Source: Halochromatium roseum (GTDB lineage: Bacteria > Pseudomonadota > Gammaproteobacteria > Chromatiales > Chromatiaceae). From it: 64,000 nucleotides of DNA. The translations under genes were made by a program, and so were the position numbers. Positions 1-64,000 of the stretch are shown one piece after another (position 1 is the first letter of the stretch; each line of letters begins with the position of its first letter). Location of the stretch: contig NZ_NHSH01000046.1 of NCBI RefSeq assembly GCF_016653315.1, forward strand, positions 124,001 to 188,000, in the 5' to 3' direction. The notes beneath the pieces were generated by a model. The model saw nothing but the letters and a program-made list of their open reading frames with translations, was not told where the DNA came from and ran no database searches.

Positions 1-48
1 GCGTTCGGCGGCGGTTTTACTTGGGGCTCGGCGTTACTCCGCTACTGA
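1..48 (+). CDS. fabH: FabH C-terminus (partial, 5' end outside window)
   Basis: The first 48 bases read in frame as AFGGGFTWGSALLRY followed by TGA. This is the characteristic C-terminal strand of beta-ketoacyl-ACP synthase III, which condenses acetyl-CoA with malonyl-ACP to start fatty-acid synthesis. It lies directly before fabD, the usual fabH-fabD-fabG-acpP-fabF order in gammaproteobacteria. Only 15 residues are visible, so the call rests on the conserved FGGGFTWG motif plus gene order. Confidence 0.8.
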   Translation, partial: AFGGGFTWGSALLRY

Positions 49-69
49 ACGACCCTTCTGGAGCTTTTG

Positions 70-1014
70 ATGACCTCCCATCCCGCGTTTTTCTTTCCCG
101 GGCAAGGTTCGCAGGCGATCGGCATGTTGGCCGAGCTGGCAGCTACCTTTCCATTGGTAAAAGCAACCTTTGATGAGGCCTCGCAGGTTCTCGGCCGAGA
201 TCTTTGGGCGTTGTCTCAGGACGGGCCGAAAGACGAGCTTGATCAAACAGTCAATACTCAGCCAGCGATGCTCGCGGCGGGTGTTGCTGTCTGGCGGGTC
301 TGGCGCGAGCAGGGTGGTGCAATGCCCTCGGTCATGGCCGGGCATAGTTTAGGCGAGTACAGTGCGCTGTCTTGTGCCGGTGCCCTGACCTTTGCGGATG
401 CGGTAAGCCTTGTTGCAGAGCGCGCGCGGTTAATGCAAGCGGCGGTTCCCGGCGATGCTGGAGCGATGGCAGCGCTGCTCGGGCTCGATGATGACGCTGT
501 TGCAGCGCTCTGTCGGTCGCAGGCGGAGGGGCAGGTGTTGGAGCCAGTCAATTTTAACGCACCTGGACAGGTCGTCATCGCCGGGGAGCGCGAGGCTGTG
601 CAGCGAGCGATCAACGCATCCAAGGCCGCTGGCGCGAAGCGCGCGGTTTTGTTGCCGGTGAGCGTGCCCTCGCACTGCGCATTGATGCGCGAGGCTGCTG
701 CTGAGCTGGCGGCGCAGCTGGACCAGGTCGAGCTGCACCTGCCTTCGATTCCGGTGATCCACAACGTGACTGTGGACACGGCGGAGTCGCCGGCGCTGAT
801 CCGGCAGCGTTTGGCGGAACAATTGTTCAGTCCGGTGCGCTGGGTTGAGAGCGTGCGTACCGTTGCCGACCGCGGGGTTCAGCTCGCGATCGAGGCGGGA
901 CCTGGGAAGGTGCTGACTGGGCTAGGAAAACGAATCGATAAACGTCTGACAACGCTACCGGTGTTCGATCCGGAAGGGTTGTCGCACGCACTCGAGGTTT
1001 GTACAAATGTCTGA
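70..1014 (+). CDS. fabD: Malonyl-CoA:ACP transacylase FabD
   Basis: Transfers malonyl from CoA to acyl carrier protein, supplying the elongation substrate of type II fatty-acid synthesis in the cytoplasm. The protein (314 aa, usual size about 310) shows the N-terminal GQGSQ motif at residues 11-15, the nucleophile elbow GHSLGEYS with Ser93, and the catalytic His202 in VPSHC. ATG at 70 is preferred: GGAG at 60-63 is 6 nt upstream; the in-frame TTG at 67 is too close to it. It follows fabH by 21 nt and overlaps fabG by 8 nt, so the genes are probably translationally coupled. Confidence 0.95.
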   Translation: MTSHPAFFFPGQGSQAIGMLAELAATFPLVKATFDEASQVLGRDLWALSQDGPKDELDQTVNTQPAMLAAGVAVWRVWREQGGAMPSVMAGHSLGEYSALSCAGALTFADAVSLVAERARLMQAAVPGDAGAMAALLGLDDDAVAALCRSQAEGQVLEPVNFNAPGQVVIAGEREAVQRAINASKAAGAKRAVLLPVSVPSHCALMREAAAELAAQLDQVELHLPSIPVIHNVTVDTAESPALIRQRLAEQLFSPVRWVESVRTVADRGVQLAIEAGPGKVLTGLGKRIDKRLTTLPVFDPEGLSHALEVCTNV

Positions 1015-1762
1015 TTCCATCCTTGCAGGCGAGATCGCTCTAGTGACCGGTGCAAGCCGCGGAATTGGAGCCGCGATTGCCGACGAGCTTGCGCGCCTGG
1101 GTGCGAAGGTTGCGGGGACCGCGACGACAGAGACGGGTGCAGCGAGGATTGCCGAGCGTTTGGGCGCTGCGGCCGAGGGCTGCATCGGCTTGTGCCTGGA
1201 TGTGACCAAGCAGGCCTCGGTCGATGCCGCGCTGGTCGCGGTCGAGGAGCAGCTGGGATCAAAGCCAACAATCCTCGTCAACAATGCTGGAATTACGCGC
1301 GACAATCTGTTGATGCGGATGAAAGAGGCAGAATGGGATGCGATCCTGGACACCAATCTTACGTCCGCCTTTCGGCTCTGCAAGGCCTGTGCGCGATCGA
1401 TGACCAAGGCGCGCCATGGCCGGATCATCAATGTGAGCTCAGTGGTTGGCGTCAGTGGCAACGCGGGACAATGTAACTATGCGGCATCCAAGGCCGGGCT
1501 GATCGGGTTCAGCAAGTCACTGGCGCGGGAGCTCGGCCCGCGCGGCATTACCGTGAATGTGGTCGCGCCCGGATTCATCGATACGGATATGACCCGTGAG
1601 TTACCCGAGGCCCAGCGGGACGCACTCTTGGCGAGCATTCCGCTCGGTCGGCTTGGGGCTGCGGAAGAAATTGCTGCTGCGGTCGCCTTCTTGGCGATGC
1701 CAGCCGCTGCGTATATCACCGGCCAAACCATTCATGTCAATGGTGGGATGCTGATGGTCTGA
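1007..1762 (+). CDS. fabG: 3-oxoacyl-ACP reductase FabG
   Basis: NADPH-dependent reductase of the beta-ketoacyl-ACP intermediate in fatty-acid elongation. The 251-aa short-chain dehydrogenase has the cofactor loop TGASRGIG at residues 14-21, the structural NNAG motif, and the catalytic Ser145-Tyr158-Lys162 set in SVVGVSGNAGQCNYAASK. The ATG overlaps the end of fabD. The C-terminus TGQTIHVNGGMLMV is the typical FabG ending. Placement between fabD and acpP makes this the housekeeping FabG rather than one of the many SDR paralogues. Confidence 0.96.
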   Translation: MSDSILAGEIALVTGASRGIGAAIADELARLGAKVAGTATTETGAARIAERLGAAAEGCIGLCLDVTKQASVDAALVAVEEQLGSKPTILVNNAGITRDNLLMRMKEAEWDAILDTNLTSAFRLCKACARSMTKARHGRIINVSSVVGVSGNAGQCNYAASKAGLIGFSKSLARELGPRGITVNVVAPGFIDTDMTRELPEAQRDALLASIPLGRLGAAEEIAAAVAFLAMPAAAYITGQTIHVNGGMLMV

Positions 1763-1773
1763 ATTAGATCGCT

Positions 1774-1800
1774 GATTTGAAAAAACAAATCGCGGTTTTT
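1774..1800 (+). terminator. Weak hairpin(s) between fabG and acpP
   Basis: GATTTG at 1774-1779 pairs perfectly with CAAATC at 1786-1791 around an A6 loop. Alternatively AAAAAC at 1781-1786 pairs with GTTTTT at 1795-1800. The two pairings are mutually exclusive, as in attenuators, but both stems are short and A+T-rich. acpP is often expressed far above fabG, so partial termination plus a new promoter here would make sense. This is inference; the structure is weak. Confidence 0.25.
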
Positions 1801-1915
1801 GGGCAGATACTGCTGGGCGTCGATTGAGCTTTCGTCCGCCAGTGTTTGTCTCTAAAATGGCGCAGCCTCTCCTAGAGAAGGTGACGTGTCTTTACTTCCT
1901 GAGGGTTTACCAATC

Positions 1916-2152
1916 ATGAGTAGCGTTGAAGAGCGGGTGCGTAAGATCGTCGTCGAGCAGCTCGGCGTCAAGGAGGAGGAGGTGACCATGGATGCGTCAT
2001 TCGTTGACGACTTGGGTGCCGACTCGTTGGATACCGTCGAGCTTGTCATGGCGCTCGAGGAAGAGTTTGAGACCGAGATCCCGGATGAAGACGCCGAGAA
2101 GATCACCAAGGTCAAAGAAGCTGTCGATTACGTCAACGCGCATCTCGGTTGA
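1916..2152 (+). CDS. acpP: Acyl carrier protein
   Basis: Acidic 78-aa carrier of fatty-acyl intermediates on a 4'-phosphopantetheine arm. The attachment motif [18 protein letters not shown] places the modified serine at residue 37 (36 without Met). The length is exactly that of canonical bacterial ACP. I chose ATG 1916 (MSSVEERV) over an in-frame start 10 codons upstream because canonical ACPs begin here and GAGGG at 1901-1905 lies 10 nt upstream. The 153-nt gap after fabG probably holds its own promoter. Confidence 0.97.
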
Positions 2153-2172
2153 TCCTGAAGTTGATCCTGAAG
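2149..2172 (+). repeat. 12-bp exact tandem duplication at acpP stop
   Basis: TTGATCCTGAAG occurs twice back to back (2149-2160 and 2161-2172). The first copy includes the acpP stop codon, so a third stop-containing copy would not alter ACP. It looks like a slipped-strand duplication, one of several in this window. Confidence 0.8.
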
Positions 2173-2181
2173 CCGTGCTTA

Positions 2182-2197
2182 TCCGGCGCATGCCGGA
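2182..2197 (+). terminator. GC hairpin downstream of acpP
   Basis: TCCGGC (2182-2187), loop GCAT, GCCGGA (2192-2197) form a perfect 6-bp stem with a 4-nt loop. No T-run follows, so it is more likely an mRNA-stabilising or partially attenuating hairpin between the highly expressed acpP and fabF than a full terminator. Confidence 0.35.
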
Positions 2198-2320
2198 GCG
2201 CGTCGGTCGTGGTCTTGCAGGCGCTTAGGTCGGCTTGAGGTCGACGCCTGTGCACGACCTGGGAGTGGGCTGGAGCTGTTCGGCGGTTTTGTGTCGCCAA
2301 CTAGATTTGAGGGGTAATTC

Positions 2321-3559
2321 ATGTCAGGCAGAAGGGTAGTCATCACCGGGCTCGGTATCGTGGCGCCGGTGGGGCTCGACATTCCGTCCGCTTGGGATAG
2401 CATCCTCGCGGGGCGTAGTGGGATACAGCCAATCACCCACTTCGACGTGAGCCCCTTCAGCAGCCGTTTTGGCGGTCCCATCTATGGGTTCGATGTGACC
2501 CAGTACGTGACCAAGAAAGAGTCACGTAAGATGGATGCCTTCATCCACTATGGCATTGCCGCTGGCACCCAAGCCATCGAAGACTCAGGCCTCGAAATCA
2601 CCGAGGAGAATTGCCGGCGGATCGGCGTCGTGATTGGCTCGGGTATCGGTGGCATTACCGGCATCGAGAATAACTACGGTGCCTACCTCGATGGCGGCCC
2701 CCGCAAGATCTCGCCCTTCTTCGTCCCGGCCAATATCGTCAATATGGTTGCTGGCGATTTGTCGATCAAGTACGGGCTCAAGGGGCCGAACTATTCGATC
2801 GTCTCTGCCTGCAGTACCGCAACCCACAACATCGGTGATGCGGCGTTCATGATTCGTCATGGCGTTGTCGACGCGATGCTGGCTGGTGGTGCTGAGATGG
2901 CCACATCGCCCGTTGGGCTCGGCGGCTTTGCCGCTGCGCGTGCGCTGTCGACGCGCAACGACGATCCTCAGGGAGCGAGCCGCCCGTTCGACAAGAACCG
3001 CGATGGCTTCGTCCTGAGCGATGGCGCTGGGGTGATGTTGTTGGAGGAGTACGAGCACGCGAAGGCGCGTGGCGCTCGCATCTATGCCGAGGTCGTTGGC
3101 GTTGGTATGAACTCCGATGCCTATCACATGACCGCACCTTCGCTCACCGGCGAGGGCGCGAGCGATTGCATGTTGATGGCCCTTGCCGATGCAGGCCTGG
3201 ATAAGTCTGAAGTCGACTACATTAATGCCCATGGTACCTCTACGCCAGCCGGTGATATCGCTGAGACGAAAGGGATTAAGCGGGCCTTCGGCGATGCCGC
3301 TTATGAGCTGGCAGTGAGTTCGACCAAGTCGATGACGGGCCACATGCTCGGTGCGGCCGGCGGCGCTGAAGCTATCTTCACAGTGCTTGCGATGCGCGAC
3401 CAGGTTGCGCCGCCAACCATCAACTACGAGACGCCAGACCCTGACTGCGATTTGGACTATGTTCCGAATACAGCGCGTGAGATGAAGATCGATGTGGCGC
3501 TGAGCAACTCCTTTGGCTTTGGTGGCACCAACGGTACTCTCGTCTTCAAGCGAATCTAG
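2321..3559 (+). CDS. fabF: 3-oxoacyl-ACP synthase II FabF
   Basis: Condensing enzyme that elongates acyl-ACP with malonyl-ACP. The 412-aa protein carries the full thiolase-fold Cys-His-His triad: Cys164 in [12 protein letters not shown], His304 in [11 protein letters not shown] and His341 in [12 protein letters not shown]. It ends with the glycine-rich [14 protein letters not shown] motif. GAGGGG at 2309-2314 is a strong ribosome-binding site 6 nt before ATG. The 168-nt gap from acpP contains a duplication and a hairpin but no gene. Confidence 0.97.
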
Positions 3560-3590
3560 CCCAGCTGGGCGGCCTCTGGGATCGACGGCC

Positions 3591-4481
3591 ATGGGCTCAG
3601 CGTTACCGCACCGCCGCCGGCGGTGCCTGATCAACGGTGAGGCGCGGTCTGACATTGATGTTCGAGACCGAGGCCTCGCCTATGGCGATGGTCTCTTCGA
3701 GACCATCGCTGTGCGCTCTGGCCGACCTTGCTGCTGGCTTGACCACCTTGACCGTCTCGCGCGTGGTGCTGCGCGGCTGAGGCTGCCGTTACCATCGCCA
3801 GAACGTCTAAAGGCAGAAGCCAACAAGCTCGTCGTAGGCGTCGAGGTTGGAGTACTGAAGGTGATGATGACGCGCGGCCCGTCCGCGCGCGGCTATCGTC
3901 TACCGTCCGACCCTCAGCCGACACGTATCCTGTTGCTCGACGAACCGCTTGCTGATCGTGGTGATGCTGCTGCCACAGAGGTCCGACCTGATCCCCGAGC
4001 TGGCCAGGGCGTCGAGGTCCGGCTGTGCGAGACCCGGCTCGGCATCAATCCGCAGCTCGCGGGTCTAAAGCATCTCAATCGACTCGAGCAGGTGCTCGCG
4101 CGCTCAGAATGGAGCGAGCCAAGCATCGATGAGGGCTTGATGCTCGATGCTGAAGGGGCCTTGGTTTGCGGTACCATGAGCAACCTGTTTCTGGTCACCG
4201 AGGCCGGCTTCGAGACGCCATTGATTGATCGCTGCGGGGTTGCTGGGACGGCGCGGGGACGGCTGTTGCGGATCGCAGCCGAGGCCGGTTATCAGGTGCA
4301 AGAGCGGCGGCTGAGCCTCGATCATCTGATCAGGGCGCAAGGCGCTCTGTTGACGAATGCGCTCTTTGGGGTTTGGCCAATCCGAGCCTTCGACGGCCGT
4401 GAGTTCGACCTTTCGCTGTTGCCGTGGCCACTGATCGATCGGGTTCGCGAGCAGCTGATGCAACCGGAGTCCCAGTGGTGA
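3591..4481 (+). CDS. pabC: Aminodeoxychorismate lyase PabC
   Basis: PLP enzyme that eliminates pyruvate from 4-amino-4-deoxychorismate to give p-aminobenzoate for folate. The fold-type IV aminotransferase signature is present: DRGLAYGDGLFET near residue 25, the PLP lysine K160 in AGLKHLNRLEQ, and the later MSNLFLV stretch. ATG 3591 gives 296 aa with about 11 extra basic residues (HRRRR) before the conserved core; a longer in-frame start at 3513 would run into fabF and is rejected. The fabF-pabC-mltG-tmk-holB order is the standard gammaproteobacterial one. It ends in a GTGA overlap with mltG. Confidence 0.92.
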   Translation: MGSALPHRRRRCLINGEARSDIDVRDRGLAYGDGLFETIAVRSGRPCCWLDHLDRLARGAARLRLPLPSPERLKAEANKLVVGVEVGVLKVMMTRGPSARGYRLPSDPQPTRILLLDEPLADRGDAAATEVRPDPRAGQGVEVRLCETRLGINPQLAGLKHLNRLEQVLARSEWSEPSIDEGLMLDAEGALVCGTMSNLFLVTEAGFETPLIDRCGVAGTARGRLLRIAAEAGYQVQERRLSLDHLIRAQGALLTNALFGVWPIRAFDGREFDLSLLPWPLIDRVREQLMQPESQW

Positions 4482-5569
4482 GAGCCTTCTTTGCAGGACT
4501 GTTGTCGCTTATCTTGGTCGGCGTAGCGGTCAGCGGCGTGCTCTTGCTCGAGTATTGGCGTTTCTTACAAACACCGATCGAGCTTGTCGCTGAGCCTACT
4601 CCTGAGTCAGAACCTGGCGTCGAGCTGGCCCAGTACCCGGATCAACGCATCGTCGAGATTGCCCCGGGCACGCGCTTGCGTGAGCTGGCCACGCGCCTCG
4701 CGGACGATGGGCTCATCAGCGACCCCTATTTCTTCATTGCGCTTGCGTATCAGGAGCGCGTGCAGAACAAGATCAAGGCGGGCGAGTACGCACTGGTCAA
4801 TGGCATGCGGCCGTTGGAGCTGATAACGATGTTCGCGAGCGGGCGCTCGATCCAGTATCCAGTGACGTTGATCGAGGGGCGTCGGTTTCGCGACGCCGTC
4901 GATAGCCTGGCGAACCATGAGGTGCTCAAGCTGGAACTGGCCGGTATGTCAGATGCCGAGGTCATGCAGCGAGTTGGCATTGAGGATGAGCATCCAGAGG
5001 GTTGGCTGTTTCCAGACACCTATCTGGTGACGCGCGAGAGTACCGATATTGCCTTGCTGAAACGCGCCCATGCGCGGATGAAGCAGGTGCTGAGCGAGGA
5101 GTGGGACCAGCGCGCAGACGGCTTGCCCATCGAAACCCCCTATGAGGCGCTGATCTTGGCCTCGATCATCGAGAAGGAGACCGGGCTTGCCGAGGAACGC
5201 CCAGACATTGCCGGGGTATTCGTGCGCAGGCTGAAGCGGGGTATGCGGTTGCAGACCGATCCAACCGTGATCTATGGGATGGGCGATGACTACGACGGCA
5301 ACATCCGGCGTGAGGATCTGCGCCGAGCAACGCCTTACAATACCTATGTGATCGATGGTCTGCCGCCAACGCCGATCGCGTTGCCGGGGCGTGAGGCGAT
5401 CCATGCTGCATTGAACCCAGCCGAGGGTGATGCGCTGTATTTCGTTGCTAGGGGCGACGGCAGCCATCACTTTTCGGCGACGCTCAGGGAACACAACTGT
5501 GCGGTCCGCAAGTACCAGCTTGGTGGGCGCTGTGACATGATCAAGGCGACTGTCGAGGAGCGTCCCTGA
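4478..5569 (+). CDS. mltG: Endolytic murein transglycosylase MltG
   Basis: Inner-membrane lytic transglycosylase (YceG) that cleaves nascent glycan strands and sets their length. One N-terminal membrane helix (residues 3-23) anchors a LysM-like region and the catalytic YceG domain. The motif ASIIEKETG gives the presumed catalytic Glu232, followed by RLQTDPTVIYGMG. I chose GTG 4478, which overlaps the pabC stop in GTGA and has GGAG 8 nt upstream; GTG 4475 is possible. The 363-aa length is slightly above that of E. coli MltG. Confidence 0.93.
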   Translation: MRAFFAGLLSLILVGVAVSGVLLLEYWRFLQTPIELVAEPTPESEPGVELAQYPDQRIVEIAPGTRLRELATRLADDGLISDPYFFIALAYQERVQNKIKAGEYALVNGMRPLELITMFASGRSIQYPVTLIEGRRFRDAVDSLANHEVLKLELAGMSDAEVMQRVGIEDEHPEGWLFPDTYLVTRESTDIALLKRAHARMKQVLSEEWDQRADGLPIETPYEALILASIIEKETGLAEERPDIAGVFVRRLKRGMRLQTDPTVIYGMGDDYDGNIRREDLRRATPYNTYVIDGLPPTPIALPGREAIHAALNPAEGDALYFVARGDGSHHFSATLREHNCAVRKYQLGGRCDMIKATVEERP

Positions 5570-6252
5570 TGGCTGCTGCGGAGACGAACAGCGGCCTGGT
5601 CTTGGGCGAATTAGACGAGAAGCGTCGCGGCCGTTTCATTACGCTTGAAGGTGGCGAAGGCGCTGGCAAGACGACTCAGCTCAGGCGCTTGGTCGACTGG
5701 TTGCAGGGGCAGGGTATCGATCCGCTGGTCACCCGCGAGCCGGGTGGAACGGCAGCGGCCGAGCGGATGCGTGCGCTGCTGCTCGATTCGACCAACGCTG
5801 AGCTTTGCCCAGACGCGGAGTTGTTACTGGTCTTTGCTGCGCGTGCCGACCATCTGAGGCAGCGTGTCGAACCCGCGCTCGCGGCGGGACGTTGGGTCGT
5901 CTGCGATCGTTTTACCGACGCAACCTATGCCTATCAGGGAGGTGGTCGGGGGTTGGATCGAGCGCGGATTGAGGTGCTGGAGCGCTTTGTGCAGCGCGGT
6001 TTGCAGCCCGATCTGACGCTGATGTTCGATCTGCCGGTTGCGACCGGGTTAGCGCGTGCCAGGCAACGCTCGGCGCCGGATCGTTTCGAGGCTGAGGATC
6101 TGGCCTTTTTCGAGCGCGTCCGAGCGTCCTATCGAGAGATCGCCGAGCGATCGGCTGATCGGGTGTGTCTGATCCGAGCCGATCAAACCGAGGAGGCGGT
6201 GGCTGCTGAGGTCAGGGCCTGCGTTACCAGTCGTCTGCTAAGTGTGGCCTGA
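5569..6252 (+). CDS. tmk: Thymidylate kinase
   Basis: Phosphorylates dTMP to dTDP with ATP, essential for DNA synthesis. The P-loop GGEGAGKTT is at residues 28-36 (Lys34), followed by the REPGGT substrate motif and the DR motif DRFTDATYAYQGGGR. The protein is 227 aa; about 20 residues before the core (MAAAETNSGL...) exceed the usual start. ATG overlaps the mltG stop by one base (TGATG), so the pair is tightly coupled. Confidence 0.96.
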   Translation: MAAAETNSGLVLGELDEKRRGRFITLEGGEGAGKTTQLRRLVDWLQGQGIDPLVTREPGGTAAAERMRALLLDSTNAELCPDAELLLVFAARADHLRQRVEPALAAGRWVVCDRFTDATYAYQGGGRGLDRARIEVLERFVQRGLQPDLTLMFDLPVATGLARARQRSAPDRFEAEDLAFFERVRASYREIAERSADRVCLIRADQTEEAVAAEVRACVTSRLLSVA

Positions 6253-7330
6253 GTTGGTGGACCCGCTCAGATCCTCATCGAGGCCGTCAGAACCGGTACC
6301 GTTGTGGTTAGCGTCGACCTGGCAACGGCTGGCGAATGCGCATCGACAGGCCCGGCTTGGTCAGGCCTTGATCCTGAGCGGGCCGTTAGGGATCGGCAAG
6401 CGTCTGTTGGCCGATCATCTCGCGCAACGGCTGCTCTGTACCGCAGCCGATGCTGATCAACGTCCTTGCGGGACTTGTGCCGACTGTACCCTGTTGGCGG
6501 CTGGCAACCATCCTGATCGCTTCGTGCTTGCGCCCGACACAGAGGGGGCGAGCGGCGAGATTCGAGCGGAGCAAGTGCGTCAACTCTGCACGCGTGAGGT
6601 CTTGACACCTATGCGGGGCTCGACGAAAGTGCTTGTGGTTGTGCCGGCAGATGCGATGAACCTGTTTGCGTCGAACAGTCTCTTGAAGACCCTAGAGGAG
6701 CCCGCGGACTCGACGGTTTGGATTCTGATCACCGAGCGGCCGCAGCGTCTGAGTCAGACGATTCGCAGTCGCTGCCAGCAGATCAGCTTGAGCGCGCCAC
6801 AGGCGGAGCAGGTCTTACCCTGGCTGAAAGCACGTCTCGCACAGGGTCCAGCCAAGGCGAATGCGAAGGGCGATGTCGACGCGAGCTTGAACTCAGAGCG
6901 GGCCGAGCAGTCGCTTGCATTAGCGCAGGGGGCCCCTTTTCGGGCCTTGGCGCTCGCCGAGAACGGTGCCCTTGAACTGCGCCAGGGGCTGTTGGATGCC
7001 ATCATTGGTGTCGCCCGCGGGGAGCTTGATCCCCTCGCCGTCGCCAATGATTGGCAGCGACTCGAGCCGTCGGCGGCGCTGGCTGCGATGATTGATGGGC
7101 TGAGCGACCTCTTGCGCCTCTCGGTTGACCCCACGGGCACGCGGATGATCAACCTCGGAGCGCGCCGAGCTCTTGCGACGCTCGTCGAGCAGATCGAGCC
7201 GGCTGCGGGGCATCGGTTGTTGCAGATGCTGCTGCAGGCGCGGGTGTCAATCGATGCCCCCGTCAATAAGCAGCTCTTATTTGAGGCCCTATTGGTGCGT
7301 TGGGCGCGGCTCGCTAGGGCTCGCGCTTAA
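6242..7330 (+). CDS. holB: DNA polymerase III delta' subunit HolB
   Basis: Clamp-loader subunit of replicative DNA polymerase III. The 362-aa AAA+ protein has a degenerate P-loop-like GPLGIGKR, the zinc-binding cysteines in RPCGTCADC, and the NSLLKTLEEP motif typical of DnaX/HolB. GTG 6242 overlaps tmk by 11 nt; TTG or GTG codons at 6254/6257 are alternative starts. A low-complexity GPAKANAKGDVDASLNS stretch is inserted before the C-terminal collar domain. Tmk-holB adjacency supports the call. Confidence 0.92.
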   Translation: MWPELVDPLRSSSRPSEPVPLWLASTWQRLANAHRQARLGQALILSGPLGIGKRLLADHLAQRLLCTAADADQRPCGTCADCTLLAAGNHPDRFVLAPDTEGASGEIRAEQVRQLCTREVLTPMRGSTKVLVVVPADAMNLFASNSLLKTLEEPADSTVWILITERPQRLSQTIRSRCQQISLSAPQAEQVLPWLKARLAQGPAKANAKGDVDASLNSERAEQSLALAQGAPFRALALAENGALELRQGLLDAIIGVARGELDPLAVANDWQRLEPSAALAAMIDGLSDLLRLSVDPTGTRMINLGARRALATLVEQIEPAAGHRLLQMLLQARVSIDAPVNKQLLFEALLVRWARLARARA

Positions 7331-7381
7331 ACGCTGCCAGTCCTATCCTAGGCAAGCGGATGTTTCGACAGGTTTCAGGAG

Positions 7382-7762
7382 GTGGTTCCCATCGCCCAAT
7401 CAGAGCGACCCGGCCAGCAGCCAGAGGCGCGCCGTCGCATCCTGAGCCTGGTGATCAAGGATCGCCGGGCGCTCCATGCTGCCTATATGCCGTTCATCAA
7501 GAACGGTGGTCTCTTCGTTCCGACGAGCCACCCTTACCAGCTTGGGGATGAACTCTTTCTGCTGGTGCAGTTGTTGGATGAGCCTGATCGTATCCCGGTT
7601 GCCGGCCAGGTCGTGTGGGTGACGCCGGTGGGTGCGGAAGGGAACCGCGCGGCGGGTGTTGGCATCCAGTTCAAGGAGCAGGAAAAGAACGATATCCGTC
7701 ATAAGTTCGAGCAGTATCTGCCCAGTGGCGCTGATGCGCAGCGTCCAACCCATACGATGTGA
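7382..7762 (+). CDS. pilZ: PilZ-domain protein (type IV pilus assembly PilZ type)
   Basis: The 126-aa protein matches the small PilZ family encoded between holB and tatD, required for type IV pilus assembly: LSLVIKDRRALHAAYMPF, NGGLFVPT, GDELFLLVQL and GQVVWVTP are recognisable. These PilZ orthologues usually lack the c-di-GMP-binding RxxxR motif, and none is evident here. The start is odd: the only perfect Shine-Dalgarno, AGGAGG at 7377-7382, overlaps the only conventional start (GTG 7382). Eight nt beyond it is ATC 7391, so a rare ATC start is possible; the real start lies between 7382 and 7391. Confidence 0.85.
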   Translation: MVPIAQSERPGQQPEARRRILSLVIKDRRALHAAYMPFIKNGGLFVPTSHPYQLGDELFLLVQLLDEPDRIPVAGQVVWVTPVGAEGNRAAGVGIQFKEQEKNDIRHKFEQYLPSGADAQRPTHTM

Positions 7763-7780
7763 GCCTTGTGTTGATTGCTT

Positions 7781-8578
7781 ATGTTGGTCGATTCTCACTG
7801 TCATCTCGATCGCGTTGATCTGAGTCCTTACGATGGGGACTTTAGCGCCATGCTTGGTCGCGCAGGCGAAGAAGGCGTTGGACATCTGCTCTGCGTTTGC
7901 ATCGACCTCGAGCGCTACGCCGCGATGCGTCGCCTGGTCAGCCCTTATTCGAACGTGTCTGTGTCGGTTGGTGTCCATCCGAGCGAGCAGGGTGGTGATG
8001 AGCCTTCGATCGAAGACTTAGTGCGGCTCGGATCTGATCCCGAAGTAGTGGCGATCGGCGAGACGGGTCTCGACTATCACTACAATGAGGGTGATCTGGC
8101 ATGGCAGCGAGAGCGATTCCGGACTCACATCGAGGCCGCGAGAATGCTGGCAAAGCCCTTGATCATTCATACGCGTGACGCGCGCGACGATACCATTGCG
8201 ATCATGCGCGACGCCGGGGCTGATGCAGCCGGTGGCGTCATGCACTGCTTCACCGAGACCTGGGAGATGGCGAAGCAGGCACTTGACCTCGGTTTCTACA
8301 TCTCATTCTCTGGCATCCTGACCTTCAAGAATGCGCAGAGCTTGCGCGAGGTTGCGCGCTCTGTGCCCCTGGAGCGTTTGTTGATCGAAACCGACTCGCC
8401 GTATCTCGCGCCGGTGCCGCACCGAGGCAAGAAGAACGAGCCGCGCTTCGTGACCCATGTCGCCGCGCAGGTCGCGGAGCTGCGTGGTCTGCCTGTCGAA
8501 GCGGTTGCCGAGCTGACGACAGAGAATTTCTTTCGCCTGTTCACCAGTGCGGCCAAACCGTCTAGCGCGGCGGCCTGA
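7781..8578 (+). CDS. tatD: TatD-family metal-dependent hydrolase
   Basis: A TatD/YcfH-type TIM-barrel hydrolase of 265 aa with the N-terminal metal motif DSHCHLD, the conserved GETGLDYH segment, a His in LIIHTRDA, MHCFTE, and the ETDSPYLAP signature near the C-terminus. Members act as 3'-5' exonucleases or D-aminoacyl-tRNA deacylases; the exact substrate cannot be read here. ATG 7781 (MLVDSHCH) is preferred over TTG 7775. It closes the pabC-mltG-tmk-holB-pilZ-tatD run. Confidence 0.92.
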   Translation: MLVDSHCHLDRVDLSPYDGDFSAMLGRAGEEGVGHLLCVCIDLERYAAMRRLVSPYSNVSVSVGVHPSEQGGDEPSIEDLVRLGSDPEVVAIGETGLDYHYNEGDLAWQRERFRTHIEAARMLAKPLIIHTRDARDDTIAIMRDAGADAAGGVMHCFTETWEMAKQALDLGFYISFSGILTFKNAQSLREVARSVPLERLLIETDSPYLAPVPHRGKKNEPRFVTHVAAQVAELRGLPVEAVAELTTENFFRLFTSAAKPSSAAA

Positions 8579-8611
8579 GCCTTGGCGGCTTGAGCTTTGA
8601 CAGAAATGGCC

Positions 8612-9469
8612 TCAGACCTCATCAAGGTTCACAAGGCGCTCGCTGATCTCCCAAACGCGGGCATTGGCGGCCGGATCGCGCGCCTGGGTCGGCAGCGAGA
8701 TGATGCGGCAATCGCCGAAGTATTCGCCGCTGATCTCAGCGACCTCGGGGGACTCGATCAGGTACATGACCCGCTCTGCGGCTTGCTCGGGCTGAGCAAG
8801 CGCCCAACCGACCAGTAAGCTGACCGATTTCCAGAACAGGCCCTGTGCGCCGTCGGTGCCACCGAGGTTGGATTTGAATACGCCTGGGAAGACGCAGTTG
8901 ACGGTGACACCGGTACCCTTGATCTGCTTGGCTAGCTGTCGTGTGATGTGCAGCATGCCGAGCTTTGATTCGACGTAGGCGCGCATCATCTTGAACGAGC
9001 GCCCTTCCCAGTTCAGGTCGCCGAGTTCCATCGACTCGTTAATGCGGGTTCCGACGTTGATGATCCGCGCGGGTGCGGCGGCCTTGAGTTGATCGAGCAG
9101 CAGGTTTGTAAGTAGGAACGGTGCCAGGTGGTTGACCGCAAGCGTGCATTCGATGCCATCCTCGCTCAGGCAGCGCTGTGGAAAGGCGGTTCCTGCATTG
9201 TTGACCAAGAAGTCGAGTGCTGGGGCTTTCTCGCTGACCTCTTGGGCGAGTCTGCGGACCTGGGCCTGCGATTTCAGGTCCGCGATCAGGAGTTCGAGTC
9301 GGTCGTTTCCGGTCGCACCCTTGAGTTCCTCGAGGGCCTCTTCGCCCCGCTGCGGGTCGCGGGCCACCATGAGGACGCGCGCGCCTCGGGCTGCGAGCGC
9401 GCGCACAACGGCCTTGCCGAGTCCAGAGTTTGCGCCTGTGACCAGCGCGGTTTTTTCAGTTAAATCCAT
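8612..9469 (-). CDS. Short-chain dehydrogenase, retinol-dehydrogenase-like
   Basis: A 285-aa NAD(P)-dependent SDR. Cofactor motif TGANSGLGKAV is at residues 13-23, LVNNAGT follows, and the Tyr-Lys pair is in AYVESKLGMLHIT, the arrangement of the RDH/protochlorophyllide-reductase-like group. The strand that normally carries the catalytic Ser (NVSS) reads RIINVGTRIN, so the serine is replaced by Gly/Thr. The substrate is unknown. It converges on tatD and diverges from the SPOR gene. Confidence 0.85.
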   Translation of the reverse strand: MDLTEKTALVTGANSGLGKAVVRALAARGARVLMVARDPQRGEEALEELKGATGNDRLELLIADLKSQAQVRRLAQEVSEKAPALDFLVNNAGTAFPQRCLSEDGIECTLAVNHLAPFLLTNLLLDQLKAAAPARIINVGTRINESMELGDLNWEGRSFKMMRAYVESKLGMLHITRQLAKQIKGTGVTVNCVFPGVFKSNLGGTDGAQGLFWKSVSLLVGWALAQPEQAAERVMYLIESPEVAEISGEYFGDCRIISLPTQARDPAANARVWEISERLVNLDEV

Positions 9470-9769
9470 CGAGGGTCCTCGTCAGGTCGGTCAGTCGGTT
9501 GCGCGTCGAAGCTCAAAGGCTGGTGGCGCTGCCGTTGAGCTGGGAGACAATGTCGCCGCGCAATAGAAGCCGACTTGGTCGGCTGTGAATCGGCAAAAAC
9601 ACTCATCGTATGATGTTGGTCACGGCTGATGTCTCGAGTATTGATGTGGGTCAATCTTGATCTGAGTCAGGTCTTTGAGGTGACCAGCGTTCGTTAGCAA
9701 GCTTGGCATCGGCGTGGTACTGGCCGATGATGAAGGGTCTTCAGCCTTGGTTACAAGGGACATAAGCTG
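9470..9769. other. 300-nt divergent intergenic region with FNR-like site
   Basis: No convincing gene lies in this stretch between the divergent SDR and SPOR genes. It carries an FNR/Anr-type palindrome (listed separately) and probably promoters in both directions. AAGGGA at 9755-9760 is the ribosome-binding site of the SPOR gene. Confidence 0.5.
9641..9654. promoter_or_regulatory. FNR/Anr-like box
   Basis: TTGATGTGGGTCAA matches the FNR/FixK consensus TTGAT-N4-ATCAA at 9 of 10 defined positions (GTCAA in place of ATCAA). It lies 116 bp upstream of the SPOR gene and 172 bp upstream of the divergent SDR start. One such site can occur by chance in a 300-nt gap. Confidence 0.35.
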
Positions 9770-11377
9770 ATGGTTCATCCGTCTGATCCTAAACCAGAGC
9801 ACCCGCCGGACGTGGCGGGGTTTCTCTACCGAGAAGCCTCAGGCGAACAGCCTCCTCTGTCCGATGCGGATGCTGCTGTTGCTCAGCGCAAACCGAACCC
9901 GACAATCGAAACCCTGCAAAGCTCGCTGATTGAGCGCATTGCGGCGGTCGATGATGAGCGGCGGCGCACCGCCACGCAGATGCATCGAGCCCTCGAGTCC
10001 CAGCGTGGAGAGGTTGCGGCCTTGGCGAGCTTCCAGCGCATGGGGGTGATACTGGTCGCTGCCCTGATGATACTCCTGACGGTCCTCTCTATTGGTTTTG
10101 TTCTGTTTCAGATTGATCGAATGCAGCGGGATTGGCGTGCTGATCTCGAGCAGTTGCAGCAGCGGATCGCGGCGATGGAGGCTAGCGCATGGATGACCAC
10201 CGATCAGCACACTGTTACTGAGCAGCAGTCAGCCGTCTCCACCTCTGCTTCAACAGCTGTCGCTGCGGTTGAGACAACAGCAGCTGACTTGCTGACTCAA
10301 GGCCTAGAGGGCCAGGTCGCGGTGTTGCGCGAACGTCTTGAACGCCTGATGGTCGATGTCGCCGCGTTCAAATCAACCAGTGCCGATGCGACAGTTGATA
10401 GCGCAGATGCAACAGCTGTCGGCGCAGATGACATAGCTGACAACGCAGACACGACCGCAAATGCGCAGGCGGTGGGCGAGCATTCAACCGCTGTCTTGCC
10501 GAATGATGACATGGTTGTGCAAATGCATGTCGATGCTGAGCGCTCGGCGGCCGTTGATCGAACCTCAGCGCCGCCAGAGTTGGCAGTCGCCGAGCCTGCC
10601 GCTCCTGAGCTTAAAGTAACCCCTGAGGCTGCAGCCGTTAAGCTTGCAGCCTCTGATGCTGCTGCGTCTGAGCCAGCGGTGCCAGCTGTTGACGGCGCGG
10701 GGACTGGCTCCCCAGCCTTTGACTCAGCTATTCAGGAAACCGACGCTGCACTGGCCGCGGCTACCCCAGAGGTAGCCGATGCAGCGGGCGCTCATGAGGT
10801 TGCCGCGATGGCTGATCCTGATGCTGATGCTGATGCTGAAGCTGAGGAGGCAGCGATAGATATCCGATCCATCGATGAAGTGGTGGACGCGCTCATCGAT
10901 CGCCGCTCGGACGAGCTTGATCGTGAATACCAGCGTTTAGCGCGTCAGTTGTCAGCGCCCGCGGTCCGCCCGCGTTGGCCAGATCAAAACGCGCTGAGCG
11001 AGACCGAGGATGAGGCGATGACAGTTGATGCCGGTAGCGCCGATGCGAACTCGCAGATGCCGGCAGGCTCGAGTCCGCAGCGAGTTGCTGTCGCTGATCG
11101 CCCTTTTGCGCTGCAGCTCATTGGCTTCCACAGCCGCGAGCTACTGGACGATTTCGTCGATCGTAGTCCCTTGCCCAGCCGAGTCTATATGCGAGAAGAG
11201 CGCTTTCGAGGTCGCCCCTGGTTCGTACTGATCTATAGCCTGCATCAGGATCGGGCTGCCGCGCAACGGGCGAGCGAAACATTGCCGGACGTACTCGGCA
11301 GGCTTGATCTTTGGATACGAGAACTGTCGGCTGAGACTGAACTCGATGTCATCGAGACGTCCGATGGTCAAACCTGA
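9770..11377 (+). CDS. Membrane-anchored SPOR-domain protein with Ala/Asp-rich linker
   Basis: A 535-aa single-span protein. Residues 1-90 are a charged cytoplasmic head with helical heptad-like content, 92-114 form one hydrophobic helix, 115-150 look coiled coil, and 150-430 are a low-complexity Ala/Asp/Glu/Val linker with DADADADAEAEEA-type repeats. The C-terminal domain (about 440-520, FALQLIGFHSRELLDDF... and RPWFVLIYSLHQDRAAAQ) has the SPOR pattern that binds denuded peptidoglycan at division sites. It resembles FtsN/DamX-type proteins in layout but is not a clear orthologue. Translation starts at ATG 9770 with AAGGGA upstream. Confidence 0.75.
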   Translation: MVHPSDPKPEHPPDVAGFLYREASGEQPPLSDADAAVAQRKPNPTIETLQSSLIERIAAVDDERRRTATQMHRALESQRGEVAALASFQRMGVILVAALMILLTVLSIGFVLFQIDRMQRDWRADLEQLQQRIAAMEASAWMTTDQHTVTEQQSAVSTSASTAVAAVETTAADLLTQGLEGQVAVLRERLERLMVDVAAFKSTSADATVDSADATAVGADDIADNADTTANAQAVGEHSTAVLPNDDMVVQMHVDAERSAAVDRTSAPPELAVAEPAAPELKVTPEAAAVKLAASDAAASEPAVPAVDGAGTGSPAFDSAIQETDAALAAATPEVADAAGAHEVAAMADPDADADAEAEEAAIDIRSIDEVVDALIDRRSDELDREYQRLARQLSAPAVRPRWPDQNALSETEDEAMTVDAGSADANSQMPAGSSPQRVAVADRPFALQLIGFHSRELLDDFVDRSPLPSRVYMREERFRGRPWFVLIYSLHQDRAAAQRASETLPDVLGRLDLWIRELSAETELDVIETSDGQT

Positions 11378-11420
11378 CCGCTGGCATCAGCAATACACTT
11401 TTCAGCACTACACTTTTCTG

Positions 11421-11438
11421 AAAAAAGATTGCTTTTTT
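11421..11438. terminator. A/T-rich hairpin between convergent genes
   Basis: AAAAAAG (11421-11427), loop ATTG, CTTTTTT (11432-11438) form a perfect 7-bp stem that would put U-runs on both strands, suited to bidirectional termination between the SPOR gene and the convergent lipoprotein gene. The stem is nearly all A-T, hence modest confidence. Just upstream, ACACTTTTC is repeated. Confidence 0.4.
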
Positions 11439-11520
11439 ATCAGTCGCTTAAGATTAGCGTACGAGATATAGGTTGGGCACCTAAGCGTCGGTAGCCCAAG
11501 CCTGTATTCTCAACGCTGCA

Positions 11521-12240
11521 TCAGGGCATTGCGATCGAGGCGCCTTCGCTTGAGAACACAACGCGCATGTTGAAGTTCTGAATCTGCGCGAGGATTGCGG
11601 GGTCCTTCTCGATATCGTAGACCCATGAGGCCGAGCGGCCATCGATATCGGTCGCGTTCGTCTCGATGATCTCTGTGGGCACGATGACTCGGTTCGCGAT
11701 GCGCATACCGGCGAACATCCCTGCCATTTGCTTCAGCATCTGTGGGTCCATGTCCTCGTCGGCGCCGCCACCCTCATTATCGAGGCTGCGCTGTGTCAGG
11801 ACATAGTTGCCTTCAGCGTCTTTGGAGAGCGACAGCTCGCTACCATCGAAGTAGTCGGTCTGCTTGAGTGCGGCGAGATTCTTGAAGGTCAGTTTCATCT
11901 CCATAAAGCGCCAGCCGTCGACGCTCTCGGCCTTTACGGATGCCAATTCAACCCCCTCAAGCCCTTTTGCTTCGAACTCTTCACGCACCTTGGCCTCGTC
12001 GAAATCCAGGTCGAACGGCCTCTCAGCATCCATGTCCAACGCTTCGCCGCCGCTTTCTTGCATCGCTTCTCCCATCTTCTCCATTGCCTCGACTTGAGCG
12101 ATGGCCTGTTCCGACATGCCGTAGCGCATCTCGAGCGTTCCAGAGCCATCCTTATCCAGGGTTAAGGTCTGATCGACCTTGATACAGCCGGTGACCACAA
12201 AAGCCAGTGCGAGGATGCACAACCAACGCAAGCTACTCAT
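11521..12240 (-). CDS. Predicted lipoprotein of unknown function
   Basis: A 239-aa protein with a short signal peptide and lipobox (VVTGC, Cys19), so probably lipid-anchored in the envelope. The body starts IKVDQTLTLDKDGSGTLEMRYGMSEQ, a pattern seen in small conserved lipoproteins of unknown role, then has a Met/Glu-rich helix and a C-terminal beta-rich part ending in MRVVFSSEGASIAMP. There is no recognisable catalytic motif. It stands alone, convergent with the SPOR gene. Confidence 0.7.
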   Translation of the reverse strand: MSSLRWLCILALAFVVTGCIKVDQTLTLDKDGSGTLEMRYGMSEQAIAQVEAMEKMGEAMQESGGEALDMDAERPFDLDFDEAKVREEFEAKGLEGVELASVKAESVDGWRFMEMKLTFKNLAALKQTDYFDGSELSLSKDAEGNYVLTQRSLDNEGGGADEDMDPQMLKQMAGMFAGMRIANRVIVPTEIIETNATDIDGRSASWVYDIEKDPAILAQIQNFNMRVVFSSEGASIAMP

Positions 12241-12253
12241 CTCTTGTCTCCTA

Positions 12254-12277
12254 GTGAAAATCAGCGTGAAAATCAGC
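12254..12277 (+). repeat. 12-bp tandem duplication upstream of lipoprotein gene
   Basis: GTGAAAATCAGC occurs twice in direct succession (12254-12265, 12266-12277), within the probable leader or promoter of the lipoprotein gene that starts at 12240 on the minus strand. Its effect is unknown. Confidence 0.75.
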
Positions 12278-12406
12278 GCAAGACCATCCTATGTTCCTGG
12301 TAAAAAAGCAAGTATCGGATCAGAAGCGGCGACGCACACGAAGATTGCGCGAGTTCAGATGACTGCAGAAGGCGAAAACCGTTAAACTTGTGATCCTAAC
12401 CTTTAT

Positions 12407-12491
<85 letters not shown>

Positions 12492-13066
12492 TTCTAAAAC
12501 AAAGGCTTAGGTGCTTTGCTTGGTTCTTCCTGGCCATCGGGGCCAGATGCGAATTGCGTCAATCAGCCTATCTGGGACTGGCAACGAATAATGTTGCTCC
12601 GTTACCTGGTCCTGGTGACGCGCCTTGCTGATCTTCAGCTGCAACGCAGAAACGCGTCTAAGTCAAGCGCTAAGCCGCTGATCATCAAAAATGTTCCAGA
12701 ATCCGCAGCCGTTGTCGCCCGAGCTTGCGGCAGGGCGTGGACTTACGACTGCTGCTGATAGAACACGCTTCTGCGCAACACCGCGACCTAAAGGTGCATA
12801 GCCAACAGCTTCGCGCTGATATTGGAACAAAATTTGCATGGAGTTTAAGGTTGGCTGTAGACTGGCGACGTCGAGTCCGATGTGTCCTCCCCTTAGATGA
12901 TGCACAGAGTGTCTAGCTGTACTTGGCCGATATTGGCTGATCTCGAGAAGGACCGACGACCGCCAAACCAGGGTCGATCCCAGGATCGATGAAGAAACAA
13001 GAACAGGTCGCCGACCTCATGGGCAGGTCAGGACATCGTCCGCAAAGTGGCCGGAAAGGAGTGAAG
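12492..13066. other. 575-nt region without convincing gene
   Basis: Only overlapping low-quality reading frames are present here. A perfect inverted repeat TCGATCC-CA-GGATCGA sits at 12974-12989, 77 bp before the small ORF at 13067, and could be an operator or RNA hairpin. No T-rich terminator follows the tRNA. The composition is less G+C-biased than in neighbouring genes. Confidence 0.4.
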
Positions 13067-13255
13067 ATGAACGAAAACAATATATTCGGGGAGTGGGTCG
13101 CGAGCATTGAGCGTGGCGAGTGCGGCTTCACCTTTATTCGTCTCTTTGCAGATGCGCCAAGTTGGGTGCGCAACGAGGCGATCAACCGCTTTGGTAAAGG
13201 AACCGTCTTTTTGCCTCCGCGCCAGAACCGGTTGCTCGATAGCGCCGCAGCTTAG
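13067..13255 (+). CDS. Small hypothetical protein (62 aa)
   Basis: I do not recognise this protein. The frame is supported by a strong Shine-Dalgarno, AAGGAG at 13056-13061, 5 nt before ATG 13067. The product starts MNENNIFGEWVASIERG, has a central aromatic/hydrophobic stretch (CGFTFIRLFADAPSWVR) and ends in a short basic and Ala tail. A 26-codon in-frame extension to 12989 is unlikely because it lacks a comparable ribosome-binding site. It is isolated between tRNA-Leu and the reductase operon. Confidence 0.5.
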   Translation: MNENNIFGEWVASIERGECGFTFIRLFADAPSWVRNEAINRFGKGTVFLPPRQNRLLDSAAA

Positions 13256-13352
13256 GCGCCAACTGGGTCCTGCGCTATAGGTGCACGATCCTGGGGCTGT
13301 TTGATCGTCTCAGCATGGCTGCATGGCCAATTTGGTGCACTGTTAAGCTGAG

Positions 13353-13408
13353 TTCGCGAATAAGTTCGCGAATGATTTCGCGAATGATTTCGCGAATGAT
13401 TTCGCGAA
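13353..13408. repeat. Five-copy 12-bp tandem array of TTCGCGAA palindromes
   Basis: The palindrome TTCGCGAA recurs at 13353, 13365, 13377, 13389 and 13401, exactly every 12 bp. The spacer is TAAG once, then TGAT three times. The array ends 7 bp before the stop codon of the minus-strand reductase gene. Each unit is self-complementary, so it could be a multimeric protein-binding site on one DNA face or a 3' RNA structure. Confidence 0.95.
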
Positions 13409-13414
13409 CAACGC

Positions 13415-14902
13415 TCAGTCTAGCCCTTCGCTGGCGATGCGCTGCTTCGGCACAGCTGCCCTGAGCAGTGCTTCAGTGACCGCGGCGACCGCATTGCCTG
13501 GGCCGGCGACATAGTAACGGTTGGCCTGAAGGTGCTCGAGATCGGCTTCCAGCAGTGCCAGTAGATCATCACAGCTGGCGTCGACCAGCGGTGTATAGGC
13601 GAAGTTATCGAGCGTATCGCGCAGTGCGCGACACCAAGGCTGGTGGTAGTGCATTTGCATTGCCGGCACTGACCAGTACAGGTTGAAGGCCTCGATGCTG
13701 TCGATCGAGACCGCATGCTCGATGAGGCTCTTGATCGGCGCGATGCCATCCGCAATGGCAATGAACACGGCCGGCTCGGTGGCGTCTTCGGCGAGCACGA
13801 AGCTGCCGTAAGGGCCAGTCAGGGTGATCGCCTGTCGCGGCTTCTGGCTGTCGAAGATGGCTTGGCTGAAGGCGTCGCCATGATGCCGAACCGAGAACAG
13901 CAGATTGCGCCCGTTACAGGGGCAACTGGCGATGGGAAGCTCCTGCTCCACACCATCGGCAAGCTGAAGCCGAGCGCGCTGCCCAGCCATGAAGCGCAGC
14001 GTGTTGGTGCGTGGGGTCTGCACATGCACCAGCATGAGCCCATCGCCCTGTGGCTCCAACTTGCGGATCTGCGCCTGGATCTCCTGCTCTGGCAGGTCAG
14101 CCGGGGAGTGCGCTTCGGCGGCTTCGAGCTGGATGTCGGTGACCGCGGTGTGGGAACAGCTGAGCAGGTAGCCGAGCTGCTTCTCGCGCTCGCTGAGCAC
14201 ATAGTCGTGCTCGCGAATGCGGTAGACCTCACCACTGACCAAGCGCACCTTGCATTCGCCGCAGTTGCCATTGGCGCAGCCGTAGTTCAGACGCAGGCCC
14301 GAGCGCACCGCGGCCTCGAGGATGGATTCGTTGCCGTCGACGAAGAATTCGTGTCCGGACGGGATCATCTTCACGCTTGCTGACATGATGCGTAGAAAGG
14401 TGTCTTTCGCCAGTAACTGAGTCTGCGCGGCCTCGACCGCCTCCTCGCCGAGGGCGGCGCGGCGCTCGCGGAGCCAAGTCTTCAGGTCTTGAGCTTGAGT
14501 CTGGTTCTGCGTTAGTCCTTGTCTTTGCCCTGTCTCTGTGGCTGCAAGCGCGTCGAGTCGTTGCTCGATCTCATCCATCAAGGCTTCGAGCTTGTCAACG
14601 CGGGCGATGCGCTGCACCAACGCCTTGGCCAGCGAGCGGATGCGGCTGACGAGAACCTCTTGGCTCGGTAGCCGGGTATCCTCATCATGGCTGCGCGGCA
14701 AGGCATCGGCCTTGATCTGTTCGACTCGCTCGAGATCACCGGTCTTCTCCAGGCTGACGCTGGGGTAGACGTGCAGCAGATCGCTGATCGCGACCTGGCC
14801 CTCGAAGGTCTGCATCTCGCCTTGGCGGATGCGTTTCTGGATCTCGGCGCGGGTGACCCCGGCGAGCCGCGCCGCACGCGATAGACTCAGCAGTTGATTC
14901 AT
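13415..14902 (-). CDS. HTH-like/coiled-coil + 2Fe-2S ferredoxin + FAD/NAD reductase fusion
   Basis: A 495-aa multidomain redox protein. Residues 1-46 (LSLSRAARLAGVTRAEIQKR) look like a MerR/excisionase-type helix-turn-helix, and about 85-165 is Glu/Arg/Leu-rich and predicted coiled coil. Residues 175-265 are a plant-type ferredoxin with Cys209, Cys214, Cys217 and Cys249. Residues 270-495 resemble a ferredoxin-NADP reductase module (ELPIASCPCNG where RxYS is usual, GPYGSFVL, and YYVAGPGNAV near the end). The C-terminal half resembles CDP-6-deoxy-glucose reductase or phenol-hydroxylase reductase components. The gene begins 2 nt after sthA, so both are presumably one operon. Partner and substrate are unknown. 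Confidence 0.8.
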   Translation of the reverse strand: MNQLLSLSRAARLAGVTRAEIQKRIRQGEMQTFEGQVAISDLLHVYPSVSLEKTGDLERVEQIKADALPRSHDEDTRLPSQEVLVSRIRSLAKALVQRIARVDKLEALMDEIEQRLDALAATETGQRQGLTQNQTQAQDLKTWLRERRAALGEEAVEAAQTQLLAKDTFLRIMSASVKMIPSGHEFFVDGNESILEAAVRSGLRLNYGCANGNCGECKVRLVSGEVYRIREHDYVLSEREKQLGYLLSCSHTAVTDIQLEAAEAHSPADLPEQEIQAQIRKLEPQGDGLMLVHVQTPRTNTLRFMAGQRARLQLADGVEQELPIASCPCNGRNLLFSVRHHGDAFSQAIFDSQKPRQAITLTGPYGSFVLAEDATEPAVFIAIADGIAPIKSLIEHAVSIDSIEAFNLYWSVPAMQMHYHQPWCRALRDTLDNFAYTPLVDASCDDLLALLEADLEHLQANRYYVAGPGNAVAAVTEALLRAAVPKQRIASEGLD

Positions 14903-14904
14903 CG

Positions 14905-16302
14905 TCAGAACAACCGATTGAGCCCGTTCAGGGCGGCGACTCGATAGGCCTCCGCCATGGTCGGGTAGTTGAAGGTGGTCTCGGCGAAGTATTCGATGCT
15001 ATTGGCGCTGCCCGGCTGCGACATGATCGCCTGGCCGATGTGGACGATCTCCGAGGCCTGCTCGCCAAAGCAATGGATGCCGAGGATGGCCTTGGTCTCG
15101 CTGTGGAACAAGAGCTTTAGCATGCCGACGGTGTGGCCGGTGATCTGGGCGCGGGCGATGCTCTTGAAGTGGGCCTGGGCGACCTCGTAGGGGACCTTCT
15201 CCGCGGTCAGCTCGCGCTCGGTACGCCCGACCGAGCTGATCTCCGGTACCGTGTAGATGCCGGTTGGGAACTCGTCGATCAGCGACCAATCGCATTCGCC
15301 ATCGGCGATCACCGAGCCGACGAAGCGGCCCTGGTCGTAGCTGGCACTGGCCAGCGCCGGTGGGCCGGCGACATCGCCGACCGCGAAGATGTGATCGATC
15401 TCGGTGCGATAGGAGTTGTCGACCTCGATCTGGCCGCGCTTGTTCGGCTCCAAGCCGATCGCCTCCAAGCCCAGATCCTCGGTGTTGCCGCTGCGCCCGT
15501 TGGCCCAGAGCAGGGCGTCGGTCTTGAGCTTCTTGCCTGAATCAGAGTGCAAGACGACGCCATCGTCGCGCGGCTCGACCCGCTCGTAGCTCTCGTTGTG
15601 GCGGATCACCACGCCTTGTTCGCGCAGATGGTAGCTCAGCGCGTCGGTGATCTCGTTGTCGAGGAACGAGAGCAGGCGGTCGCGGGTGTCGACCAGGTTC
15701 ACCTTGACGTCGAGGCAGGCCATGATCGAGGCATATTCGCAGCCGATGACGCCGGCGCCGTAGATGGTGAGGCTGCGCGGGGTATGCGCCAGCTTCAGGA
15801 TCGAGTCGCTGTCGTGGATGCGTGGGTGGCTGAAGTCGACATCCGGCGGATGATAGGGGCGGGAGCCGGTGGCGATGACGAGATGCTTGGCCTCGATCAG
15901 CTCGGCAACCCCATCCGGGCGCTGGACCTGCACCCGATGCGGATCGACGAAGCGGGCATGGCCAAACAGCAGCTCGACCCGGTTGCGTTGGTAGTAGCGA
16001 TAGCGGGTGCGCACCTGATGGTCGATCACCGAGTCGGCGGCACGCAACAGGTCCGGGAATTCGACCTCAACCTGATCCCGGGTGTGCTGAAACAGCGGGT
16101 TGCGGCGATAGTCGGCGAGCATCTGGATCGAGTGCCGCAGGGCCTTGCTGGGGATGGTACCCCAATGCGTGCAGCCGCCACCGACCTTGTCATAGGCCTC
16201 GATGACCGCGACGCGCTGGTTGGCCTTGGCTAGCTTCATCGCCGCGCCCTCGCCGGCGGGGCCGGTGCCGATCACGATGCTGTCGAAGGTACGCACTGCC
16301 AT
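14905..16302 (-). CDS. sthA: Soluble pyridine nucleotide transhydrogenase
   Basis: FAD flavoprotein that interconverts NADPH and NADH in the cytoplasm. The 465-aa protein has FAD motif GTGPAG at residues 12-17 and the family-specific [15 protein letters not shown], where the second redox cysteine of glutathione-reductase relatives is Thr49, as known for SthA. A second Rossmann motif is in [11 protein letters not shown] and FAVGDVAG is present. Its 3' neighbour is the ferredoxin-reductase fusion, so the operon joins NAD(P)H balancing to an iron-sulfur reductase. Confidence 0.93.
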
Positions 16303-16505
16303 ACTGCCTCTACCTCGGCGCTCTGCGGTGGCGCGCTGTCGAAAACACTCAGGTTAGCATAGGCGCCGGGTCTGCCGACCGATCTGGCGCTGCCGAAACC
16401 GCCTTTCTTAAGGTTAAGACCACCCAGCAGGTGAAGCAGGGATGCGTAACAGGGTATTGAAATCTCTGCGTTAATCTGTGCCTGATTGCGCTTGATTGTG
16501 AGTGA

Positions 16506-17564
16506 TCAGTTTGCTGCAGCCCTGCCTGGCTTCAGCACGCACAACGCGCCGGGGCGGATCTGATAGATCAATGGCGTCCTGAGACGGAGCTGCTCGCCGT
16601 CATTCATCACCCTAAGCCAATGTGCGCGGCGGGTCTCGATCCGCAGTGACTGCGGTTGCTGATGAAAGAGGCGTGGGTCTTCGGCCCAGTCGCCTTGCAG
16701 CAGTCGCAGGCCGAGCTGCGGCAGGCCCCAGACTGGTCCATGGCAAATGCCGTAGAGACCGAGCCTGCCGGTGTCGAGGCGCTCGCGGCTCAGATAGGGC
16801 TGAACAATCGATCGAATCGGATTGTTGGTGATCACCAGGGTGCGTGTTTTGACCTTCAGTTCCTCCCCATCCGCAGTGATGCGCAATCGATGATAGGGAT
16901 AGCGCCGGAGCAGTCGGAACGTCTTGCGGGCCAGCCTGACGGCGGCTTGCAGCAGACCACGGCCGCGCACCGCTTCGCGCGTGCGTGCGAGTGCTGTGGT
17001 CAGCCCAATCATCGAGGCACAAAGAAACGGTTGCCCGTTGACGAAACCAACATCAATGGTTGTCACGGTCACGGCTGAGCCATGGGTCGTTCCATTGGTC
17101 GCTCTATTGGTCGATCCATTGGCGGCTTCATCGGTTGATCCATCGCCCAAGCCGCCGGTTGAGCGACCGGTGAAGCCATCCGTCAAGCAGTCAACGGCAT
17201 CTTCAGCATTCAGCGGGATGCCGATGTCGCGTGCCAGCAGATTGGCGGTGCCAAGTGGGATGATGCCGAGTGGAATGCGGGTGTTGATCACGATCGAGGC
17301 AACCGCGAGCACGGTGCCATCGCCACCGAGCACGAACACGCCATCGACACCGTTTGCAATCGCCGCGCGCAGGCGTGTGGACCAGGCGTTTGACTGATCG
17401 CCGTTTGACTGATCGCCTCGGCCGCCGATCGCGAGCAGCATGACATCCTGCTGTTGATCACGGCTGAGACCACGCAGTCGATCGCTGAGCCGCCGGGCCA
17501 GGGAATCGATCTGCTCGGCACCGGCGCCGGCGCGATGGTTGACGACGATCACGGCCTGAGACAT
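16506..17564 (-). CDS. Diacylglycerol/lipid kinase-family protein
   Basis: A 352-aa member of the DAGK catalytic-domain family (YegS/DgkB-like), which phosphorylates lipid or sphingoid hydroxyls with ATP. The nucleotide motif GGDGT is at residues 80-84, followed by PLGTANLLARD. Two low-complexity inserts are unusual: GDQSNGDQSN near residue 50 from an exact 15-bp duplication, and a Gly/Ser/Thr/Asn run (NGSTNRATNGTTHGS) near residues 135-165. The C-terminal beta domain is intact. Substrate not determinable. Divergent from the PLDc_N peptide gene. Confidence 0.85.
   Translation of the reverse strand: MSQAVIVVNHRAGAGAEQIDSLARRLSDRLRGLSRDQQQDVMLLAIGGRGDQSNGDQSNAWSTRLRAAIANGVDGVFVLGGDGTVLAVASIVINTRIPLGIIPLGTANLLARDIGIPLNAEDAVDCLTDGFTGRSTGGLGDGSTDEAANGSTNRATNGTTHGSAVTVTTIDVGFVNGQPFLCASMIGLTTALARTREAVRGRGLLQAAVRLARKTFRLLRRYPYHRLRITADGEELKVKTRTLVITNNPIRSIVQPYLSRERLDTGRLGLYGICHGPVWGLPQLGLRLLQGDWAEDPRLFHQQPQSLRIETRRAHWLRVMNDGEQLRLRTPLIYQIRPGALCVLKPGRAAAN
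17388..17417. repeat. 15-bp exact tandem duplication inside lipid kinase gene
   Basis: GTTTGACTGATCGCC is repeated exactly at 17388-17402 and 17403-17417. Because 15 is a multiple of three, the coding frame is preserved and the product gains a second GDQSN. Confidence 0.9.
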
Positions 17565-17598
17565 GGTGTCAGCTCTTTAGTGATTCGGAGAGAGATCG

Positions 17599-17778
17599 GT
17601 GGTGGGAATCGAAGTTGGCGGCCTCCTCGGCCTGTTGCATCTGATCGTCGTTGTGTACGCCTTTATCAAGATTGTACAGAGCAATGCGGGCACCTTGGGT
17701 AAGGTGCTTTGGGTCGTCTTGATCTTGCTGTTGCCCGTGTTTGGCTTGATCATCTGGCTGCTGTTTGGGCCGAGCTAA
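17599..17778 (+). CDS. Small PLDc_N-type membrane protein (59 aa)
   Basis: A GTG-initiated small gene coding for two membrane helices: GLLHLIVVVYAFIKIVQS and LWVVLILLLPVFGLIIWLLF, ending GPS. The pattern with a Gly/Lys turn between helices matches the phospholipase-D-nuclease N-terminal (PLDc_N) family, which in stand-alone form is a small inner-membrane protein of unknown role. GTG 17599 is chosen because GGAG at 17587-17590 is 8 nt upstream; GTG 17602 is possible. It diverges from the lipid kinase gene with only 34 nt between them. Confidence 0.8.
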   Translation: MVGIEVGGLLGLLHLIVVVYAFIKIVQSNAGTLGKVLWVVLILLLPVFGLIIWLLFGPS

Positions 17779-17885
17779 GCCGAAGCTAAGCCGGAGCTTG
17801 GGCGGAGTTTGGGCGGAGCTGAGCTGGCAGGGTCGCGGTGCCCCGGTCTGGCGACTCGAGGGGCATCCCTGCTGGCGATCTCTCT

Positions 17886-18248
17886 TTACCAATCAACCGG
17901 GATATAGACATAGGTCTTGGGTACCTCGGCGCCGACGACCTCGATGGTAATCGGCTCGTAGAAGTTGCCGAGGTTGACCCTCTTGCCAGCCGGGTAGCGG
18001 CCAAAATCAACCTGGTTGCCAAGCAGCTGATAATCCGCAGTGCCGGCCGGCATCTCGAACAGCACTCGGCAGGGCGAGATGGCGCAGTTGCCGGTGTCGC
18101 CTGGCTTCACTGTGATCGTGATCGCGCCTGAGGGAAAGCCCTTCACCTCCCGGCATCCACTCGAGCCCATGCTGAATAGGAGGCAGAGCGTACAGATGAC
18201 GGCGAGGCGGGCGGTCGCGCGAAGACGAAGACGGTGTCTTGGCTGCAT
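17886..18248 (-). CDS. Small predicted lipoprotein with Cys pair
   Basis: I do not recognise this 120-aa protein. From ATG 18248 it has a basic N-terminus, a hydrophobic signal (RLAVICTLCLLFSMGSSGC) and a plausible lipobox Cys at 32. The rest is beta-rich with a possible disulfide pair in TGNCAISPCR and ends TYVYIPVDW. Frame-open sequence extends 31 codons further upstream, but ATG 18248 places the signal peptide correctly. It is read in the same direction as the SanA-like and second lipoprotein genes, perhaps as one envelope operon. Confidence 0.65.
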   Translation of the reverse strand: MQPRHRLRLRATARLAVICTLCLLFSMGSSGCREVKGFPSGAITITVKPGDTGNCAISPCRVLFEMPAGTADYQLLGNQVDFGRYPAGKRVNLGNFYEPITIEVVGAEVPKTYVYIPVDW

Positions 18249-18347
18249 GCTGGTCAGTGGCTGAAGCGAGTCGATGCACTGCATCCTGGATGCCTCTGTG
18301 TGGGGGGCTTGTATGGGGGCTAAGGTTGAGCGTTGAGACAAATCGCC

Positions 18348-19157
18348 TTAGTGGTCGTCCGATCGGGCGGCTTTCAAGCGGTTGGGTTGCTCGGGAACCA
18401 AGTCTAATGCCGGTTCTGGCTGGTCGCGCAGACGAATCGTCTCAGGATCGCCGAGGAACCGAGGGCCTTGGCCGGTGAGGATATCGAGCACGGCCGCAGC
18501 ACGGGCCAAGATCTCACGGATGCGGACCCGGATGTAGCCGCTGTGCTCGGGGTCGGCTGCGGCATAGCCCTGTGCATCGATGCCGAATTGCCGACCGAGG
18601 AAGATGGCCCGCGCCGCCTGGAAACGTTGGCTGACCACCAGCACCTCGTCGAGCCCGAAGACCTCTTTCGCGCGCACCATCGAGTCGAGGGTACGGAAGC
18701 CGGCGTAATCGAGGGTGATGTGATCGGCTGGCACACCGAGCGCGATCAAGTCTTTCTGCATCGACACCGGCTCGTTGTAGTAGCGGGTTGCGTTGTCGCC
18801 GCTGACCAGGATACCGAGCACCTTGCAGCTGTGATACAGCTCGGCAGCGGCCTCGATGCGTGCCTGGTAAAAGGGGTTGAGTCGACCTCGGATACCACGA
18901 GAGGTGCCTAGGATGAGGGCGATTTCGGTGGGTTGCACCTGCTCTAGGCTGTCGGTGATCGAAGAGCGGGTGGAGAGTGAGATCCCAAGGTCGATCAGCA
19001 GGAGCACCGCTACCAGGCTGGTCAGACCGAACAGCATGATGAACAGACCGCAGCGGAGGCGTTTGCGCCACAAACTGGGCGCGAGCGCCGCTGCGGTGGT
19101 GTGCTCATGCTCGGTGGGCTGCTGCTCAGCGTCTGATCGCGGCCAGTGCTCAGACAT
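18348..19157 (-). CDS. SanA/YdcF-like DUF218 membrane protein
   Basis: A 269-aa protein with one N-terminal membrane helix (LFIMLFGLTSLVAVLLLIDL) and a periplasmic DUF218 domain: IALILGTSRG, YHSCKVLGILVSGD, ITLDYAGFRTLDSMVRAKEVFG and VVSQRFQAARA. This is the SanA/ElyC/YdcF fold; SanA affects envelope barrier function at high temperature, though its biochemical activity is unclear. ATG 19157 is chosen because the longer frame overlaps the upstream lipoprotein gene; the ribosome-binding site is weak. It follows the lipoprotein gene by 26 nt. Confidence 0.8.
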   Translation of the reverse strand: MSEHWPRSDAEQQPTEHEHTTAAALAPSLWRKRLRCGLFIMLFGLTSLVAVLLLIDLGISLSTRSSITDSLEQVQPTEIALILGTSRGIRGRLNPFYQARIEAAAELYHSCKVLGILVSGDNATRYYNEPVSMQKDLIALGVPADHITLDYAGFRTLDSMVRAKEVFGLDEVLVVSQRFQAARAIFLGRQFGIDAQGYAAADPEHSGYIRVRIREILARAAAVLDILTGQGPRFLGDPETIRLRDQPEPALDLVPEQPNRLKAARSDDH

Positions 19158-19183
19158 CCCCGAAGTTGATCGCGGTGATGTGC

Positions 19184-19822
19184 TTAGGGGAGCGGCTTGG
19201 GGCCGTCCTTCTTCGATGCTTCGATCGATGTTTCGATCGATGTTTCGATCATGCCCTCGATCTCTGGTGCGTCTTGCGCCGGTAGCTCGTTGGGGTCGAG
19301 GGTCACTGCTGACTCGATCTCTTTGATCTCCAGCGTCTCGGCCTCGGTCATCTGCTCGCGCTCGGCGGCCGTTTGGACCTTGCAAGTCTCAGCGAAACAC
19401 TGTTTGAGCTGATCCATGATGCAGCCGGTTGCGGGCACGTTGGCATTCGCCGCGGGGTACTGCAGCAGGACCTGATTCATGAATTCATCATTGGAGATAT
19501 CGCCGTTGTAGAGCGCGGTGATCCAGCTATCGAAGGCGGTGTTCTTGCCGAGAAGCGCGTTGACCGTCGTGCTGCCGATACTGAGCTGGCCGCAGTGAGC
19601 CTGGACAAGTGACCGGAAGCCGGCTTCGGTTGGGCGTTGGAACGGATTGCCGAGGTGGACCGAGGGGTCGGTGATCGGACCATCGGTGGTGCAGCCGCTG
19701 AGCAGGGCGAGCACGGCTGTTGTGACTAGGGCCATGGCATGGCGCGACAACCGAGCGGGATGCAGGTCGCGCGTCCGGGTGGCATCGCTGGCATGAAAGC
19801 GCTGGCGCTGAGAGGGATACAT
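19184..19822 (-). CDS. Predicted lipoprotein, unknown function
   Basis: A 212-aa protein beginning at ATG 19822, which has AGGAG 5 nt upstream. After about 28 polar residues comes a hydrophobic signal ending ALLSGC, a lipobox. The mature part has conserved-looking Cys and His positions (QAHCGQLSIGSTTVN, CIMDQLKQCFAETC) and an acidic C-terminal tail with ETSIETSIEAS produced by a 12-bp tandem repeat. I do not recognise the family. Probably cotranscribed with the SanA-like gene. Confidence 0.65.
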   Translation of the reverse strand: MYPSQRQRFHASDATRTRDLHPARLSRHAMALVTTAVLALLSGCTTDGPITDPSVHLGNPFQRPTEAGFRSLVQAHCGQLSIGSTTVNALLGKNTAFDSWITALYNGDISNDEFMNQVLLQYPAANANVPATGCIMDQLKQCFAETCKVQTAAEREQMTEAETLEIKEIESAVTLDPNELPAQDAPEIEGMIETSIETSIEASKKDGPKPLP

Positions 19823-19971
19823 CGGGGCTCCTGTTGCGGTTGTCTCGCAGTCTTTGGTCTGGTCGATCAGGCATTGTAACGACATCTGATCGGCGCGAGC
19901 GATGTCTTGTCGCTGTCTTTTTGCTGTGAGCGTAGGCAGGGCTTGCGAGGCAGTCGAGCTGCCAATTGTGC

Positions 19972-22272
19972 TCAGAATCGATTGCGTCGCCAGGCTGCCC
20001 AATCGATGCCATCCAGCGACGTTGCCAGATCGCGTAGCGCGTGCATCACGGCGATATAGTGGCCAGCGATGGTGAGTGTGTAGACCGCGTCGGCGTTCAC
20101 CTGTTCGCTGTGCCGATAGGCGTCGATCCGCGCTAGCTCGGCGCGCACATCGCAGACACTCGCATCCAGTGCGGCGACCGAGGCTGGGGCCGTGGGATGG
20201 TCGAGCTTATGGATAAAGGCGTCATAGGTGGTGACCAAGGGTGCGAGCAGCTGCTGGCCGAGCCGGGTGCCCAGGCCCTGGCGACGCAAATCGACCCCCC
20301 AGCGGACACGCGCCTGCTGGAGGCCGCGAAAACGCGTGACCAGTCCCTGCAAAGCGTCGCCAAGGGCCAGGATGCGGTCGCGATCGTTCTGTGGCACCGC
20401 TGCTGCATAGGCCGACGGCAGCAGCGCTGAGAGCGCTTGCAGCTCGCTCCGCAGCTGCTGCTCATGCAGCCCTAGGACGGCCTTGATGTCGCTGCGATCG
20501 AGGTCCGAGAGGGCTTGCTGGGCGCTGCTGAGGTGAGCGAGCAGGCGTTTGATGCCGCGCCGCAACTGTTCTTGCGGCGTTGCGCCGCGCACCAAGGACA
20601 GGGCCGTGACCCCAATCAAGAAGCCGGTGGCGATGGAGAGCGCTGCGTTGATGTACCCGGCGGCATCATAGACCTGATGCGGCTCGAGATTCAGCAGCAT
20701 GATGGCCAGGATGCCGATGCTCAGGAACATCAGGTGATGCGGGGATGGCAGGGCATGCAGAAAGTAGGCAATGCCGAAATAGATCGGGAACAGTGCCAAG
20801 GCGAGCTGCACGAAGCCGTCGAGCTGCGGCATCAGCACCAAATAGATCGGCGCCGTACTGGGGATGCCGATCAGGAAGCCGAGCAGGGTGAGCTTGGCCG
20901 GCTGTAAGACGCTGGTCTTCTGCAGCGTGTGCCCGCCGATCAGGACTAAGCCCATCACCACGGCGAGCAGCCCCTGGGGCGGCCATTGAAACTGCATCCA
21001 GATCAACACTGAGACCCAGAATGCGACTCCCATCGCCAGGCTATTGGGGAGCGCGAGGGCCAATCGCGTCTGCCAGGGCAGCGTCGGCTGTGGCGGCAGC
21101 TGGGGCCTAGGTAATGCGCGGCCGGCAGCGACGGCAGCGCTGGCTTCCGCGAGCGTCTTGACGTGGCTCGCGAGTGCCTGCAGCTGAGCCGCCAAGGCAT
21201 GCGTGAGCGCGCTGTCGCCGCCGCTCTGCTGCGCCAGGCTGGGACCGGTCAGCAGGCGCTGGCGGCGCGACTCGACCTCGGCGAGCGCGATCTGAGCTGC
21301 TGTGCTGATGGTCCTAGCCTGTGTGTGCGAACGCGGCTTGGATGCATCCCCCTGAGCACTGGGTGATGGCTGTGCTGCAGTTACTGTTGCAGTTGCTGTT
21401 GCTGCCGCAGTTGGTCTAGGCGCCGATGCCGATTCGATTGCGACCGCCAACTGTTCGAGTGCTTCACGCAGCACCTGGCGCTGCGGTGGCGTCAGAAAGG
21501 CGCGCCGACCTGTCGCAGCCAGGCGAAGATTCTCGGTGAGGCCCATCACTGAGCCCAGGGTTGCCGTCAAGGCCTGGATCTGCGCCTCATGGGTTTGGTG
21601 TCGTTGGCGGAAATGGCCGGTGTCCAATGCTGCCGCGGCGAGCAACTCGCGCAGCTCCGGGCCAGCGCGCAGCAGGGCTTTGGGCATCGACGAAAACCCC
21701 GTCGCTGAGTCAGTGGTGACGGCGGTACCGGTTTGACGCAGATGCCCAGCGAGTGTCTCAAGCACCGAGCGCTGCTGCTTGAGATAATCGGTGCCAGCGG
21801 TGCGCGGCCAGAGCAGGCCGTTGATCAGCAGCACGACGAGGATGCCGACGATGGCCTCGGAGGTCCGATAGACGGCTGCTTGGAAGGCCACCTCGGGGGC
21901 TGTGCTGGCGTCCCAGGCGATCACGGCAACCGCCAGCGCGACCATGAACCAGGCATAGCCGTAGCGGCTCAGGCGCATCTGGTAGATCGAGATCATCAGC
22001 ACCGCCGACATCATCGCCAACAGCGGCCAGCGTTCCTGCACGAAGAGCCCAATCAGTCCCAGTACCAGCAGGGCGCCGGCCAAGGTGCCCAGCACCCGCA
22101 TCAGCCCCTTGCGCAGTGAGGCGCCGAGATAAGGGGTTTGCAAGACCAAGACCGCGACCGGAGCCAGGAAGGGTTCGGGCCACTGCAGCCAAAGCACGAT
22201 GCCCCAAGCCATGATGATCCCGAGGCTGGTCTTGAAGGCCGCGACAACGGCGGTTGGACTCCAGAGGCGCAT
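19972..22272 (-). CDS. aaeB: FUSC/AaeB-type aromatic acid efflux permease
   Basis: A 766-aa inner-membrane protein with two clusters of membrane helices (residues about 8-160 and 400-560), each followed by a cytoplasmic helical domain: the duplicated FUSC/YccS architecture. The conserved N-terminal region includes PFLAPVAVLVLQTPYLGASLRKG. In E. coli, AaeB works with the membrane-fusion protein AaeA and small AaeX to export hydroxylated aromatic acids. Here the three genes occur in the same order (DUF1656, HlyD-like, FUSC), so the call is by family plus operon; substrate is inferred. Confidence 0.82.
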   Translation of the reverse strand: MRLWSPTAVVAAFKTSLGIIMAWGIVLWLQWPEPFLAPVAVLVLQTPYLGASLRKGLMRVLGTLAGALLVLGLIGLFVQERWPLLAMMSAVLMISIYQMRLSRYGYAWFMVALAVAVIAWDASTAPEVAFQAAVYRTSEAIVGILVVLLINGLLWPRTAGTDYLKQQRSVLETLAGHLRQTGTAVTTDSATGFSSMPKALLRAGPELRELLAAAALDTGHFRQRHQTHEAQIQALTATLGSVMGLTENLRLAATGRRAFLTPPQRQVLREALEQLAVAIESASAPRPTAAATATATVTAAQPSPSAQGDASKPRSHTQARTISTAAQIALAEVESRRQRLLTGPSLAQQSGGDSALTHALAAQLQALASHVKTLAEASAAVAAGRALPRPQLPPQPTLPWQTRLALALPNSLAMGVAFWVSVLIWMQFQWPPQGLLAVVMGLVLIGGHTLQKTSVLQPAKLTLLGFLIGIPSTAPIYLVLMPQLDGFVQLALALFPIYFGIAYFLHALPSPHHLMFLSIGILAIMLLNLEPHQVYDAAGYINAALSIATGFLIGVTALSLVRGATPQEQLRRGIKRLLAHLSSAQQALSDLDRSDIKAVLGLHEQQLRSELQALSALLPSAYAAAVPQNDRDRILALGDALQGLVTRFRGLQQARVRWGVDLRRQGLGTRLGQQLLAPLVTTYDAFIHKLDHPTAPASVAALDASVCDVRAELARIDAYRHSEQVNADAVYTLTIAGHYIAVMHALRDLATSLDGIDWAAWRRNRF

Positions 22273-22322
22273 TGTTGGGAGATCGGCCCGCGTGATCAGC
22301 CGCGGCTGCTCAACACTGGGCC

Positions 22323-23234
22323 TCAGCGGCGCTCAGCGGCGCGCGATGGGTTGATCGCGACACTGGCTGTATAGCCGACCCGCAGCGGCAGATCGGCCGG
22401 CGGCGACGCGAGCGCGATGCGCACAGGGATGCGCTGGGCCAGGCGAATCCACTCGAAGGTGGGTGCGACCTCGGCGAGATCGCCGAGGTTGGTGCCGGTG
22501 TTGCGCCGTGCGATGCCGAAGGCGATGCTTTCGACGCGACCGGCGAGTGGTCGATCAGGATAGCCCATCAGGGTCACCACGGCTGGGTCGCCGATCGCAA
22601 TGTAAGGCAGGTCGGTTTCCTTGAAATAGCCGGCGACCCAGAATGAATCGGCGTCGATCAAGGCCAGCACCGATTCGCCTGCGGTGGCATAGGTGCCTGC
22701 GTCAAGCTCCAGATTGGTCACGTAGCCGGTTGAGGCAGCGCTGACCTTGGTGTAGCCAAGTTTGAGCTGAGCGGTCTCCAACGCGACCTTGGCGGCATCG
22801 ACCGCCGCGGCTTTGGCTGCTGCCTGAGCAGTCTTGAGGTCGAAGTCTTGCTGAGAGAGGTCACCGCGCGCATGCAGCGCTTGGGCGCGCCGGGCATCCG
22901 CCGCGGCATCTGTCGCCTCGGCGCTGGCTTGTGCCAGATCGGCTTCTGCTTGCTGCACCGCCTGCTGAAAGAGCGTCGAGTCGATCTCGAACAGGGGATC
23001 ACCCCGGGCGACGCGCTGGTTATCGGCGACATGGACGGCCACCACCGGGCCGCTGATCTGAGGCGCGACATGCACCACATTCGCGAGCACCTGTCCATCG
23101 CGTGTCCAGGGATGCGCCTGCTGTTGTTGGGTGACCCAGAAGACGCCGCCGGCGGCCAGCGCCACCATCAGCAATGTGATCAGCACCCGGACTAAGTCAA
23201 AGAGCATCTGGCGCCGGGTTTCAGAGAGGTTCAT
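22323..23234 (-). CDS. aaeA: HlyD-family membrane-fusion protein (AaeA-like)
   Basis: Periplasmic adaptor of the efflux system. The 303-aa protein has one N-terminal membrane helix (VRVLITLLMVALAAGGVFWV), a biotinyl-lipoyl-like half (VVHVAPQISGPVVAVHVADN), an Ala/Gln-rich coiled-coil hairpin and the second half-lipoyl segment (GYVTNLELDAGTYATAG). It sits 50 nt upstream of the FUSC gene and just after the DUF1656 gene, matching AaeX-AaeA-AaeB. Confidence 0.88.
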   Translation of the reverse strand: MNLSETRRQMLFDLVRVLITLLMVALAAGGVFWVTQQQQAHPWTRDGQVLANVVHVAPQISGPVVAVHVADNQRVARGDPLFEIDSTLFQQAVQQAEADLAQASAEATDAAADARRAQALHARGDLSQQDFDLKTAQAAAKAAAVDAAKVALETAQLKLGYTKVSAASTGYVTNLELDAGTYATAGESVLALIDADSFWVAGYFKETDLPYIAIGDPAVVTLMGYPDRPLAGRVESIAFGIARRNTGTNLGDLAEVAPTFEWIRLAQRIPVRIALASPPADLPLRVGYTASVAINPSRAAERR

Positions 23235-23249
23235 GCGTGGCCTTGGGGC

Positions 23250-23471
23250 TTAAGCAAAGAAGGAAGGAACGAGCGTCGAGCCGATCAACAGCGTGCAGGC
23301 GACGACTAACGCGGTGAAGAAGAGCGGCGGATGCCAGACCCATTGGCTCAGGCCAATCAGATTGGCCAGGCTGGTCAGCGCCATCGCCAGCACCAGGCCA
23401 AGCCCAGCGGCGAGGAGCCAGGGCGGGTAGTAGACGCCGTTTAGACTGAGCTCGACGGGGATCTGATCCAT
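23250..23471 (-). CDS. aaeX: DUF1656 small membrane protein (AaeX-like)
   Basis: A 73-aa protein with two membrane helices. Features typical of AaeX/DUF1656 are ELSLNGVYYPPWLL near the start and QWVWHPPLFFTALVVAC in the second helix. It is the first gene of the efflux operon, 15 nt before the HlyD-like gene. ATG 23471 is chosen; an upstream TTG at 23501 is in frame but less likely. Its precise role in efflux is not known. Confidence 0.82.
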   Translation of the reverse strand: MDQIPVELSLNGVYYPPWLLAAGLGLVLAMALTSLANLIGLSQWVWHPPLFFTALVVACTLLIGSTLVPSFFA

Positions 23472-23712
23472 GGTTTGCTCGGATATTTGGCTGGCCGTCA
23501 AACCCCTGAAACAGCCGTATCGTCGTTCCGGGTGGCGATGCGCTCTGTGCTTTTGCGCAGCGGTGTCTGACAGGGTGACGGGATCTTGCGGAGGATTCTA
23601 TACCGGGCGTGAGCCCAGTGTCGGCGCAGCATGCGGTTGGCTATGCGCCTCGTGATACCGATCTATTCAGGCATGCCCATCCAAGCTCTGTTCATAGAAG
23701 GCGTCCTTCACT

Positions 23713-25653
23713 ATGTCTGAATCGAATCCGCTGCTGTACCGCGTTGTCCCGGCGCGCCCTGATGCTCACTGCTTCGAGGTGATGCTCGAGATCCCGGTAC
23801 CTGAGACCGAGACGCTGCAGGTCTCGATGCCGGCCTGGATACCGGGTAGCTATATGATTCGCGACTTCGCGCGCAATCTGCTCAGCCTTATGGCGCGGCA
23901 AGGCGGGCGCCCGGTGGCGCTGGAGAAGCTGGATAAACAGACCTGGCGGATCTCTGGGTTCTCGCCGCAGGCCGGCCCGGTGCAGCTGAGCTATGAGGTC
24001 TATGCCTGGGAGCTGACCGTGCGCTCGGCGCACCTTGACCGCAACCATGGCTATTACAACGGCACCAGTCTTTTCCTCTGCGTGGCGGGTGCCGAGGAGC
24101 GGCCTTGTCAGGTCGAGATCCTGCCGCCACCAGGTGCGATTGGCGCGCACTGGCAGGTGGCGACCAGTCTTGCCCGTGATGGCGCCCCGGCCTGGGGCTT
24201 TGGTCGCTATCGGGCCGATGACTATGCGGATCTGATCGATCATCCAGTCGAGATGGGCGTCTTCGATCGGATCGCCTTCAAGGTCGAGGGTGTCCCGCAT
24301 TGGATGACCATCAGTGGTCGGCATCGTGCTGATCTCAGGCGGCTGACGCTGGATCTACCGCGCATCTGCGCGGAGCATGCCGCCCTGTTCGGCGAGCTGC
24401 CGATCGACCGCTACCTGTTCCTGACGCAGCTGGTGGGCGATGGCTATGGTGGCCTTGAGCATCGGTTCTCGACCAGCCTATTGGCCAATCGCGATGATCT
24501 GCCAGCACCGGCCTGGCCGATGGCGATGGAGCCGGACATGAACATGGAGGCGAAGACCGACAGGGAGGCGACGGCGATGGAGAGGGAGGCGACGCCGATG
24601 CAGGCGCCCTCCCAGCCTTCGGAGGGCTACCGACGCTTCCTCGGGCTCTGCAGCCACGAGTATTTCCATCTCTGGAACGTGAAGCGGATCCGGCCGCGCG
24701 CCTTTGCCGAGCAGGGCTTGGAGCGCGAGGTGCACACGCGGCTGCTCTGGGCCTTTGAGGGCATCACCTCGTACTATGACGATCTGGCGCTGGTGCGCAG
24801 CGGGGTGATTGATGCCAAGGCCTATCTGACCCTGCTCGCCGAGCTTATCACCCGCGTGCAGCGCAATCCCGGGCGGCTGCGGCAGAGTGTTGCTGAGTCG
24901 AGCTTTGACGCCTGGACGCGCTTCTACAAGCAGGACGAGAACGCGCCTAATGCCATCGTCAGCTACTATGCCAAGGGCGCATTGACCGCGCTGGCTCTGG
25001 ATCTAACCATCCGCAACGGCACCGAGCATCGCAAGAGCCTGGATGATGTGATGCGCGCCCTCTGGCAGGGCTATGGACGCACCGGCGTTGGCATCGGCGA
25101 GCGTGAGGTCGAGCAGGTGGCGGCCGAAGTCAGCGGCCTCGATCTCACCGGGTTCTTCGACCAGGCGCTGGATTCGACCGATGATCTGGAGCTGGTGCCC
25201 TTGCTGAGGACGGTTGCGATCGAAATGCGGCTGCGGCCCTCGACCAGCGCCAAGGACAATGGGGGTTGCGTCGAGCGCTTCGAACCGACGCCGTCGCGGC
25301 CGGATATTGGTGTTCGACTGCAGCCCGACAGCGCGGAGGCGCGGCTCGGGGTCGTGCTGGATGGACGGCCGGCACAACGCGCTGGGCTCTCGGCGGGCGA
25401 TCTGATCATTGCGGTTGATGGGCTGCGGGCGAATGCCGCTAATCTCGATGCCTTGATTTCGCGCGCGGCTGGAGTTGGGCCGATTCGGATGCATGCCTTC
25501 CGTCGTGATGAGCTGTTCGAGACTGAAGTGCTGCCGGAACCAGCACCGGCCGATACCTGTGAGCTGCGGTTGGACGAAGAGGCCGCTGATGCTGACCGCG
25601 CCCGGCGTGAGGCCTGGCTGGCATCGTCGGTCAAGTCGGTCAATCAGGCTTAG
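23713..25653 (+). CDS. M61-family metallopeptidase with PDZ domain
   Basis: A 646-aa glycyl-aminopeptidase-type (M61) protein. The N-terminal beta domain includes AWIPGSYMIRDFARN. The zinc site is HEYFH at residues 315-319 (catalytic Glu316) with the third ligand Glu349 in FEGITSYYDD. A PDZ-like domain follows at about 530-620 (RLGVVLDGRPAQRAGLSAGD). Between residues 265 and 305 is a Met/Glu-rich insert (MEPDMNMEAKTDREATAMER) absent from typical members. No signal peptide is apparent, so it is probably cytosolic. Confidence 0.9.
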   Translation: MSESNPLLYRVVPARPDAHCFEVMLEIPVPETETLQVSMPAWIPGSYMIRDFARNLLSLMARQGGRPVALEKLDKQTWRISGFSPQAGPVQLSYEVYAWELTVRSAHLDRNHGYYNGTSLFLCVAGAEERPCQVEILPPPGAIGAHWQVATSLARDGAPAWGFGRYRADDYADLIDHPVEMGVFDRIAFKVEGVPHWMTISGRHRADLRRLTLDLPRICAEHAALFGELPIDRYLFLTQLVGDGYGGLEHRFSTSLLANRDDLPAPAWPMAMEPDMNMEAKTDREATAMEREATPMQAPSQPSEGYRRFLGLCSHEYFHLWNVKRIRPRAFAEQGLEREVHTRLLWAFEGITSYYDDLALVRSGVIDAKAYLTLLAELITRVQRNPGRLRQSVAESSFDAWTRFYKQDENAPNAIVSYYAKGALTALALDLTIRNGTEHRKSLDDVMRALWQGYGRTGVGIGEREVEQVAAEVSGLDLTGFFDQALDSTDDLELVPLLRTVAIEMRLRPSTSAKDNGGCVERFEPTPSRPDIGVRLQPDSAEARLGVVLDGRPAQRAGLSAGDLIIAVDGLRANAANLDALISRAAGVGPIRMHAFRRDELFETEVLPEPAPADTCELRLDEEAADADRARREAWLASSVKSVNQA

Positions 25654-25725
25654 GCCTGGATCGCCTTTGACCGGGTGCGGCCCTACATCATGTCAATCAG
25701 AGGGGGCCGTGTCGCGTAGACGACA

Positions 25726-25873
25726 CAAGGAAAAGAGATCTCGCGCGGAGGCGCGGAGGCGCGGAGAAGATGAAGATGAAGGGAAGAACAGAAGGACAAG
25801 AGAAGCGCACTGGGAACATCGAACAAGCTCTTTCCTCCTTTGCGCCTTTGCGTCTCTGCGCGAGCCTTTTCTT
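25726..25873. repeat. MITE/REP-like imperfect inverted repeat (CGCGGAGGCGCGGAG type)
   Basis: The left arm (about 25726-25770) contains GCGCGGAGGCGCGGAGGCGC. The right arm (about 25829-25873) is its imperfect reverse complement, with CTTTGCGCCTTTGCGTCTCT. About 58 bp separate them. This repeat type, with purine-rich GAAGATGAAGATGAA filling, is familiar as a dispersed intergenic element in many bacterial genomes. The frames across it (25683-25901, minus) are artefacts of the repeat. It fills most of the 315-nt gap between the M61 gene and birA. Confidence 0.7.
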
Positions 25874-25968
25874 GCCATGTCACAACATCACGTGACCTCA
25901 TGTTGAGGCTACACCGCTTTGACTAAAGTGGTTGGACGCTATAGGTGACGAATCATGGGCAGTAGCCA

Positions 25969-27030
25969 ATGAGTCCGCGAGTGCGTGAGATCATTCGTCT
26001 GCTGGCGAATGGCAAGCCTTGCTCGGGCGAGACCATTGCGGCAGCAGTGGGGATGAGCCGCGCGGCGGTGTGGAAGATCTTGCATCAGCTCGATGCCGAG
26101 TTCGGCCTTGGCATCGAATCGGTGCGCGGGCAGGGCTATCGGCTGCCGGAGCCGATCGAATTGCTGTCGTTGGATGCCATCCAGGCCCAGCTCGATGCGG
26201 AGTCACGGCAACGCATCAGTGTGCTCGAGATCCTCGATCAGGTCGACTCGACCAATGCCTATCTGCTGGAGTCCGGTCGGCGAACGGCGCTGGCGGCCAA
26301 GTCCTCTGCCCGCGACTTCGGCACTGACCTGGCTGCGGATGCTGGCGAGATCTGTGCGGATGCTGGCGAGATCTGCCTGGCTGAGCGCCAGAGTGCTGGG
26401 CGCGGTCGACTCGGACGGCGCTGGGTCTCGCCGTTCGGACGCAACATCTATCTCTCGATCCTCTGGCGTTATCCGCTGGCGCCGGTACAGCTCGGTGGCT
26501 TGAGCCTGGCCTGCGGGGTCGCTGTTGCGCAGGCCCTTGATCAACTCGGTGTTGAGGGCATCGGGCTCAAGTGGCCGAATGATGTCCATTGGCAGCGGCG
26601 AAAGCTTGCTGGTCTGCTGCTCGAGGTGGCTGGCGAGGCGCAGGGTCCAAGCCTAGTCGTGGTCGGGGTTGGCCTGAATCTGCGCTTGCGTGCAGAGGAG
26701 GCGACAGCGATCGATCAGCCCTGGGTCGATCTGTGCGAGGTCTATGGTGACCGGATGCCTGGGCGCAACGCGCTCGCCGCGGCGCTGATCGGGCGTCTGA
26801 CGGCGACCCTCAGTCGCTATACCGATGCCGGCTTGGCGCCTTTCCTAGAGGACTGGCGTCGGCTCGATGCCTATCAGGGCGAGTCTGTCTCGCTGCTGAA
26901 CGGTCAGCAACGGATTCAGGGTCGATATTGTGGGATTGATGCGCAGGGCAATCTGCTGCTCGAGACCGACGCTGGTCGTCGCACCTTTGCTGCCGGTGAG
27001 GTCAGCCTGAGGCCGCGGGGCAACGGATAA
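25969..27030 (+). CDS. birA: Biotin operon repressor / biotin-protein ligase BirA
   Basis: Adds biotin to the acetyl-CoA carboxylase carrier protein and represses biotin synthesis genes. The 353-aa protein has an N-terminal winged helix (GETIAAAVGMSRAAVWKILH, residues about 19-38), the ligase motif GRGRLGRRW at 144-152, and LKWPNDV with the biotinyl-AMP-contacting Lys. It is about 30 residues longer than E. coli BirA; most of the excess is an insert near residues 105-135 containing DAGEICADAGEIC, created by an exact 21-bp duplication just before the biotin-binding loop. Confidence 0.92.
   Translation: MSPRVREIIRLLANGKPCSGETIAAAVGMSRAAVWKILHQLDAEFGLGIESVRGQGYRLPEPIELLSLDAIQAQLDAESRQRISVLEILDQVDSTNAYLLESGRRTALAAKSSARDFGTDLAADAGEICADAGEICLAERQSAGRGRLGRRWVSPFGRNIYLSILWRYPLAPVQLGGLSLACGVAVAQALDQLGVEGIGLKWPNDVHWQRRKLAGLLLEVAGEAQGPSLVVVGVGLNLRLRAEEATAIDQPWVDLCEVYGDRMPGRNALAAALIGRLTATLSRYTDAGLAPFLEDWRRLDAYQGESVSLLNGQQRIQGRYCGIDAQGNLLLETDAGRRTFAAGEVSLRPRGNG
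26335..26376 (+). repeat. 21-bp tandem duplication inside birA
   Basis: Two copies of GCGGATGCTGGCGAGATCTG plus one base lie at 26335-26355 and 26356-26376, differing only at the last base. The frame is kept and seven residues (ADAGEIC) are duplicated. Confidence 0.9.
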
Positions 27031-27375
27031 CGGCTCTGGTGAGGCCTGTCCAATGGCGGCGATTCGAGGTTGTGCAGTCGATTCGATGCCGATGGCTCGA
27101 AATGAGTCGGTGTCGCGGCAGGTCCAATCCCTATATCTTATCCCGTGTTCGCCTGATGGCGTTCGTGATCACAGCAAGACAGGCATTCGAGTGCTTGAGG
27201 TTGCGGTAGCATCCGCGGCAACGGCTTCCTTGTGAGCGTTACCTTCAATCTTCAAGCCATCGCTTATCTTCTGGGGTGGGGTGGCGATAGGCGATGAATA
27301 CTCGCCAATCGCTCGCATGATGAGCTTGACCCTCATTGACCCTAATTTTGAGCCTAATTGAGATTGGCTACGCTG
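27031..27375. other. 345-nt intergenic region, no gene seen
   Basis: This is the gap between birA and the FimV-ClcB gene. The only open frames are short and lack ribosome-binding sites. Two TTGACCCT copies at 27326 and 27336 near the end may contribute to a promoter, but no clear -10 at proper spacing was found. Confidence 0.4.
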
Positions 27376-29643
27376 ATGCGGCTTCGACACCAGGTCCGGT
27401 TATGGCTGATTGGCCTTGCGTTGCTGGTTGCGCTCGGTCCCACTTGGCTCGCCGCTGCTGAACAAACCTATGGGCCGGTGCGCGCCGGCGAGTCACTCTG
27501 GGAGATCGCTGGGCGCCTGAACACTGGGTTCGGGTTGACGAGGGATCAGATGATGTTGGCGTTGCTGAAGGCGAATCCGGACGCGTTCTCGCCTTCCTGC
27601 AATCTGAACGGGGTCTTGCGTGTTGGTGCGGTGCTGAGCGTGCCCGCGGTGAAACAGGCTGAGCAAGTGGATGCTGACTCCGCACGCGCACAGGTTCAGC
27701 AGCAAGCCGAGCAGTGGGCTGAGCATCGGCGGAGTGGACGACCGATCGCATGTCCGGTGGCGGGGGACGAGGGTGACTTAGCTGCCGATGGGTCAGGCGC
27801 AGACCTCCAGTCCCGCGAAACGATCAGCCTTGAGCGCGGTACGGAGGCTGCCGAAGCCGCCGTTTCGCCCACCGAGATCACGATTCCAAAGGCAGGGCCG
27901 ACGGCGAAGCTCGGCGCAGAGCGATCATTGGGACCAGCTGCAGCGCCGGCTGGTGCGCCAGAGCTGCCTTCCAACCAAGGCATCCCGAATGAGGCGCCAT
28001 CGATTCAGGCGCCATCGACTCAGGTTGCAGCGTCAACGGCTGCCAAGGAGACGTCTCCAACTGGGTCAACACTCGCTCCTACAACAACGCCGACACCAGT
28101 GCCAGCGCCAACACCAGCGCCGACGCCGGCACCTGTGGGCACTTCGGTGCATACTGCCGCGTTGAAGGACAGCGGCGAAGGATCAGTGGCCCCCGAAGGA
28201 AACCGAGCGCCGGTGTGGGCGATGACGGCACTCTTGCTTGCCCTGATCGCGGCTGCCATGATCCGTTGGGAGCGTCGCTGGGCGATCAGCGGGCGCCCAT
28301 TCTCGGCGACCACGGCGTTGGGAGCAGCGGCGAAGCTGCCAAAGCGCGCGGTGCTGTTGCTCTCCGGAGGTCAATCCGAGTTATACACGCTGCTGTTGTT
28401 GGCCACCCTGGCCGGGTTCTTCGGCGCCTTGGTGACGGTGCTGTTCCGCGAGGGGATTCGGCTCCTTGAATGGCTGGTCAGCGGACAAGATCAAGGCTTG
28501 GTCGCGGCCGCTGAGGCGCTTGCTCCCTGGCAGCGGCTGTTGTTTCCGGTGGCCGGTGGTCTGCTGGCGGGGCTGATCCTGCAGCAGATTGGTGGACGCC
28601 TGCGGGGGCGCTCAACGACCGACTACATGGAAGCGGTTGCGGTCGGCGATGGCTGGATCAGCGTGCGCCATAGCCTGGTGAAGGCGGGCTCGTCGCTGGT
28701 GACCGTGGCCTCTGGCGGTTCGATCGGTCGCGAGGGTGCGATGGTGCAGTTGGCGGCGATGGTGGCCTCGGCGATGGGCCGCCTCAGCCATTTTCCGCGT
28801 GATCGCCTGCGGCTCCTGGTCGCCGCTGGGGCCGCTGCCGGACTGGCATCGGCCTACAACGCACCAATCGCAGCAACCCTCTTTGTCGCTGAGATCGTGC
28901 TCGGCTCGATCGCCTTGGAGCACATCGGCCCGCTGATCATCGCGGCGGTGATCGCCAACACCACGGTCCACGAGATCCTCGGTTATGCGCCGGTCTATCA
29001 GATTCCGGCGTTCAGCCTGGTCAGTGACTGGGAGTTGGCGCTGTACCTGGTGCTTGGCATCCTAGCCGGGCATTTGGCGCCGGCGTTTTTGAGCCTTTTA
29101 GAGCGCTCGCATCAGCTCTTCGGTCGGCTGCCGATGCCGTTAGCGGGGCGCATGGCCCTTGGCGGGCTGGTGGTCGGTGCGATCTCGGTTTATGAGCCGC
29201 AGGTCTGGGGTAATGGCTACAGCGTCGTCAATGCGGTCTTACAGGACCCCTGGGCCTGGCAAGCCTTGCTGACCGTGCTGGTGTTGAAGATGATTGCTAC
29301 TGCTGCGACTCATGGCTCTGGCGCGGTGGGCGGCGCGTTTACGCCGACCATCTTTGTCGGCGCCATGCTTGGCGCGCTCTTCGGCACCTTGGTGCACGGT
29401 CTGCTGCCGGATGGCACCGCAACCCCGAGTGCCTATGCCGTGGTGGGCATGGGCGCGATGCTGGCAGGCACGACCCATGCCCCGCTGATGTCGATCCTGA
29501 TGGTGTTTGAACTCACGATGGACTACAACATCGTCTTGCCGTTGATGCTGTCCGTGATCACTGCACACTACACGGCCCGCCGTTACAGCGCCATCAAGCC
29601 GATGTACGCCGACTCTTTGTTGCCGCGAGAGCAATCCGCTTAG
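27376..29643 (+). CDS. FimV/LysM-like N-terminal domain fused to ClcB-type chloride transporter
   Basis: A 755-aa protein with an unusual architecture. Residues 1-28 form a signal peptide (LWLIGLALLVALGPTWLAAA). Residues 30-100 match the FimV N-terminal peptidoglycan-binding region (YGPVRAGESLWEIAGRL, DQMMLALLKANPDAF, NGVLRVGAVLSVP). About 100-280 is a low-complexity linker with a Pro/Thr run (TPTPVPAPTPAPTPAP). Residues 280-297 form one membrane helix, then from about 335 a complete ClC core. The core resembles E. coli ClcB: TDYMEAV, GSIGREGA with gating Glu453, LFVAEI with Ile at the internal-proton-glutamate position, GGAFTPTIFVG near 650. The extra helix would place the FimV part in the periplasm and the ClC N-terminus in the cytoplasm. 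ATG 27376 is chosen; TTG 27358 is possible. Confidence 0.85.
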   Translation: MRLRHQVRLWLIGLALLVALGPTWLAAAEQTYGPVRAGESLWEIAGRLNTGFGLTRDQMMLALLKANPDAFSPSCNLNGVLRVGAVLSVPAVKQAEQVDADSARAQVQQQAEQWAEHRRSGRPIACPVAGDEGDLAADGSGADLQSRETISLERGTEAAEAAVSPTEITIPKAGPTAKLGAERSLGPAAAPAGAPELPSNQGIPNEAPSIQAPSTQVAASTAAKETSPTGSTLAPTTTPTPVPAPTPAPTPAPVGTSVHTAALKDSGEGSVAPEGNRAPVWAMTALLLALIAAAMIRWERRWAISGRPFSATTALGAAAKLPKRAVLLLSGGQSELYTLLLLATLAGFFGALVTVLFREGIRLLEWLVSGQDQGLVAAAEALAPWQRLLFPVAGGLLAGLILQQIGGRLRGRSTTDYMEAVAVGDGWISVRHSLVKAGSSLVTVASGGSIGREGAMVQLAAMVASAMGRLSHFPRDRLRLLVAAGAAAGLASAYNAPIAATLFVAEIVLGSIALEHIGPLIIAAVIANTTVHEILGYAPVYQIPAFSLVSDWELALYLVLGILAGHLAPAFLSLLERSHQLFGRLPMPLAGRMALGGLVVGAISVYEPQVWGNGYSVVNAVLQDPWAWQALLTVLVLKMIATAATHGSGAVGGAFTPTIFVGAMLGALFGTLVHGLLPDGTATPSAYAVVGMGAMLAGTTHAPLMSILMVFELTMDYNIVLPLMLSVITAHYTARRYSAIKPMYADSLLPREQSA

Positions 29644-29660
29644 AAACTGTCCATCAACTT

Positions 29661-29700
29661 CTTCCCGATTTGAGGCCCATGCTGGGCGATTATCGGGAAG
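29661..29700. terminator. Long two-part hairpin between convergent genes
   Basis: CTTCCCGAT (29661-29669) pairs perfectly with ATCGGGAAG (29692-29700). Inside, GCCCA (29675-29679) pairs with TGGGC (29683-29687) around a 3-nt loop. It lies between the clcB-type gene and the convergent polyphosphate kinase gene, so a bidirectional transcription barrier is plausible although no T-run follows. Confidence 0.45.
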
Positions 29701-29742
29701 TAGAACGGAAGTAGAACGGATGTAGAACGGATGTAGAACATC
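29700..29742 (+). repeat. 11-bp-period tandem repeat (GTAGAACGGA)
   Basis: GTAGAACGGA starts at 29700, 29711 and 29722, with a degenerate fourth copy (GTAGAACATC) at 29733. It directly abuts the hairpin at 29661-29700 and precedes the stop of the minus-strand phosphotransferase gene. The period is one helical turn. Confidence 0.9.
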
Positions 29743-29764
29743 GGCAGCCACTTCGGTGAGGACG

Positions 29765-31321
29765 TTAACCGTTCGTCTCTAGCGACTGGTAGCCGCAGCG
29801 AGACACGGTGGTCCCTGGTGCCGGCTGGGATTCATCGCCGAGGGTGTCGCGCAGCCGCTCACAGATGGTCTTCATCACCTTGATGCGCGCGAATTGCTTG
29901 TCGTTGCCTTCAACCAGCGTCCAGGGGGCGTATTCGGTGCTGGTGCGGGCGATCATTTCGTTGACGGCGATCTTGTACTGCGGCCACTTTTCGCGGTTGC
30001 GCCAGTCTTCATCGGTGATCTTGTACTGCTTGTAAGGCGTCTTTTCGCGATCTTGGAAGCGTTGTAGCTGCTCTTCTTCGCTCACCTGAAGCCAGAATTT
30101 CAGCAGCACGGCACCATTTTCGACCAGTTGCTCTTCGAATTCGTTGATCTCGGCGTAGGCACGCCGCCATTCGTCCTCGCTGGCGAAGCCCTCGACGCGC
30201 TCGACGAGCACGCGGCCATACCAGGAACGATCGTAGATGATGATGTGGCCGGCGCGCGGCAGGTGGCGCCAGAACCGCCACAGGTAATGGTGTGCCTTCT
30301 CCTCATCAGTGGGAGCTGCAATCGGGATGGTGCGATAGAGCCGAGCATCGACCGCGCTGGTGATGCGGCGGATGGCGCCGCCTTTACCGCCGGCGTCCAC
30401 GCCCTCGAACACCAAGACGGTGGTGCGTTGTTGCTTGTAGGCCTTCCAGGCGAGCTCGTTGATCTCGCGTTGATACTTCTTCAGCTCCTCCTTGTACGCA
30501 TCGCGGGAGAGCCGCTGGCTGAGGTCGAGCTGGTCGAGCAGGGTGATCTGGGCGCTTGCCGATTCGGGCAGGTCGAGCGGCTCAGCGGTTGCCGGCGGCT
30601 CTGTTGGCAGCGGTTGTTGCAGTCGGGCCCGGATCGCCTGTAACAGCGTCTTGCCGACGGTGAGATCCCGATAGCGTTTGTCCTCGGCCTCGATCAGATA
30701 CCAGGGCGCGATGCCGCGATCGGTTTGCCGGATGACGCGCTCGGCGACATATTCGAACAGCTGATATTGCTCGGTGAACTTCGACTTCTTCGGCAGCATC
30801 TTCCAGCGGCTGCGATCGTCGCGCGAGAGCTCCTTGAGCCGGTTCTTCTGGTCTTCCTCGGAGAGGTGAAACCAGAATTTCACCACCAGCGCGCCGTCGT
30901 GGGTCAGCGAGCGCTCGAAGTCGACGATGCGTGCCAGTTCGGAGTCGAGCGCGGCATCATCGCATTCGCCCCGAAAGCGGTGCTCGATCGGGGCCAGATA
31001 CCAGCCGCCGAACAGGATGGCGATCTCGCCACGCGGCGGTAGGGTGCGCCAGAAGCGCCAGTATCGGGGCCGTTCTCGCTCTTCATCGCTGAAGTCCCAG
31101 AACGCGAAGGTTTGCACGCCGCGGGTGTCCAGCCACTCGTTGAGGCTGTTGACGACCTCGCCCTTACCAGCGGCCTCGACGCCGGCGATGATGACGATGA
31201 CCGGGATATGGCTATCGGTCAGCTCACGCTGCGCCTCGAGCAACTGGGTACGCAGTTCGTCACGTTGCACCTTGAAGTCTGATTTGCTGACCGATCGGCC
31301 GACCTTTGCTGCCTCGAACAT
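29765..31321 (-). CDS. pap: Polyphosphate:AMP phosphotransferase (tandem PPK2)
   Basis: Transfers phosphate from polyphosphate to AMP, making ADP. The 518-aa protein has two PPK2 domains in tandem, the architecture of class II PPK2: Walker A GVEAAGKGE near residue 50 and a second GVDAGGKGG near 305. Each half has the conserved Asp-Arg lid-type segments, with YDRSWYGRVLVERVEG in the second half and FGGWY in its place in the first. The length agrees with characterised two-domain enzymes of about 500 aa. It suggests polyphosphate use as an energy reserve. Confidence 0.92.
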   Translation of the reverse strand: MFEAAKVGRSVSKSDFKVQRDELRTQLLEAQRELTDSHIPVIVIIAGVEAAGKGEVVNSLNEWLDTRGVQTFAFWDFSDEERERPRYWRFWRTLPPRGEIAILFGGWYLAPIEHRFRGECDDAALDSELARIVDFERSLTHDGALVVKFWFHLSEEDQKNRLKELSRDDRSRWKMLPKKSKFTEQYQLFEYVAERVIRQTDRGIAPWYLIEAEDKRYRDLTVGKTLLQAIRARLQQPLPTEPPATAEPLDLPESASAQITLLDQLDLSQRLSRDAYKEELKKYQREINELAWKAYKQQRTTVLVFEGVDAGGKGGAIRRITSAVDARLYRTIPIAAPTDEEKAHHYLWRFWRHLPRAGHIIIYDRSWYGRVLVERVEGFASEDEWRRAYAEINEFEEQLVENGAVLLKFWLQVSEEEQLQRFQDREKTPYKQYKITDEDWRNREKWPQYKIAVNEMIARTSTEYAPWTLVEGNDKQFARIKVMKTICERLRDTLGDESQPAPGTTVSRCGYQSLETNG

Positions 31322-31480
31322 ATGCGATTCCCGAAATTGTGTGCGTTTGGATGCTGGCCGCCTGAATCATCGCACGCGGATCGCATCATCGACAGGTGGA
31401 AGTGCTGGCGATCGCCGATGCCGGCGTGTCGCTCAGTGTTGATGGCTAGCTTGTGGGCTAGCTTCTGGCTGGCTTGTGCG

Positions 31481-31942
31481 TCAAGCGGATTCGGTGGGCT
31501 CGACCCAAGCCGGCAGGCGGCGCGTTCGGCCGTCGTCACCGAGCGCGACAAAAACCAGTTTGCCTGTTGCGACCTCGCGGGTCGCCCCCGGTTTGGACGC
31601 ACGTCGCGCCCAAGCGCTGACATCGATCGTCATCGAGGTCTTGCCGGTGCCGTCGATCCGGGCGTAGAGATCGACGAGATCACCAACGCGGATCGGCGCT
31701 TGAAACTGGAACGCCTGGATGGCAACCGTGGCCACGCGGCCCTGGGCCCTCGCGACAGCGATGCTGGCAGCCGCGATATCGGCCTGTGCCAGGAGCCAGC
31801 CGCCAAAGATGTCACCATCGAGATTGGTATCCGCCGGCGCAGCAAAGACCCGCAGCGCGAGCTGCCATTGGTTCAAGTCTTGGTGAGCGCTTGGCTGAGG
31901 GTGGGAGGAGGGCAGCTGGTCCTTGATAGAGAAATGAGGCAT
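31481..31942 (-). CDS. yciA: Acyl-CoA thioesterase, YciA type
   Basis: A 153-aa hot-dog-fold thioesterase. ALRVFAAPADTNLDGDIFGGWLLAQAD is nearly diagnostic for YciA (ADTN...GDIFGGWL with the catalytic Asp), followed by AFQFQAPIRVGD and a C-terminal KLVFVALGDDGR. Hydrolyses acyl-CoA esters in the cytoplasm, presumably to recycle CoA. It lies between the polyphosphate enzyme and the aminotransferase, all on the minus strand with gaps of 94-160 nt, so they are not obviously an operon. Confidence 0.88.
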   Translation of the reverse strand: MPHFSIKDQLPSSHPQPSAHQDLNQWQLALRVFAAPADTNLDGDIFGGWLLAQADIAAASIAVARAQGRVATVAIQAFQFQAPIRVGDLVDLYARIDGTGKTSMTIDVSAWARRASKPGATREVATGKLVFVALGDDGRTRRLPAWVEPTESA

Positions 31943-32036
31943 CTTGCTTCGGATGTTGAGGCGATCGAATGATGGTTTGCACGGGTTGCCGTTTTTGCAC
32001 GGGTTGCGGCTTCTGCTTCTGCACCGACGTTCGGTT

Positions 32037-33185
32037 TCACGGGGAGCTGTTGCTTGGGCTGCTGTGCTGATGCTGTGCTGAGACTTTGGTGAGCTCGATG
32101 GCGCGCTGCAAATCGTGCTCCGGGGTGTAGAAATGCGGAGAGAACCGCAGCCCGCCGCCGCGACTCGCGCACATCAGGCCCTGCGCCATGAGTCGTTGAT
32201 AGAGCGCCGACTGATCGGCTTCAGGCACGCGGAAGGTGACGATGCCTGCTCGCCGCTGTGGGGCGCGCGGCGACAAGAGCTCGAAGCCGGCTTGATCGAT
32301 GAGTTCGATGAGACGTGCAACACGGGCTTCGATCGCGCCCGCGATCTGCGCTGCGCCCGTCTCCTCGAGCAATGACAGGCTGGCCTCGAGGGCGTGGATA
32401 CCGAGCATATTCGGGCTGCCGCATTCGAACCGCCTTGCGCTCTCGGCGGGGCGCCAACTCTTGCGATCGAAATCGCCCATGGCTTCGACCATGTGCCAGC
32501 CGAACTCGGTGAGGCTGAGTTGGTCGCGCAGCTCGGGTCGACACCAGAACAGCGCCAACCCCTCTGGGCCGAGCATCCACTTGTGGCCGTCGGCGACGAT
32601 GAAGTCGACCGGGCTGGTGGCGAGATCAAAGGGGATGGCGCCGAGCCCTTGAATCGCATCCAGGCAGAGCAGGATGCCACGCTGGCGGCAGGCGGCGGCC
32701 AGCTGGGCGATGTCGAGACGCTGACCTCGGCCGTATTGGACCCAGCTGACCGCGATCAGGCGGGTGCGTGGGTCGCAGAGGGCGAGCAGATCGGCTTCTG
32801 GAGCCGCGCTGGTCGAGAGATCGAGCGAGCGCAGCGCAACGCCGCGCTCAGCGAGCGTCTCCCAGACGATCCGGTTCGACGGGAATTCCTGTGCGATGGT
32901 GACGATATTGTCGCCATCCTGCCAATCGAGCCCTTGGGCGATGAAGGAGAGGCCTTCGGAGGTGCTCTTCAACAGGGCGATCTCCTCGGCTGAATCGGCG
33001 CCGATCAGCCGCGCCGATCGCTCGCGCAGCCGTTGCTCGACGGTGAGCCAGGCCAGATAGCGTTTCGATCCGAGCCGCCCTTGTTCTGCGGCGAAGTCCG
33101 CGACTGCTTTGACCGTGCGTTTTGGCCAAGGCGCGATGGCGGCGTGATTGAGGTAGAGGAGGTCGAGATCGAAGTCTGGATGCAT
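32037..33185 (-). CDS. Class V aminotransferase / cysteine-desulfurase-like protein
   Basis: A 382-aa fold-type I PLP enzyme. LCLDAIQGLGAIPFD gives the pyridine-binding Asp176, and ADGHKWMLGPEGL gives the Schiff-base Lys202. The C-terminal part lacks an active-site cysteine loop as in IscS/SufS, so it is better called a class V aminotransferase (isopenicillin-N-epimerase-like) than a desulfurase. The substrate is unknown. The C-terminus ends in a low-complexity HQHSSPSNSSP tail. Confidence 0.82.
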   Translation of the reverse strand: MHPDFDLDLLYLNHAAIAPWPKRTVKAVADFAAEQGRLGSKRYLAWLTVEQRLRERSARLIGADSAEEIALLKSTSEGLSFIAQGLDWQDGDNIVTIAQEFPSNRIVWETLAERGVALRSLDLSTSAAPEADLLALCDPRTRLIAVSWVQYGRGQRLDIAQLAAACRQRGILLCLDAIQGLGAIPFDLATSPVDFIVADGHKWMLGPEGLALFWCRPELRDQLSLTEFGWHMVEAMGDFDRKSWRPAESARRFECGSPNMLGIHALEASLSLLEETGAAQIAGAIEARVARLIELIDQAGFELLSPRAPQRRAGIVTFRVPEADQSALYQRLMAQGLMCASRGGGLRFSPHFYTPEHDLQRAIELTKVSAQHQHSSPSNSSP

Positions 33186-33486
33186 GGGGGGCTAGATGGT
33201 CGGTTGCCGGGGTTCGCGTGAAACGAGCGCTGCATCGTTCGGGGTGGCGATGCGCTATGGTCTGTATGTGCTATAGGCTGTATGTGCTATGGGCTGATGC
33301 GCTAAAGACGTTAGATGATGCCAGCAAAGCTCCTCAGTCATCCACTGGCGGCTGAGATGGGTTCCGAGCCGCCCGAGTTCTGCACCGAAGGCTCGCCGAT
33401 GCGGGAACAATCGCCTCATGGTGCTATCCATGCTGCTGCTGCTGCGATAGCCTAAAGGGCTGACCTTGGCCAACGCTGGAAGCCCT
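33186..33486. other. 301-nt divergent intergenic region with 16-bp repeats
   Basis: No gene is seen in this stretch. CTGTATGTGCTAT occurs at 33262-33274 and 33278-33290 (16-bp period), with further degenerate GCGCTA copies around it. The region separates the divergent class V aminotransferase and gmk genes and should contain both promoters. Confidence 0.5.
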
Positions 33487-34134
33487 ATGTCCCTTGCCGA
33501 TCAGCCGCACTCGAGCCATCCGAGCGGCATCCTGTTCGTCGTCTCGGCTCCCTCGGGAGCCGGTAAGACCAGTCTCGTCGCAGCACTGCTTGAGAACGAT
33601 CCAGCGCTGTCGCTGTCCGTTTCCTATACCACACGGCAGCGCCGACCGGGGGAGATCGACGGTTCGCATTATCACTTCATCGATCACGACCGATTCGAGA
33701 AGATGATCGAGACGGGGGCCTTTATCGAGTACGCGCGCGTCTTCGATAACGCCTACGGAACGGCAGAGGCCTCGCTCCGCGAGACCCTAGAGCAAGGTCA
33801 GGACCTGCTGCTCGAGATCGATTGGCAGGGCGCGCGCCAGGTCCGCGAACGCTTTCCCGAGGCAGTATCGATCTTCATCGTGCCGCCATCGCTCTCAGCC
33901 CTGGAACAGCGTTTGCGCGGTCGAGGCCAGGATAGCGATGCCGTGATCAGGGACCGGATGGGCAAGGCGCGCGATGAACTCTCGCATTGGGACGAATATC
34001 GCTACCTCGTGGTCAATGAGCACTTTGATCAAGCCCTGCAAGAACTCAACTGTATCCTGACCGCAGAGCGTTTGCGCAGCGTGCATCAAGGTTTGAGGGA
34101 GCAAGATCGGCTGCGGTTGATGCTAGGGGCGTAG
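33487..34134 (+). CDS. gmk: Guanylate kinase
   Basis: Phosphorylates GMP to GDP with ATP. From ATG 33487 the protein is 215 aa, with P-loop SAPSGAGKTS at residues 20-29 (Lys27), the GMP-binding SVSYTTRQRRPGE and GSHYHFI motifs, and LLEIDWQGARQV. TTG 33466 with AAGGG 6 nt upstream is a credible alternative start. The gmk-rpoZ-spoT order is standard for gammaproteobacteria. Confidence 0.95.
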   Translation: MSLADQPHSSHPSGILFVVSAPSGAGKTSLVAALLENDPALSLSVSYTTRQRRPGEIDGSHYHFIDHDRFEKMIETGAFIEYARVFDNAYGTAEASLRETLEQGQDLLLEIDWQGARQVRERFPEAVSIFIVPPSLSALEQRLRGRGQDSDAVIRDRMGKARDELSHWDEYRYLVVNEHFDQALQELNCILTAERLRSVHQGLREQDRLRLMLGA

Positions 34135-34279
34135 CAGTGAGCATCGGTGAGCGGCATTGGATGTGGCCATGACCGAACACTCATGCGCGGCGCCACCTTG
34201 GGACATGAAGCGCGTGAGATTCAGATCAACCCTGATCGGTCTGGCATCGATCAGTATCGCATCTGCCATGGCATCTGCC

Positions 34280-34320
34280 GGCCGGGCGACCTCGCAAGAC
34301 GATGCCGGCCTGGTTTTTTT
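34280..34320 (+). terminator. Rho-independent terminator after gmk
   Basis: GGCCGG (34280-34285) pairs with CCGGCC (34305-34310), extendable through a bulged G, followed by TGG and seven T residues (34314-34320). It should end the gmk transcript before the rpoZ-spoT promoter. Confidence 0.65.
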
Positions 34321-34363
34321 CTGGTAATTTGAGCGCTAATTTTGTCGTTTTTGGAGTACTTGA

Positions 34364-34642
34364 ATGGCCCGTATCACGGTCGAGGACTGCCTCGAGCATG
34401 TGGATAACCGTTTCGAGCTGGTCTTGGTGTCGTCCAAGCGCGCTCGCCAGCTCGCCAAGGGCGTCGAGCCGCTATTGCCTTGGGAGAATGACAAGCCGAC
34501 GGTCATGGCGCTGCGTGAGATCGCGGCTGGATTGATCGAGCCGCAAACCTTAGAGGAAGGCGATCGCGCGGCTCAGGATGCGGCCGAGGCGCTTGAGCGC
34601 GCACTGGCTGAAGAACTTGCGTCGCGGGATGCAGAAGACTGA
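34364..34642 (+). CDS. rpoZ: RNA polymerase omega subunit
   Basis: A 92-aa protein beginning [20 protein letters not shown], the standard omega N-terminus, with the ARQL and [13 protein letters not shown] segments that clasp the beta' subunit. The C-terminus is an acidic/Ala helix. GGAG at 34351-34354 is the ribosome-binding site. The gene overlaps spoT, linking polymerase assembly and the alarmone enzyme as usual. Confidence 0.96.
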
Positions 34643-37013
34643 AGCGGAATCCCCACTGAGTTCGCCGCGTGCGGGGGCTCCGGCATCCGTGATGCCCGCG
34701 CTTGGCTATCAGTCGCGGTCGGACGAGGGGCCGCCTAGAATCCCGCAGGCGCATTCGCAGCAGGGGGCGCGCGTTGCGGGCGGTTCGCGGCCGAGCCTCT
34801 ACCTGCGGCTGGACAATGAGCCCGCACGCTTCCTGATCAGCGATCTCCTCACCGAGCTTGAGACCTATCTGCCGCCCGAGCAGATCAGCGAGATCTACCG
34901 AGCCTACCTCTTTGGTGCTGAAGCGCATCAAGGGCAGGAGCGACAAAGCGGTGAACCCTACATCTATCATCCCATCGCGGTGGCGCGCATCCTCGCCGAG
35001 ATGCGGATGGATTACAAAGGCCTGATGGCGGCGATCCTACACGACGTCATCGAAGACACGCCCACCGCAAAAGAGCATCTCGCCGATATCTTCGGTGATG
35101 ATGTTGCGGAGCTTGTCGACGGGGTGAGCAAACTGACCCAGATCGATTTCCCCTCGCGTGCCGAGGCGCAGGCTGCGAGCTTCCGCAAGATGATGTTGGC
35201 GATGACGCGCGATATCCGCGTCATCCTGATCAAGCTGGCGGATCGCCTACATAATATGCGCACGCTGGATGCGATGATGCCCGCCAAGCGCCGGCGCATC
35301 TCGCGTGAGACCCTCGAGATCTACGCGCCGATCGCCAACCGGCTCGGTATCAATCGGATTCGGCTCGACCTCGAAGACCTCGGCTTTCGCCATCACTGGC
35401 CTTGGCGCCATGCGGTGCTGTCGCGCACGGTCAGTGACAAACTCCAAGGTCGCAGCGAGACCGTCGCCAAGGTGGAAGCCACACTGCGAGCCCGGCTCGA
35501 AGCTGAGGGCATTGCGGCCGAGGTCTTCGGCCGCGAGAAGCATCTCTACAGCATCTATCGGAAGATGACGGCCAAGCGGCGCTCGTTCGACGATATGGTC
35601 GATGTCTTCGGCTTTCGCGTCATCGTCGACCGCGTCGACACCTGCTACCGCGTCCTCGGTCAGGTGCATGATCTCTACAAGCCGGTGCCGGGGCGCTTCA
35701 AAGACTACATCGCGATCCCGAAGTCGAACGGCTATCAGTCTTTACACACGGGTCTCATCGGTCCGCAGGGTGTGCCGATTGAGATCCAGATCCGGACTGC
35801 GGATATGAACCGGCTCGCAGAATCGGGCATTGCCGCGCATTGGATGTATAAGAGCAATGGCGAAGCCAGCGGGCCGCAGGCGGCGGCTAAGGATTGGCTG
35901 CAGGGGCTCCTAGAGGTGCAGCGCGATTCAGGCGACTCTCAAGAGTTCCTCGAGCACGTCAAGGTCGACCTATATCCAGACGAAGTCTACGTGTTCACAC
36001 CTAAGGGACGCATCCTCGTGCTGCCGATGGGGGCGACTGTGGTCGACTTCGCCTATGCGATCCACTCCGACGTTGGCAATACCTGCGTGGCGACGCGGAT
36101 CGATCGGCGCCTAGCCTCGCTGCGCACGCCGCTGCGTAGCGGACAGACCGTTGAGATCATCACCGCGCCCGGCGCCAAGCCGAATGCCGCCTGGCTCAAC
36201 TTCGTTGTCACCGGCAAGGCGCGCGCGAGTATTCGTAGCTACTTGAAAAATCTTCAGAATCGTGAAGCAGAGGCCTTGGGTCAGCGGATGCTGTCGGCTG
36301 AGCTAGCGGCCTTTGGACTGACGTTGGAGCAGGTCGGTGAGGCGCGCATCCTGGCACATGCGCTCGAGAGCGGTTTGGAAGACAGCGAGAAGCTTTTTGC
36401 TGAGATTGGTCTTGGAAATCGCATGCCGATGCTGATTGCACGGCGTCTTGCGGGCCCGTCCGAACCGGTGCCTGGTGATGAATCCTTGGTCAATGCGGGT
36501 GCGCAGGAAGCTGGCGACGCTGATCGTCGGGGCGCCCGCCGACTCGCGATTCGAGGCACTGAGGGGATGGTGGTGCACTTCGCGCGTTGCTGTCGGCCGA
36601 TCCCTGGCGATCCGATCACGGGGCTGTTCAGTGCAGGTAAGGGGATTGTGGTGCACCGCAACGAGTGCGGAAACCTAGGCGATTTCCATTCGAAGCGCGA
36701 CAAGTGGCTCGAGGTTGAATGGGCAGAAGACCCACAGGCCGAGTTCCAGACCGAGATCCGGGTTGATGTGGGTAATCGCCGTGGTGCCTTGGCGACGCTT
36801 GCCAGCGCCATCGCCGAGCAGGGCTCCAATATCGAGAACGTGAATTCGCGCGATAAGGATGGGATGACCACAACGCTCGACTTTTTGGTCAATGTGACCG
36901 GCCGCAAGCATCTTGCTGGCATCATGCGTCGTTTACGCCAGATCCCCGGCGTGACGCGCATCGTGCGTCTCTCCAATGCCGGGCGCTCGCGCGAGGTCTA
37001 CAACAAGCATTGA
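34629..37013 (+). CDS. spoT: Bifunctional (p)ppGpp synthetase/hydrolase SpoT
   Basis: RelA/SpoT-homologue controlling the stringent alarmone. Order: HD hydrolase domain (LHDVIEDT, then [11 protein letters not shown], apparently intact), synthetase domain ([16 protein letters not shown]), TGS domain ([18 protein letters not shown]) and C-terminal ACT domain ([22 protein letters not shown]). From ATG 34629 it has 794 aa, about 60 residues longer at the N-terminus than E. coli SpoT. That extension is Pro/Ser/Gly-rich and not conserved-looking; ATG 34692 would shorten it. The chosen start overlaps rpoZ by 14 nt. Confidence 0.93.
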
Positions 37014-37024
37014 GGCGATGACAG

Positions 37025-37486
37025 TCAGGACCGGCGGTCGCGAAACGGGCGGCGTCCTCGGTAGGCGGTGATCTGCTGCACGATGACTTGGAAGGGAAGA
37101 TGATCCAGACTGCCGAATCGGCTGACCGCAGCCCTGATGATCGCATCCACATCGTCGATGGTTTTTGGCACCTCCGCATCCGGGTTCAGCGCCAGATAGA
37201 GGCCGCGTAGGCCGCCCACCTGAACGCGCATCGCCTTCGCGTGCGGCAGTGCCGAACTCCCATCCGTGGTTCTCAGCGCGAACCGCGCCTGGCCTCGTAA
37301 CAGCTCCAACAACCTAACACAGCGCGCCTGCGCCTCGTCCGTCTCGCAGCTCACGCCTTCACGTTCGGCGATGCAAAAGCGCTCGGCGCGGCTGCAGGCG
37401 CATTGATTGGTCAAGATGCTCTTCTCGAACGGACAGTAGCGCTCGTTAATGGTGCTATAGGTCTCTCGTAAGACTTGGTTGTCCAT
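37025..37486 (-). CDS. Cys-rich conserved hypothetical protein
   Basis: I do not recognise this 153-aa protein. The N-terminal half has a dense cysteine pattern in CPFEKSILTNQCACSRAERF, then CIAEREGVSC and a single Cys at the end of TDEAQARC. That could bind a metal or iron-sulfur cluster. The C-terminal half is alpha/beta with VDAIIRAAVSRFGSLDHLPFQ. It is convergent with spoT and runs in the same direction as hslR and grxC, 18 nt downstream of hslR. Function unknown. Confidence 0.65.
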   Translation of the reverse strand: MDNQVLRETYSTINERYCPFEKSILTNQCACSRAERFCIAEREGVSCETDEAQARCVRLLELLRGQARFALRTTDGSSALPHAKAMRVQVGGLRGLYLALNPDAEVPKTIDDVDAIIRAAVSRFGSLDHLPFQVIVQQITAYRGRRPFRDRRS

Positions 37487-37504
37487 AAGCGATGGAGTCT
37501 CTGT

Positions 37505-37912
37505 CTATTTGCCGGTCAACTCGCTGAGTCGGCGGCGGTCGCGTTTGGTTGGGCGCCCGCCTTCAACCCGTAAGCTCGGCCCCGCGGCCCGGCGCTCTTG
37601 CACCAGCGCTTGGCGCTTGAGCCGGCTCTGCTCGTCTTCCTCGAACAGCAGTGCCGCTTCGCTGGCCGGTCGGCGCTGCTTGGAGAGCGCCTTGACCTCG
37701 ATCTGCCATTCGAGCTGGCCCTTGTGGATGCTGAGCCTGGTCCCTGGGCGCACGCTGCGGCCGGGTTTTGCGCGTTGGCCGTCGAGATGGACCTTGCCGC
37801 CGTTGATGGCCTCAACAGCGAGTGGACGCGTCTTGAAGAAGCGCGCCGCCCAGAGCCATTTGTCGAGGCGCTGGCTTCCCGCCTCTTCGGCGCTAGCCTT
37901 TGCTGAGCTCAT
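37505..37912 (-). CDS. hslR: Ribosome-associated heat-shock protein Hsp15
   Basis: A 135-aa S4-domain RNA-binding protein. RLDKWLWAARFFKTRPLAVEAI and the following GGKVHLDGQRAKPGRSVRPG are characteristic of Hsp15, which rescues 50S subunits carrying peptidyl-tRNA. The C-terminus is a highly basic tail (RPTKRDRRRLSELTGK). It lies directly downstream of grxC on the minus strand. Confidence 0.93.
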   Translation of the reverse strand: MSSAKASAEEAGSQRLDKWLWAARFFKTRPLAVEAINGGKVHLDGQRAKPGRSVRPGTRLSIHKGQLEWQIEVKALSKQRRPASEAALLFEEDEQSRLKRQALVQERRAAGPSLRVEGGRPTKRDRRRLSELTGK

Positions 37913-37936
37913 CGGTTGGCGCTCATCAGTCGGTGC

Positions 37937-38197
37937 TCATCGGCCTTGGAGCAAGGGGTCAAGCTTGCCGGCCCGGTCCAGTGCAGCCATGTCGTCGTAG
38001 CCGCCGATGTGGCGTTCATCGATGAAGATCTGCGGCACCGTGGTGCGCTGGCTGCGTTGGATCATGCTGCGCATCTGATCCTGGTCTTTATCGACCCGGA
38101 TCTCTTCGAATTCGATGCCTTTCTGCTTGAGGAGCCTGCGTGCTCGCACGCAATAGGGGCAGAAAGCGGTCGAGTACATCTCCACAATGGGCATCAT
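37937..38197 (-). CDS. grxC: Glutaredoxin 3
   Basis: An 86-aa glutathione-dependent thiol oxidoreductase with the active-site CPYC at residues 13-16, the glutathione-binding TVPQIFIDERHIGGYDD stretch (cis-Pro) and a C-terminal amphipathic helix. A second ATG follows immediately (MM), so the start could be 38194. It is read divergently from pepN and followed by hslR. Confidence 0.94.
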   Translation of the reverse strand: MMPIVEMYSTAFCPYCVRARRLLKQKGIEFEEIRVDKDQDQMRSMIQRSQRTTVPQIFIDERHIGGYDDMAALDRAGKLDPLLQGR

Positions 38198-38420
38198 GGC
38201 GCTGTTACCCTCGCTGATCGGCGCCGGCGACCGCTCTCAATCGGAGAACCGCCGCGCGCGTTGCTTGAAATCGGTCGATTGCGACCGGATGAGCCAAGAT
38301 TGGCATAAGCGACCCGCATCCGCCAAGCTTCGCCGAGCCCTGGCTGGCATCGAGCGCCACCGCCCTGTTTCCGCCAGCCTCAGTTTTTCCTCCATCCTAG
38401 CAGAGTCACTCATTACGCCG

Positions 38421-41243
38421 ATGTATCGCACGACACCACCCGTTATCCGCCTCAGCGACTATCGACCGCCGGAATTCCTGATCGATACCGTCGCACTGCG
38501 GTTCGAGCTTGACGATCAGCACACCGAGGTCGAGGCGGAACTCAGTCTGCGACGTAATCCGGCTGCGACCCGCGGCAATGGTGATCTGCGGCTGGATGGC
38601 GAACAGCTCGAACTTAAGACAATCAGCCTGAACGATCGGTCGCTGGCGCCTGCCGAGTTTCAGGTCGAGGAGGATCACCTGATCGTCCGCCGGGTGCCGG
38701 ATCGGTTCCAGCTACAGACCCGGGTGCGGTTGCATCCGAGTGCCAACACGGCGTTGGAGGGGCTCTACGTCTCCGGCGGTATGCTCTGCACCCAATGTGA
38801 GGCCGAGGGCTTTCGGCGCATCACCTACTTCCTCGATCGCCCGGACGTGATGGCGACCTACCGGGTTACTCTGATCGCTGACCCCGAGCGTTATCCGGTG
38901 CTGCTAGCAAATGGCAACCCGGCTGGTGAGGAAAGGCTTGCAGATGGCCGGCTTTGCGTCCACTGGGACGACCCCTTCCCGAAGCCGAGCTATCTGTTCG
39001 CCGTTGTCGCTGGCGCGCTGAGCGCGGTCGAGGAGACGTTCAAGACCGCCTCTGGCCGTCGCGTGCCGTTGCGGATCTATGTCGAGCCCGGCAACGAGGC
39101 GAAGTGCGCGCATGCGATGCAGTCGCTGATCCGCGCCATGCGCTGGGACGAGGAGCGCTATGGTCGCGAGTATGATCTGGAGGTGTTCAACATCGTCGCC
39201 GTCAGCCATTTCAACATGGGCGCGATGGAGAATAAGGGGCTCAATGTCTTCAACGCCAAGTACATCCTGGCGAGCCCTGAGTCGGCAACGGATGCGGATT
39301 TCGCTGGCATCGAGGGCGTGGTCGCGCATGAATATTTCCACAACTGGACCGGCAACCGCATCACCTGCCGGGATTGGTTCCAGCTCAGCCTGAAGGAGGG
39401 TTTCACCGTCTATCGCGACCAGGAGTTCTCGGCCGATATGGGCTCGCGCGGGGTCAAGCGCATCGAGGATGTGCGCATGCTCCGTGCGCGCCAATTTCCG
39501 GAGGACTCAGGCCCGATGGCGCATCCGGTGCGCCCTGATTCCTATATCGAGATCAACAACTTCTACACCGCGACGGTGTATGAGAAAGGCGCTGAGCTGG
39601 TGCGCATGCAGGCCCATCTGCTCGGTCCAAAGCGCTTCCGCAAGGCGACCGATCTCTATTTCGAGCGCTTCGATGGCCAAGCGGTGACGACCGATGATTT
39701 CGTCGATTGCATGGAGTCCGCCGGTGGCATCGACCTGACCCAGTTCAAGCGCTGGTACCGCCAAGCTGGAACGCCACAGCTCGACTGCTCCGATCGCTAT
39801 GATCCGGTGGCCGGTACCTATCAGCTCGAGGTGCGGCAGCACACGCCGGCCACGCCCGGCCAAGCCGAGAAGCAGCCGTTGCATATCCCGCTCGCCCTCG
39901 GACTGCTCGATGCCGATGGCCAGGATCTGCCGCTGCAGCTGCAAGGCGAGACCAAAGCCGCGGCACCCGGCACACGCATGCTCGAGCTGCGCCAACCAGT
40001 CGAAACCTTTGTTTTTACCGGACTCGCCGCGCAGCCAGTGCCCTCGCTGCTGCGTGGCTTCTCGGCGCCGGTGCAGGTCTGTTATCCCTACACCGATGAG
40101 CAGCTGAGTTTCTTGATGGCGCATGACAGCGACGGCTTCAATCGCTGGGACGCGGCACAGACGCTGGCTCAGCGCCTGTTGCTGGCGATGGTGGCCGACC
40201 CGGCGTTGGCGGTGCCGGATAGCTTCATCGCGGCCTTTGAGCGGGCGCTCTCAGATGCCACCGCCACCACTGCCGGCGGTGCCACCGATGCGATTGATCC
40301 TGCCGGCGCAGCCAAGACCAGTGATGCCGCACTGATCGCCGAAGTGCTCAGCTTGCCATCCGAGAGCTATCTCGGCGATCAGATGCAGGTGGTCGATGTC
40401 GATGGCATCCATCGTGCCCGCCAGGCCCTCGCCGCCGAGATTGGTCGCACCCTGCGCGAGCCGCTGCTGGCCGCCTACAGACGCACCCGCAGCGACGTCG
40501 GCTTCGACCTGAGCCATGCGTCGATGGGCCGCCGTGCGCTCGGCAACCTCTGCTTGAGCTATCTGGTGCGCGCCGGTGATGCCGAGGGGCTGAGCCTGGC
40601 GCAGCGTCAGTTCGAGGCGCAGCAGAACATGACCGATGTGATTGCGGCGCTACGCATGCTGATCGAGGCGCCCGCGCCGACTTCCGCCGACGCTCAGGCG
40701 GGTGTTTCAGAACAGGCGGTAGGGGTCGCCGTAGTGACTGGTCTATTTGGTGCTGGCATTGGCGCCGTCGTAGGCGCTGGTGCTCGGGGCGAGCAGGAGG
40801 GCAGAGATCTTGGCGAGGAGCTGCTCGCAGCCTTCTATCAGCGCTGGTCGGGAGAGCCCCTGGTGCTGGATAAATGGTTCGCACTGCAGGCGCAAAGTAG
40901 CCAGACTGATACGCTAGCGCGAGTCGAGCAGCTGTTGACGCACCCAGACTTCTCGCTCACGAATCCGAACCGCGTGCGCGCCCTGATCGGCGCCTTCGCC
41001 GCCGGCAACCCGGTGCGCTTTCATGCCGCTGATGGCACTGGCTATCGCTTCCTCACCGACCGCATCCTCGAGCTTGATCCGCTGAATCCGCAGATCGCCT
41101 CGAGACTGCTCTACCCAATGACACGTTGGCGTCGCTACGATGAGGGCCGCCAGCAGCAGATGCGCGCCCAGCTCGAGCGCATCCTCGAGGTGGAAGGGCT
41201 TTCCAACGATGTCTATGAGGTGGTGTCCAAGAGTCTGGGCTAA
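38421..41243 (+). CDS. pepN: Aminopeptidase N with unusual insertions
   Basis: M1-family zinc aminopeptidase. From ATG 38421 (MYRTTPPVIRLSDYRPPEF) it has 940 aa versus 870 in E. coli PepN. The exopeptidase motif GAMEN is at residues 267-271 and the zinc motif HEYFH at 303-307. The surplus lies mainly in two inserts of the C-terminal helical region: a Thr/Ala run (DATATTAGGATDAIDPAG, near 612-630) and residues about 753-797, which contain a glycine-zipper-like hydrophobic segment (VAVVTGLFGAGIGAVVGAGA). The 78-codon extension upstream of ATG 38421 has no conserved sequence and overlaps grxC. Confidence 0.93.
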   Translation: MYRTTPPVIRLSDYRPPEFLIDTVALRFELDDQHTEVEAELSLRRNPAATRGNGDLRLDGEQLELKTISLNDRSLAPAEFQVEEDHLIVRRVPDRFQLQTRVRLHPSANTALEGLYVSGGMLCTQCEAEGFRRITYFLDRPDVMATYRVTLIADPERYPVLLANGNPAGEERLADGRLCVHWDDPFPKPSYLFAVVAGALSAVEETFKTASGRRVPLRIYVEPGNEAKCAHAMQSLIRAMRWDEERYGREYDLEVFNIVAVSHFNMGAMENKGLNVFNAKYILASPESATDADFAGIEGVVAHEYFHNWTGNRITCRDWFQLSLKEGFTVYRDQEFSADMGSRGVKRIEDVRMLRARQFPEDSGPMAHPVRPDSYIEINNFYTATVYEKGAELVRMQAHLLGPKRFRKATDLYFERFDGQAVTTDDFVDCMESAGGIDLTQFKRWYRQAGTPQLDCSDRYDPVAGTYQLEVRQHTPATPGQAEKQPLHIPLALGLLDADGQDLPLQLQGETKAAAPGTRMLELRQPVETFVFTGLAAQPVPSLLRGFSAPVQVCYPYTDEQLSFLMAHDSDGFNRWDAAQTLAQRLLLAMVADPALAVPDSFIAAFERALSDATATTAGGATDAIDPAGAAKTSDAALIAEVLSLPSESYLGDQMQVVDVDGIHRARQALAAEIGRTLREPLLAAYRRTRSDVGFDLSHASMGRRALGNLCLSYLVRAGDAEGLSLAQRQFEAQQNMTDVIAALRMLIEAPAPTSADAQAGVSEQAVGVAVVTGLFGAGIGAVVGAGARGEQEGRDLGEELLAAFYQRWSGEPLVLDKWFALQAQSSQTDTLARVEQLLTHPDFSLTNPNRVRALIGAFAAGNPVRFHAADGTGYRFLTDRILELDPLNPQIASRLLYPMTRWRRYDEGRQQQMRAQLERILEVEGLSNDVYEVVSKSLG

Positions 41244-41453
41244 GTTGATGGGCTAAGTCGATGTTGGACTGGAACTGGATGTCGAGCGCGAGTGTTCGGC
41301 TGAGCCTGATTGTCCTGCTGCTCTATCGTGTCTCCAGTCGTTTCAGACGAGAGCCACGGATGGATACCATTCCGCTCAGAGCAAAGATTTCTTCGTGAGC
41401 GAAAAAACGTTACATCTGTAATAACGGCGACTGCCCGCATAAAACATTTAGGC

Positions 41454-41664
41454 TCATTGTGGGTTTTGAGGACATGCTTCCGGCTGTAATAACGTCTCGA
41501 GGAGCGCCCCCAGCAAGGCTCGTCCCCGTTGTCTGACGTTGTGCACGAATTCGAAGAACCCCGAGGTACAGAGGGAGTTTTTCCTGTGAGAGGCCACGAT
41601 GCGGACGCAGCCAGGAGCGTAGCAGCGACCAAAACCCTTCCATGGTGTTGACATGGTCGGCGTT
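41454..41664 (-). pseudogene. Decayed IS1595-type transposase C-terminus (frameshifted)
   Basis: On the minus strand NADHVNTMEGFWSLLRSWLR followed by PHRGLSQEKLPLYLG resembles the C-terminal part of IS1595/ISXO2-family transposases (N-x-E-G-F-W-S pattern). The frame then shifts by one base at a run of four C (41559-41562, plus strand) and continues FFEFVHNVRQRGRALLGALL to a stop at 41454. The N-terminal two thirds are missing, so it cannot transpose. The 11-bp CTGTAATAACG is repeated at 41416-41426 and 41484-41494. The fragment adjoins, and probably supplies, the draG stop codon. Confidence 0.7.
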
Positions 41665-42623
41665 TAGCCAGTCACCGCTCGCGCGTTGCAGAGCGGCGCT
41701 AGCTTGAGCAGTTGCTGGGCCTGCAAGAGGCAGCGCTGACGAGCCTCCGGGTCGAGAGTGCGCACCCAGCGCGCGGGGAGGCTGGCGGGACCGTAAAGGG
41801 CGCCGGCGATCATGCCGAGGATGCCGCCAGTAGTGTCGGCGTCGCCGCCGCGGTTGACGACATCGATGAGCGCGGATTCGAGATCGTCGGTCGCGAACAG
41901 CGCTTGGAACACGGTGCGCAGGGTGTCGGCGATGAAACCGCTGGGGTTCTCGATGCGCTTGCGGTCGTAGGCGAAGACCGGCTCTTCGGCGACCAATCCG
42001 TCTGCCAGCAGTTTGAGGTCTTTTCGCGTGCCGCCGAGCAGGCTGGCCTGGACCATGCGGATCACGCAGAGGGTGCCGGCGTCGGAGATTTGGTTGTTGT
42101 GGGTGACGTGGGCTTGGCGCCGATTGGCCTCGGCGACGTCATCGACATCGGCGCCAATCGTGGCTAAGGCGACGGGTAAGCAGCGCATGCAGGCGCCATT
42201 GCCGGCATCGAACTCGCTCTCCCGGGAGGTCCACTCGCCGGTTCGTCGATAATGAGCGATGCCTCGGCGCACGGTATTGCCGATGTCGATCGGCTTGCTG
42301 CGCATCCAGCCGCTGAAGGCCTCGGCTGCGGCTTGGGCGTTGACCTCGCCGACGGTGAGGATGCTGTCGCCGAGTGCGAGCGCCATCTCGGTGTCGTCGG
42401 TGACCTGGCCCTTGCGCAGGCGCAGCCAGCCACCGCCCTTGATGTCGCGATGTTCGCGGAATTGGTCGCGGATCTCGCGCGGGGTCATGAACTCGACGGT
42501 GGCGCCAAGTGCATCGCCGACGGCAAGGCCCAGATAGGCGCCGATGGCACGACGCTTGATCTGATCACCGCTGCCGTTCTCGGCCAGCAGGAGGAATTCA
42601 GTTCTCAGGCCCGAAACAAGCAT
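41664..42623 (-). CDS. draG: ADP-ribosyl-[dinitrogenase reductase] hydrolase DraG
   Basis: Removes ADP-ribose from Arg101 of nitrogenase Fe protein, reactivating it. The 319-aa protein shows the ARH fold: AYLGLAVGDALGATVEF, the Mn-binding TDDTEMALALGDS and the second metal motif NRGGDADTTGGILGMIAGAL. Context within the nif cluster supports DraG rather than a general ADP-ribosylglycohydrolase. ATG 42623 overlaps nifQ by 26 nt. The last codons (ACT GGC TAA) run into a transposase remnant, so the native C-terminus may have been trimmed slightly. The partner draT is not in the window. Confidence 0.88.
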   Translation of the reverse strand: MLVSGLRTEFLLLAENGSGDQIKRRAIGAYLGLAVGDALGATVEFMTPREIRDQFREHRDIKGGGWLRLRKGQVTDDTEMALALGDSILTVGEVNAQAAAEAFSGWMRSKPIDIGNTVRRGIAHYRRTGEWTSRESEFDAGNGACMRCLPVALATIGADVDDVAEANRRQAHVTHNNQISDAGTLCVIRMVQASLLGGTRKDLKLLADGLVAEEPVFAYDRKRIENPSGFIADTLRTVFQALFATDDLESALIDVVNRGGDADTTGGILGMIAGALYGPASLPARWVRTLDPEARQRCLLQAQQLLKLAPLCNARAVTG

Positions 42624-43269
42624 GGTAGTCGACGCAGACCTCACAGGAGGGTGAACGGCAGCTGTAGATGCCCTCGGCCTCGCACAGCTGTTTGTACAGG
42701 AAGCGCTTCCACTTCATGTCGTGGACGTTTTTCTGGGCAACGGCGGGGAAGTTTTGTTCCATCAGCCGACTCAGCTCGGCGCGATTCCAGAGTCCAAGGT
42801 CTTGCCAGAGGTGGTCGCTTCCCATACAGCCCGCAGCGATGATCTCGGCCATCCAGCGCTGCTGCGGGCCCGGCTGCAGGTTGAAATTACCGGGTCCCTT
42901 GTCTGATACCTGAAGCAAGAGCCGAACCAGTTCGTCCCGCTCGTCAGTCCGCTCTGGATCGAGTGGGCGCTGTGGCTGCGCAAGCGCGGTCTGTCGCAGT
43001 GCCGGGAAGTGATAGGCGACCAGCTGTTTGAACGCCTCTGGCCTGAGGCCGAGCCAGTCTGGCATGGCGCCGAGGCCCACGCATTGACTTGCGAGCATTG
43101 AGGCCAAAAGGCTGTCATTTCGATGGCCGGCGGCAAGGGACAGGAGCCAGTGCCGCCAATGCTCCGCCGTTGCATCCGGCACTGATCCTGGGCAGCCGCC
43201 TGCGGTGGGCACCCGGTTGGTGCTTGCCGCGAGGATGGGCGCTGAGGGGGCTGGAGCCGACGGCGGCAT
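42598..43269 (-). CDS. nifQ: NifQ molybdenum-donor protein
   Basis: Delivers molybdenum for FeMo-cofactor synthesis. The 223-aa protein has the conserved HLWQDLGLWNRAELSRLM and MKWKRFLYKQLCEAEG segments and the C-terminal cluster motif C-x4-C-x2-C-x5-C (Cys204, 209, 212, 218) that holds the Mo-Fe-S precursor. The first 35 residues are Pro/Ala-rich and poorly conserved, so the real start may be internal. It begins 3 nt after the FeSII-like gene and overlaps draG, so these three genes form one transcription unit. Confidence 0.92.
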   Translation of the reverse strand: MPPSAPAPSAPILAASTNRVPTAGGCPGSVPDATAEHWRHWLLSLAAGHRNDSLLASMLASQCVGLGAMPDWLGLRPEAFKQLVAYHFPALRQTALAQPQRPLDPERTDERDELVRLLLQVSDKGPGNFNLQPGPQQRWMAEIIAAGCMGSDHLWQDLGLWNRAELSRLMEQNFPAVAQKNVHDMKWKRFLYKQLCEAEGIYSCRSPSCEVCVDYHACFGPEN

Positions 43270-43272
43270 GGG

Positions 43273-43620
43273 TCAGTACTCGACGAGGACGTCTTCGTCG
43301 CGCACGATCATCTGGCAGGCCAGACGCCATTCACTGGGCATATCGTCAACGTGCAGCTGGTCGATCTGCTCTTGCGTGAGCTTGCCGAGCTCCTTGAGCA
43401 CCGTCTGTTCTTTATCAGTGAGGAAATAGCCCATGCGGTCCTTGTCGTCGACGCTGGTCACGCGCACCAGGCAATGGCCGCATTCACCGTCTTGGCAGTC
43501 GAATTGTACCGGGATCTTGTTCTCCTTGGCGATCTTGAGCAGGGTCTCGGTGTGGCTGCCGGCGACCGCGTAGACGGTCTTGTCTTTGTAGTCGGGGTTT
43601 GAAAAGGTCACGAGTGCCAT
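43273..43620 (-). CDS. FeSII (Shethna protein)-like 2Fe-2S ferredoxin
   Basis: A 115-aa plant-type ferredoxin with Cys42, Cys47, Cys50 and Cys102. Apart from the cluster motif (FDCQDGECGHCLVRV), it has the long insert and tail typical of the Azotobacter Shethna protein II: FLTDKEQTVLKELGKLT, then RLACQMIVRDEDVLVEY. FeSII binds nitrogenase under oxidative stress and protects it by forming an inactive complex. The similarity is recalled, not computed. Placement between nif ferredoxin and nifQ fits a nitrogenase role; an ordinary electron carrier is the alternative. Confidence 0.8.
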   Translation of the reverse strand: MALVTFSNPDYKDKTVYAVAGSHTETLLKIAKENKIPVQFDCQDGECGHCLVRVTSVDDKDRMGYFLTDKEQTVLKELGKLTQEQIDQLHVDDMPSEWRLACQMIVRDEDVLVEY

Positions 43621-43702
43621 GGATAGGGCTCCGCGTTGGATGGGTTGATCTGAGCTGGGATGCGCTAGATGTGCTGCGCCGCTGCGCTTGAATGAGCGCT
43701 AG

Positions 43703-43987
43703 CTAGGCCGGTTTGACGGTGCAATCGCCGATGATCTGGGCTTGGCAGGCGAGGCGGTCGTGGCGGCTGGCCATGTTCTCGCGCAGCACCTTTTCTTCGA
43801 GCACCGAGGGCTCGGTCAGATTGTTCCAGCCTTCGACCACGTGCATCATGCAGGTGCCGCAATCGCCCTCGCGGCAGCCATAGATGATGCCGGCGCCGAT
43901 CTTCTCGGAGACGTCGATGACGCGGATGCCGGCCGGGACGTTGACGGTCTGCTCGATGTCCTGAAAGGTGATTTTGGCCTTGGCCAT
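43703..43987 (-). CDS. nif-associated 2Fe-2S ferredoxin
   Basis: A 94-aa ferredoxin from ATG 43987 with AGAGGA 9 nt upstream. Cluster ligands are Cys38, Cys43, Cys46 and Cys81 in YGCREGDCGTCMMHV and RLACQAQI. It is one of three ferredoxins in the cluster and likely donates electrons within nitrogenase assembly or reduction. It is separated from the fdxN-like gene by 149 nt and from the FeSII-like gene by 82 nt, with no separate promoter recognised. Confidence 0.88.
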   Translation of the reverse strand: MAKAKITFQDIEQTVNVPAGIRVIDVSEKIGAGIIYGCREGDCGTCMMHVVEGWNNLTEPSVLEEKVLRENMASRHDRLACQAQIIGDCTVKPA

Positions 43988-44136
43988 GTCGTGTATTCCT
44001 CTTGGTTTTGGTTGCAATGGAGTCGTGGGTTGAGACCATCGGGCGCCGTCTGACGACGCTCGTGCAGACGCTCGCGCATCTGTTCAGGGGCGGGGCTGCT
44101 CACGCGGGCGTTGCTCTAAACGGGGCCGATAACGGC

Positions 44137-44415
44137 TTAACGAGCGCGGATCTCGGCCATGGTCGCGTTCCAGCGCTCGGGTGGGATACCGGTCAGTGAG
44201 CCGGGCGGATTCACTGGGATGCCACGGGCATCGAGGATGGCGCCCTCGATCGGGCAGATGCTCGCGCATTGCGGCTCGGCGAAGTCGCCGGCACATTCGC
44301 TGCACTGGCTTGGGTCGATGATGAAGTGTGGCTTGGCGGCCTGAATCGCCTGGCTTGGGCACAGCGGCTCACAGGCCCAGCAGTTCACGCAGCCATCGGT
44401 TATTTGGTAAGCCAT
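44137..44415 (-). CDS. fdxN: 2[4Fe-4S] ferredoxin, FdxN type
   Basis: A 92-aa bacterial-type ferredoxin. The first motif is Cys9-x2-Cys12-x2-Cys15-x3-Cys19. The second is expanded, Cys38-x2-Cys41-x8-Cys50-x3-Cys54, the pattern of nif-associated FdxN proteins. FdxN-type ferredoxins supply electrons to NifB for NifB-cofactor synthesis. Its start lies 28 nt after the nifB stop, so cotranscription is expected. The symbol is by family and position. Confidence 0.88.
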   Translation of the reverse strand: MAYQITDGCVNCWACEPLCPSQAIQAAKPHFIIDPSQCSECAGDFAEPQCASICPIEGAILDARGIPVNPPGSLTGIPPERWNATMAEIRAR

Positions 44416-44443
44416 GGTGTTTCCTGATTCGCTTGGGGCTGAT

Positions 44444-46117
44444 TTAAGCGCTCAGCGCACGCATGGGCTCGGCCCGTTCAAGGGCGCCGCTTGCGGTGAG
44501 CTCGGTGTAGACAGCGGCGACGGCTGTCTCGATCGGCTCCATCGCGTGCTCGCCGTTCGGTGCGATGCCGGCGGCCTCAAGCGCGTCCCAAGGCTCGATG
44601 CCGATCTTCGAGCAGAGCACGGCGACGCAGCCCTCGAGCGCACGCAGGGTGCCGGCGAGCGCTGAGTCGGCTTCGCCGCAGGTCTCATCGCCCGTGCAGT
44701 AGGCCTGGACCCGGCGGGTACCGATAAAGCGCACGTCTTGGGCGTCGGCCTCGTAGACCAGGAATTCACGGGCATGCCCGAAGTGCTGGTTGATCACCCC
44801 GCTGCCGCTGCTGGCGACGGCGATGCGCAGGGGGTGGCTGGTCGTGCCCGTCGGTGCCTTGGTGCGTGACGAGGCCGTCCGAGCGGCGACGATCGGCGTT
44901 GCTGTTTGGGTTGCGAGTGGTGTTGTTTCCGATGCCGCGGCGGACACCAGGTTGGGCTCGGTCGAAGGCGCTGCCGGGCGACGGCGAGTGAGCGCATCGA
45001 GCGCCACGAAGACTTCGCTACCTGAGGTCTGCGTTGCCTGCCGGCTCGCCTCGCGTTGAGCTTGGCGCTTGGCCTCGATCTCGGCATGCACCGTGGCGCG
45101 GCGCTCCATCGCGGCGGCGTAGTCGATGTCCATCTGCTCGATCTTCTCGATCGAAAACTCAGCACCGCGATCCTCGCCCAGCATGCCGACCGCATCGGCG
45201 CGGCATTGGCGGCAGTGGCGCATCATCGCCATGTCGCCGCTGCAGGCCTCTTGTAGGGACTGTAGCTCGTCATGGGTTGGGCCACGTTGACCCATCAGAC
45301 CGTAGAAGGTGCCATGCTCGGCCTCGGCGATCAGCGGCATGACGTTGTGCAGGAAGGCACCCTTGGCCTTGACCACGCGGCTGACCTCTTTCAGGTGCTC
45401 GTCGTTGACGCCGGGGATCAGCACCGAGTTGACCTTGACCAGCACGCCGCGCTCGGCGAGCATCGCCAAGCCCTTCTGCTGCTGTTCGATGAGGATGCGC
45501 GCCGCCTTGACCCCTTTGATGCGACGGTTGTTCCAGAAGATCCAGGGATAGATCTTGGCGCCGATCTCGGGATCGACACAGTTGATGGTGATGGTGACGT
45601 GGTCGATGTTGTGCTGGCAGATCTCGTCGACCAGCTCCGGCAGCGCGAGGCCATTGGTCGAGACGCAGAGCTTGATGTCGGGGGCCTTCTCGGACAGCGC
45701 GCGGAAAGTGGCGAGGGTCCGCTCCGGGTTGGCGAGCGGATCACCCGGGCCGGCGATGCCGAGCACGCTCATCTGTGGGATCGCAGCGGCGACGGCCAGC
45801 GTCTTTTGGACCGCCTGCTCGGGCGTCAGCAGCTCTGAGACCACGCCCGGGCGCGATTCATTGGAGCAGTCGTACTTGCGATTACAGTAGTGGCACTGGA
45901 TATTGCAGGCTGGCGCTACCGCCACATGCATGCGCGCATAGTGATGGTGGGCGTCTTCGGAGAAGCAGGGATGGTCGTTGACCTTGGCGCGAATCGCCGC
46001 GGGCAGATGCGCGAGCTTGTCTGAACGGCTGCCGCAGCCGCTGGATGCACAGCCACTGGCTGGCCCGCTCTCTACCTTTCGCCGCTCTGTCTTCAGAGTG
46101 GTTACCGCTTGCACCAT
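44444..46117 (-). CDS. nifB: FeMo-cofactor biosynthesis protein NifB
   Basis: Radical SAM enzyme that builds the carbide-containing 8Fe core of all nitrogenase cofactors. The SAM cluster motif CNIQCHYCNRKYDC places ligands at Cys71, Cys75 and Cys78. GIAGPGDPLANPERT and the N-terminal Cys/Gly-rich segment (SGCASSGCGS, then HPCF) follow the NifB pattern. After about residue 360 comes an Ala/Thr-rich linker (some 60 residues) and then a C-terminal NifX-like domain (HPLRIAVASSGSGVINQHFG, about 430-550). Total length is 557 aa, somewhat long because of the linker. First gene of the minus-strand nif operon. Confidence 0.96.
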   Translation of the reverse strand: MVQAVTTLKTERRKVESGPASGCASSGCGSRSDKLAHLPAAIRAKVNDHPCFSEDAHHHYARMHVAVAPACNIQCHYCNRKYDCSNESRPGVVSELLTPEQAVQKTLAVAAAIPQMSVLGIAGPGDPLANPERTLATFRALSEKAPDIKLCVSTNGLALPELVDEICQHNIDHVTITINCVDPEIGAKIYPWIFWNNRRIKGVKAARILIEQQQKGLAMLAERGVLVKVNSVLIPGVNDEHLKEVSRVVKAKGAFLHNVMPLIAEAEHGTFYGLMGQRGPTHDELQSLQEACSGDMAMMRHCRQCRADAVGMLGEDRGAEFSIEKIEQMDIDYAAAMERRATVHAEIEAKRQAQREASRQATQTSGSEVFVALDALTRRRPAAPSTEPNLVSAAASETTPLATQTATPIVAARTASSRTKAPTGTTSHPLRIAVASSGSGVINQHFGHAREFLVYEADAQDVRFIGTRRVQAYCTGDETCGEADSALAGTLRALEGCVAVLCSKIGIEPWDALEAAGIAPNGEHAMEPIETAVAAVYTELTASGALERAEPMRALSA

Positions 46118-46183
46118 GTCTCGATCCCCGTAAAGTCTGACGGCGTCGCATGTGTGACGCGCTAGGCTGTATAGGGATCAATA

Positions 46184-46199
46184 AGCAAACGGCGTGCCC
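46184..46199 (-). promoter_or_regulatory. Sigma-54 promoter of nifB
   Basis: Reading the minus strand from 46199: GGGCACGCCGTTTGCT. This matches TGGCACG-N4-TTGCW at all but the first base, with the invariant GG and GC exactly 10 nt apart. A start about 12 nt downstream (near 46173) would leave a leader of roughly 56 nt before nifB. Confidence 0.85.
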
Positions 46200-46261
46200 G
46201 GTGTGAGTTTAAGGCTAAGCGATTGATTCGGCAATGATCAGAGCAGGGCTGCCGAAGCCTC

Positions 46262-46277
46262 TGTGAGGAGGCTGACA
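46262..46277. promoter_or_regulatory. NifA upstream activator site
   Basis: TGT-GAGGAGGCTG-ACA is an exact TGT-N10-ACA NifA-binding motif, about 75-80 bp upstream of the sigma-54 element, a normal enhancer distance. A second, one-mismatch copy (TGT-N10-ACC) lies at 46294-46309. Confidence 0.75.
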
Positions 46278-46339
46278 CCGCATAGGCGTCTGTTGTCGGG
46301 TCTGCGACCTGGTCTCTTGCGTTCGCGAGCTGTAGAGCC

Positions 46340-46681
46340 TTAGGCGAGCGCTTCAATCCGATCCTGATAAACGCGCACCAGCCTGTTGGTTGTCGTCAAT
46401 TCCATGATCTGCGGCCAAAGGCGGGTCATCAGCCCATGAAATTGCCGCATCCGCATATTTCCGAAGCAGATATGCACCACACGCGGTGGCGGCTCGCTGA
46501 CCATGATGCGATCCGAGAAGTCAGTATCCTTGGTGACGATGATCAGGTCGTGTTCTCGTGCATAGCGCCAGATCTCGGAGTCACTCCAGGTCTCTCCAAT
46601 GTCGCGCATGTGTATGCAGTCTTCATTGGCCCAGAGCGCGAACCGGTAGGGCAGGTTGACGTCGATTAGAAACTGCGCCAT
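46340..46681 (-). CDS. DUF5615 PIN-like toxin
   Basis: A 113-aa protein starting MAQFLIDVNLPYRFALWA, with the acidic PIN-like positions in FLIDVNL, IHMRDIGETWSD and LIIVTKDTDFSDR. These DUF5615 proteins are predicted RNase toxins paired with DUF433 antitoxins. ATG 46681 overlaps the antitoxin stop by one base (TGATG); the longer frame, starting 20 codons earlier inside the antitoxin gene, is rejected. The target is unknown. Confidence 0.83.
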   Translation of the reverse strand: MAQFLIDVNLPYRFALWANEDCIHMRDIGETWSDSEIWRYAREHDLIIVTKDTDFSDRIMVSEPPPRVVHICFGNMRMRQFHGLMTRLWPQIMELTTTNRLVRVYQDRIEALA

Positions 46682-46983
46682 CAGGCGACGTGCTTCAAGC
46701 TGTAACGGTGCTTCATCAGGTCGGCGGCGAAGCTTAGGCAAGCATCGATGTCTGCAGGCTCGAGGGAGGGATACTGGCTCAGGATCTCTTCGCGTGATTC
46801 GCCGGCGCTGAGGAAGCCGAGAATCGTTTCGACGGTGATGCGCAAGCCACGAATGGTTGGTTGGCCATTGCAGAGGTCTGGATGGACGGTGATTCTGCCG
46901 CTGGTATAGGTGGTTGTTAGTGTGCTTTCGCTTGTGGTCGTCATCACGGCGGTACTCTCAGTCTGGTTGCCCTCGTTTAGCAT
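46681..46983 (-). CDS. DUF433 antitoxin
   Basis: A 100-aa protein whose core RITVHPDLCNGQPTIRGLRI and TVETILGFLSAGESREEIL define DUF433, a winged-helix-like antitoxin. It is followed immediately by the DUF5615 toxin. The start could be ATG 46983 or ATG 46944 (14th codon), since neither has an ideal ribosome-binding site; the Thr/Ser-rich N-terminus is not conserved-looking. Confidence 0.83.
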   Translation of the reverse strand: MLNEGNQTESTAVMTTTSESTLTTTYTSGRITVHPDLCNGQPTIRGLRITVETILGFLSAGESREEILSQYPSLEPADIDACLSFAADLMKHRYSLKHVA

Positions 46984-47115
46984 GAGTATCGTCGAATTCC
47001 TTGAATCTTAGGAATAGCCAGAGACGTAAATGCGTCTTGGAGGCAAGCGCTTGATGCTGCTGGAGCAGCGATTGCTGTCATGAGTGCACCTGAGTGCACC
47101 ATCTTGCCCGCTGGG

Positions 47116-47760
47116 CTAGCTGCGCCGCTTGAACCAAGCGGTGAGACTGAAGCGCTCGCGCTGCGCGGGCTCCACCTCGTGCAGAAACCGGGCGCTGAAG
47201 AAGGTCACCAGGCGACCGCCTTCGGGCAGGATCAGCTCGCTCAGCTCAGGGCGATCCGGATCAGTATAGAGCCGCAGCGCGCCGCCGTCCTGCGCCTGCC
47301 AGGCATCGTTGAGATAGAGGATGCAGCTCAGCGTGCGCTCGCCGATGCCGCGAAATTGGTCTAGGTGCTTGCGGTAATAGGTGCCGGGTGGATAAACCGC
47401 CAGATGCGCCTCGAGCTCGTAGAGACCGAGGAACAGTCTACGGTTGATCGCTAGCCGTAACTGCTCGAGCTGGCTCCAATAGAGGCGCTGCGCAGCGCTG
47501 AGCTCGTTCGGGTCGAGCCAGTCGACGCGGTCGGTTCTGACCTCGTCGCGCACCTTGAGATCCTCACCGCGGCCGACGCCCGCGCGTCGGAAACGTCCGG
47601 CCTGCCAGCGCTGTTGCGCCTCATGGCGAAGCTGGCTGATGTGCAGTGGTGCGAGGAAGCCATCGGTTACACACCAGCCCTGCTCGGTGAGGGTGGCGGC
47701 GATCTGCTCGGCGAGCTCGGGTGGTTGTTCGGGTGGCAGGGAAGAGGCGGGATGGGCCAA
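47116..47760 (-). CDS. 2OG-Fe(II) oxygenase (prolyl-4-hydroxylase-like)
   Basis: A 214-aa double-stranded beta-helix oxygenase. The iron ligands are visible as HLD in YYRKHLDQFRG and His in ARFLHEVEPA, and the 2-oxoglutarate-binding Arg in RERFSLTAWFKR, which also matches the usual W-F ending. LSCILYLNDAW is the conserved core strand. The family hydroxylates protein or small-molecule substrates; this one's substrate is unknown. It stands between the toxin pair and gloA on the same strand. Confidence 0.87.
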   Translation of the reverse strand: MAHPASSLPPEQPPELAEQIAATLTEQGWCVTDGFLAPLHISQLRHEAQQRWQAGRFRRAGVGRGEDLKVRDEVRTDRVDWLDPNELSAAQRLYWSQLEQLRLAINRRLFLGLYELEAHLAVYPPGTYYRKHLDQFRGIGERTLSCILYLNDAWQAQDGGALRLYTDPDRPELSELILPEGGRLVTFFSARFLHEVEPAQRERFSLTAWFKRRS

Positions 47761-47913
47761 GTGCGCGAGACTCGGAGGGAATGGATGCCGAAGTCTGCGC
47801 GCAATGTTGCGGCGGGTCGAGCGATTTTGTAGCAGCTGAGCGCGCGATTGCGGCTGATCGCGGTCCGTTCGATGGCTGGCGCCCAGGCTGCAATCCGCGA
47901 CGATGCCGCTGAT

Positions 47914-48309
47914 CTAGCCGGCTGTCTGCTTGGCGCCGATCAGCTCGATTGGATAGCCGTCGGGATCTTTGACGAAGGCGATGATGGTGGTGCCAGCGTT
48001 CATCGGACCCGCCTCGCGCAGGATCTCGCCGCCTTGGGCCTTAATGCGCGCGGCGGCCTCATAGACATCCTCGACCTCGATCGCGATATGGCCATAGGCA
48101 TCGCCGAGCTCATAGTGCTCGACGCCCCAGTTGTAGGTCAGCTCGATGACGGTCTGTTCGGACTCATCGCCGTAGCCGAGGAAGGCGAGGGTAAACTCGC
48201 CGGCTGGATAGTCTTTTTGGCGCAGCAGTTTCATGCCAAGCAGCTTGGTGTAGAAGTCGATGGAGCGTTGCAGGTTGCCGGTGCGGAGCATGGTGTGCAG
48301 GATGCGCAT
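47914..48309 (-). CDS. gloA: Lactoylglutathione lyase (glyoxalase I)
   Basis: Converts the methylglyoxal-glutathione hemithioacetal to S-lactoylglutathione. The 131-aa protein places the four metal ligands at His5, Glu56, His74 and Glu122, the same positions as in E. coli GlxI, with [12 protein letters not shown] and [10 protein letters not shown] flanking them. A short enzyme of this class is normally nickel-activated. It is transcribed divergently from the TolA-C-like gene. Confidence 0.95.
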
Positions 48310-48501
48310 GGTGTTCTCGGACCTCGGTTGAGAGGAGAAGGCTGGTTGATAGGGTGGTGTCGCCGGATGGCTCGCCGGTCGGACCGTTGGTCGATTGTGC
48401 GTGCTTCGGTCGCGATCGCGATCACGATCGATTCCGTTACCGAGCGATGCTGAAGAACGTGGGGATGACGACGACGTCTTTGAACTGATAGAGGAGTAGC
48501 T

Positions 48502-48951
48502 ATGGGCACTGGAAAATTGTTTGCGATCGTTTTCGTTGCCGTGTTGCTGGCCAATGCGCTGACACTGGCGGCGCTCTATGGCGCGCGGGCGCTGTTGCCA
48601 GAGATACAGCTGCTAGCCCCGGAGGCGCCATCAAGCTCAGGGCCTGGCTCAGGGCCAACTGCGCCAACTGAGGAGATCGCCAGCCGCTGGGTTCCGGCGA
48701 TCCAGGAGCGGATTCGGCAATTCTGGGTGCACCCAGCTGGAACCTGGGAGGGCAATGCACCAATCGTCAATGTGCGGCTCGAGCCAGGTGGTAAGGTCAT
48801 CAACAATCAGGTAACGATCGTCACCAGCAGCGGTAATCCGATGTTCGATCAGTCGGTCGTGAATGCGATCTACGACGCCTCGCCACTGCCTGTGCCGAGC
48901 GGCTCCGACTTCGAGCCATTCCGCGACTTCAATCTGGTGCTGCGCCCCTAA
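48502..48951 (+). CDS. TolA C-terminal-like (TonB-fold) protein
   Basis: A 149-aa protein with one N-terminal membrane helix ([20 protein letters not shown]), a short Ser/Pro/Gly linker, and a periplasmic domain resembling the TolA C-terminus: [25 protein letters not shown] and ASPLPVPSG. It lacks the long TolA helical middle domain and is not beside tolQR, so it is a stand-alone relative of unknown partner. GAGGAG at 48491-48496 is the ribosome-binding site. Confidence 0.78.
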
Positions 48952-49003
48952 TGGTGGCCTGCTGGCGCCGCGACTGAATCGCGGTGGCGCTGCGTACTTC
49001 ACA

Positions 49004-49088
49004 TGCACCAAGCCGCCTAGCTCGGGTGCTTGCCAATCTGGTGCAGAGGCTTGCACCAAGGCGACGGCGATTGCTCAGGTCTGGTGCA
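49004..49088. promoter_or_regulatory. Four NtrC-like half-sites upstream of urtA
   Basis: TGCACCA occurs at 49004-49010 and 49052-49058, and its reverse complement TGGTGCA at 49039-49045 and 49082-49088. These are the half-sites of the enterobacterial NtrC consensus (TGCACCA-N3-TGGTGCA), but here the halves are 28 and 23 bp apart, and the middle pair is everted with 6 bp between. They lie about 64-150 bp upstream of the sigma-54-like promoter. Confidence 0.45.
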
Positions 49089-49151
49089 TGACTGCTCGAT
49101 TCATGCTCTTGTGGGCCAATCTTCTTCTTTAATATCAGTTGGTTGTTTTTA

Positions 49152-49167
49152 TGGTCTGATATTTGCT
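49152..49167 (+). promoter_or_regulatory. Sigma-54-type promoter of urtABCD
   Basis: TGGTCTGATATTTGCT has the invariant GG and GC 10 nt apart and a perfect TTGCT downstream half; the upstream half (TGGTCTG versus TGGCACG) has three mismatches. The expected start near 49178 gives a 60-nt leader before urtA. Nitrogen-regulated expression of urea transport is well established, which supports the reading. Confidence 0.55.
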
Positions 49168-49237
49168 TAATGCCGCCAGGCGGCAGCTTTGGCCGACCAC
49201 TGATGTTCTAAGACTCACCATGATTAGGAGACACTGG

Positions 49238-50578
49238 ATGATTTCGATCCCGTCTTTCAAACCTCTGCTGCTGAGCGCCGGCATCGCGCTTGGGCTGACC
49301 GCGTCGCTGTCCGGATTCGCTGAAGATGCCGCGCCCGCGGTGGACCCGGCCGACGATGAGACCATCAAGGTCGGCGTGCTGCACTCTCTCTCCGGCACCA
49401 TGGCGATCAGCGAGACGACGCTGAAGGATACGGTGCTGATGCTGATCGAGGAGCAGAACGAGAAAGGCGGGGTGCTCGGCAAAAAGCTTGAGGCGGTGGT
49501 GGTCGATCCCGCCTCGGACTGGCCGCTGTTCGCCGAGAAGGCGCGCGAGTTGTTACAGAAAGACAAGGTCGCCGCCGTGTTTGGCTGCTGGACCTCGGTG
49601 TCGCGCAAATCGGTGCTGCCGGTGTTCGAGGAGCTGAACGGCCTGCTGTTCTATCCGGTGCAGTATGAGGGTGAAGAATCGTCGAAGAATGTCTTCTACA
49701 CCGGTGCTGCGCCAAATCAGCAGGCGATTCCGGCGGTTGACTATCTGAAGGATGAGCTGGGGGTCGAGCGCTGGGTGCTGGCGGGCACCGACTACGTCTA
49801 TCCGCGCACCACCAATAAGATCCTCGAGGCCTACCTGAAGCAGAACGGTGTCGCCGAGGAGGACATCATGATCAACTACACGCCATTCGGACATTCCGAC
49901 TGGCAGTCGATCGTCGCCGATATCAAGAAATTCGGCTCCGAGGGTAAGAAGACCGCAGTGGTCTCGACCATCAACGGCGATGCCAACGTGCCGTTTTATA
50001 AAGAGTTAGGCAATCAGGGCATCTCGGCTGAGGACATCCCGGTGATCGCCTTCTCGGTGGGCGAGGAAGAGCTTTCCGGCATCGACACCGGCCCGCTGGT
50101 CGGTCATCTGGCGGCCTGGAACTACTTCATGAGCGTGCCGACCGATGAGAACGATGCCTTCATCGAGACCTGGCATGGGTTTATCGATGATTCGAATCGG
50201 GTCACCAATGATCCGATGGAGGCGCACAAGATCGGCTTCGATCTCTGGGTGCAGGCGGTCGAGAAGGCGGGTACCACCGACACCGACGCGGTTGAAAATG
50301 CGATCATCGGCCTGACCACCAGCAATCTCAGTGGCGGGACGGCGAAGATGCTGCCCAACCATCACATCACCAAGCCGGTGCTGATCGGTGAGATCCAGGA
50401 TGATGGTCAGTTTGCGATCGTCTACCAGACCGAGGAAGCGGTGCCGGGTGATGCCTGGTCGGACTATCTGGAAGGCTCGAAGGATCTGATCGCCGATTGG
50501 ACGGACCCGATCAACTGCGGCAACTACAATACCAAGACGAAAAAATGCCTTGGCAGCGAGCAGGCGGCGAAGGAGTAG
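49238..50578 (+). CDS. urtA: Urea ABC transporter substrate-binding protein
   Basis: Periplasmic urea receptor of the UrtABCDE importer. From ATG 49238, with AGGAG at 49226-49230 seven nt upstream, the protein is 446 aa with a signal peptide (LLLSAGIALGLTASLSGFA). The Leu/Ile/Val-binding fold follows: IKVGVLHSLSGTMAISE, FGCWTSVSRKSVLPVFE, YPVQYEGEESSKNVFYTGA and SDWQSIVADIKKFG are UrtA hallmarks. Upstream lie sigma-54 and NtrC-like signals. Upstream in-frame ATG 49220 and TTG 49163 are less supported. Confidence 0.95.
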   Translation: MISIPSFKPLLLSAGIALGLTASLSGFAEDAAPAVDPADDETIKVGVLHSLSGTMAISETTLKDTVLMLIEEQNEKGGVLGKKLEAVVVDPASDWPLFAEKARELLQKDKVAAVFGCWTSVSRKSVLPVFEELNGLLFYPVQYEGEESSKNVFYTGAAPNQQAIPAVDYLKDELGVERWVLAGTDYVYPRTTNKILEAYLKQNGVAEEDIMINYTPFGHSDWQSIVADIKKFGSEGKKTAVVSTINGDANVPFYKELGNQGISAEDIPVIAFSVGEEELSGIDTGPLVGHLAAWNYFMSVPTDENDAFIETWHGFIDDSNRVTNDPMEAHKIGFDLWVQAVEKAGTTDTDAVENAIIGLTTSNLSGGTAKMLPNHHITKPVLIGEIQDDGQFAIVYQTEEAVPGDAWSDYLEGSKDLIADWTDPINCGNYNTKTKKCLGSEQAAKE

Positions 50579-50761
50579 TCTTGAACATCGGGGCGTCTAG
50601 ACACTAGAAACGCGCAGCTGGAGAACGAGCAGCCGGTGTTTGCGTTCGACGCCGCATAGGATCGGAGGCCAGGGATGGCGCTCTGGTCACGTTAGTTGCT
50701 GGTAAAGTCCCGATCCGAATCACACGGCAACGTCCATCCCTTAGATCACCTCGCGCGGTTG

Positions 50762-52615
50762 ATGAGCCCTATGTCTAGGTTTGTGTTTGGCGGCAGTGGC
50801 CCTGCTTTGGCGATGGCGCTTGGCTTCTTGCTGTTGCTGATGACAGCCACAGGCGCGGCCGACAATCAGCCAATCGATCCAGCCTCAGGCTCGGCAGCAA
50901 AGCTCACAGCGAGTTCGGTGGCCGAGTCCAGCATGCCTGGTCCCGTTGCTGATGCCGGAGCTGATGTGGCAAATGACATCGCTGCGAGCGCGGCACCTGA
51001 GCCTGCAAAGAATTTGATGGCCGAAGCCGAAGCATCTGAACCGGATCTGGACCCGGAAACAGGATCAGAACCCGATCTTACCGCCACCTTCGACGAACGC
51101 GTTTCCGAGCTGACGGAGACCTCGTTCAAGGTCAAGGAAGCCGCGGCTCAAGCCATCGCCGACAGTGGTGATGCACGAGCAATCCCGCTGCTAAAAGCGC
51201 TGCTCGCGGGAGATCTCTACTATCGCACGGCTGATGATCGCGTTGTTTATGTCGCGCCGGCGGGCAGTCGCGGCTGGGCCTTGACCGATGCGCTCAGCGG
51301 CGAGGCCCTCGGCGAGGTCGGGCGCCGTGATGTGCGCAAGATTACCGTCAACAATCGGATGCGCGGTGCTTTGCGTACAGCGATCGCGGCGTTGACCCTG
51401 GCCAGTCCAGACCCGGCGCTGCGCCTGCGGGCGGCGCGCGAGATGGTTGGCAGCGATGATCCCTCGGTGATCAGCGCCGTGCGCGGGCAGCTTGCCGCGG
51501 AAGACGACCGGCAGGTGACGGAGGTGCTGGCCTTGGTGGTCGCCATCGCGGATCTCAAACAGCCGGATAGTGACAGCCGCTTGGCGGCCATCGAGGTGCT
51601 CCATGGCAATCTCTATCCGCAGGCTCGGAATGCGCTGAATGCCTTGCTCGAATCAGAGCAGGACCCCGAGGTCCTCGCCGCGACCAAAGCGGCGCTGGAT
51701 GCGATCGATCGCAAGCGCCAACTCAATAGCAGTATCGAGACCCTGTTCTTTGGTCTGAGCCTGGGCTCGGTGCTGGTGCTGGCGGCAATCGGGCTGGCGA
51801 TCACCTTTGGCGTCATGGGGGTGATCAACATGGCCCATGGCGAGCTGATCATGATCGGCGCCTATACCACCTATCTGGTGCAGCAGGCGATGCCGGGGCT
51901 GACCGACTGGTCGCTGTTGGTCGCGGTGCCGGCGGCCTTCCTGGTCTCGGGTGCCTTCGGTGTCGCCATCGAACGCACGGTGATCCGCTTCCTCTACGGG
52001 CGACCTTTGGAAACCCTGCTCGCCACCTTTGGTATCAGCCTGATCCTGCAGCAACTGGTGCGCACCACCATCTCGGCGCAGAACGTGGTGGTGCAGAACC
52101 CAAGCTGGATGAGCGGCTCGTTGCAGCTCAATCCAGGGCTGGCGCTGACCTATAACCGGCTCTACATCCTGCTGTTCGCGCTCATCGTCTTTGCGCTGCT
52201 GTTGCTGGTGCTCAAGCGCACCGCGCTCGGCTTGCAGGTGCGGGCGGTGTCGCAGAACCGGGCCATGGCGCGGGCGATGGGGGTGCACTCAGCGCGCGTT
52301 GATGCGCTGACCTTCGGGCTGGGCGCTGGCATCGCCGGGGTCGCCGGCGTGGCATTGTCGCAACTGACCAACGTCGGCCCGAACATGGGCCAGGCCTACA
52401 TCATCGATTCGTTCATGGTGGTGGTGTTTGGCGGTGTCGGCAATCTCTGGGGCACCCTGGTCGCGGGCATGACGCTGGGTGTCGCGAACAAGCTGATGGA
52501 GCCTTGGGCTGGTGCCGTGCTGGCCAAGATCCTGGTGCTGGTGTTCATCATCCTGTTCATCCAGAAGCGCCCGCGCGGACTCTTCCCGCAGCGCGGCCGT
52601 GCGGCGGCTGATTAA
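50762..52615 (+). CDS. urtB: Urea ABC transporter permease UrtB
   Basis: Inner-membrane permease. From ATG 50762 it has 617 aa: a signal/anchor segment (ALAMALGFLLLLMTATGAA), a long periplasmic region rich in Ala/Glu/Asp followed by HEAT-like helical pairs (VKEAAAQAIADSGDARAIPLL), then a LivH-type permease with about 8 helices from residue 335 onward (GLAITFGVMGVINMAHGEL). UrtB proteins typically have such a soluble N-terminal domain, but about 80 residues of low complexity here are extra. ATG 50771 is an alternative start; neither has a strong ribosome-binding site. Confidence 0.93.
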   Translation: MSPMSRFVFGGSGPALAMALGFLLLLMTATGAADNQPIDPASGSAAKLTASSVAESSMPGPVADAGADVANDIAASAAPEPAKNLMAEAEASEPDLDPETGSEPDLTATFDERVSELTETSFKVKEAAAQAIADSGDARAIPLLKALLAGDLYYRTADDRVVYVAPAGSRGWALTDALSGEALGEVGRRDVRKITVNNRMRGALRTAIAALTLASPDPALRLRAAREMVGSDDPSVISAVRGQLAAEDDRQVTEVLALVVAIADLKQPDSDSRLAAIEVLHGNLYPQARNALNALLESEQDPEVLAATKAALDAIDRKRQLNSSIETLFFGLSLGSVLVLAAIGLAITFGVMGVINMAHGELIMIGAYTTYLVQQAMPGLTDWSLLVAVPAAFLVSGAFGVAIERTVIRFLYGRPLETLLATFGISLILQQLVRTTISAQNVVVQNPSWMSGSLQLNPGLALTYNRLYILLFALIVFALLLLVLKRTALGLQVRAVSQNRAMARAMGVHSARVDALTFGLGAGIAGVAGVALSQLTNVGPNMGQAYIIDSFMVVVFGGVGNLWGTLVAGMTLGVANKLMEPWAGAVLAKILVLVFIILFIQKRPRGLFPQRGRAAAD

Positions 52616-52633
52616 TAACCGAGAACCTTCAAC

Positions 52634-53758
52634 ATGGGCCTGTTGCAACCACTCAAGGGCGATACCGGCGGCCAGATCATGCTGGCCGTGCTGGCGCTGA
52701 TCGCCATCTTGGTACCGATCCTGAATCTGCTGGTGCCGGAGGGGAATCCGCTGCATGTCAGCACCTTCACGGTGACCCTGCTTGGCAAGTACCTGACCTA
52801 TGCGCTGCTGGCCGTGGCGGTCGATCTGGTCTGGGGCTATCTTGGGATTCTGAGTCTGGGTCATGGCGCCTTCTTTGCCCTCGGCGGCTATGCGATGGGC
52901 ATGTACCTGATGCGCCAGATCGGCGACCGCGGCGTCTATGGTGACCCGCTGCTGCCGGATTTCATGGTCTTTCTCGACTGGCAGCAGTTGCCCTGGTTCT
53001 GGCAGGGCTTCGATCAGTTCTGGTACGCGGCGCTGATGATCCTGCTGGTCCCTGGGCTGCTCGCCTTCGTGTTTGGCTGGTTGGCGTTTCGCTCGCGCGT
53101 CACCGGCGTCTATCTGTCGATCATCACCCAGGCCCTGACCTATGCGCTGATGCTGGCCTTCTTCCGCAACGAGATGGGCTTTGGCGGCAATAACGGACTG
53201 ACCGACTTCAAGGACCTGCTCGGCTTCGATCTGCAGGCGGATGGCACCCGCATCGGCTTGTTCCTGGCCTCGGCATTGGCCTTGGCGCTCGGTTATTGGG
53301 CCTGCCGTTGGGTCGTCACCTCGAAGCTCGGTCGGGTCGCGGTCGCGGTGCGCGATGCCGAATCGCGGGTGCGTTTCATCGGTTATCGGGTGGATCGGGT
53401 CAAGCTGGCGATCTGGACCTTCTCGGCGGTGTTGGCCGGCGTGGCGGGCGCGCTCTATGTGCCTCAGGTCGGCATCATCAATCCCGGCGAGTTCTCGCCG
53501 TTGAATTCGATCGAGCTGGTGGTTTGGGTGGCCATCGGTGGCCGCGCGACCCTGTATGGCGCGGTGATCGGCGCGGTCTTGGTCAATTATGGCAAGACGG
53601 TCTTCACCGGCGCCTTCCCCGAGGCCTGGTTGTTCGTGCTCGGTGGATTGTTCGTGCTGGTGACCGTGTTCCTGCCCGCGGGCATCGCCGGATTGCTGAA
53701 GACCTTGCGGCGGCGCCGTGCCCAGCCCGAGACGATTCAGCGGGAGGCCACCACATGA
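52634..53758 (+). CDS. urtC: Urea ABC transporter permease UrtC
   Basis: LivM-type inner-membrane permease of 374 aa. Typical segments are LVWGYLGILSLGHGAFFALG, ALMLAFFRNEMGFGGNNGLTD and the EAA-like cytoplasmic loop SRVRFIGYRVDRVKLAIW. It pairs with UrtB to form the urea channel. It follows urtB by 18 nt and overlaps urtD by 4 nt (ATGA). Confidence 0.94.
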   Translation: MGLLQPLKGDTGGQIMLAVLALIAILVPILNLLVPEGNPLHVSTFTVTLLGKYLTYALLAVAVDLVWGYLGILSLGHGAFFALGGYAMGMYLMRQIGDRGVYGDPLLPDFMVFLDWQQLPWFWQGFDQFWYAALMILLVPGLLAFVFGWLAFRSRVTGVYLSIITQALTYALMLAFFRNEMGFGGNNGLTDFKDLLGFDLQADGTRIGLFLASALALALGYWACRWVVTSKLGRVAVAVRDAESRVRFIGYRVDRVKLAIWTFSAVLAGVAGALYVPQVGIINPGEFSPLNSIELVVWVAIGGRATLYGAVIGAVLVNYGKTVFTGAFPEAWLFVLGGLFVLVTVFLPAGIAGLLKTLRRRRAQPETIQREATT

Positions 53759-54675
53759 CCAACAGCGACTCCGGCCGCGGATCGAGCCGCGATCTGCTCC
53801 ACAGTGATCGCACCTTCGACTTCAGCGGCCCCAAACAGCTCTGGCAAGGTTTCGGCCAGGACTTCAAGGAACTGACCCGGCGCGACCGGCAGTTCAGCTT
53901 TATGATCCGCGCCAAGGATCTTGAGCTGGATGTCAGTCACGGCCCGATCCTCTATCTCGATGGGCTCAACGTCAGCTTTGACGGCTTCAAGGCGATCAAT
54001 GAACTGAACCTCTACATCGATGCCGGCGAGCTGCGCTGCGTAATCGGACCCAATGGCGCCGGCAAGACGACGATGATGGACATCATCACCGGCAAGACCC
54101 GGCCCGATTCGGGCAGCGCCTTCTTCGGCCAGAAGATCGATCTGCTCAAGCTGACCGAGCCTGAGATCGCCGAGGTCGGCATCGGGCGCAAGTTCCAGAA
54201 GCCGACCGTGTTCGAGCACCATAGCCTGTTCGAGAACCTGGAGCTGGCGATGGCGGCGGACAAGCGTGTCTTTCCGACGCTGCTCGCGCGGCTGACGGGA
54301 AAAGAGCGCGACCGGATCGACGAGGTGCTCGGCATCATCGGCCTGCGCGAGCTGGCGCGGCGCGAGGCCGGTACCCTCTCGCACGGGCAGAAGCAATGGC
54401 TCGAGATCGGCATGCTGCTGATGCAAGACCCGCATCTGCTGCTGGTCGACGAGCCGGTCGCCGGCATGACCCATCAAGAGATGGAGCGCACCGCCGAGCT
54501 GCTGACCTCGCTGGCTGGCAAGCACACGGTGGTCGTGGTCGAGCACGATATGGACTTCGTGCGCTCGATCGCCAAGCGCGTCACCGTGCTGCACCAGGGC
54601 TCGGTGTTGGCCGAGGGCAGCATGGATGAGGTGCAGAATGATCCGCGCGTTGTCGAGGTCTATCTGGGGGAATGA
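53755..54675 (+). CDS. urtD: Urea ABC transporter ATP-binding protein UrtD
   Basis: One of the two ATPases of the importer. From ATG 53755 it is 306 aa: an unusually long polar N-terminus (about 50 residues), Walker A GPNGAGKTT near residues 98-106, the signature LSHGQKQWLEIG, Walker B LLLVDEPVAG and the switch histidine in VVVEHDMDF. ATGA overlaps with urtC and with the following DUF2256 gene show tight coupling. The second ATPase gene urtE, normally next, is absent here. Confidence 0.93.
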   Translation: MTNSDSGRGSSRDLLHSDRTFDFSGPKQLWQGFGQDFKELTRRDRQFSFMIRAKDLELDVSHGPILYLDGLNVSFDGFKAINELNLYIDAGELRCVIGPNGAGKTTMMDIITGKTRPDSGSAFFGQKIDLLKLTEPEIAEVGIGRKFQKPTVFEHHSLFENLELAMAADKRVFPTLLARLTGKERDRIDEVLGIIGLRELARREAGTLSHGQKQWLEIGMLLMQDPHLLLVDEPVAGMTHQEMERTAELLTSLAGKHTVVVVEHDMDFVRSIAKRVTVLHQGSVLAEGSMDEVQNDPRVVEVYLGE

Positions 54676-54806
54676 AGACCAACCTGCCGTGGAAGATCTG
54701 CCCCGTCTGTGGCAGGCCGTTCCGTTGGCGTCGCAAATGGGCGGCCTGCTGGGATCAGGTGAAATACTGTAGCGAGCGCTGTCGACGTGGATCTCGCCAT
54801 GGTTGA
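54672..54806 (+). CDS. DUF2256 zinc-ribbon-like peptide (44 aa)
   Basis: A very small protein starting MKTNLPWKICPVCGRPFRWR, with two Cys pairs (CPVC and CSERC) and the basic middle RRKWAACWDQVKYC: the DUF2256 pattern, a predicted zinc-binding peptide of unknown function. Its ATG lies inside the urtD stop (ATGA), so it is translated from the urt transcript. Confidence 0.85.
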   Translation: MKTNLPWKICPVCGRPFRWRRKWAACWDQVKYCSERCRRGSRHG

Positions 54807-55092
54807 CTCCGGCGAGGTTGTCGATCCAAGGGTCCACTGCGAGGATTGCCAAGCCTGCTGCTGTCGCAAGGAGGTCTTGTTACTGGGCGATACCCGCGTG
54901 CCCAACCATTTCGTGGTGCTCGATGCCTGGGGCGCCGAGGTCATGGAGCGCCTTGACGATGGCTGGTGCATCGCGCTCGACCGCCAGCGTCTGCGGTGCT
55001 CGATCTACAGCATGCGGCCTCAGCTCTGTCGTGATGTGGCGATGGGCGGCGCCGAATGTCTCGCTGCCCGCGTCGAGTGCGACCTTTGCTGA
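54799..55092 (+). CDS. YkgJ-family cysteine-cluster protein
   Basis: A 97-aa protein with the YkgJ/CxxCxxCC pattern: HCEDCQACCCRKEVLLL, then WCIALD, LRCSIYSMRPQLCRDV and a C-terminal ECDLC. The eight or more cysteines probably bind zinc or an iron-sulfur cluster; function unknown. ATG 54799 overlaps the DUF2256 gene by 8 nt; GTG 54787 is an alternative start. It is likely the last gene of the urt operon. Confidence 0.8.
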   Translation: MVDSGEVVDPRVHCEDCQACCCRKEVLLLGDTRVPNHFVVLDAWGAEVMERLDDGWCIALDRQRLRCSIYSMRPQLCRDVAMGGAECLAARVECDLC

Positions 55093-55199
55093 AGCCCTCT
55101 CTGTGAGCCCTCTCTGTGAGTCCTCTATGTTGTTGGCGGCCGGTCAGCGCAGCGACGCTCTGTCTAGATTTGATGGCAACACCTGGAGAGGCGTAAGCG

Positions 55200-55598
55200 A
55201 TGATGTCCAACCCCCGGCTTTGGCTTGCTGGCTCAGTTGCACTGGTTGCGCTGTTGAGCCTCGTCGTCATTGGTTATCTGCTATTGGCCCCGCGTCACAG
55301 TCTTGAGGTTACTGCAACGGCCTATACGTCACGCCCCTCGGAAACCAGCGGCGACCCCTACATGGCGGCCTGGAACAACAGGCTCACCCCCGGCGAGAAG
55401 GCGATCGCTGTCTCGCGTGATCTGCTCGAACGTGGTTTGAACAATGGCGTTGAGGTCAAGATCGAAGGCTTGCCTGGTGTCTATAAGGTTCGGGATAAGA
55501 TGAACAAGCGTTGGAAGCGACGGATCGACATCTACATGGGCGACAACCTCGAGCGCGCGCGGGAGTGGGGCAAAAAACAGGTTGTCATCCGCTGGTAA
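55200..55598 (+). CDS. 3D-domain (RlpA/MltA-like) membrane-anchored protein
   Basis: A 132-aa protein with one N-terminal membrane helix (LWLAGSVALVALLSLVVIGYLLL) and a double-psi barrel 3D domain: VTATAYTSRPSETSG, GEKAIAVSRDLLERGLNNG and the ending RIDIYMGDNLERAREWG with the conserved Asp residues. Such domains occur in peptidoglycan lytic transglycosylases and Rpf-type proteins; no transglycosylase domain accompanies it here. The start is at ATG 55200 or the following ATG. GGAG sits about 13 nt upstream. Confidence 0.82.
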   Translation: MMSNPRLWLAGSVALVALLSLVVIGYLLLAPRHSLEVTATAYTSRPSETSGDPYMAAWNNRLTPGEKAIAVSRDLLERGLNNGVEVKIEGLPGVYKVRDKMNKRWKRRIDIYMGDNLERAREWGKKQVVIRW

Positions 55599-55629
55599 TC
55601 AATCAGGCGACCCCCGGATGCAATGGCGC

Positions 55630-57138
55630 TCAGCGCTCGTAGGATTCGATGCGCGCGGCGGCGCTCAGCGGCACCAGGAACGCGGACGGATCAGGCAGCA
55701 CCTTCGCCCGCACCGCGGCCAGCGTGGTTTCGCCGCCGTAGCTCACCGATGACTGCAGGTGGCCGCGGATGCGCTGCAGGATGCTGCTGACGCTGCCGCG
55801 GTACGGCACCTGGATCTCCTGACCTTCGGGCGGGATGTCCAGCGCCGCGTCGAGCGCGTCGCTGTCGCTGCTGTCGTAGAGTGCTTCCAGTACCGCCTCG
55901 GGCGAGGTCATGCCGCGGTAGATCTTCTTCTTCATGTGGGTCGCTGGGTCCTGGATCACCTGGCCCGGCGCCTCGTCGGTGCCGGACAGCGCGCTGCCGA
56001 GCATCACCGTCGACGCCCCACAGATCAGAGCAAGAAAGATGTCCTTGTCGGTCTTCACGCCACCGTCGGCCACGATCGGCACGCTGTCACCGACGGCGAG
56101 ATAGGCCTCGCGGATGGCCTGCAACTGCGGCACGCCCGCCGCCGTTTCCAAGCGCGTGCGGCAGCCGCGGCCGGGTCCGACACCGACCTTGATGGCATCG
56201 GCGCCGATCTCGCGCATGAAGCGCGCGCCCGCGCCCGTCGCGACGTTGCCGCACACCAGCGGCACGCCGCCAAACTGGCCGCGCAGCCCGGCAACCGCCT
56301 GCTCCATGATCACTGAGTGTCCGTGAGCGATGTCGACGAACAGCAGATCGGCCCCAGCCTCCAGCAGCGCCGCGGCCCGCTCCAGGTAATCGCCGCGCGC
56401 GCCGACCGCCGCGGCGCAGCGCAGATGGCCGGCGCTATCCTTGCTGGCGCCGGGCTGTTTGCGGTTCAGATTGATGTCGCGGCGGGTGATCAGCCCCTGG
56501 ATGCGATGCGCGTCATCGATGAGCGGCAGGCGCTCGATGCGGTGCTCGAACATCAGCCGCTCGGCCTCGTCGATGGAGATGTCCGGCGCGCCGGTCACCA
56601 AGCGCGATAGCGGGGTCATGAACTCGTCGACCAGGCGATCCTCGTCAGCACCGTGCACCGGCGTGTCCCGGTTCGAGAGCAGGCCGGCCAGCACATTGGA
56701 GCCGCTGGCGGTCTCGATCAGGATGCCGGTGATGCCGTGCTGCCGCGTGAAACGCCGGGCTTGGCGGACGCTGGTGCCCAGCGGCAGGCACAGCGGCCTG
56801 TCGATCACCGCGCTCTGGCTGCGCTTCACCACGGCGACCTCGGCGGCCTGGCGCTCGATGCTCATGCCGCGATGCACGACCCCGATGCCCCCGTGCATGG
56901 CCATCGCTCGCGCCATCTCGGCGCCGGTGACGCTGTCCATGTTCGATGAGACGATCGGCAGATCCAACGCGATCTCCGCCGTCAGCAGCGACTCGACGCT
57001 GATCGTGCGGCGGGTCTGCGACGCCGTCTTCTGCGGCCGGAACAGGAAATCATCGAAGGTCCGGCCGGTCCAGAAGCTCGCCTCGTCCGGCGCGGCGGCG
57101 AAGGCATCGTCCAGGTTTTGCCGGCTAGTCGTTGCCAT
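55630..57138 (-). CDS. IMP dehydrogenase/GMP reductase-family protein with CBS pair
   Basis: A 502-aa TIM-barrel oxidoreductase with two CBS motifs inserted at about residues 115-235. [46 protein letters not shown] and [14 protein letters not shown] follow the IMPDH/GMPR fold. The catalytic loop is [15 protein letters not shown], so the cysteine is present but the usual SxCTTR is RGCRTR. The C-terminal [20 protein letters not shown] matches IMPDH. Whether it makes XMP or reduces GMP cannot be decided; it may be a GuaB paralogue. The flanking composition appears even richer in G+C than nearby genes, which hints at transfer. Confidence 0.8.
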
Positions 57139-57407
57139 GTGTCAGTCTCCGGTTGCGCTCATGATCGTGCTCCGCGACCTCATCCGGACGCCCAATGTCC
57201 GCGGCGTCGCCTGTGCCAGCGGCTAGCCTACCACCTGTCCGGCGAACGGAAACGGCCAACAGCGTTCGCTCGTTGTTCGGCGCTGGCTGACCGCTCAGCG
57301 TTGGAACCCGAGGCTGGGCCGGCTAGCCCACGAGGTTGGGCGCGGCTTGCAGCGCACGCACATGTGGCGTACGGTCCCGAGCTTGCCCTCAACCTTGAAC
57401 CAGCGCC

Positions 57408-57692
57408 ATGACGACAGCACAACCCCTCAAAGCGCAGCGCCTGCATATCCGGCTCGATGGTGAGTCCAAGCAGAAGCTCGAGCGGGCGGCCGCGTATGTG
57501 AATAGAAGTCTCTCAGAATTCGTTCTGAGTCGGGCACTGGACGCGGCGGATACGGTGATCCTGGAGCACGAGACCCTGCGGCTGAGCGATGCGGACTGGC
57601 AGGTGTTCCTGGATGCACTCGAGCATCCGCCAGAGCCGAACGCCCGGCTGCGACAGGCATTCACCGAGCATCGCAAGCGCGTACAGCGGTGA
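57408..57692 (+). CDS. TacA-like antitoxin (DUF1778)
   Basis: A 94-aa ribbon-helix-helix antitoxin. RLHIRLDGESKQKLERAAAY is the DNA-binding strand-helix, and LSDADWQVFLDALEHPPEPN is the DUF1778 C-terminal segment that covers the toxin's active site. It lies 12 nt upstream of the GNAT toxin gene; such pairs autoregulate. The start follows ATG 57408. Confidence 0.9.
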   Translation: MTTAQPLKAQRLHIRLDGESKQKLERAAAYVNRSLSEFVLSRALDAADTVILEHETLRLSDADWQVFLDALEHPPEPNARLRQAFTEHRKRVQR

Positions 57693-57704
57693 TCGCCCGT
57701 CAAT

Positions 57705-58211
57705 ATGGACCTGCGTATCCTTCCACTGGACAAGGAGCATGAGCGCAAGTCCTTTCATTGCGGCGAGCCCTCACTCGATCAGTATCTCCATCGTTACGCT
57801 GGCCAGGACATCAGACGCCGAGTCAATCGTGTCTTCGTGGCGGTTGCGGCTGAGACACCAAGACAGATCGTCGCCTTCTATAGCCTCAGCGCGGGCAGCC
57901 TTGATGCCGAGGCATTGCCCGATGCCTATCGTCGCCGTTTACCTCGCTATCCGGTCCCGGTGGTCTTACTCGGACGCTTGGCCGTCGCGATTGCCGACCA
58001 AGGTCAAGGAATCGGCGCTCTTCTGCTGGCGGACGCCCTGCGGCGTGTCGCCGGCGCCAGTCACCTGATGGCGGTCTACGCGGTGGTCGTCGACGCACTG
58101 GATGATCGGGCGGCCGATTTCTATCGCAAGTTTGGCTTCATTCCATTACCGAGCCGACCCAGAACGCTGTTCCTGCCGCTCGACGCGTTCCTCGAATTGA
58201 GCGAAAGTTGA
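57705..58211 (+). CDS. TacT-like GNAT toxin
   Basis: A 168-aa GNAT-fold acetyltransferase of the type that acetylates charged tRNA and blocks translation. FHCGEPSLDQYLHRYAGQD at the N-terminus and VVLLGRLAVAIADQGQGIGA (acetyl-CoA-binding loop) are family hallmarks, followed by DDRAADFYRKFGF. Pairing with DUF1778 makes the toxin role likely; the specific tRNA target is unknown. Confidence 0.9.
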   Translation: MDLRILPLDKEHERKSFHCGEPSLDQYLHRYAGQDIRRRVNRVFVAVAAETPRQIVAFYSLSAGSLDAEALPDAYRRRLPRYPVPVVLLGRLAVAIADQGQGIGALLLADALRRVAGASHLMAVYAVVVDALDDRAADFYRKFGFIPLPSRPRTLFLPLDAFLELSES

Positions 58212-58275
58212 AGCGCAAGTGTCGCTCCCCTGGTTCGCTCTAGGGTGAAACCCAAACAGCGCGATAATCGCCACA

Positions 58276-58893
58276 ATGGATATCCTCTATCTCCTCGGTC
58301 TGGTCGCGACCGCCGCCTTTGCGGCGTCGGGCATTCTTGCCGCCATGGGCACCCGCATCGATCTGTTTGGCGCGGTGGTGGTCGCCATTGTCACCGCGCT
58401 CGGTGGCGGCACCCTGCGCGATCTCATGCTCGATACGTCGGTGTTCTGGCTGCATGATCCCGCCTTCATGACCTGTGCCACGCTTACCGGGGTGCTCGCC
58501 TTCCTGGGGCGCGCGCATCTGGATGCGCATGGGAATCTGCTCGCCTACTTGGATGCGATGGGGGTGGCGCTGTTTGCCTCCGGCGCCTTCATCAAGAGTA
58601 GCGAGCTGGGACTGCCGCCCGCCCATGCGCTGGCGATGGGGGTGATCACCGGGATTGGCGGTGGCCTGCTGCGCGACACCCTGACCGGGCGCGAGACGCT
58701 GCTGGTCTCGCCCGAACTCTATGCGACGCCGATCATCATCGGGCTGCTGTTGCAGGCGCTGACCACTCAGTTCCTCGGACTGTCGCCCGATCTCGGCTAT
58801 GCGGTTGGCGCGGCAACCATTGTGCTGATCCGCATGCTCGCCATCCACTACCACTGGCGGATGCCAGACGCCCTCATCAACCGGCCGCGCTGA
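58276..58893 (+). CDS. TRIC cation-channel family protein (UPF0126/YadS-like)
   Basis: A 205-aa membrane protein made of two repeats of three helices plus a seventh. Each repeat carries the glycine-rich kink motif: VTALGGGTLRDLML in the first and VITGIGGGLLRDTLTG in the second. Prokaryotic TRIC proteins form trimeric potassium/cation channels; the physiological ion here is not shown. It stands between the TacAT-like pair and the convergent molybdopterin genes. Confidence 0.9.
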   Translation: MDILYLLGLVATAAFAASGILAAMGTRIDLFGAVVVAIVTALGGGTLRDLMLDTSVFWLHDPAFMTCATLTGVLAFLGRAHLDAHGNLLAYLDAMGVALFASGAFIKSSELGLPPAHALAMGVITGIGGGLLRDTLTGRETLLVSPELYATPIIIGLLLQALTTQFLGLSPDLGYAVGAATIVLIRMLAIHYHWRMPDALINRPR

Positions 58894-58942
58894 GCCAGCG
58901 GCTGTTTGGACGCTTGCACATCGTAGCGCTACCCATCGGCCT

Positions 58943-59194
58943 TCAACCGCCGGTTACGGGCGGGAAGAAGGCCAGTTCGTCACCATCGGCAACGCGGCTA
59001 TCCGGGCGTGCCATTTCCTGATTGACCGCCGCGAGGATGCGCTGCTCTGGCGCCAGCGCTGTTGCCCAAGGCTCGCCACGCGCACAGAGCAACGCCCTCA
59101 GCTCGGCGACGCTGGCTTCCGTGCTTGGCTCGATGGCTTCGGCATCGCGTCCGAGCTGTTCGCGGAGGCTGGCGAAATAGCGCACTTGAATCAT
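58943..59194 (-). CDS. moaD: Molybdopterin synthase sulfur-carrier subunit
   Basis: An 83-aa ubiquitin-fold protein ending in the obligatory Gly-Gly (FFPPVTGG), whose C-terminus is thiocarboxylated to donate sulfur for molybdopterin. MIQVRYFASLREQLGRD and DGDELAFFPPV are the family landmarks. ATG overlaps the moeA stop in ATGA. The larger subunit gene moaE is not seen downstream, where the next gene is the convergent TRIC protein. Confidence 0.93.
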   Translation of the reverse strand: MIQVRYFASLREQLGRDAEAIEPSTEASVAELRALLCARGEPWATALAPEQRILAAVNQEMARPDSRVADGDELAFFPPVTGG

Positions 59195-60582
59195 TGAGGC
59201 TGAGTTCCGGGCAGTAGCTCGCTGAACGGCAGGAAGGCGACCAGGTCGCCGATGGCGATGGGTTGGTTTGGCGGGATGATCACCAAGCCATTGGCCCAGG
59301 TCAGCGAGCTGAGCGCGGCCGATGAGCCGCTATGAAACCGCTGCACGCGGGCCTGGCCCTGCGCATCGATCTCCAGTCGCGCGCGCTGATAGTCGCGCCG
59401 GTTGATTGGACTGTTCAACTCGAAACCGGCGGGTAGCCAGCGCGGCGTCGGGAGTCCGGCGGCGGCTAGGCCCTGCATCCGCTCGATGAAGGGTCGGGCG
59501 AAGAGGCAGAAGGTGACGAACAGCGAGACCGGGTTGCCGGGGCTGCCGATGAAGGGGGTTTCGCCGAGATGGCCAAACGCGAGCGGCTTGCCCGGTTTCA
59601 TCGCGACCCGCCAAAGATCGAGGCGGCCGAGTTGTTCGACCGCCGGGCGTACATGATCTTCCTCGCCGACCGAGACGCCGCCGCTGGCCATGACCAGGTC
59701 CGCCTGCTCGGCGGCCGTGCTGAGGGCGGCGAGCGTCGCGCCGCGGTCATCCGCGATGATGCCCAGATCAATGACCTCGCAGCCGAGTCCCTGCAGCAGG
59801 GCACGGAACAGAAAGCGGTTCGAGTTGTAGATCTGGCCTGGTCCCAGCGGCTCGCCGGGCATCACCAGCTCGTCGCCGCTGGCGAGCACGGCGACGCGCA
59901 GCCGGCGGTAGACGCGCAGTTCGGCGGCGCCGACCGCGGCGGCGAGCCCCAGATGCTGAGCGCCGAGCCGGGTGCCGGCGCTGAGCACCGCCGTGCCAGC
60001 ACGCAGCTCTTCGCCACGACGGCGGATGTTGTCACCCGCGTTGATGGCGGTCTTGGTGCTGGGGTCGATCCGCAGTCCGTCGCCTTCCGGGGTGCAGACC
60101 TCCTGCACCACAACGGTGTCGGCGCCCTCGGGTAGCGGTGCCCCGGTGAAGATGCGCGCGGCGCTGCCTGGGGCGAGCGGGGTGCCGCACTGACCCGCGG
60201 CGATGCGTTGGCTGATCGGTAGCCAGCCATCACTGGCTTGCAGGTCGGCGATGCGCAGGGCATAGCCGTCCATCGCGCTGTGATCCCAGCCGGGCAGATC
60301 GGTGCCGCTGATGACCGGCTCGGCGAGCACGCGGCCAAGGCAGTCCATTGTTGGTCGCTGTTCAACGTCGTTGATGGCGCGCGCCGCGGCCAGCAACCGT
60401 GCCGAGGCCTGTTCGACGCTGAGCGGCTTGCTGGCCGGCGATCGCGTGCCGGACTGAGCGGTCTGGCTGGCCTCGCAATCGTTGACGGATGGGCGGCCGG
60501 CGGAGCGGGTCGCGGCGGTGGACCCAGTGGCCGCGCCATGCGGGTTGTCATGCCTGCCCTTGACCATGCGCTCAGCGCTCAT
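59191..60582 (-). CDS. moeA: Molybdopterin molybdenumtransferase MoeA
   Basis: Inserts molybdate into adenylylated molybdopterin. From ATG 60582 the protein is 463 aa; the first 50 residues are polar and variable, then domain I starts with LSVEQASARLLAAARA. WDHSAMDGYALR, IFTGAPLPEGADTVV, the domain III motif MASGGVSVGEEDHV and the GSPGNPVS segment are all present. ATG 60582 overlaps the moaB stop by 11 nt; ATG 60567 is equally possible. An upstream frame into moaB is rejected. Confidence 0.93.
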   Translation of the reverse strand: MSAERMVKGRHDNPHGAATGSTAATRSAGRPSVNDCEASQTAQSGTRSPASKPLSVEQASARLLAAARAINDVEQRPTMDCLGRVLAEPVISGTDLPGWDHSAMDGYALRIADLQASDGWLPISQRIAAGQCGTPLAPGSAARIFTGAPLPEGADTVVVQEVCTPEGDGLRIDPSTKTAINAGDNIRRRGEELRAGTAVLSAGTRLGAQHLGLAAAVGAAELRVYRRLRVAVLASGDELVMPGEPLGPGQIYNSNRFLFRALLQGLGCEVIDLGIIADDRGATLAALSTAAEQADLVMASGGVSVGEEDHVRPAVEQLGRLDLWRVAMKPGKPLAFGHLGETPFIGSPGNPVSLFVTFCLFARPFIERMQGLAAAGLPTPRWLPAGFELNSPINRRDYQRARLEIDAQGQARVQRFHSGSSAALSSLTWANGLVIIPPNQPIAIGDLVAFLPFSELLPGTQPQ

Positions 60583-61102
60583 TGAAGCGCGCGATGAGCT
60601 GGGCGAAATTACAGGGCCGGGTACGGCTGTCGAGCTGCGGCTGCAGGATCTGCTCCCAAGCCGTTCGGCAGGCACCGGTGGAGCCGGGCAGGCAGAACAG
60701 CAGGGTGCCGTTGGCGATGCCCGCGACGGCGCGCGATTGCACCGTGGAGGCGCCGATCTCTTGATGGGAGATCTGCCGGAACAGCTCGCCGAAGCCATCG
60801 ATGGTCTTGTCGAACAGCGGCGCGATCGCCTCGGGGGTGCTGTCGCGGCCGGTGATGCCGGTGCCGCCGGTGCTGATCACGACCCGCACCTCGGGATCGG
60901 CGATCCAGCGCGAGAACAGCGCGCGCAGCTGATAGACGTCATCCTTGCAGATGACCTGATCGGCGAGCCGATGGCCGGCGGCGCTGAGCTGCTCGCGCAG
61001 ATAGGTGCCGGAGCTGTCGTTGTCGGCCGTGCGGCTGTCGGAGACCGTCGCCAGCGCGATCGGCAGGGACAGAAAGGGGGCGTCGTTGGGGGTTTGGCTC
61101 AT
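60572..61102 (-). CDS. moaB: Molybdenum cofactor biosynthesis protein MoaB
   Basis: A 176-aa MogA/MoaB-type protein that binds molybdopterin and probably adenylylates it before MoeA acts. The fold motifs are [34 protein letters not shown] and [15 protein letters not shown]. It is the first gene of a moaB-moeA-moaD operon. The nearby molybdenum-dependent nitrogenase genes use a different cofactor, so this cluster serves other molybdoenzymes. Confidence 0.94.
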
Positions 61103-61105
61103 GCG

Positions 61106-61156
61106 GTCGGGTCCAAGTACTCAGTCAGGTCCAAGTCGGGTCCAAGTGCTCAGTCA
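61106..61156. repeat. 22-bp direct repeat upstream of moaB
   Basis: GTCGGGTCCAAGTACTCAGTCA (61106-61127, split here: GTCGGGTCCAAG / TACTCAGTCA) recurs at 61135-61156 with one mismatch (G for A). A partial GGTCCAAG copy lies between. The repeats occupy most of the gap between dgkA and moaB and could alter the moaB leader. Confidence 0.85.
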
Positions 61157-61173
61157 CTGGGTCGGCGCCAAGA

Positions 61174-61545
61174 TCACAGCCAGCGCGGGATCAGGATCAG
61201 TGCCCAGATGGTCGTGGCAAAACTGATGCTCATGAACACCGCCGCCGAGGCGAGATCCTTGGCCCGCGCCGAGAGTTCATTGCGCTCCAGGCCAATGCGA
61301 TCGACATTGGCCTCGATCGCCGAGTTGAGCAGTTCGACCACCGGCACCAGCAATAGGCTGCCGACCAGCATGGCGCGCTCGATCGGCGACTCGCCGAGCC
61401 AGAGCGCCAGCGGGATCATGAAGATAAGGACGAAGACCTCCTGTCGAAAGGCCTCCTCGAGCTCATAGCAGGCCTTGAAGCCCTTCATCGAGTAGCCGAA
61501 GGCATAGATGATCCGGCGCCATCCGCTGATATTGTGGTTGGCCAT
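61174..61545 (-). CDS. dgkA: Diacylglycerol kinase DgkA
   Basis: Small integral-membrane kinase that recycles diacylglycerol from membrane-derived oligosaccharide and LPS decoration into phosphatidate. The 123-aa protein has three membrane helices, with the conserved ELLNSAIEANVDRIG catalytic segment and ARAKDLASAAVF. It bears no relation to the soluble lipid kinase at 16.5-17.6 kb. It lies between the gcv and moa genes on the same strand. Confidence 0.95.
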   Translation of the reverse strand: MANHNISGWRRIIYAFGYSMKGFKACYELEEAFRQEVFVLIFMIPLALWLGESPIERAMLVGSLLLVPVVELLNSAIEANVDRIGLERNELSARAKDLASAAVFMSISFATTIWALILIPRWL

Positions 61546-61651
61546 GGTTGGGTATCACTTTGCTGTTGATCTGGTCGCTAGGGTGCGGCGCTGCCGACCC
61601 TCGGGACGCAGCGGCCGGCGCCGTGGGAGCCGGCTGGGTGACCAGCGCTGG

Positions 61652-63124
61652 TCAGCGCTGGCTGTCGGCAAGGCTTGCGGCAGGCTTCCAGGCGACATCG
61701 AGCTGGCGCGCGGCGCGCACATCATCCAGTCGACGCACGGGTAGGTGATGCGGCGCCTGCTTGACCGTTTCGGGCTCGTGCTCGGCCTCGGCGCGAATCT
61801 TGATCATCGCCTCAACGAACCCATCGAGCGCCTCCTTGGGCTCGGTCTCGGTCGGCTCGATGAGCAGGCATTCGGGCACCAACAGCGGAAAGTAGGTGGT
61901 CGGCGCATGGTAGCCATAGTCGAGCAGGCGCTTGGCGACATCCATGGTGTTGACGCCGAAGTCCTTGGCCTCCTTCTTCAGCGTGACGATGAACTCATGG
62001 CTGGCGCGTCGCTCCGGATAGGCGAGCTGGAAGCCGGCCGCGCGCAGCCTCGCCTGCAGATAGTTGGCGTTGAGGGTGGCGAACTCGGAGACCCGGCGCA
62101 TGCCCTCGGCGCCGAGCAGGCGCGCGTAGATGTAGGCGCGCAGCAGGATGCCCATGTTGCCGCCGAAGGCAGTGAGGCGGCCGATGCTCTCGGGGCGGTC
62201 GTCCTCGTCGAGCCAGTGATAGCCGTCGTCGTCTTGCTCGACCAGGGGGATCGGCAGATAGGGCTCGAGGCGCTTGGAGACCCCGACCGGACCGGCGCCT
62301 GGCCCGCCGCCGCCGTGTGGGGTCGAGAAGGTCTTGTGCAGGTTCATGTGGATGACATCGAAGCCCATGTCGCCGGGCCGCACCTTGCCGAGGATGGCAT
62401 TGAGGTTGGCGCCATCGTAGTAGAGCAGGCCGCCGGCCTCGTGCACGGTCTTGGCGATGGCTTGGATGTTGCGGTCGAAGACGCCGACCGTGCTCGGGTT
62501 GGTGAGCATGATGCCGGCGGTCTGCGGACCAACCACCGCGCGCAAGGCATCGATGTCGACATCGCCGTCGCGGCCGGTCGGCACCTCGCGGACCTGGAAG
62601 CCGGCCATGATCGCCGAGGCCGGATTGGTGCCGTGGGCGGCGTCGGGGACCAGCATCTCGCGTCGGGCGTGATCGCCGCGGGCGTCGTGATAGGCGCGGA
62701 TCATCATCACCCCGGCCAGCTCGCCTTGGGCGCCAGCCGCTGGCGCCAGCGAGACCGCGTGCATGCCGGTGACGCTCTTCAGCATGGCTTGTAGCTCATG
62801 CAGGCAGGCCATGATGCCTTGGCTGTGGCTCTCCGGTGCCGCGGGGTGACGCGCCAGGAAGCCGGGCAGCGAGGCCAGGCTGTTACAGGCGCGCGGGTTG
62901 TACTTCATGGTGCAGGAGCCGAGCGGATAGAAGTGGGTGTCGATCGAGAAGTTCTGCTGCGACAGCCGGGTGTAGTGGCGCACCGCCTGCAGCTCGGAGA
63001 CCTCGGGCAGGGCGGCGCGTTGCTTGCGGCGCCGTGCTGGCGGCAGCTCGGCCGGATCGGGCGTTGCGAGCGGCGCCTGCGCGGTGGCGCGGCGGCCGGG
63101 GCGGGAGTGTTCTTGGATGAGCAT
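61652..63124 (-). CDS. gcvPB: Glycine dehydrogenase (decarboxylating) subunit 2
   Basis: PLP-bearing subunit of the two-subunit P protein of the glycine cleavage system. The 490-aa protein holds [33 protein letters not shown] and the PLP-lysine motif [16 protein letters not shown]. It follows gcvPA by 27 nt in the same operon. The C-terminal 40 residues beyond the usual end ([20 protein letters not shown] and on) include the known RPVRRLDE-type tail. Confidence 0.95.
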
Positions 63125-63151
63125 GGCGGTGGTTTTTCGGTGGATGGTTCT

Positions 63152-64000
63152 CTAGGCTGCCTTGGCGATGATGAGGGCGCTTGCGAGGGCCTCGCGATAG
63201 GTGGCGATCTCGGCGTCGGTGCGCTTTTCGGTGGCGCAGACCAGGAGGGCTGAGCCGAGTTCGGGGTATTCGCGCCCGAGATCGAAGCCGCCGAGGATGT
63301 CTTGTTCGGCGAGTCCGGCGAGCACCGTTTCGGTGGGGGCTGGGAGGCTGAGGGCGCGCTCGTGAAAGACCGGACCGCTAAAGATCGGCTGGACGCCTGC
63401 CACCTCGCAGAGCTGTTGCGACAGCCGGGCGGTATTGGCATGACAGGCGGCGGCGACGCGCTCGAGGCCTTCGGCGCCGAGGATGGCCATGTGGATGGTG
63501 GCGGCGGTGACCAGCAGGCCTTGGTTGGTACAGATGTTCGAGGTCGCCTTGGAGCGGCGGATGTGCTGCTCGCGTGCCTGCAGGGTGAGGGTGTAGCCGA
63601 TCTTGCCGTCGAGGTCTTGGGTCCTGCCGGCGATGCGGCCTGGTAGTTGGCGGATGAAGGCCTGCTTGCAGCACAGAAAGCCGAGATAGGGACCGCCGGA
63701 GGCGAGCGGCATGCCCAGGGGCTGACCCTCACCACAGGCGATGTCGGCGCCGGCCTGGCCCCAGTCGCCCGGCGGCGAGAGCAGGGCGAGGGCGACCGGA
63801 TTGACCACCCCGATCACCAGCGCATCGCGCGCCTGCGCCCAGTCGGTCAGCGCATCGACCTCCTCGAGCACGCCAAAGACGTTTGGCTGCGGCAGCACCA
63901 GCGCGGCGAAGGGCTGATCGGCGACCGCCTCGCAGTCCGCGACGCGCGTCTGTCCACTGCGCCTGTCGTAGTCGACCTCGACCAGCTCGATGCCTTGATG
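63152..64000 (-). CDS. gcvPA: Glycine dehydrogenase (decarboxylating) subunit 1 (partial)
   Basis: The frame is open to the window edge; the N-terminal part lies beyond 64000. The visible 282 residues include [54 protein letters not shown] and [11 protein letters not shown], all typical of the alpha subunit of two-subunit glycine decarboxylase. It precedes gcvPB. A glycine riboswitch, if present, would be upstream of the operon and outside this window. Confidence 0.94.

Follow-up and report, generated by a model that had tools for sequence, protein, structure and literature searches.

A FimV/LysM-like module fused to a ClcB-type ClC transporter, a candidate cell wall tether in purple sulfur bacteria

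The window, a stretch of 64,000 nucleotides of Halochromatium roseum DNA (contig NZ_NHSH01000046.1), carries on its forward strand a single open frame (27376-29643) of 755 codons plus a stop, with no internal stops. Translation from the ATG at 27376 gives a protein of 755 aa, and an alternative TTG start at 27358 would give 761 aa. We confirmed the order of the parts in this protein: a signal peptide, a FimV-type core and a Pro/Thr-rich linker, then one added membrane helix and the ClC core, which is complete and of ClcB type (Table 1). The FimV_core profile (TIGR03505, NCBIfam) scores 61.8 bits over residues 39-114 (cut-off 43.45), and the ClcB-like profile (PRK01862, NCBIfam) scores 540 bits over residues 334-745 (cut-off 482). 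Pfam Voltage_CLC matches residues 394-735 (E 3.4e-90) and covers positions 1-346 of its 346, so the core is complete. With the domain matches above their cut-offs and the frame free of stops, the original prediction of a FimV-like segment and an intact ClcB-like core in one uninterrupted frame stands. The Pro/Thr-rich linker that it described is also present, at a length of about 150 residues and not 180. Hydropathy gives the signal peptide, the one added helix and, after it, the helices of the ClC core; the signal peptidase site, judged by eye, is plausible. A scan for promoters and terminators around the gene found nothing.

Table 1. Features of the fusion gene in the window, and transporter genes that adjoin it in related genomes.
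Feature	Position	Strand	Basis
FimV-module/ClcB fusion gene	27376..29643	+	open frame, domain matches, architecture recurring in 20 family genomes
Signal peptide, residues 1-28	27376..27459	+	hydrophobic stretch 9-27, then AAA-EQ
FimV/LysM-like module, residues 29-127 (FimV_core match 39-114)	27460..27756	+	TIGR03505, AF2 model, dN/dS
Codon of Cys75, invariant in fused modules	27598..27600	+	module alignments
Codon of Cys126, invariant in fused modules	27751..27753	+	module alignments
Pro/Thr/Ala-rich linker, residues 128-277	27757..28206	+	pLDDT about 25-30 in full-length AlphaFold model; fast-evolving
Added transmembrane helix, residues 278-296	28207..28263	+	hydropathy; flanking charge; low-confidence model
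ClcB-type ClC core, residues 335-745	28378..29610	+	Pfam Voltage_CLC, NCBIfam ClcB-like
Codon of Glu453, external gate glutamate (E148 of E. coli ClcA)	28732..28734	+	alignment with solved ClC
Kup and Na+/H+ exchanger genes beside fusion gene	L116:8116-10020, L117:7112-8983, L117:3326-4738, L122:1988-3607		

The best solved relative of the ClC core is 1kpl (E 8.7e-33). The gate residue is glutamate in all 81 aligned ClC sequences, and both E453 and the central tyrosine, Y744, are invariant in the fused set. At the position of the inner proton glutamate (E203 in E. coli ClcA) the protein has Ile507, and Ile or Val takes this place in all 67 of the next-closest ClcB relatives that the genome scan retained. 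None of these 67 proteins, which come from Sideroxydans, Sulfuriferula, Alcaligenaceae, Planctomycetota and others, has the module, and their match begins at the ClC core. Because the replacement is common to every unfused relative, a special ion-coupling change in the fused ClCs was ruled out; judging from the alignment, proton coupling is uncertain for the ClcB-like group as a whole and would be no peculiarity of the fusion. With the ClcB-like transporters (PRK01862) the fused protein shares the same complete core, the gate Glu, the central Tyr and the Ile at the inner Glu position. The unfused relatives start a few dozen residues ahead of the core, and many have a long C-terminal extension, whereas the fused clade carries the signal peptide, module, linker and helix ahead of the core and ends soon after it. 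We infer from the sequence that the core transports anions. E. coli ClcB, like ClcA, has been tied to survival in acid and is the less studied of the two (review, PMC10394335).

Modelling the module alone (AF2, 14 sequences), we obtained a pLDDT of 87.6 and the strand-helix-helix-strand order of LysM together with a long extra helix. The fold of this model is called LysM-like here, in agreement with what had been predicted for the N-terminal part. Pfam LysM has no match in the fusion protein at E ≤ 1, and a Foldseek search of the PDB with the module model gave no significant match; among the listed matches, those of low rmsd across about 60 columns are ectodomains of LysM receptors (about 3 Å, non-significant E values of 4-6). 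The full-length AlphaFold model, which places the added helix at residues 280-304 with low confidence, was too poor for use on the ClC part. Cys75 and Cys126 are invariant in the alignment of fusion-type modules, which covers modules on other transporters too, and the pair is absent from the canonical FimV modules read in comparison. We infer a disulfide between the two residues. Because the pair sets the fused modules apart from the studied FimV domains, their ligand could differ as well. A module tree had too few columns to resolve its branching firmly, and it contained two mis-sliced rows.

By the positive-inside rule, the positively charged flank of a membrane helix is cytoplasmic, and ClC cores usually start on the cytoplasmic side. 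Summed over 18 orthologues, the 25-residue flank ahead of the added helix contains 31 K/R and 48 D/E, and the 25-residue flank behind it contains 76 K/R and 27 D/E. Positive charge on the C-terminal flank predicts that this flank is cytoplasmic, with the FimV-type module expected in the periplasm and the ClC core starting inside. The charge pattern thus agrees with the earlier proposal that the extra helix puts the FimV part in the periplasm while the topology of the core is kept.

Of the 210 Chromatiaceae genomes searched, we read this architecture in the frames of 20, cultured type strains included; the order-wide sample consists of the same 210 genomes. An alignment of fusion-type modules run against them gave 24 matches of at least 110 bits; canonical FimV comes next, at no more than 98 bits. 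The named carriers are Lamprobacter modestohalophilus, Halochromatium sp., Thiohalocapsa sp., Thiorhodococcus drewsii, Thiocapsa roseopersicina, T. marina, T. imhoffii, Thiocapsa sp. KS1, Thiocystis sp., Thiodictyon sp. and Lamprocystis purpurea. L. modestohalophilus is a close relative of the window genome, and the fusion proteins of the two are 95% identical over their entire length. A run of N interrupts the fusion frame in Thiocapsa sp. KS1 (G138), and the protein of genome G170 has an internal deletion within the ClC part, which may be an assembly fault. That an assembly or sequencing error joined two genes is hardly conceivable: the broken gene of G138 could be counted in its favor, but independent assemblies, type strains and single-contig genomes among them, have one frame. 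An artefact or a chance fusion is ruled out by the 19 other genomes.

A tree of ClC cores groups the fused proteins in a single clade (SH-aLRT 100) with one change of state, and the fusion appears to have arisen once. Comparing close orthologues, we obtained a dN/dS of 0.04-0.12 in the module, of 0.03-0.05 in the ClC core and of 0.27-0.59 in the linker where measurable. Against the more distant orthologue of genome G029, the ratio is 0.25 for the module and 0.13 for the core, with the linker saturated. By these ratios, the module is under purifying selection and the linker much less so, a pattern that fits a folded head with a loose tether, maintained by selection. Purifying selection on the module rules out a degenerate N-terminal extension.

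A class-wide sample of 369 genomes held no module above 106 bits outside Chromatiaceae, the best matches being short FimV-like proteins of one other family. These proteins (L202, L203 and L206, from genomes G385, G491 and G241) have the same Cys pair, and the two that we read consist of the module with a linker and one helix and have no transporter attached. Genome G201 has an orphan fusion-type module (L108:5203-5823) in a frame of 206 aa with no ClC after it and a Kup potassium transporter nearby; it may be a remnant.

The module also occurs on other proteins of family relatives. In G029, module, linker and added helix are joined to a plasma-membrane-type H+ P-type ATPase of 1208 aa (L042:981-4607). 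Genomes G009 (L041:3142-6231) and G111 (L112:994-4086) have it on an MFS carrier protein of about 1030 aa, where TIGR03505 scores below its cut-off, and in G009 it is also found on an ABC_sub_bind substrate-binding protein of 665 aa (L043:2072-4069). Found on an ATPase, on MFS carriers and on an ABC binding protein, the FimV-type module looks like a portable envelope anchor.

Besides FimV-ClcB, the window genome has two other ClCs. In one of them, which is of the ClcA type (G000:C40, L051:7052-9406), the core is followed by an added helix, a Pro/Thr linker and, at the C-terminus, a SPOR domain that scores 30.2 bits (cut-off 21). Domains of this kind recognise peptidoglycan glycans that are denuded (PMC6895207). 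Performing a family search and reading the frames, we counted the SPOR-ClcA form in 18 genomes; Pfam confirmed the SPOR domain in nine of the proteins, and the others were judged by match coverage, frame length or reading. The relatives from other genera include L032, L044-L047, L211, L220, L225 and L226. In G003 (L048), the ClcA-type frame stops ahead of the SPOR domain. Both fusions share a ClC core, an added helix, a Pro/Thr linker and a predicted periplasmic wall-binding domain, whereas SPOR-ClcA differs in its ClcA-type core and in its domain, which is SPOR and not FimV/LysM and lies at the C-terminus. SPOR-ClcA, the mirror image of FimV-ClcB, points to the same use made of a different wall-binding domain.

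In P. putida and P. aeruginosa, the LysM-like domain of FimV has been shown by experiment to bind peptidoglycan (PMC12918733, PMC5285504), and on this ground we think it probable that the FimV/LysM-like arm tethers the ClcB-type transporter to the wall. The signal peptide and the added helix would place the module in the periplasm, the ClC core keeping its cytoplasmic start. There the module would bind the glycan strands of peptidoglycan, and the linker, disordered and about 150 residues long, would bridge the gap between membrane and wall. The transporter would thereby be kept in the wall-facing part of the inner membrane, and perhaps out of the photosynthetic membranes. The fusion is not essential, because 57 of the 77 phototrophic genomes of the family are without FimV-ClcB.

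The same architecture could serve other ends. As a sensor of turgor or wall strain, the protein would gate or tune its ion flux to the state of the envelope through pull on the tether. Kup genes adjoin the locus in Thiohalocapsa and Thiorhodococcus drewsii, and a CPA2-type Na+/H+ exchanger gene does so in T. drewsii and Thiodictyon, as would suit such a role. The neighbourhood is not conserved, however, and consists of BirA and PPK2 in the window, and a linker that is disordered and evolves fast in length and sequence would transmit force poorly; we consider this reading unlikely. The PPK2 gene of the window (29765-31321, minus strand) encodes a double-domain polyphosphate kinase and is convergent to the fusion gene, with the same neighbour in G002 and G007. 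Targeting to the pole or to pilus sites, as in FimV/HubP, had been put forward as well and did not fare well: without an Ig-like domain, a cytoplasmic FimV/TPR part or pilus genes among the immediate neighbours examined, it appears very improbable. Its arguments are the FimV_core homology and the requirement for the FimV LysM in placing pilus parts at the pole in P. aeruginosa. FimV/HubP proteins and the fusion also have in common a periplasmic LysM-like core (predicted here), a low-complexity linker and a single membrane helix after it. But canonical FimV of the family has about 150 residues ahead of the module, whereas in the fused protein the module comes straight after the signal peptide. 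The Ig-like N-terminal domain is present in Pseudomonas FimV and absent in Vibrio/Shewanella HubP. The fusion also differs from FimV/HubP in having no acidic cytoplasmic region or TPR/FimV C-terminus, in its extra Cys pair and in the ClC transporter after the helix, the protein ending soon after the core. In P. putida, the polar position of FimV needs the Ig-like domain in addition to LysM, and the protein binds the wall of several species (among PMC12918733, PMC5285504). The genome moreover has its own canonical FimV (L005).

A more specific version of the tether explanation is that the arm acts as a sorting anchor, which restricts ClcB to the peripheral cytoplasmic membrane. Excluded in this way from the intracytoplasmic photosynthetic membranes, the transporter would offer no anion pathway there that could shunt the light-driven membrane potential. 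We rate this version as possible but doubtful. Reaction-centre genes are present in all 20 FimV-ClcB carriers, against 77 of the 210 family genomes, and in 17 of the 18 SPOR-ClcA carriers; the two fusions co-occur within phototrophs, with 13 genomes having both, and G029 additionally has the module on its proton-pumping ATPase. However, the single origin of the fusion means that the association with phototrophy is not independent evidence, and the MFS fusions lie in genomes without reaction-centre genes (G009; G111 is not among the matches). The wider proposal, that Chromatiaceae phototrophs use wall-binding arms (FimV/LysM on ClcB, SPOR on ClcA and FimV on the ATPase) to sort ion transporters to the wall-facing membrane and away from the photosynthetic membranes, is a tentative one that we would rather doubt. 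Tethering of the ClcB-type transporter to peptidoglycan is the reading that we prefer.

Studies of ClC proteins usually treat them as membrane dimers that have no contact with the wall. We found no paper on FimV or SPOR joined with a chloride channel in the open literature searched, and the earlier statement that no system with the FimV-ClC architecture was described is upheld within that range. As far as we found, the parts are known, while the architecture and its repetition are apparently undescribed. In one family, two types of ClC bear predicted wall-binding domains, which differ between the two types and sit at opposite ends, and in each case a single extra helix makes the topology fit. 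Such repeated attachment of wall domains suggests that the position of an ion transporter relative to the wall matters, and that some ion transporters of purple sulfur bacteria are held against the cell wall. With these fusions it can be tested directly whether ion flux is tuned by position in the envelope or by its tension, and by what means phototrophs whose inner membranes are folded exclude transporters from their photosynthetic membranes.
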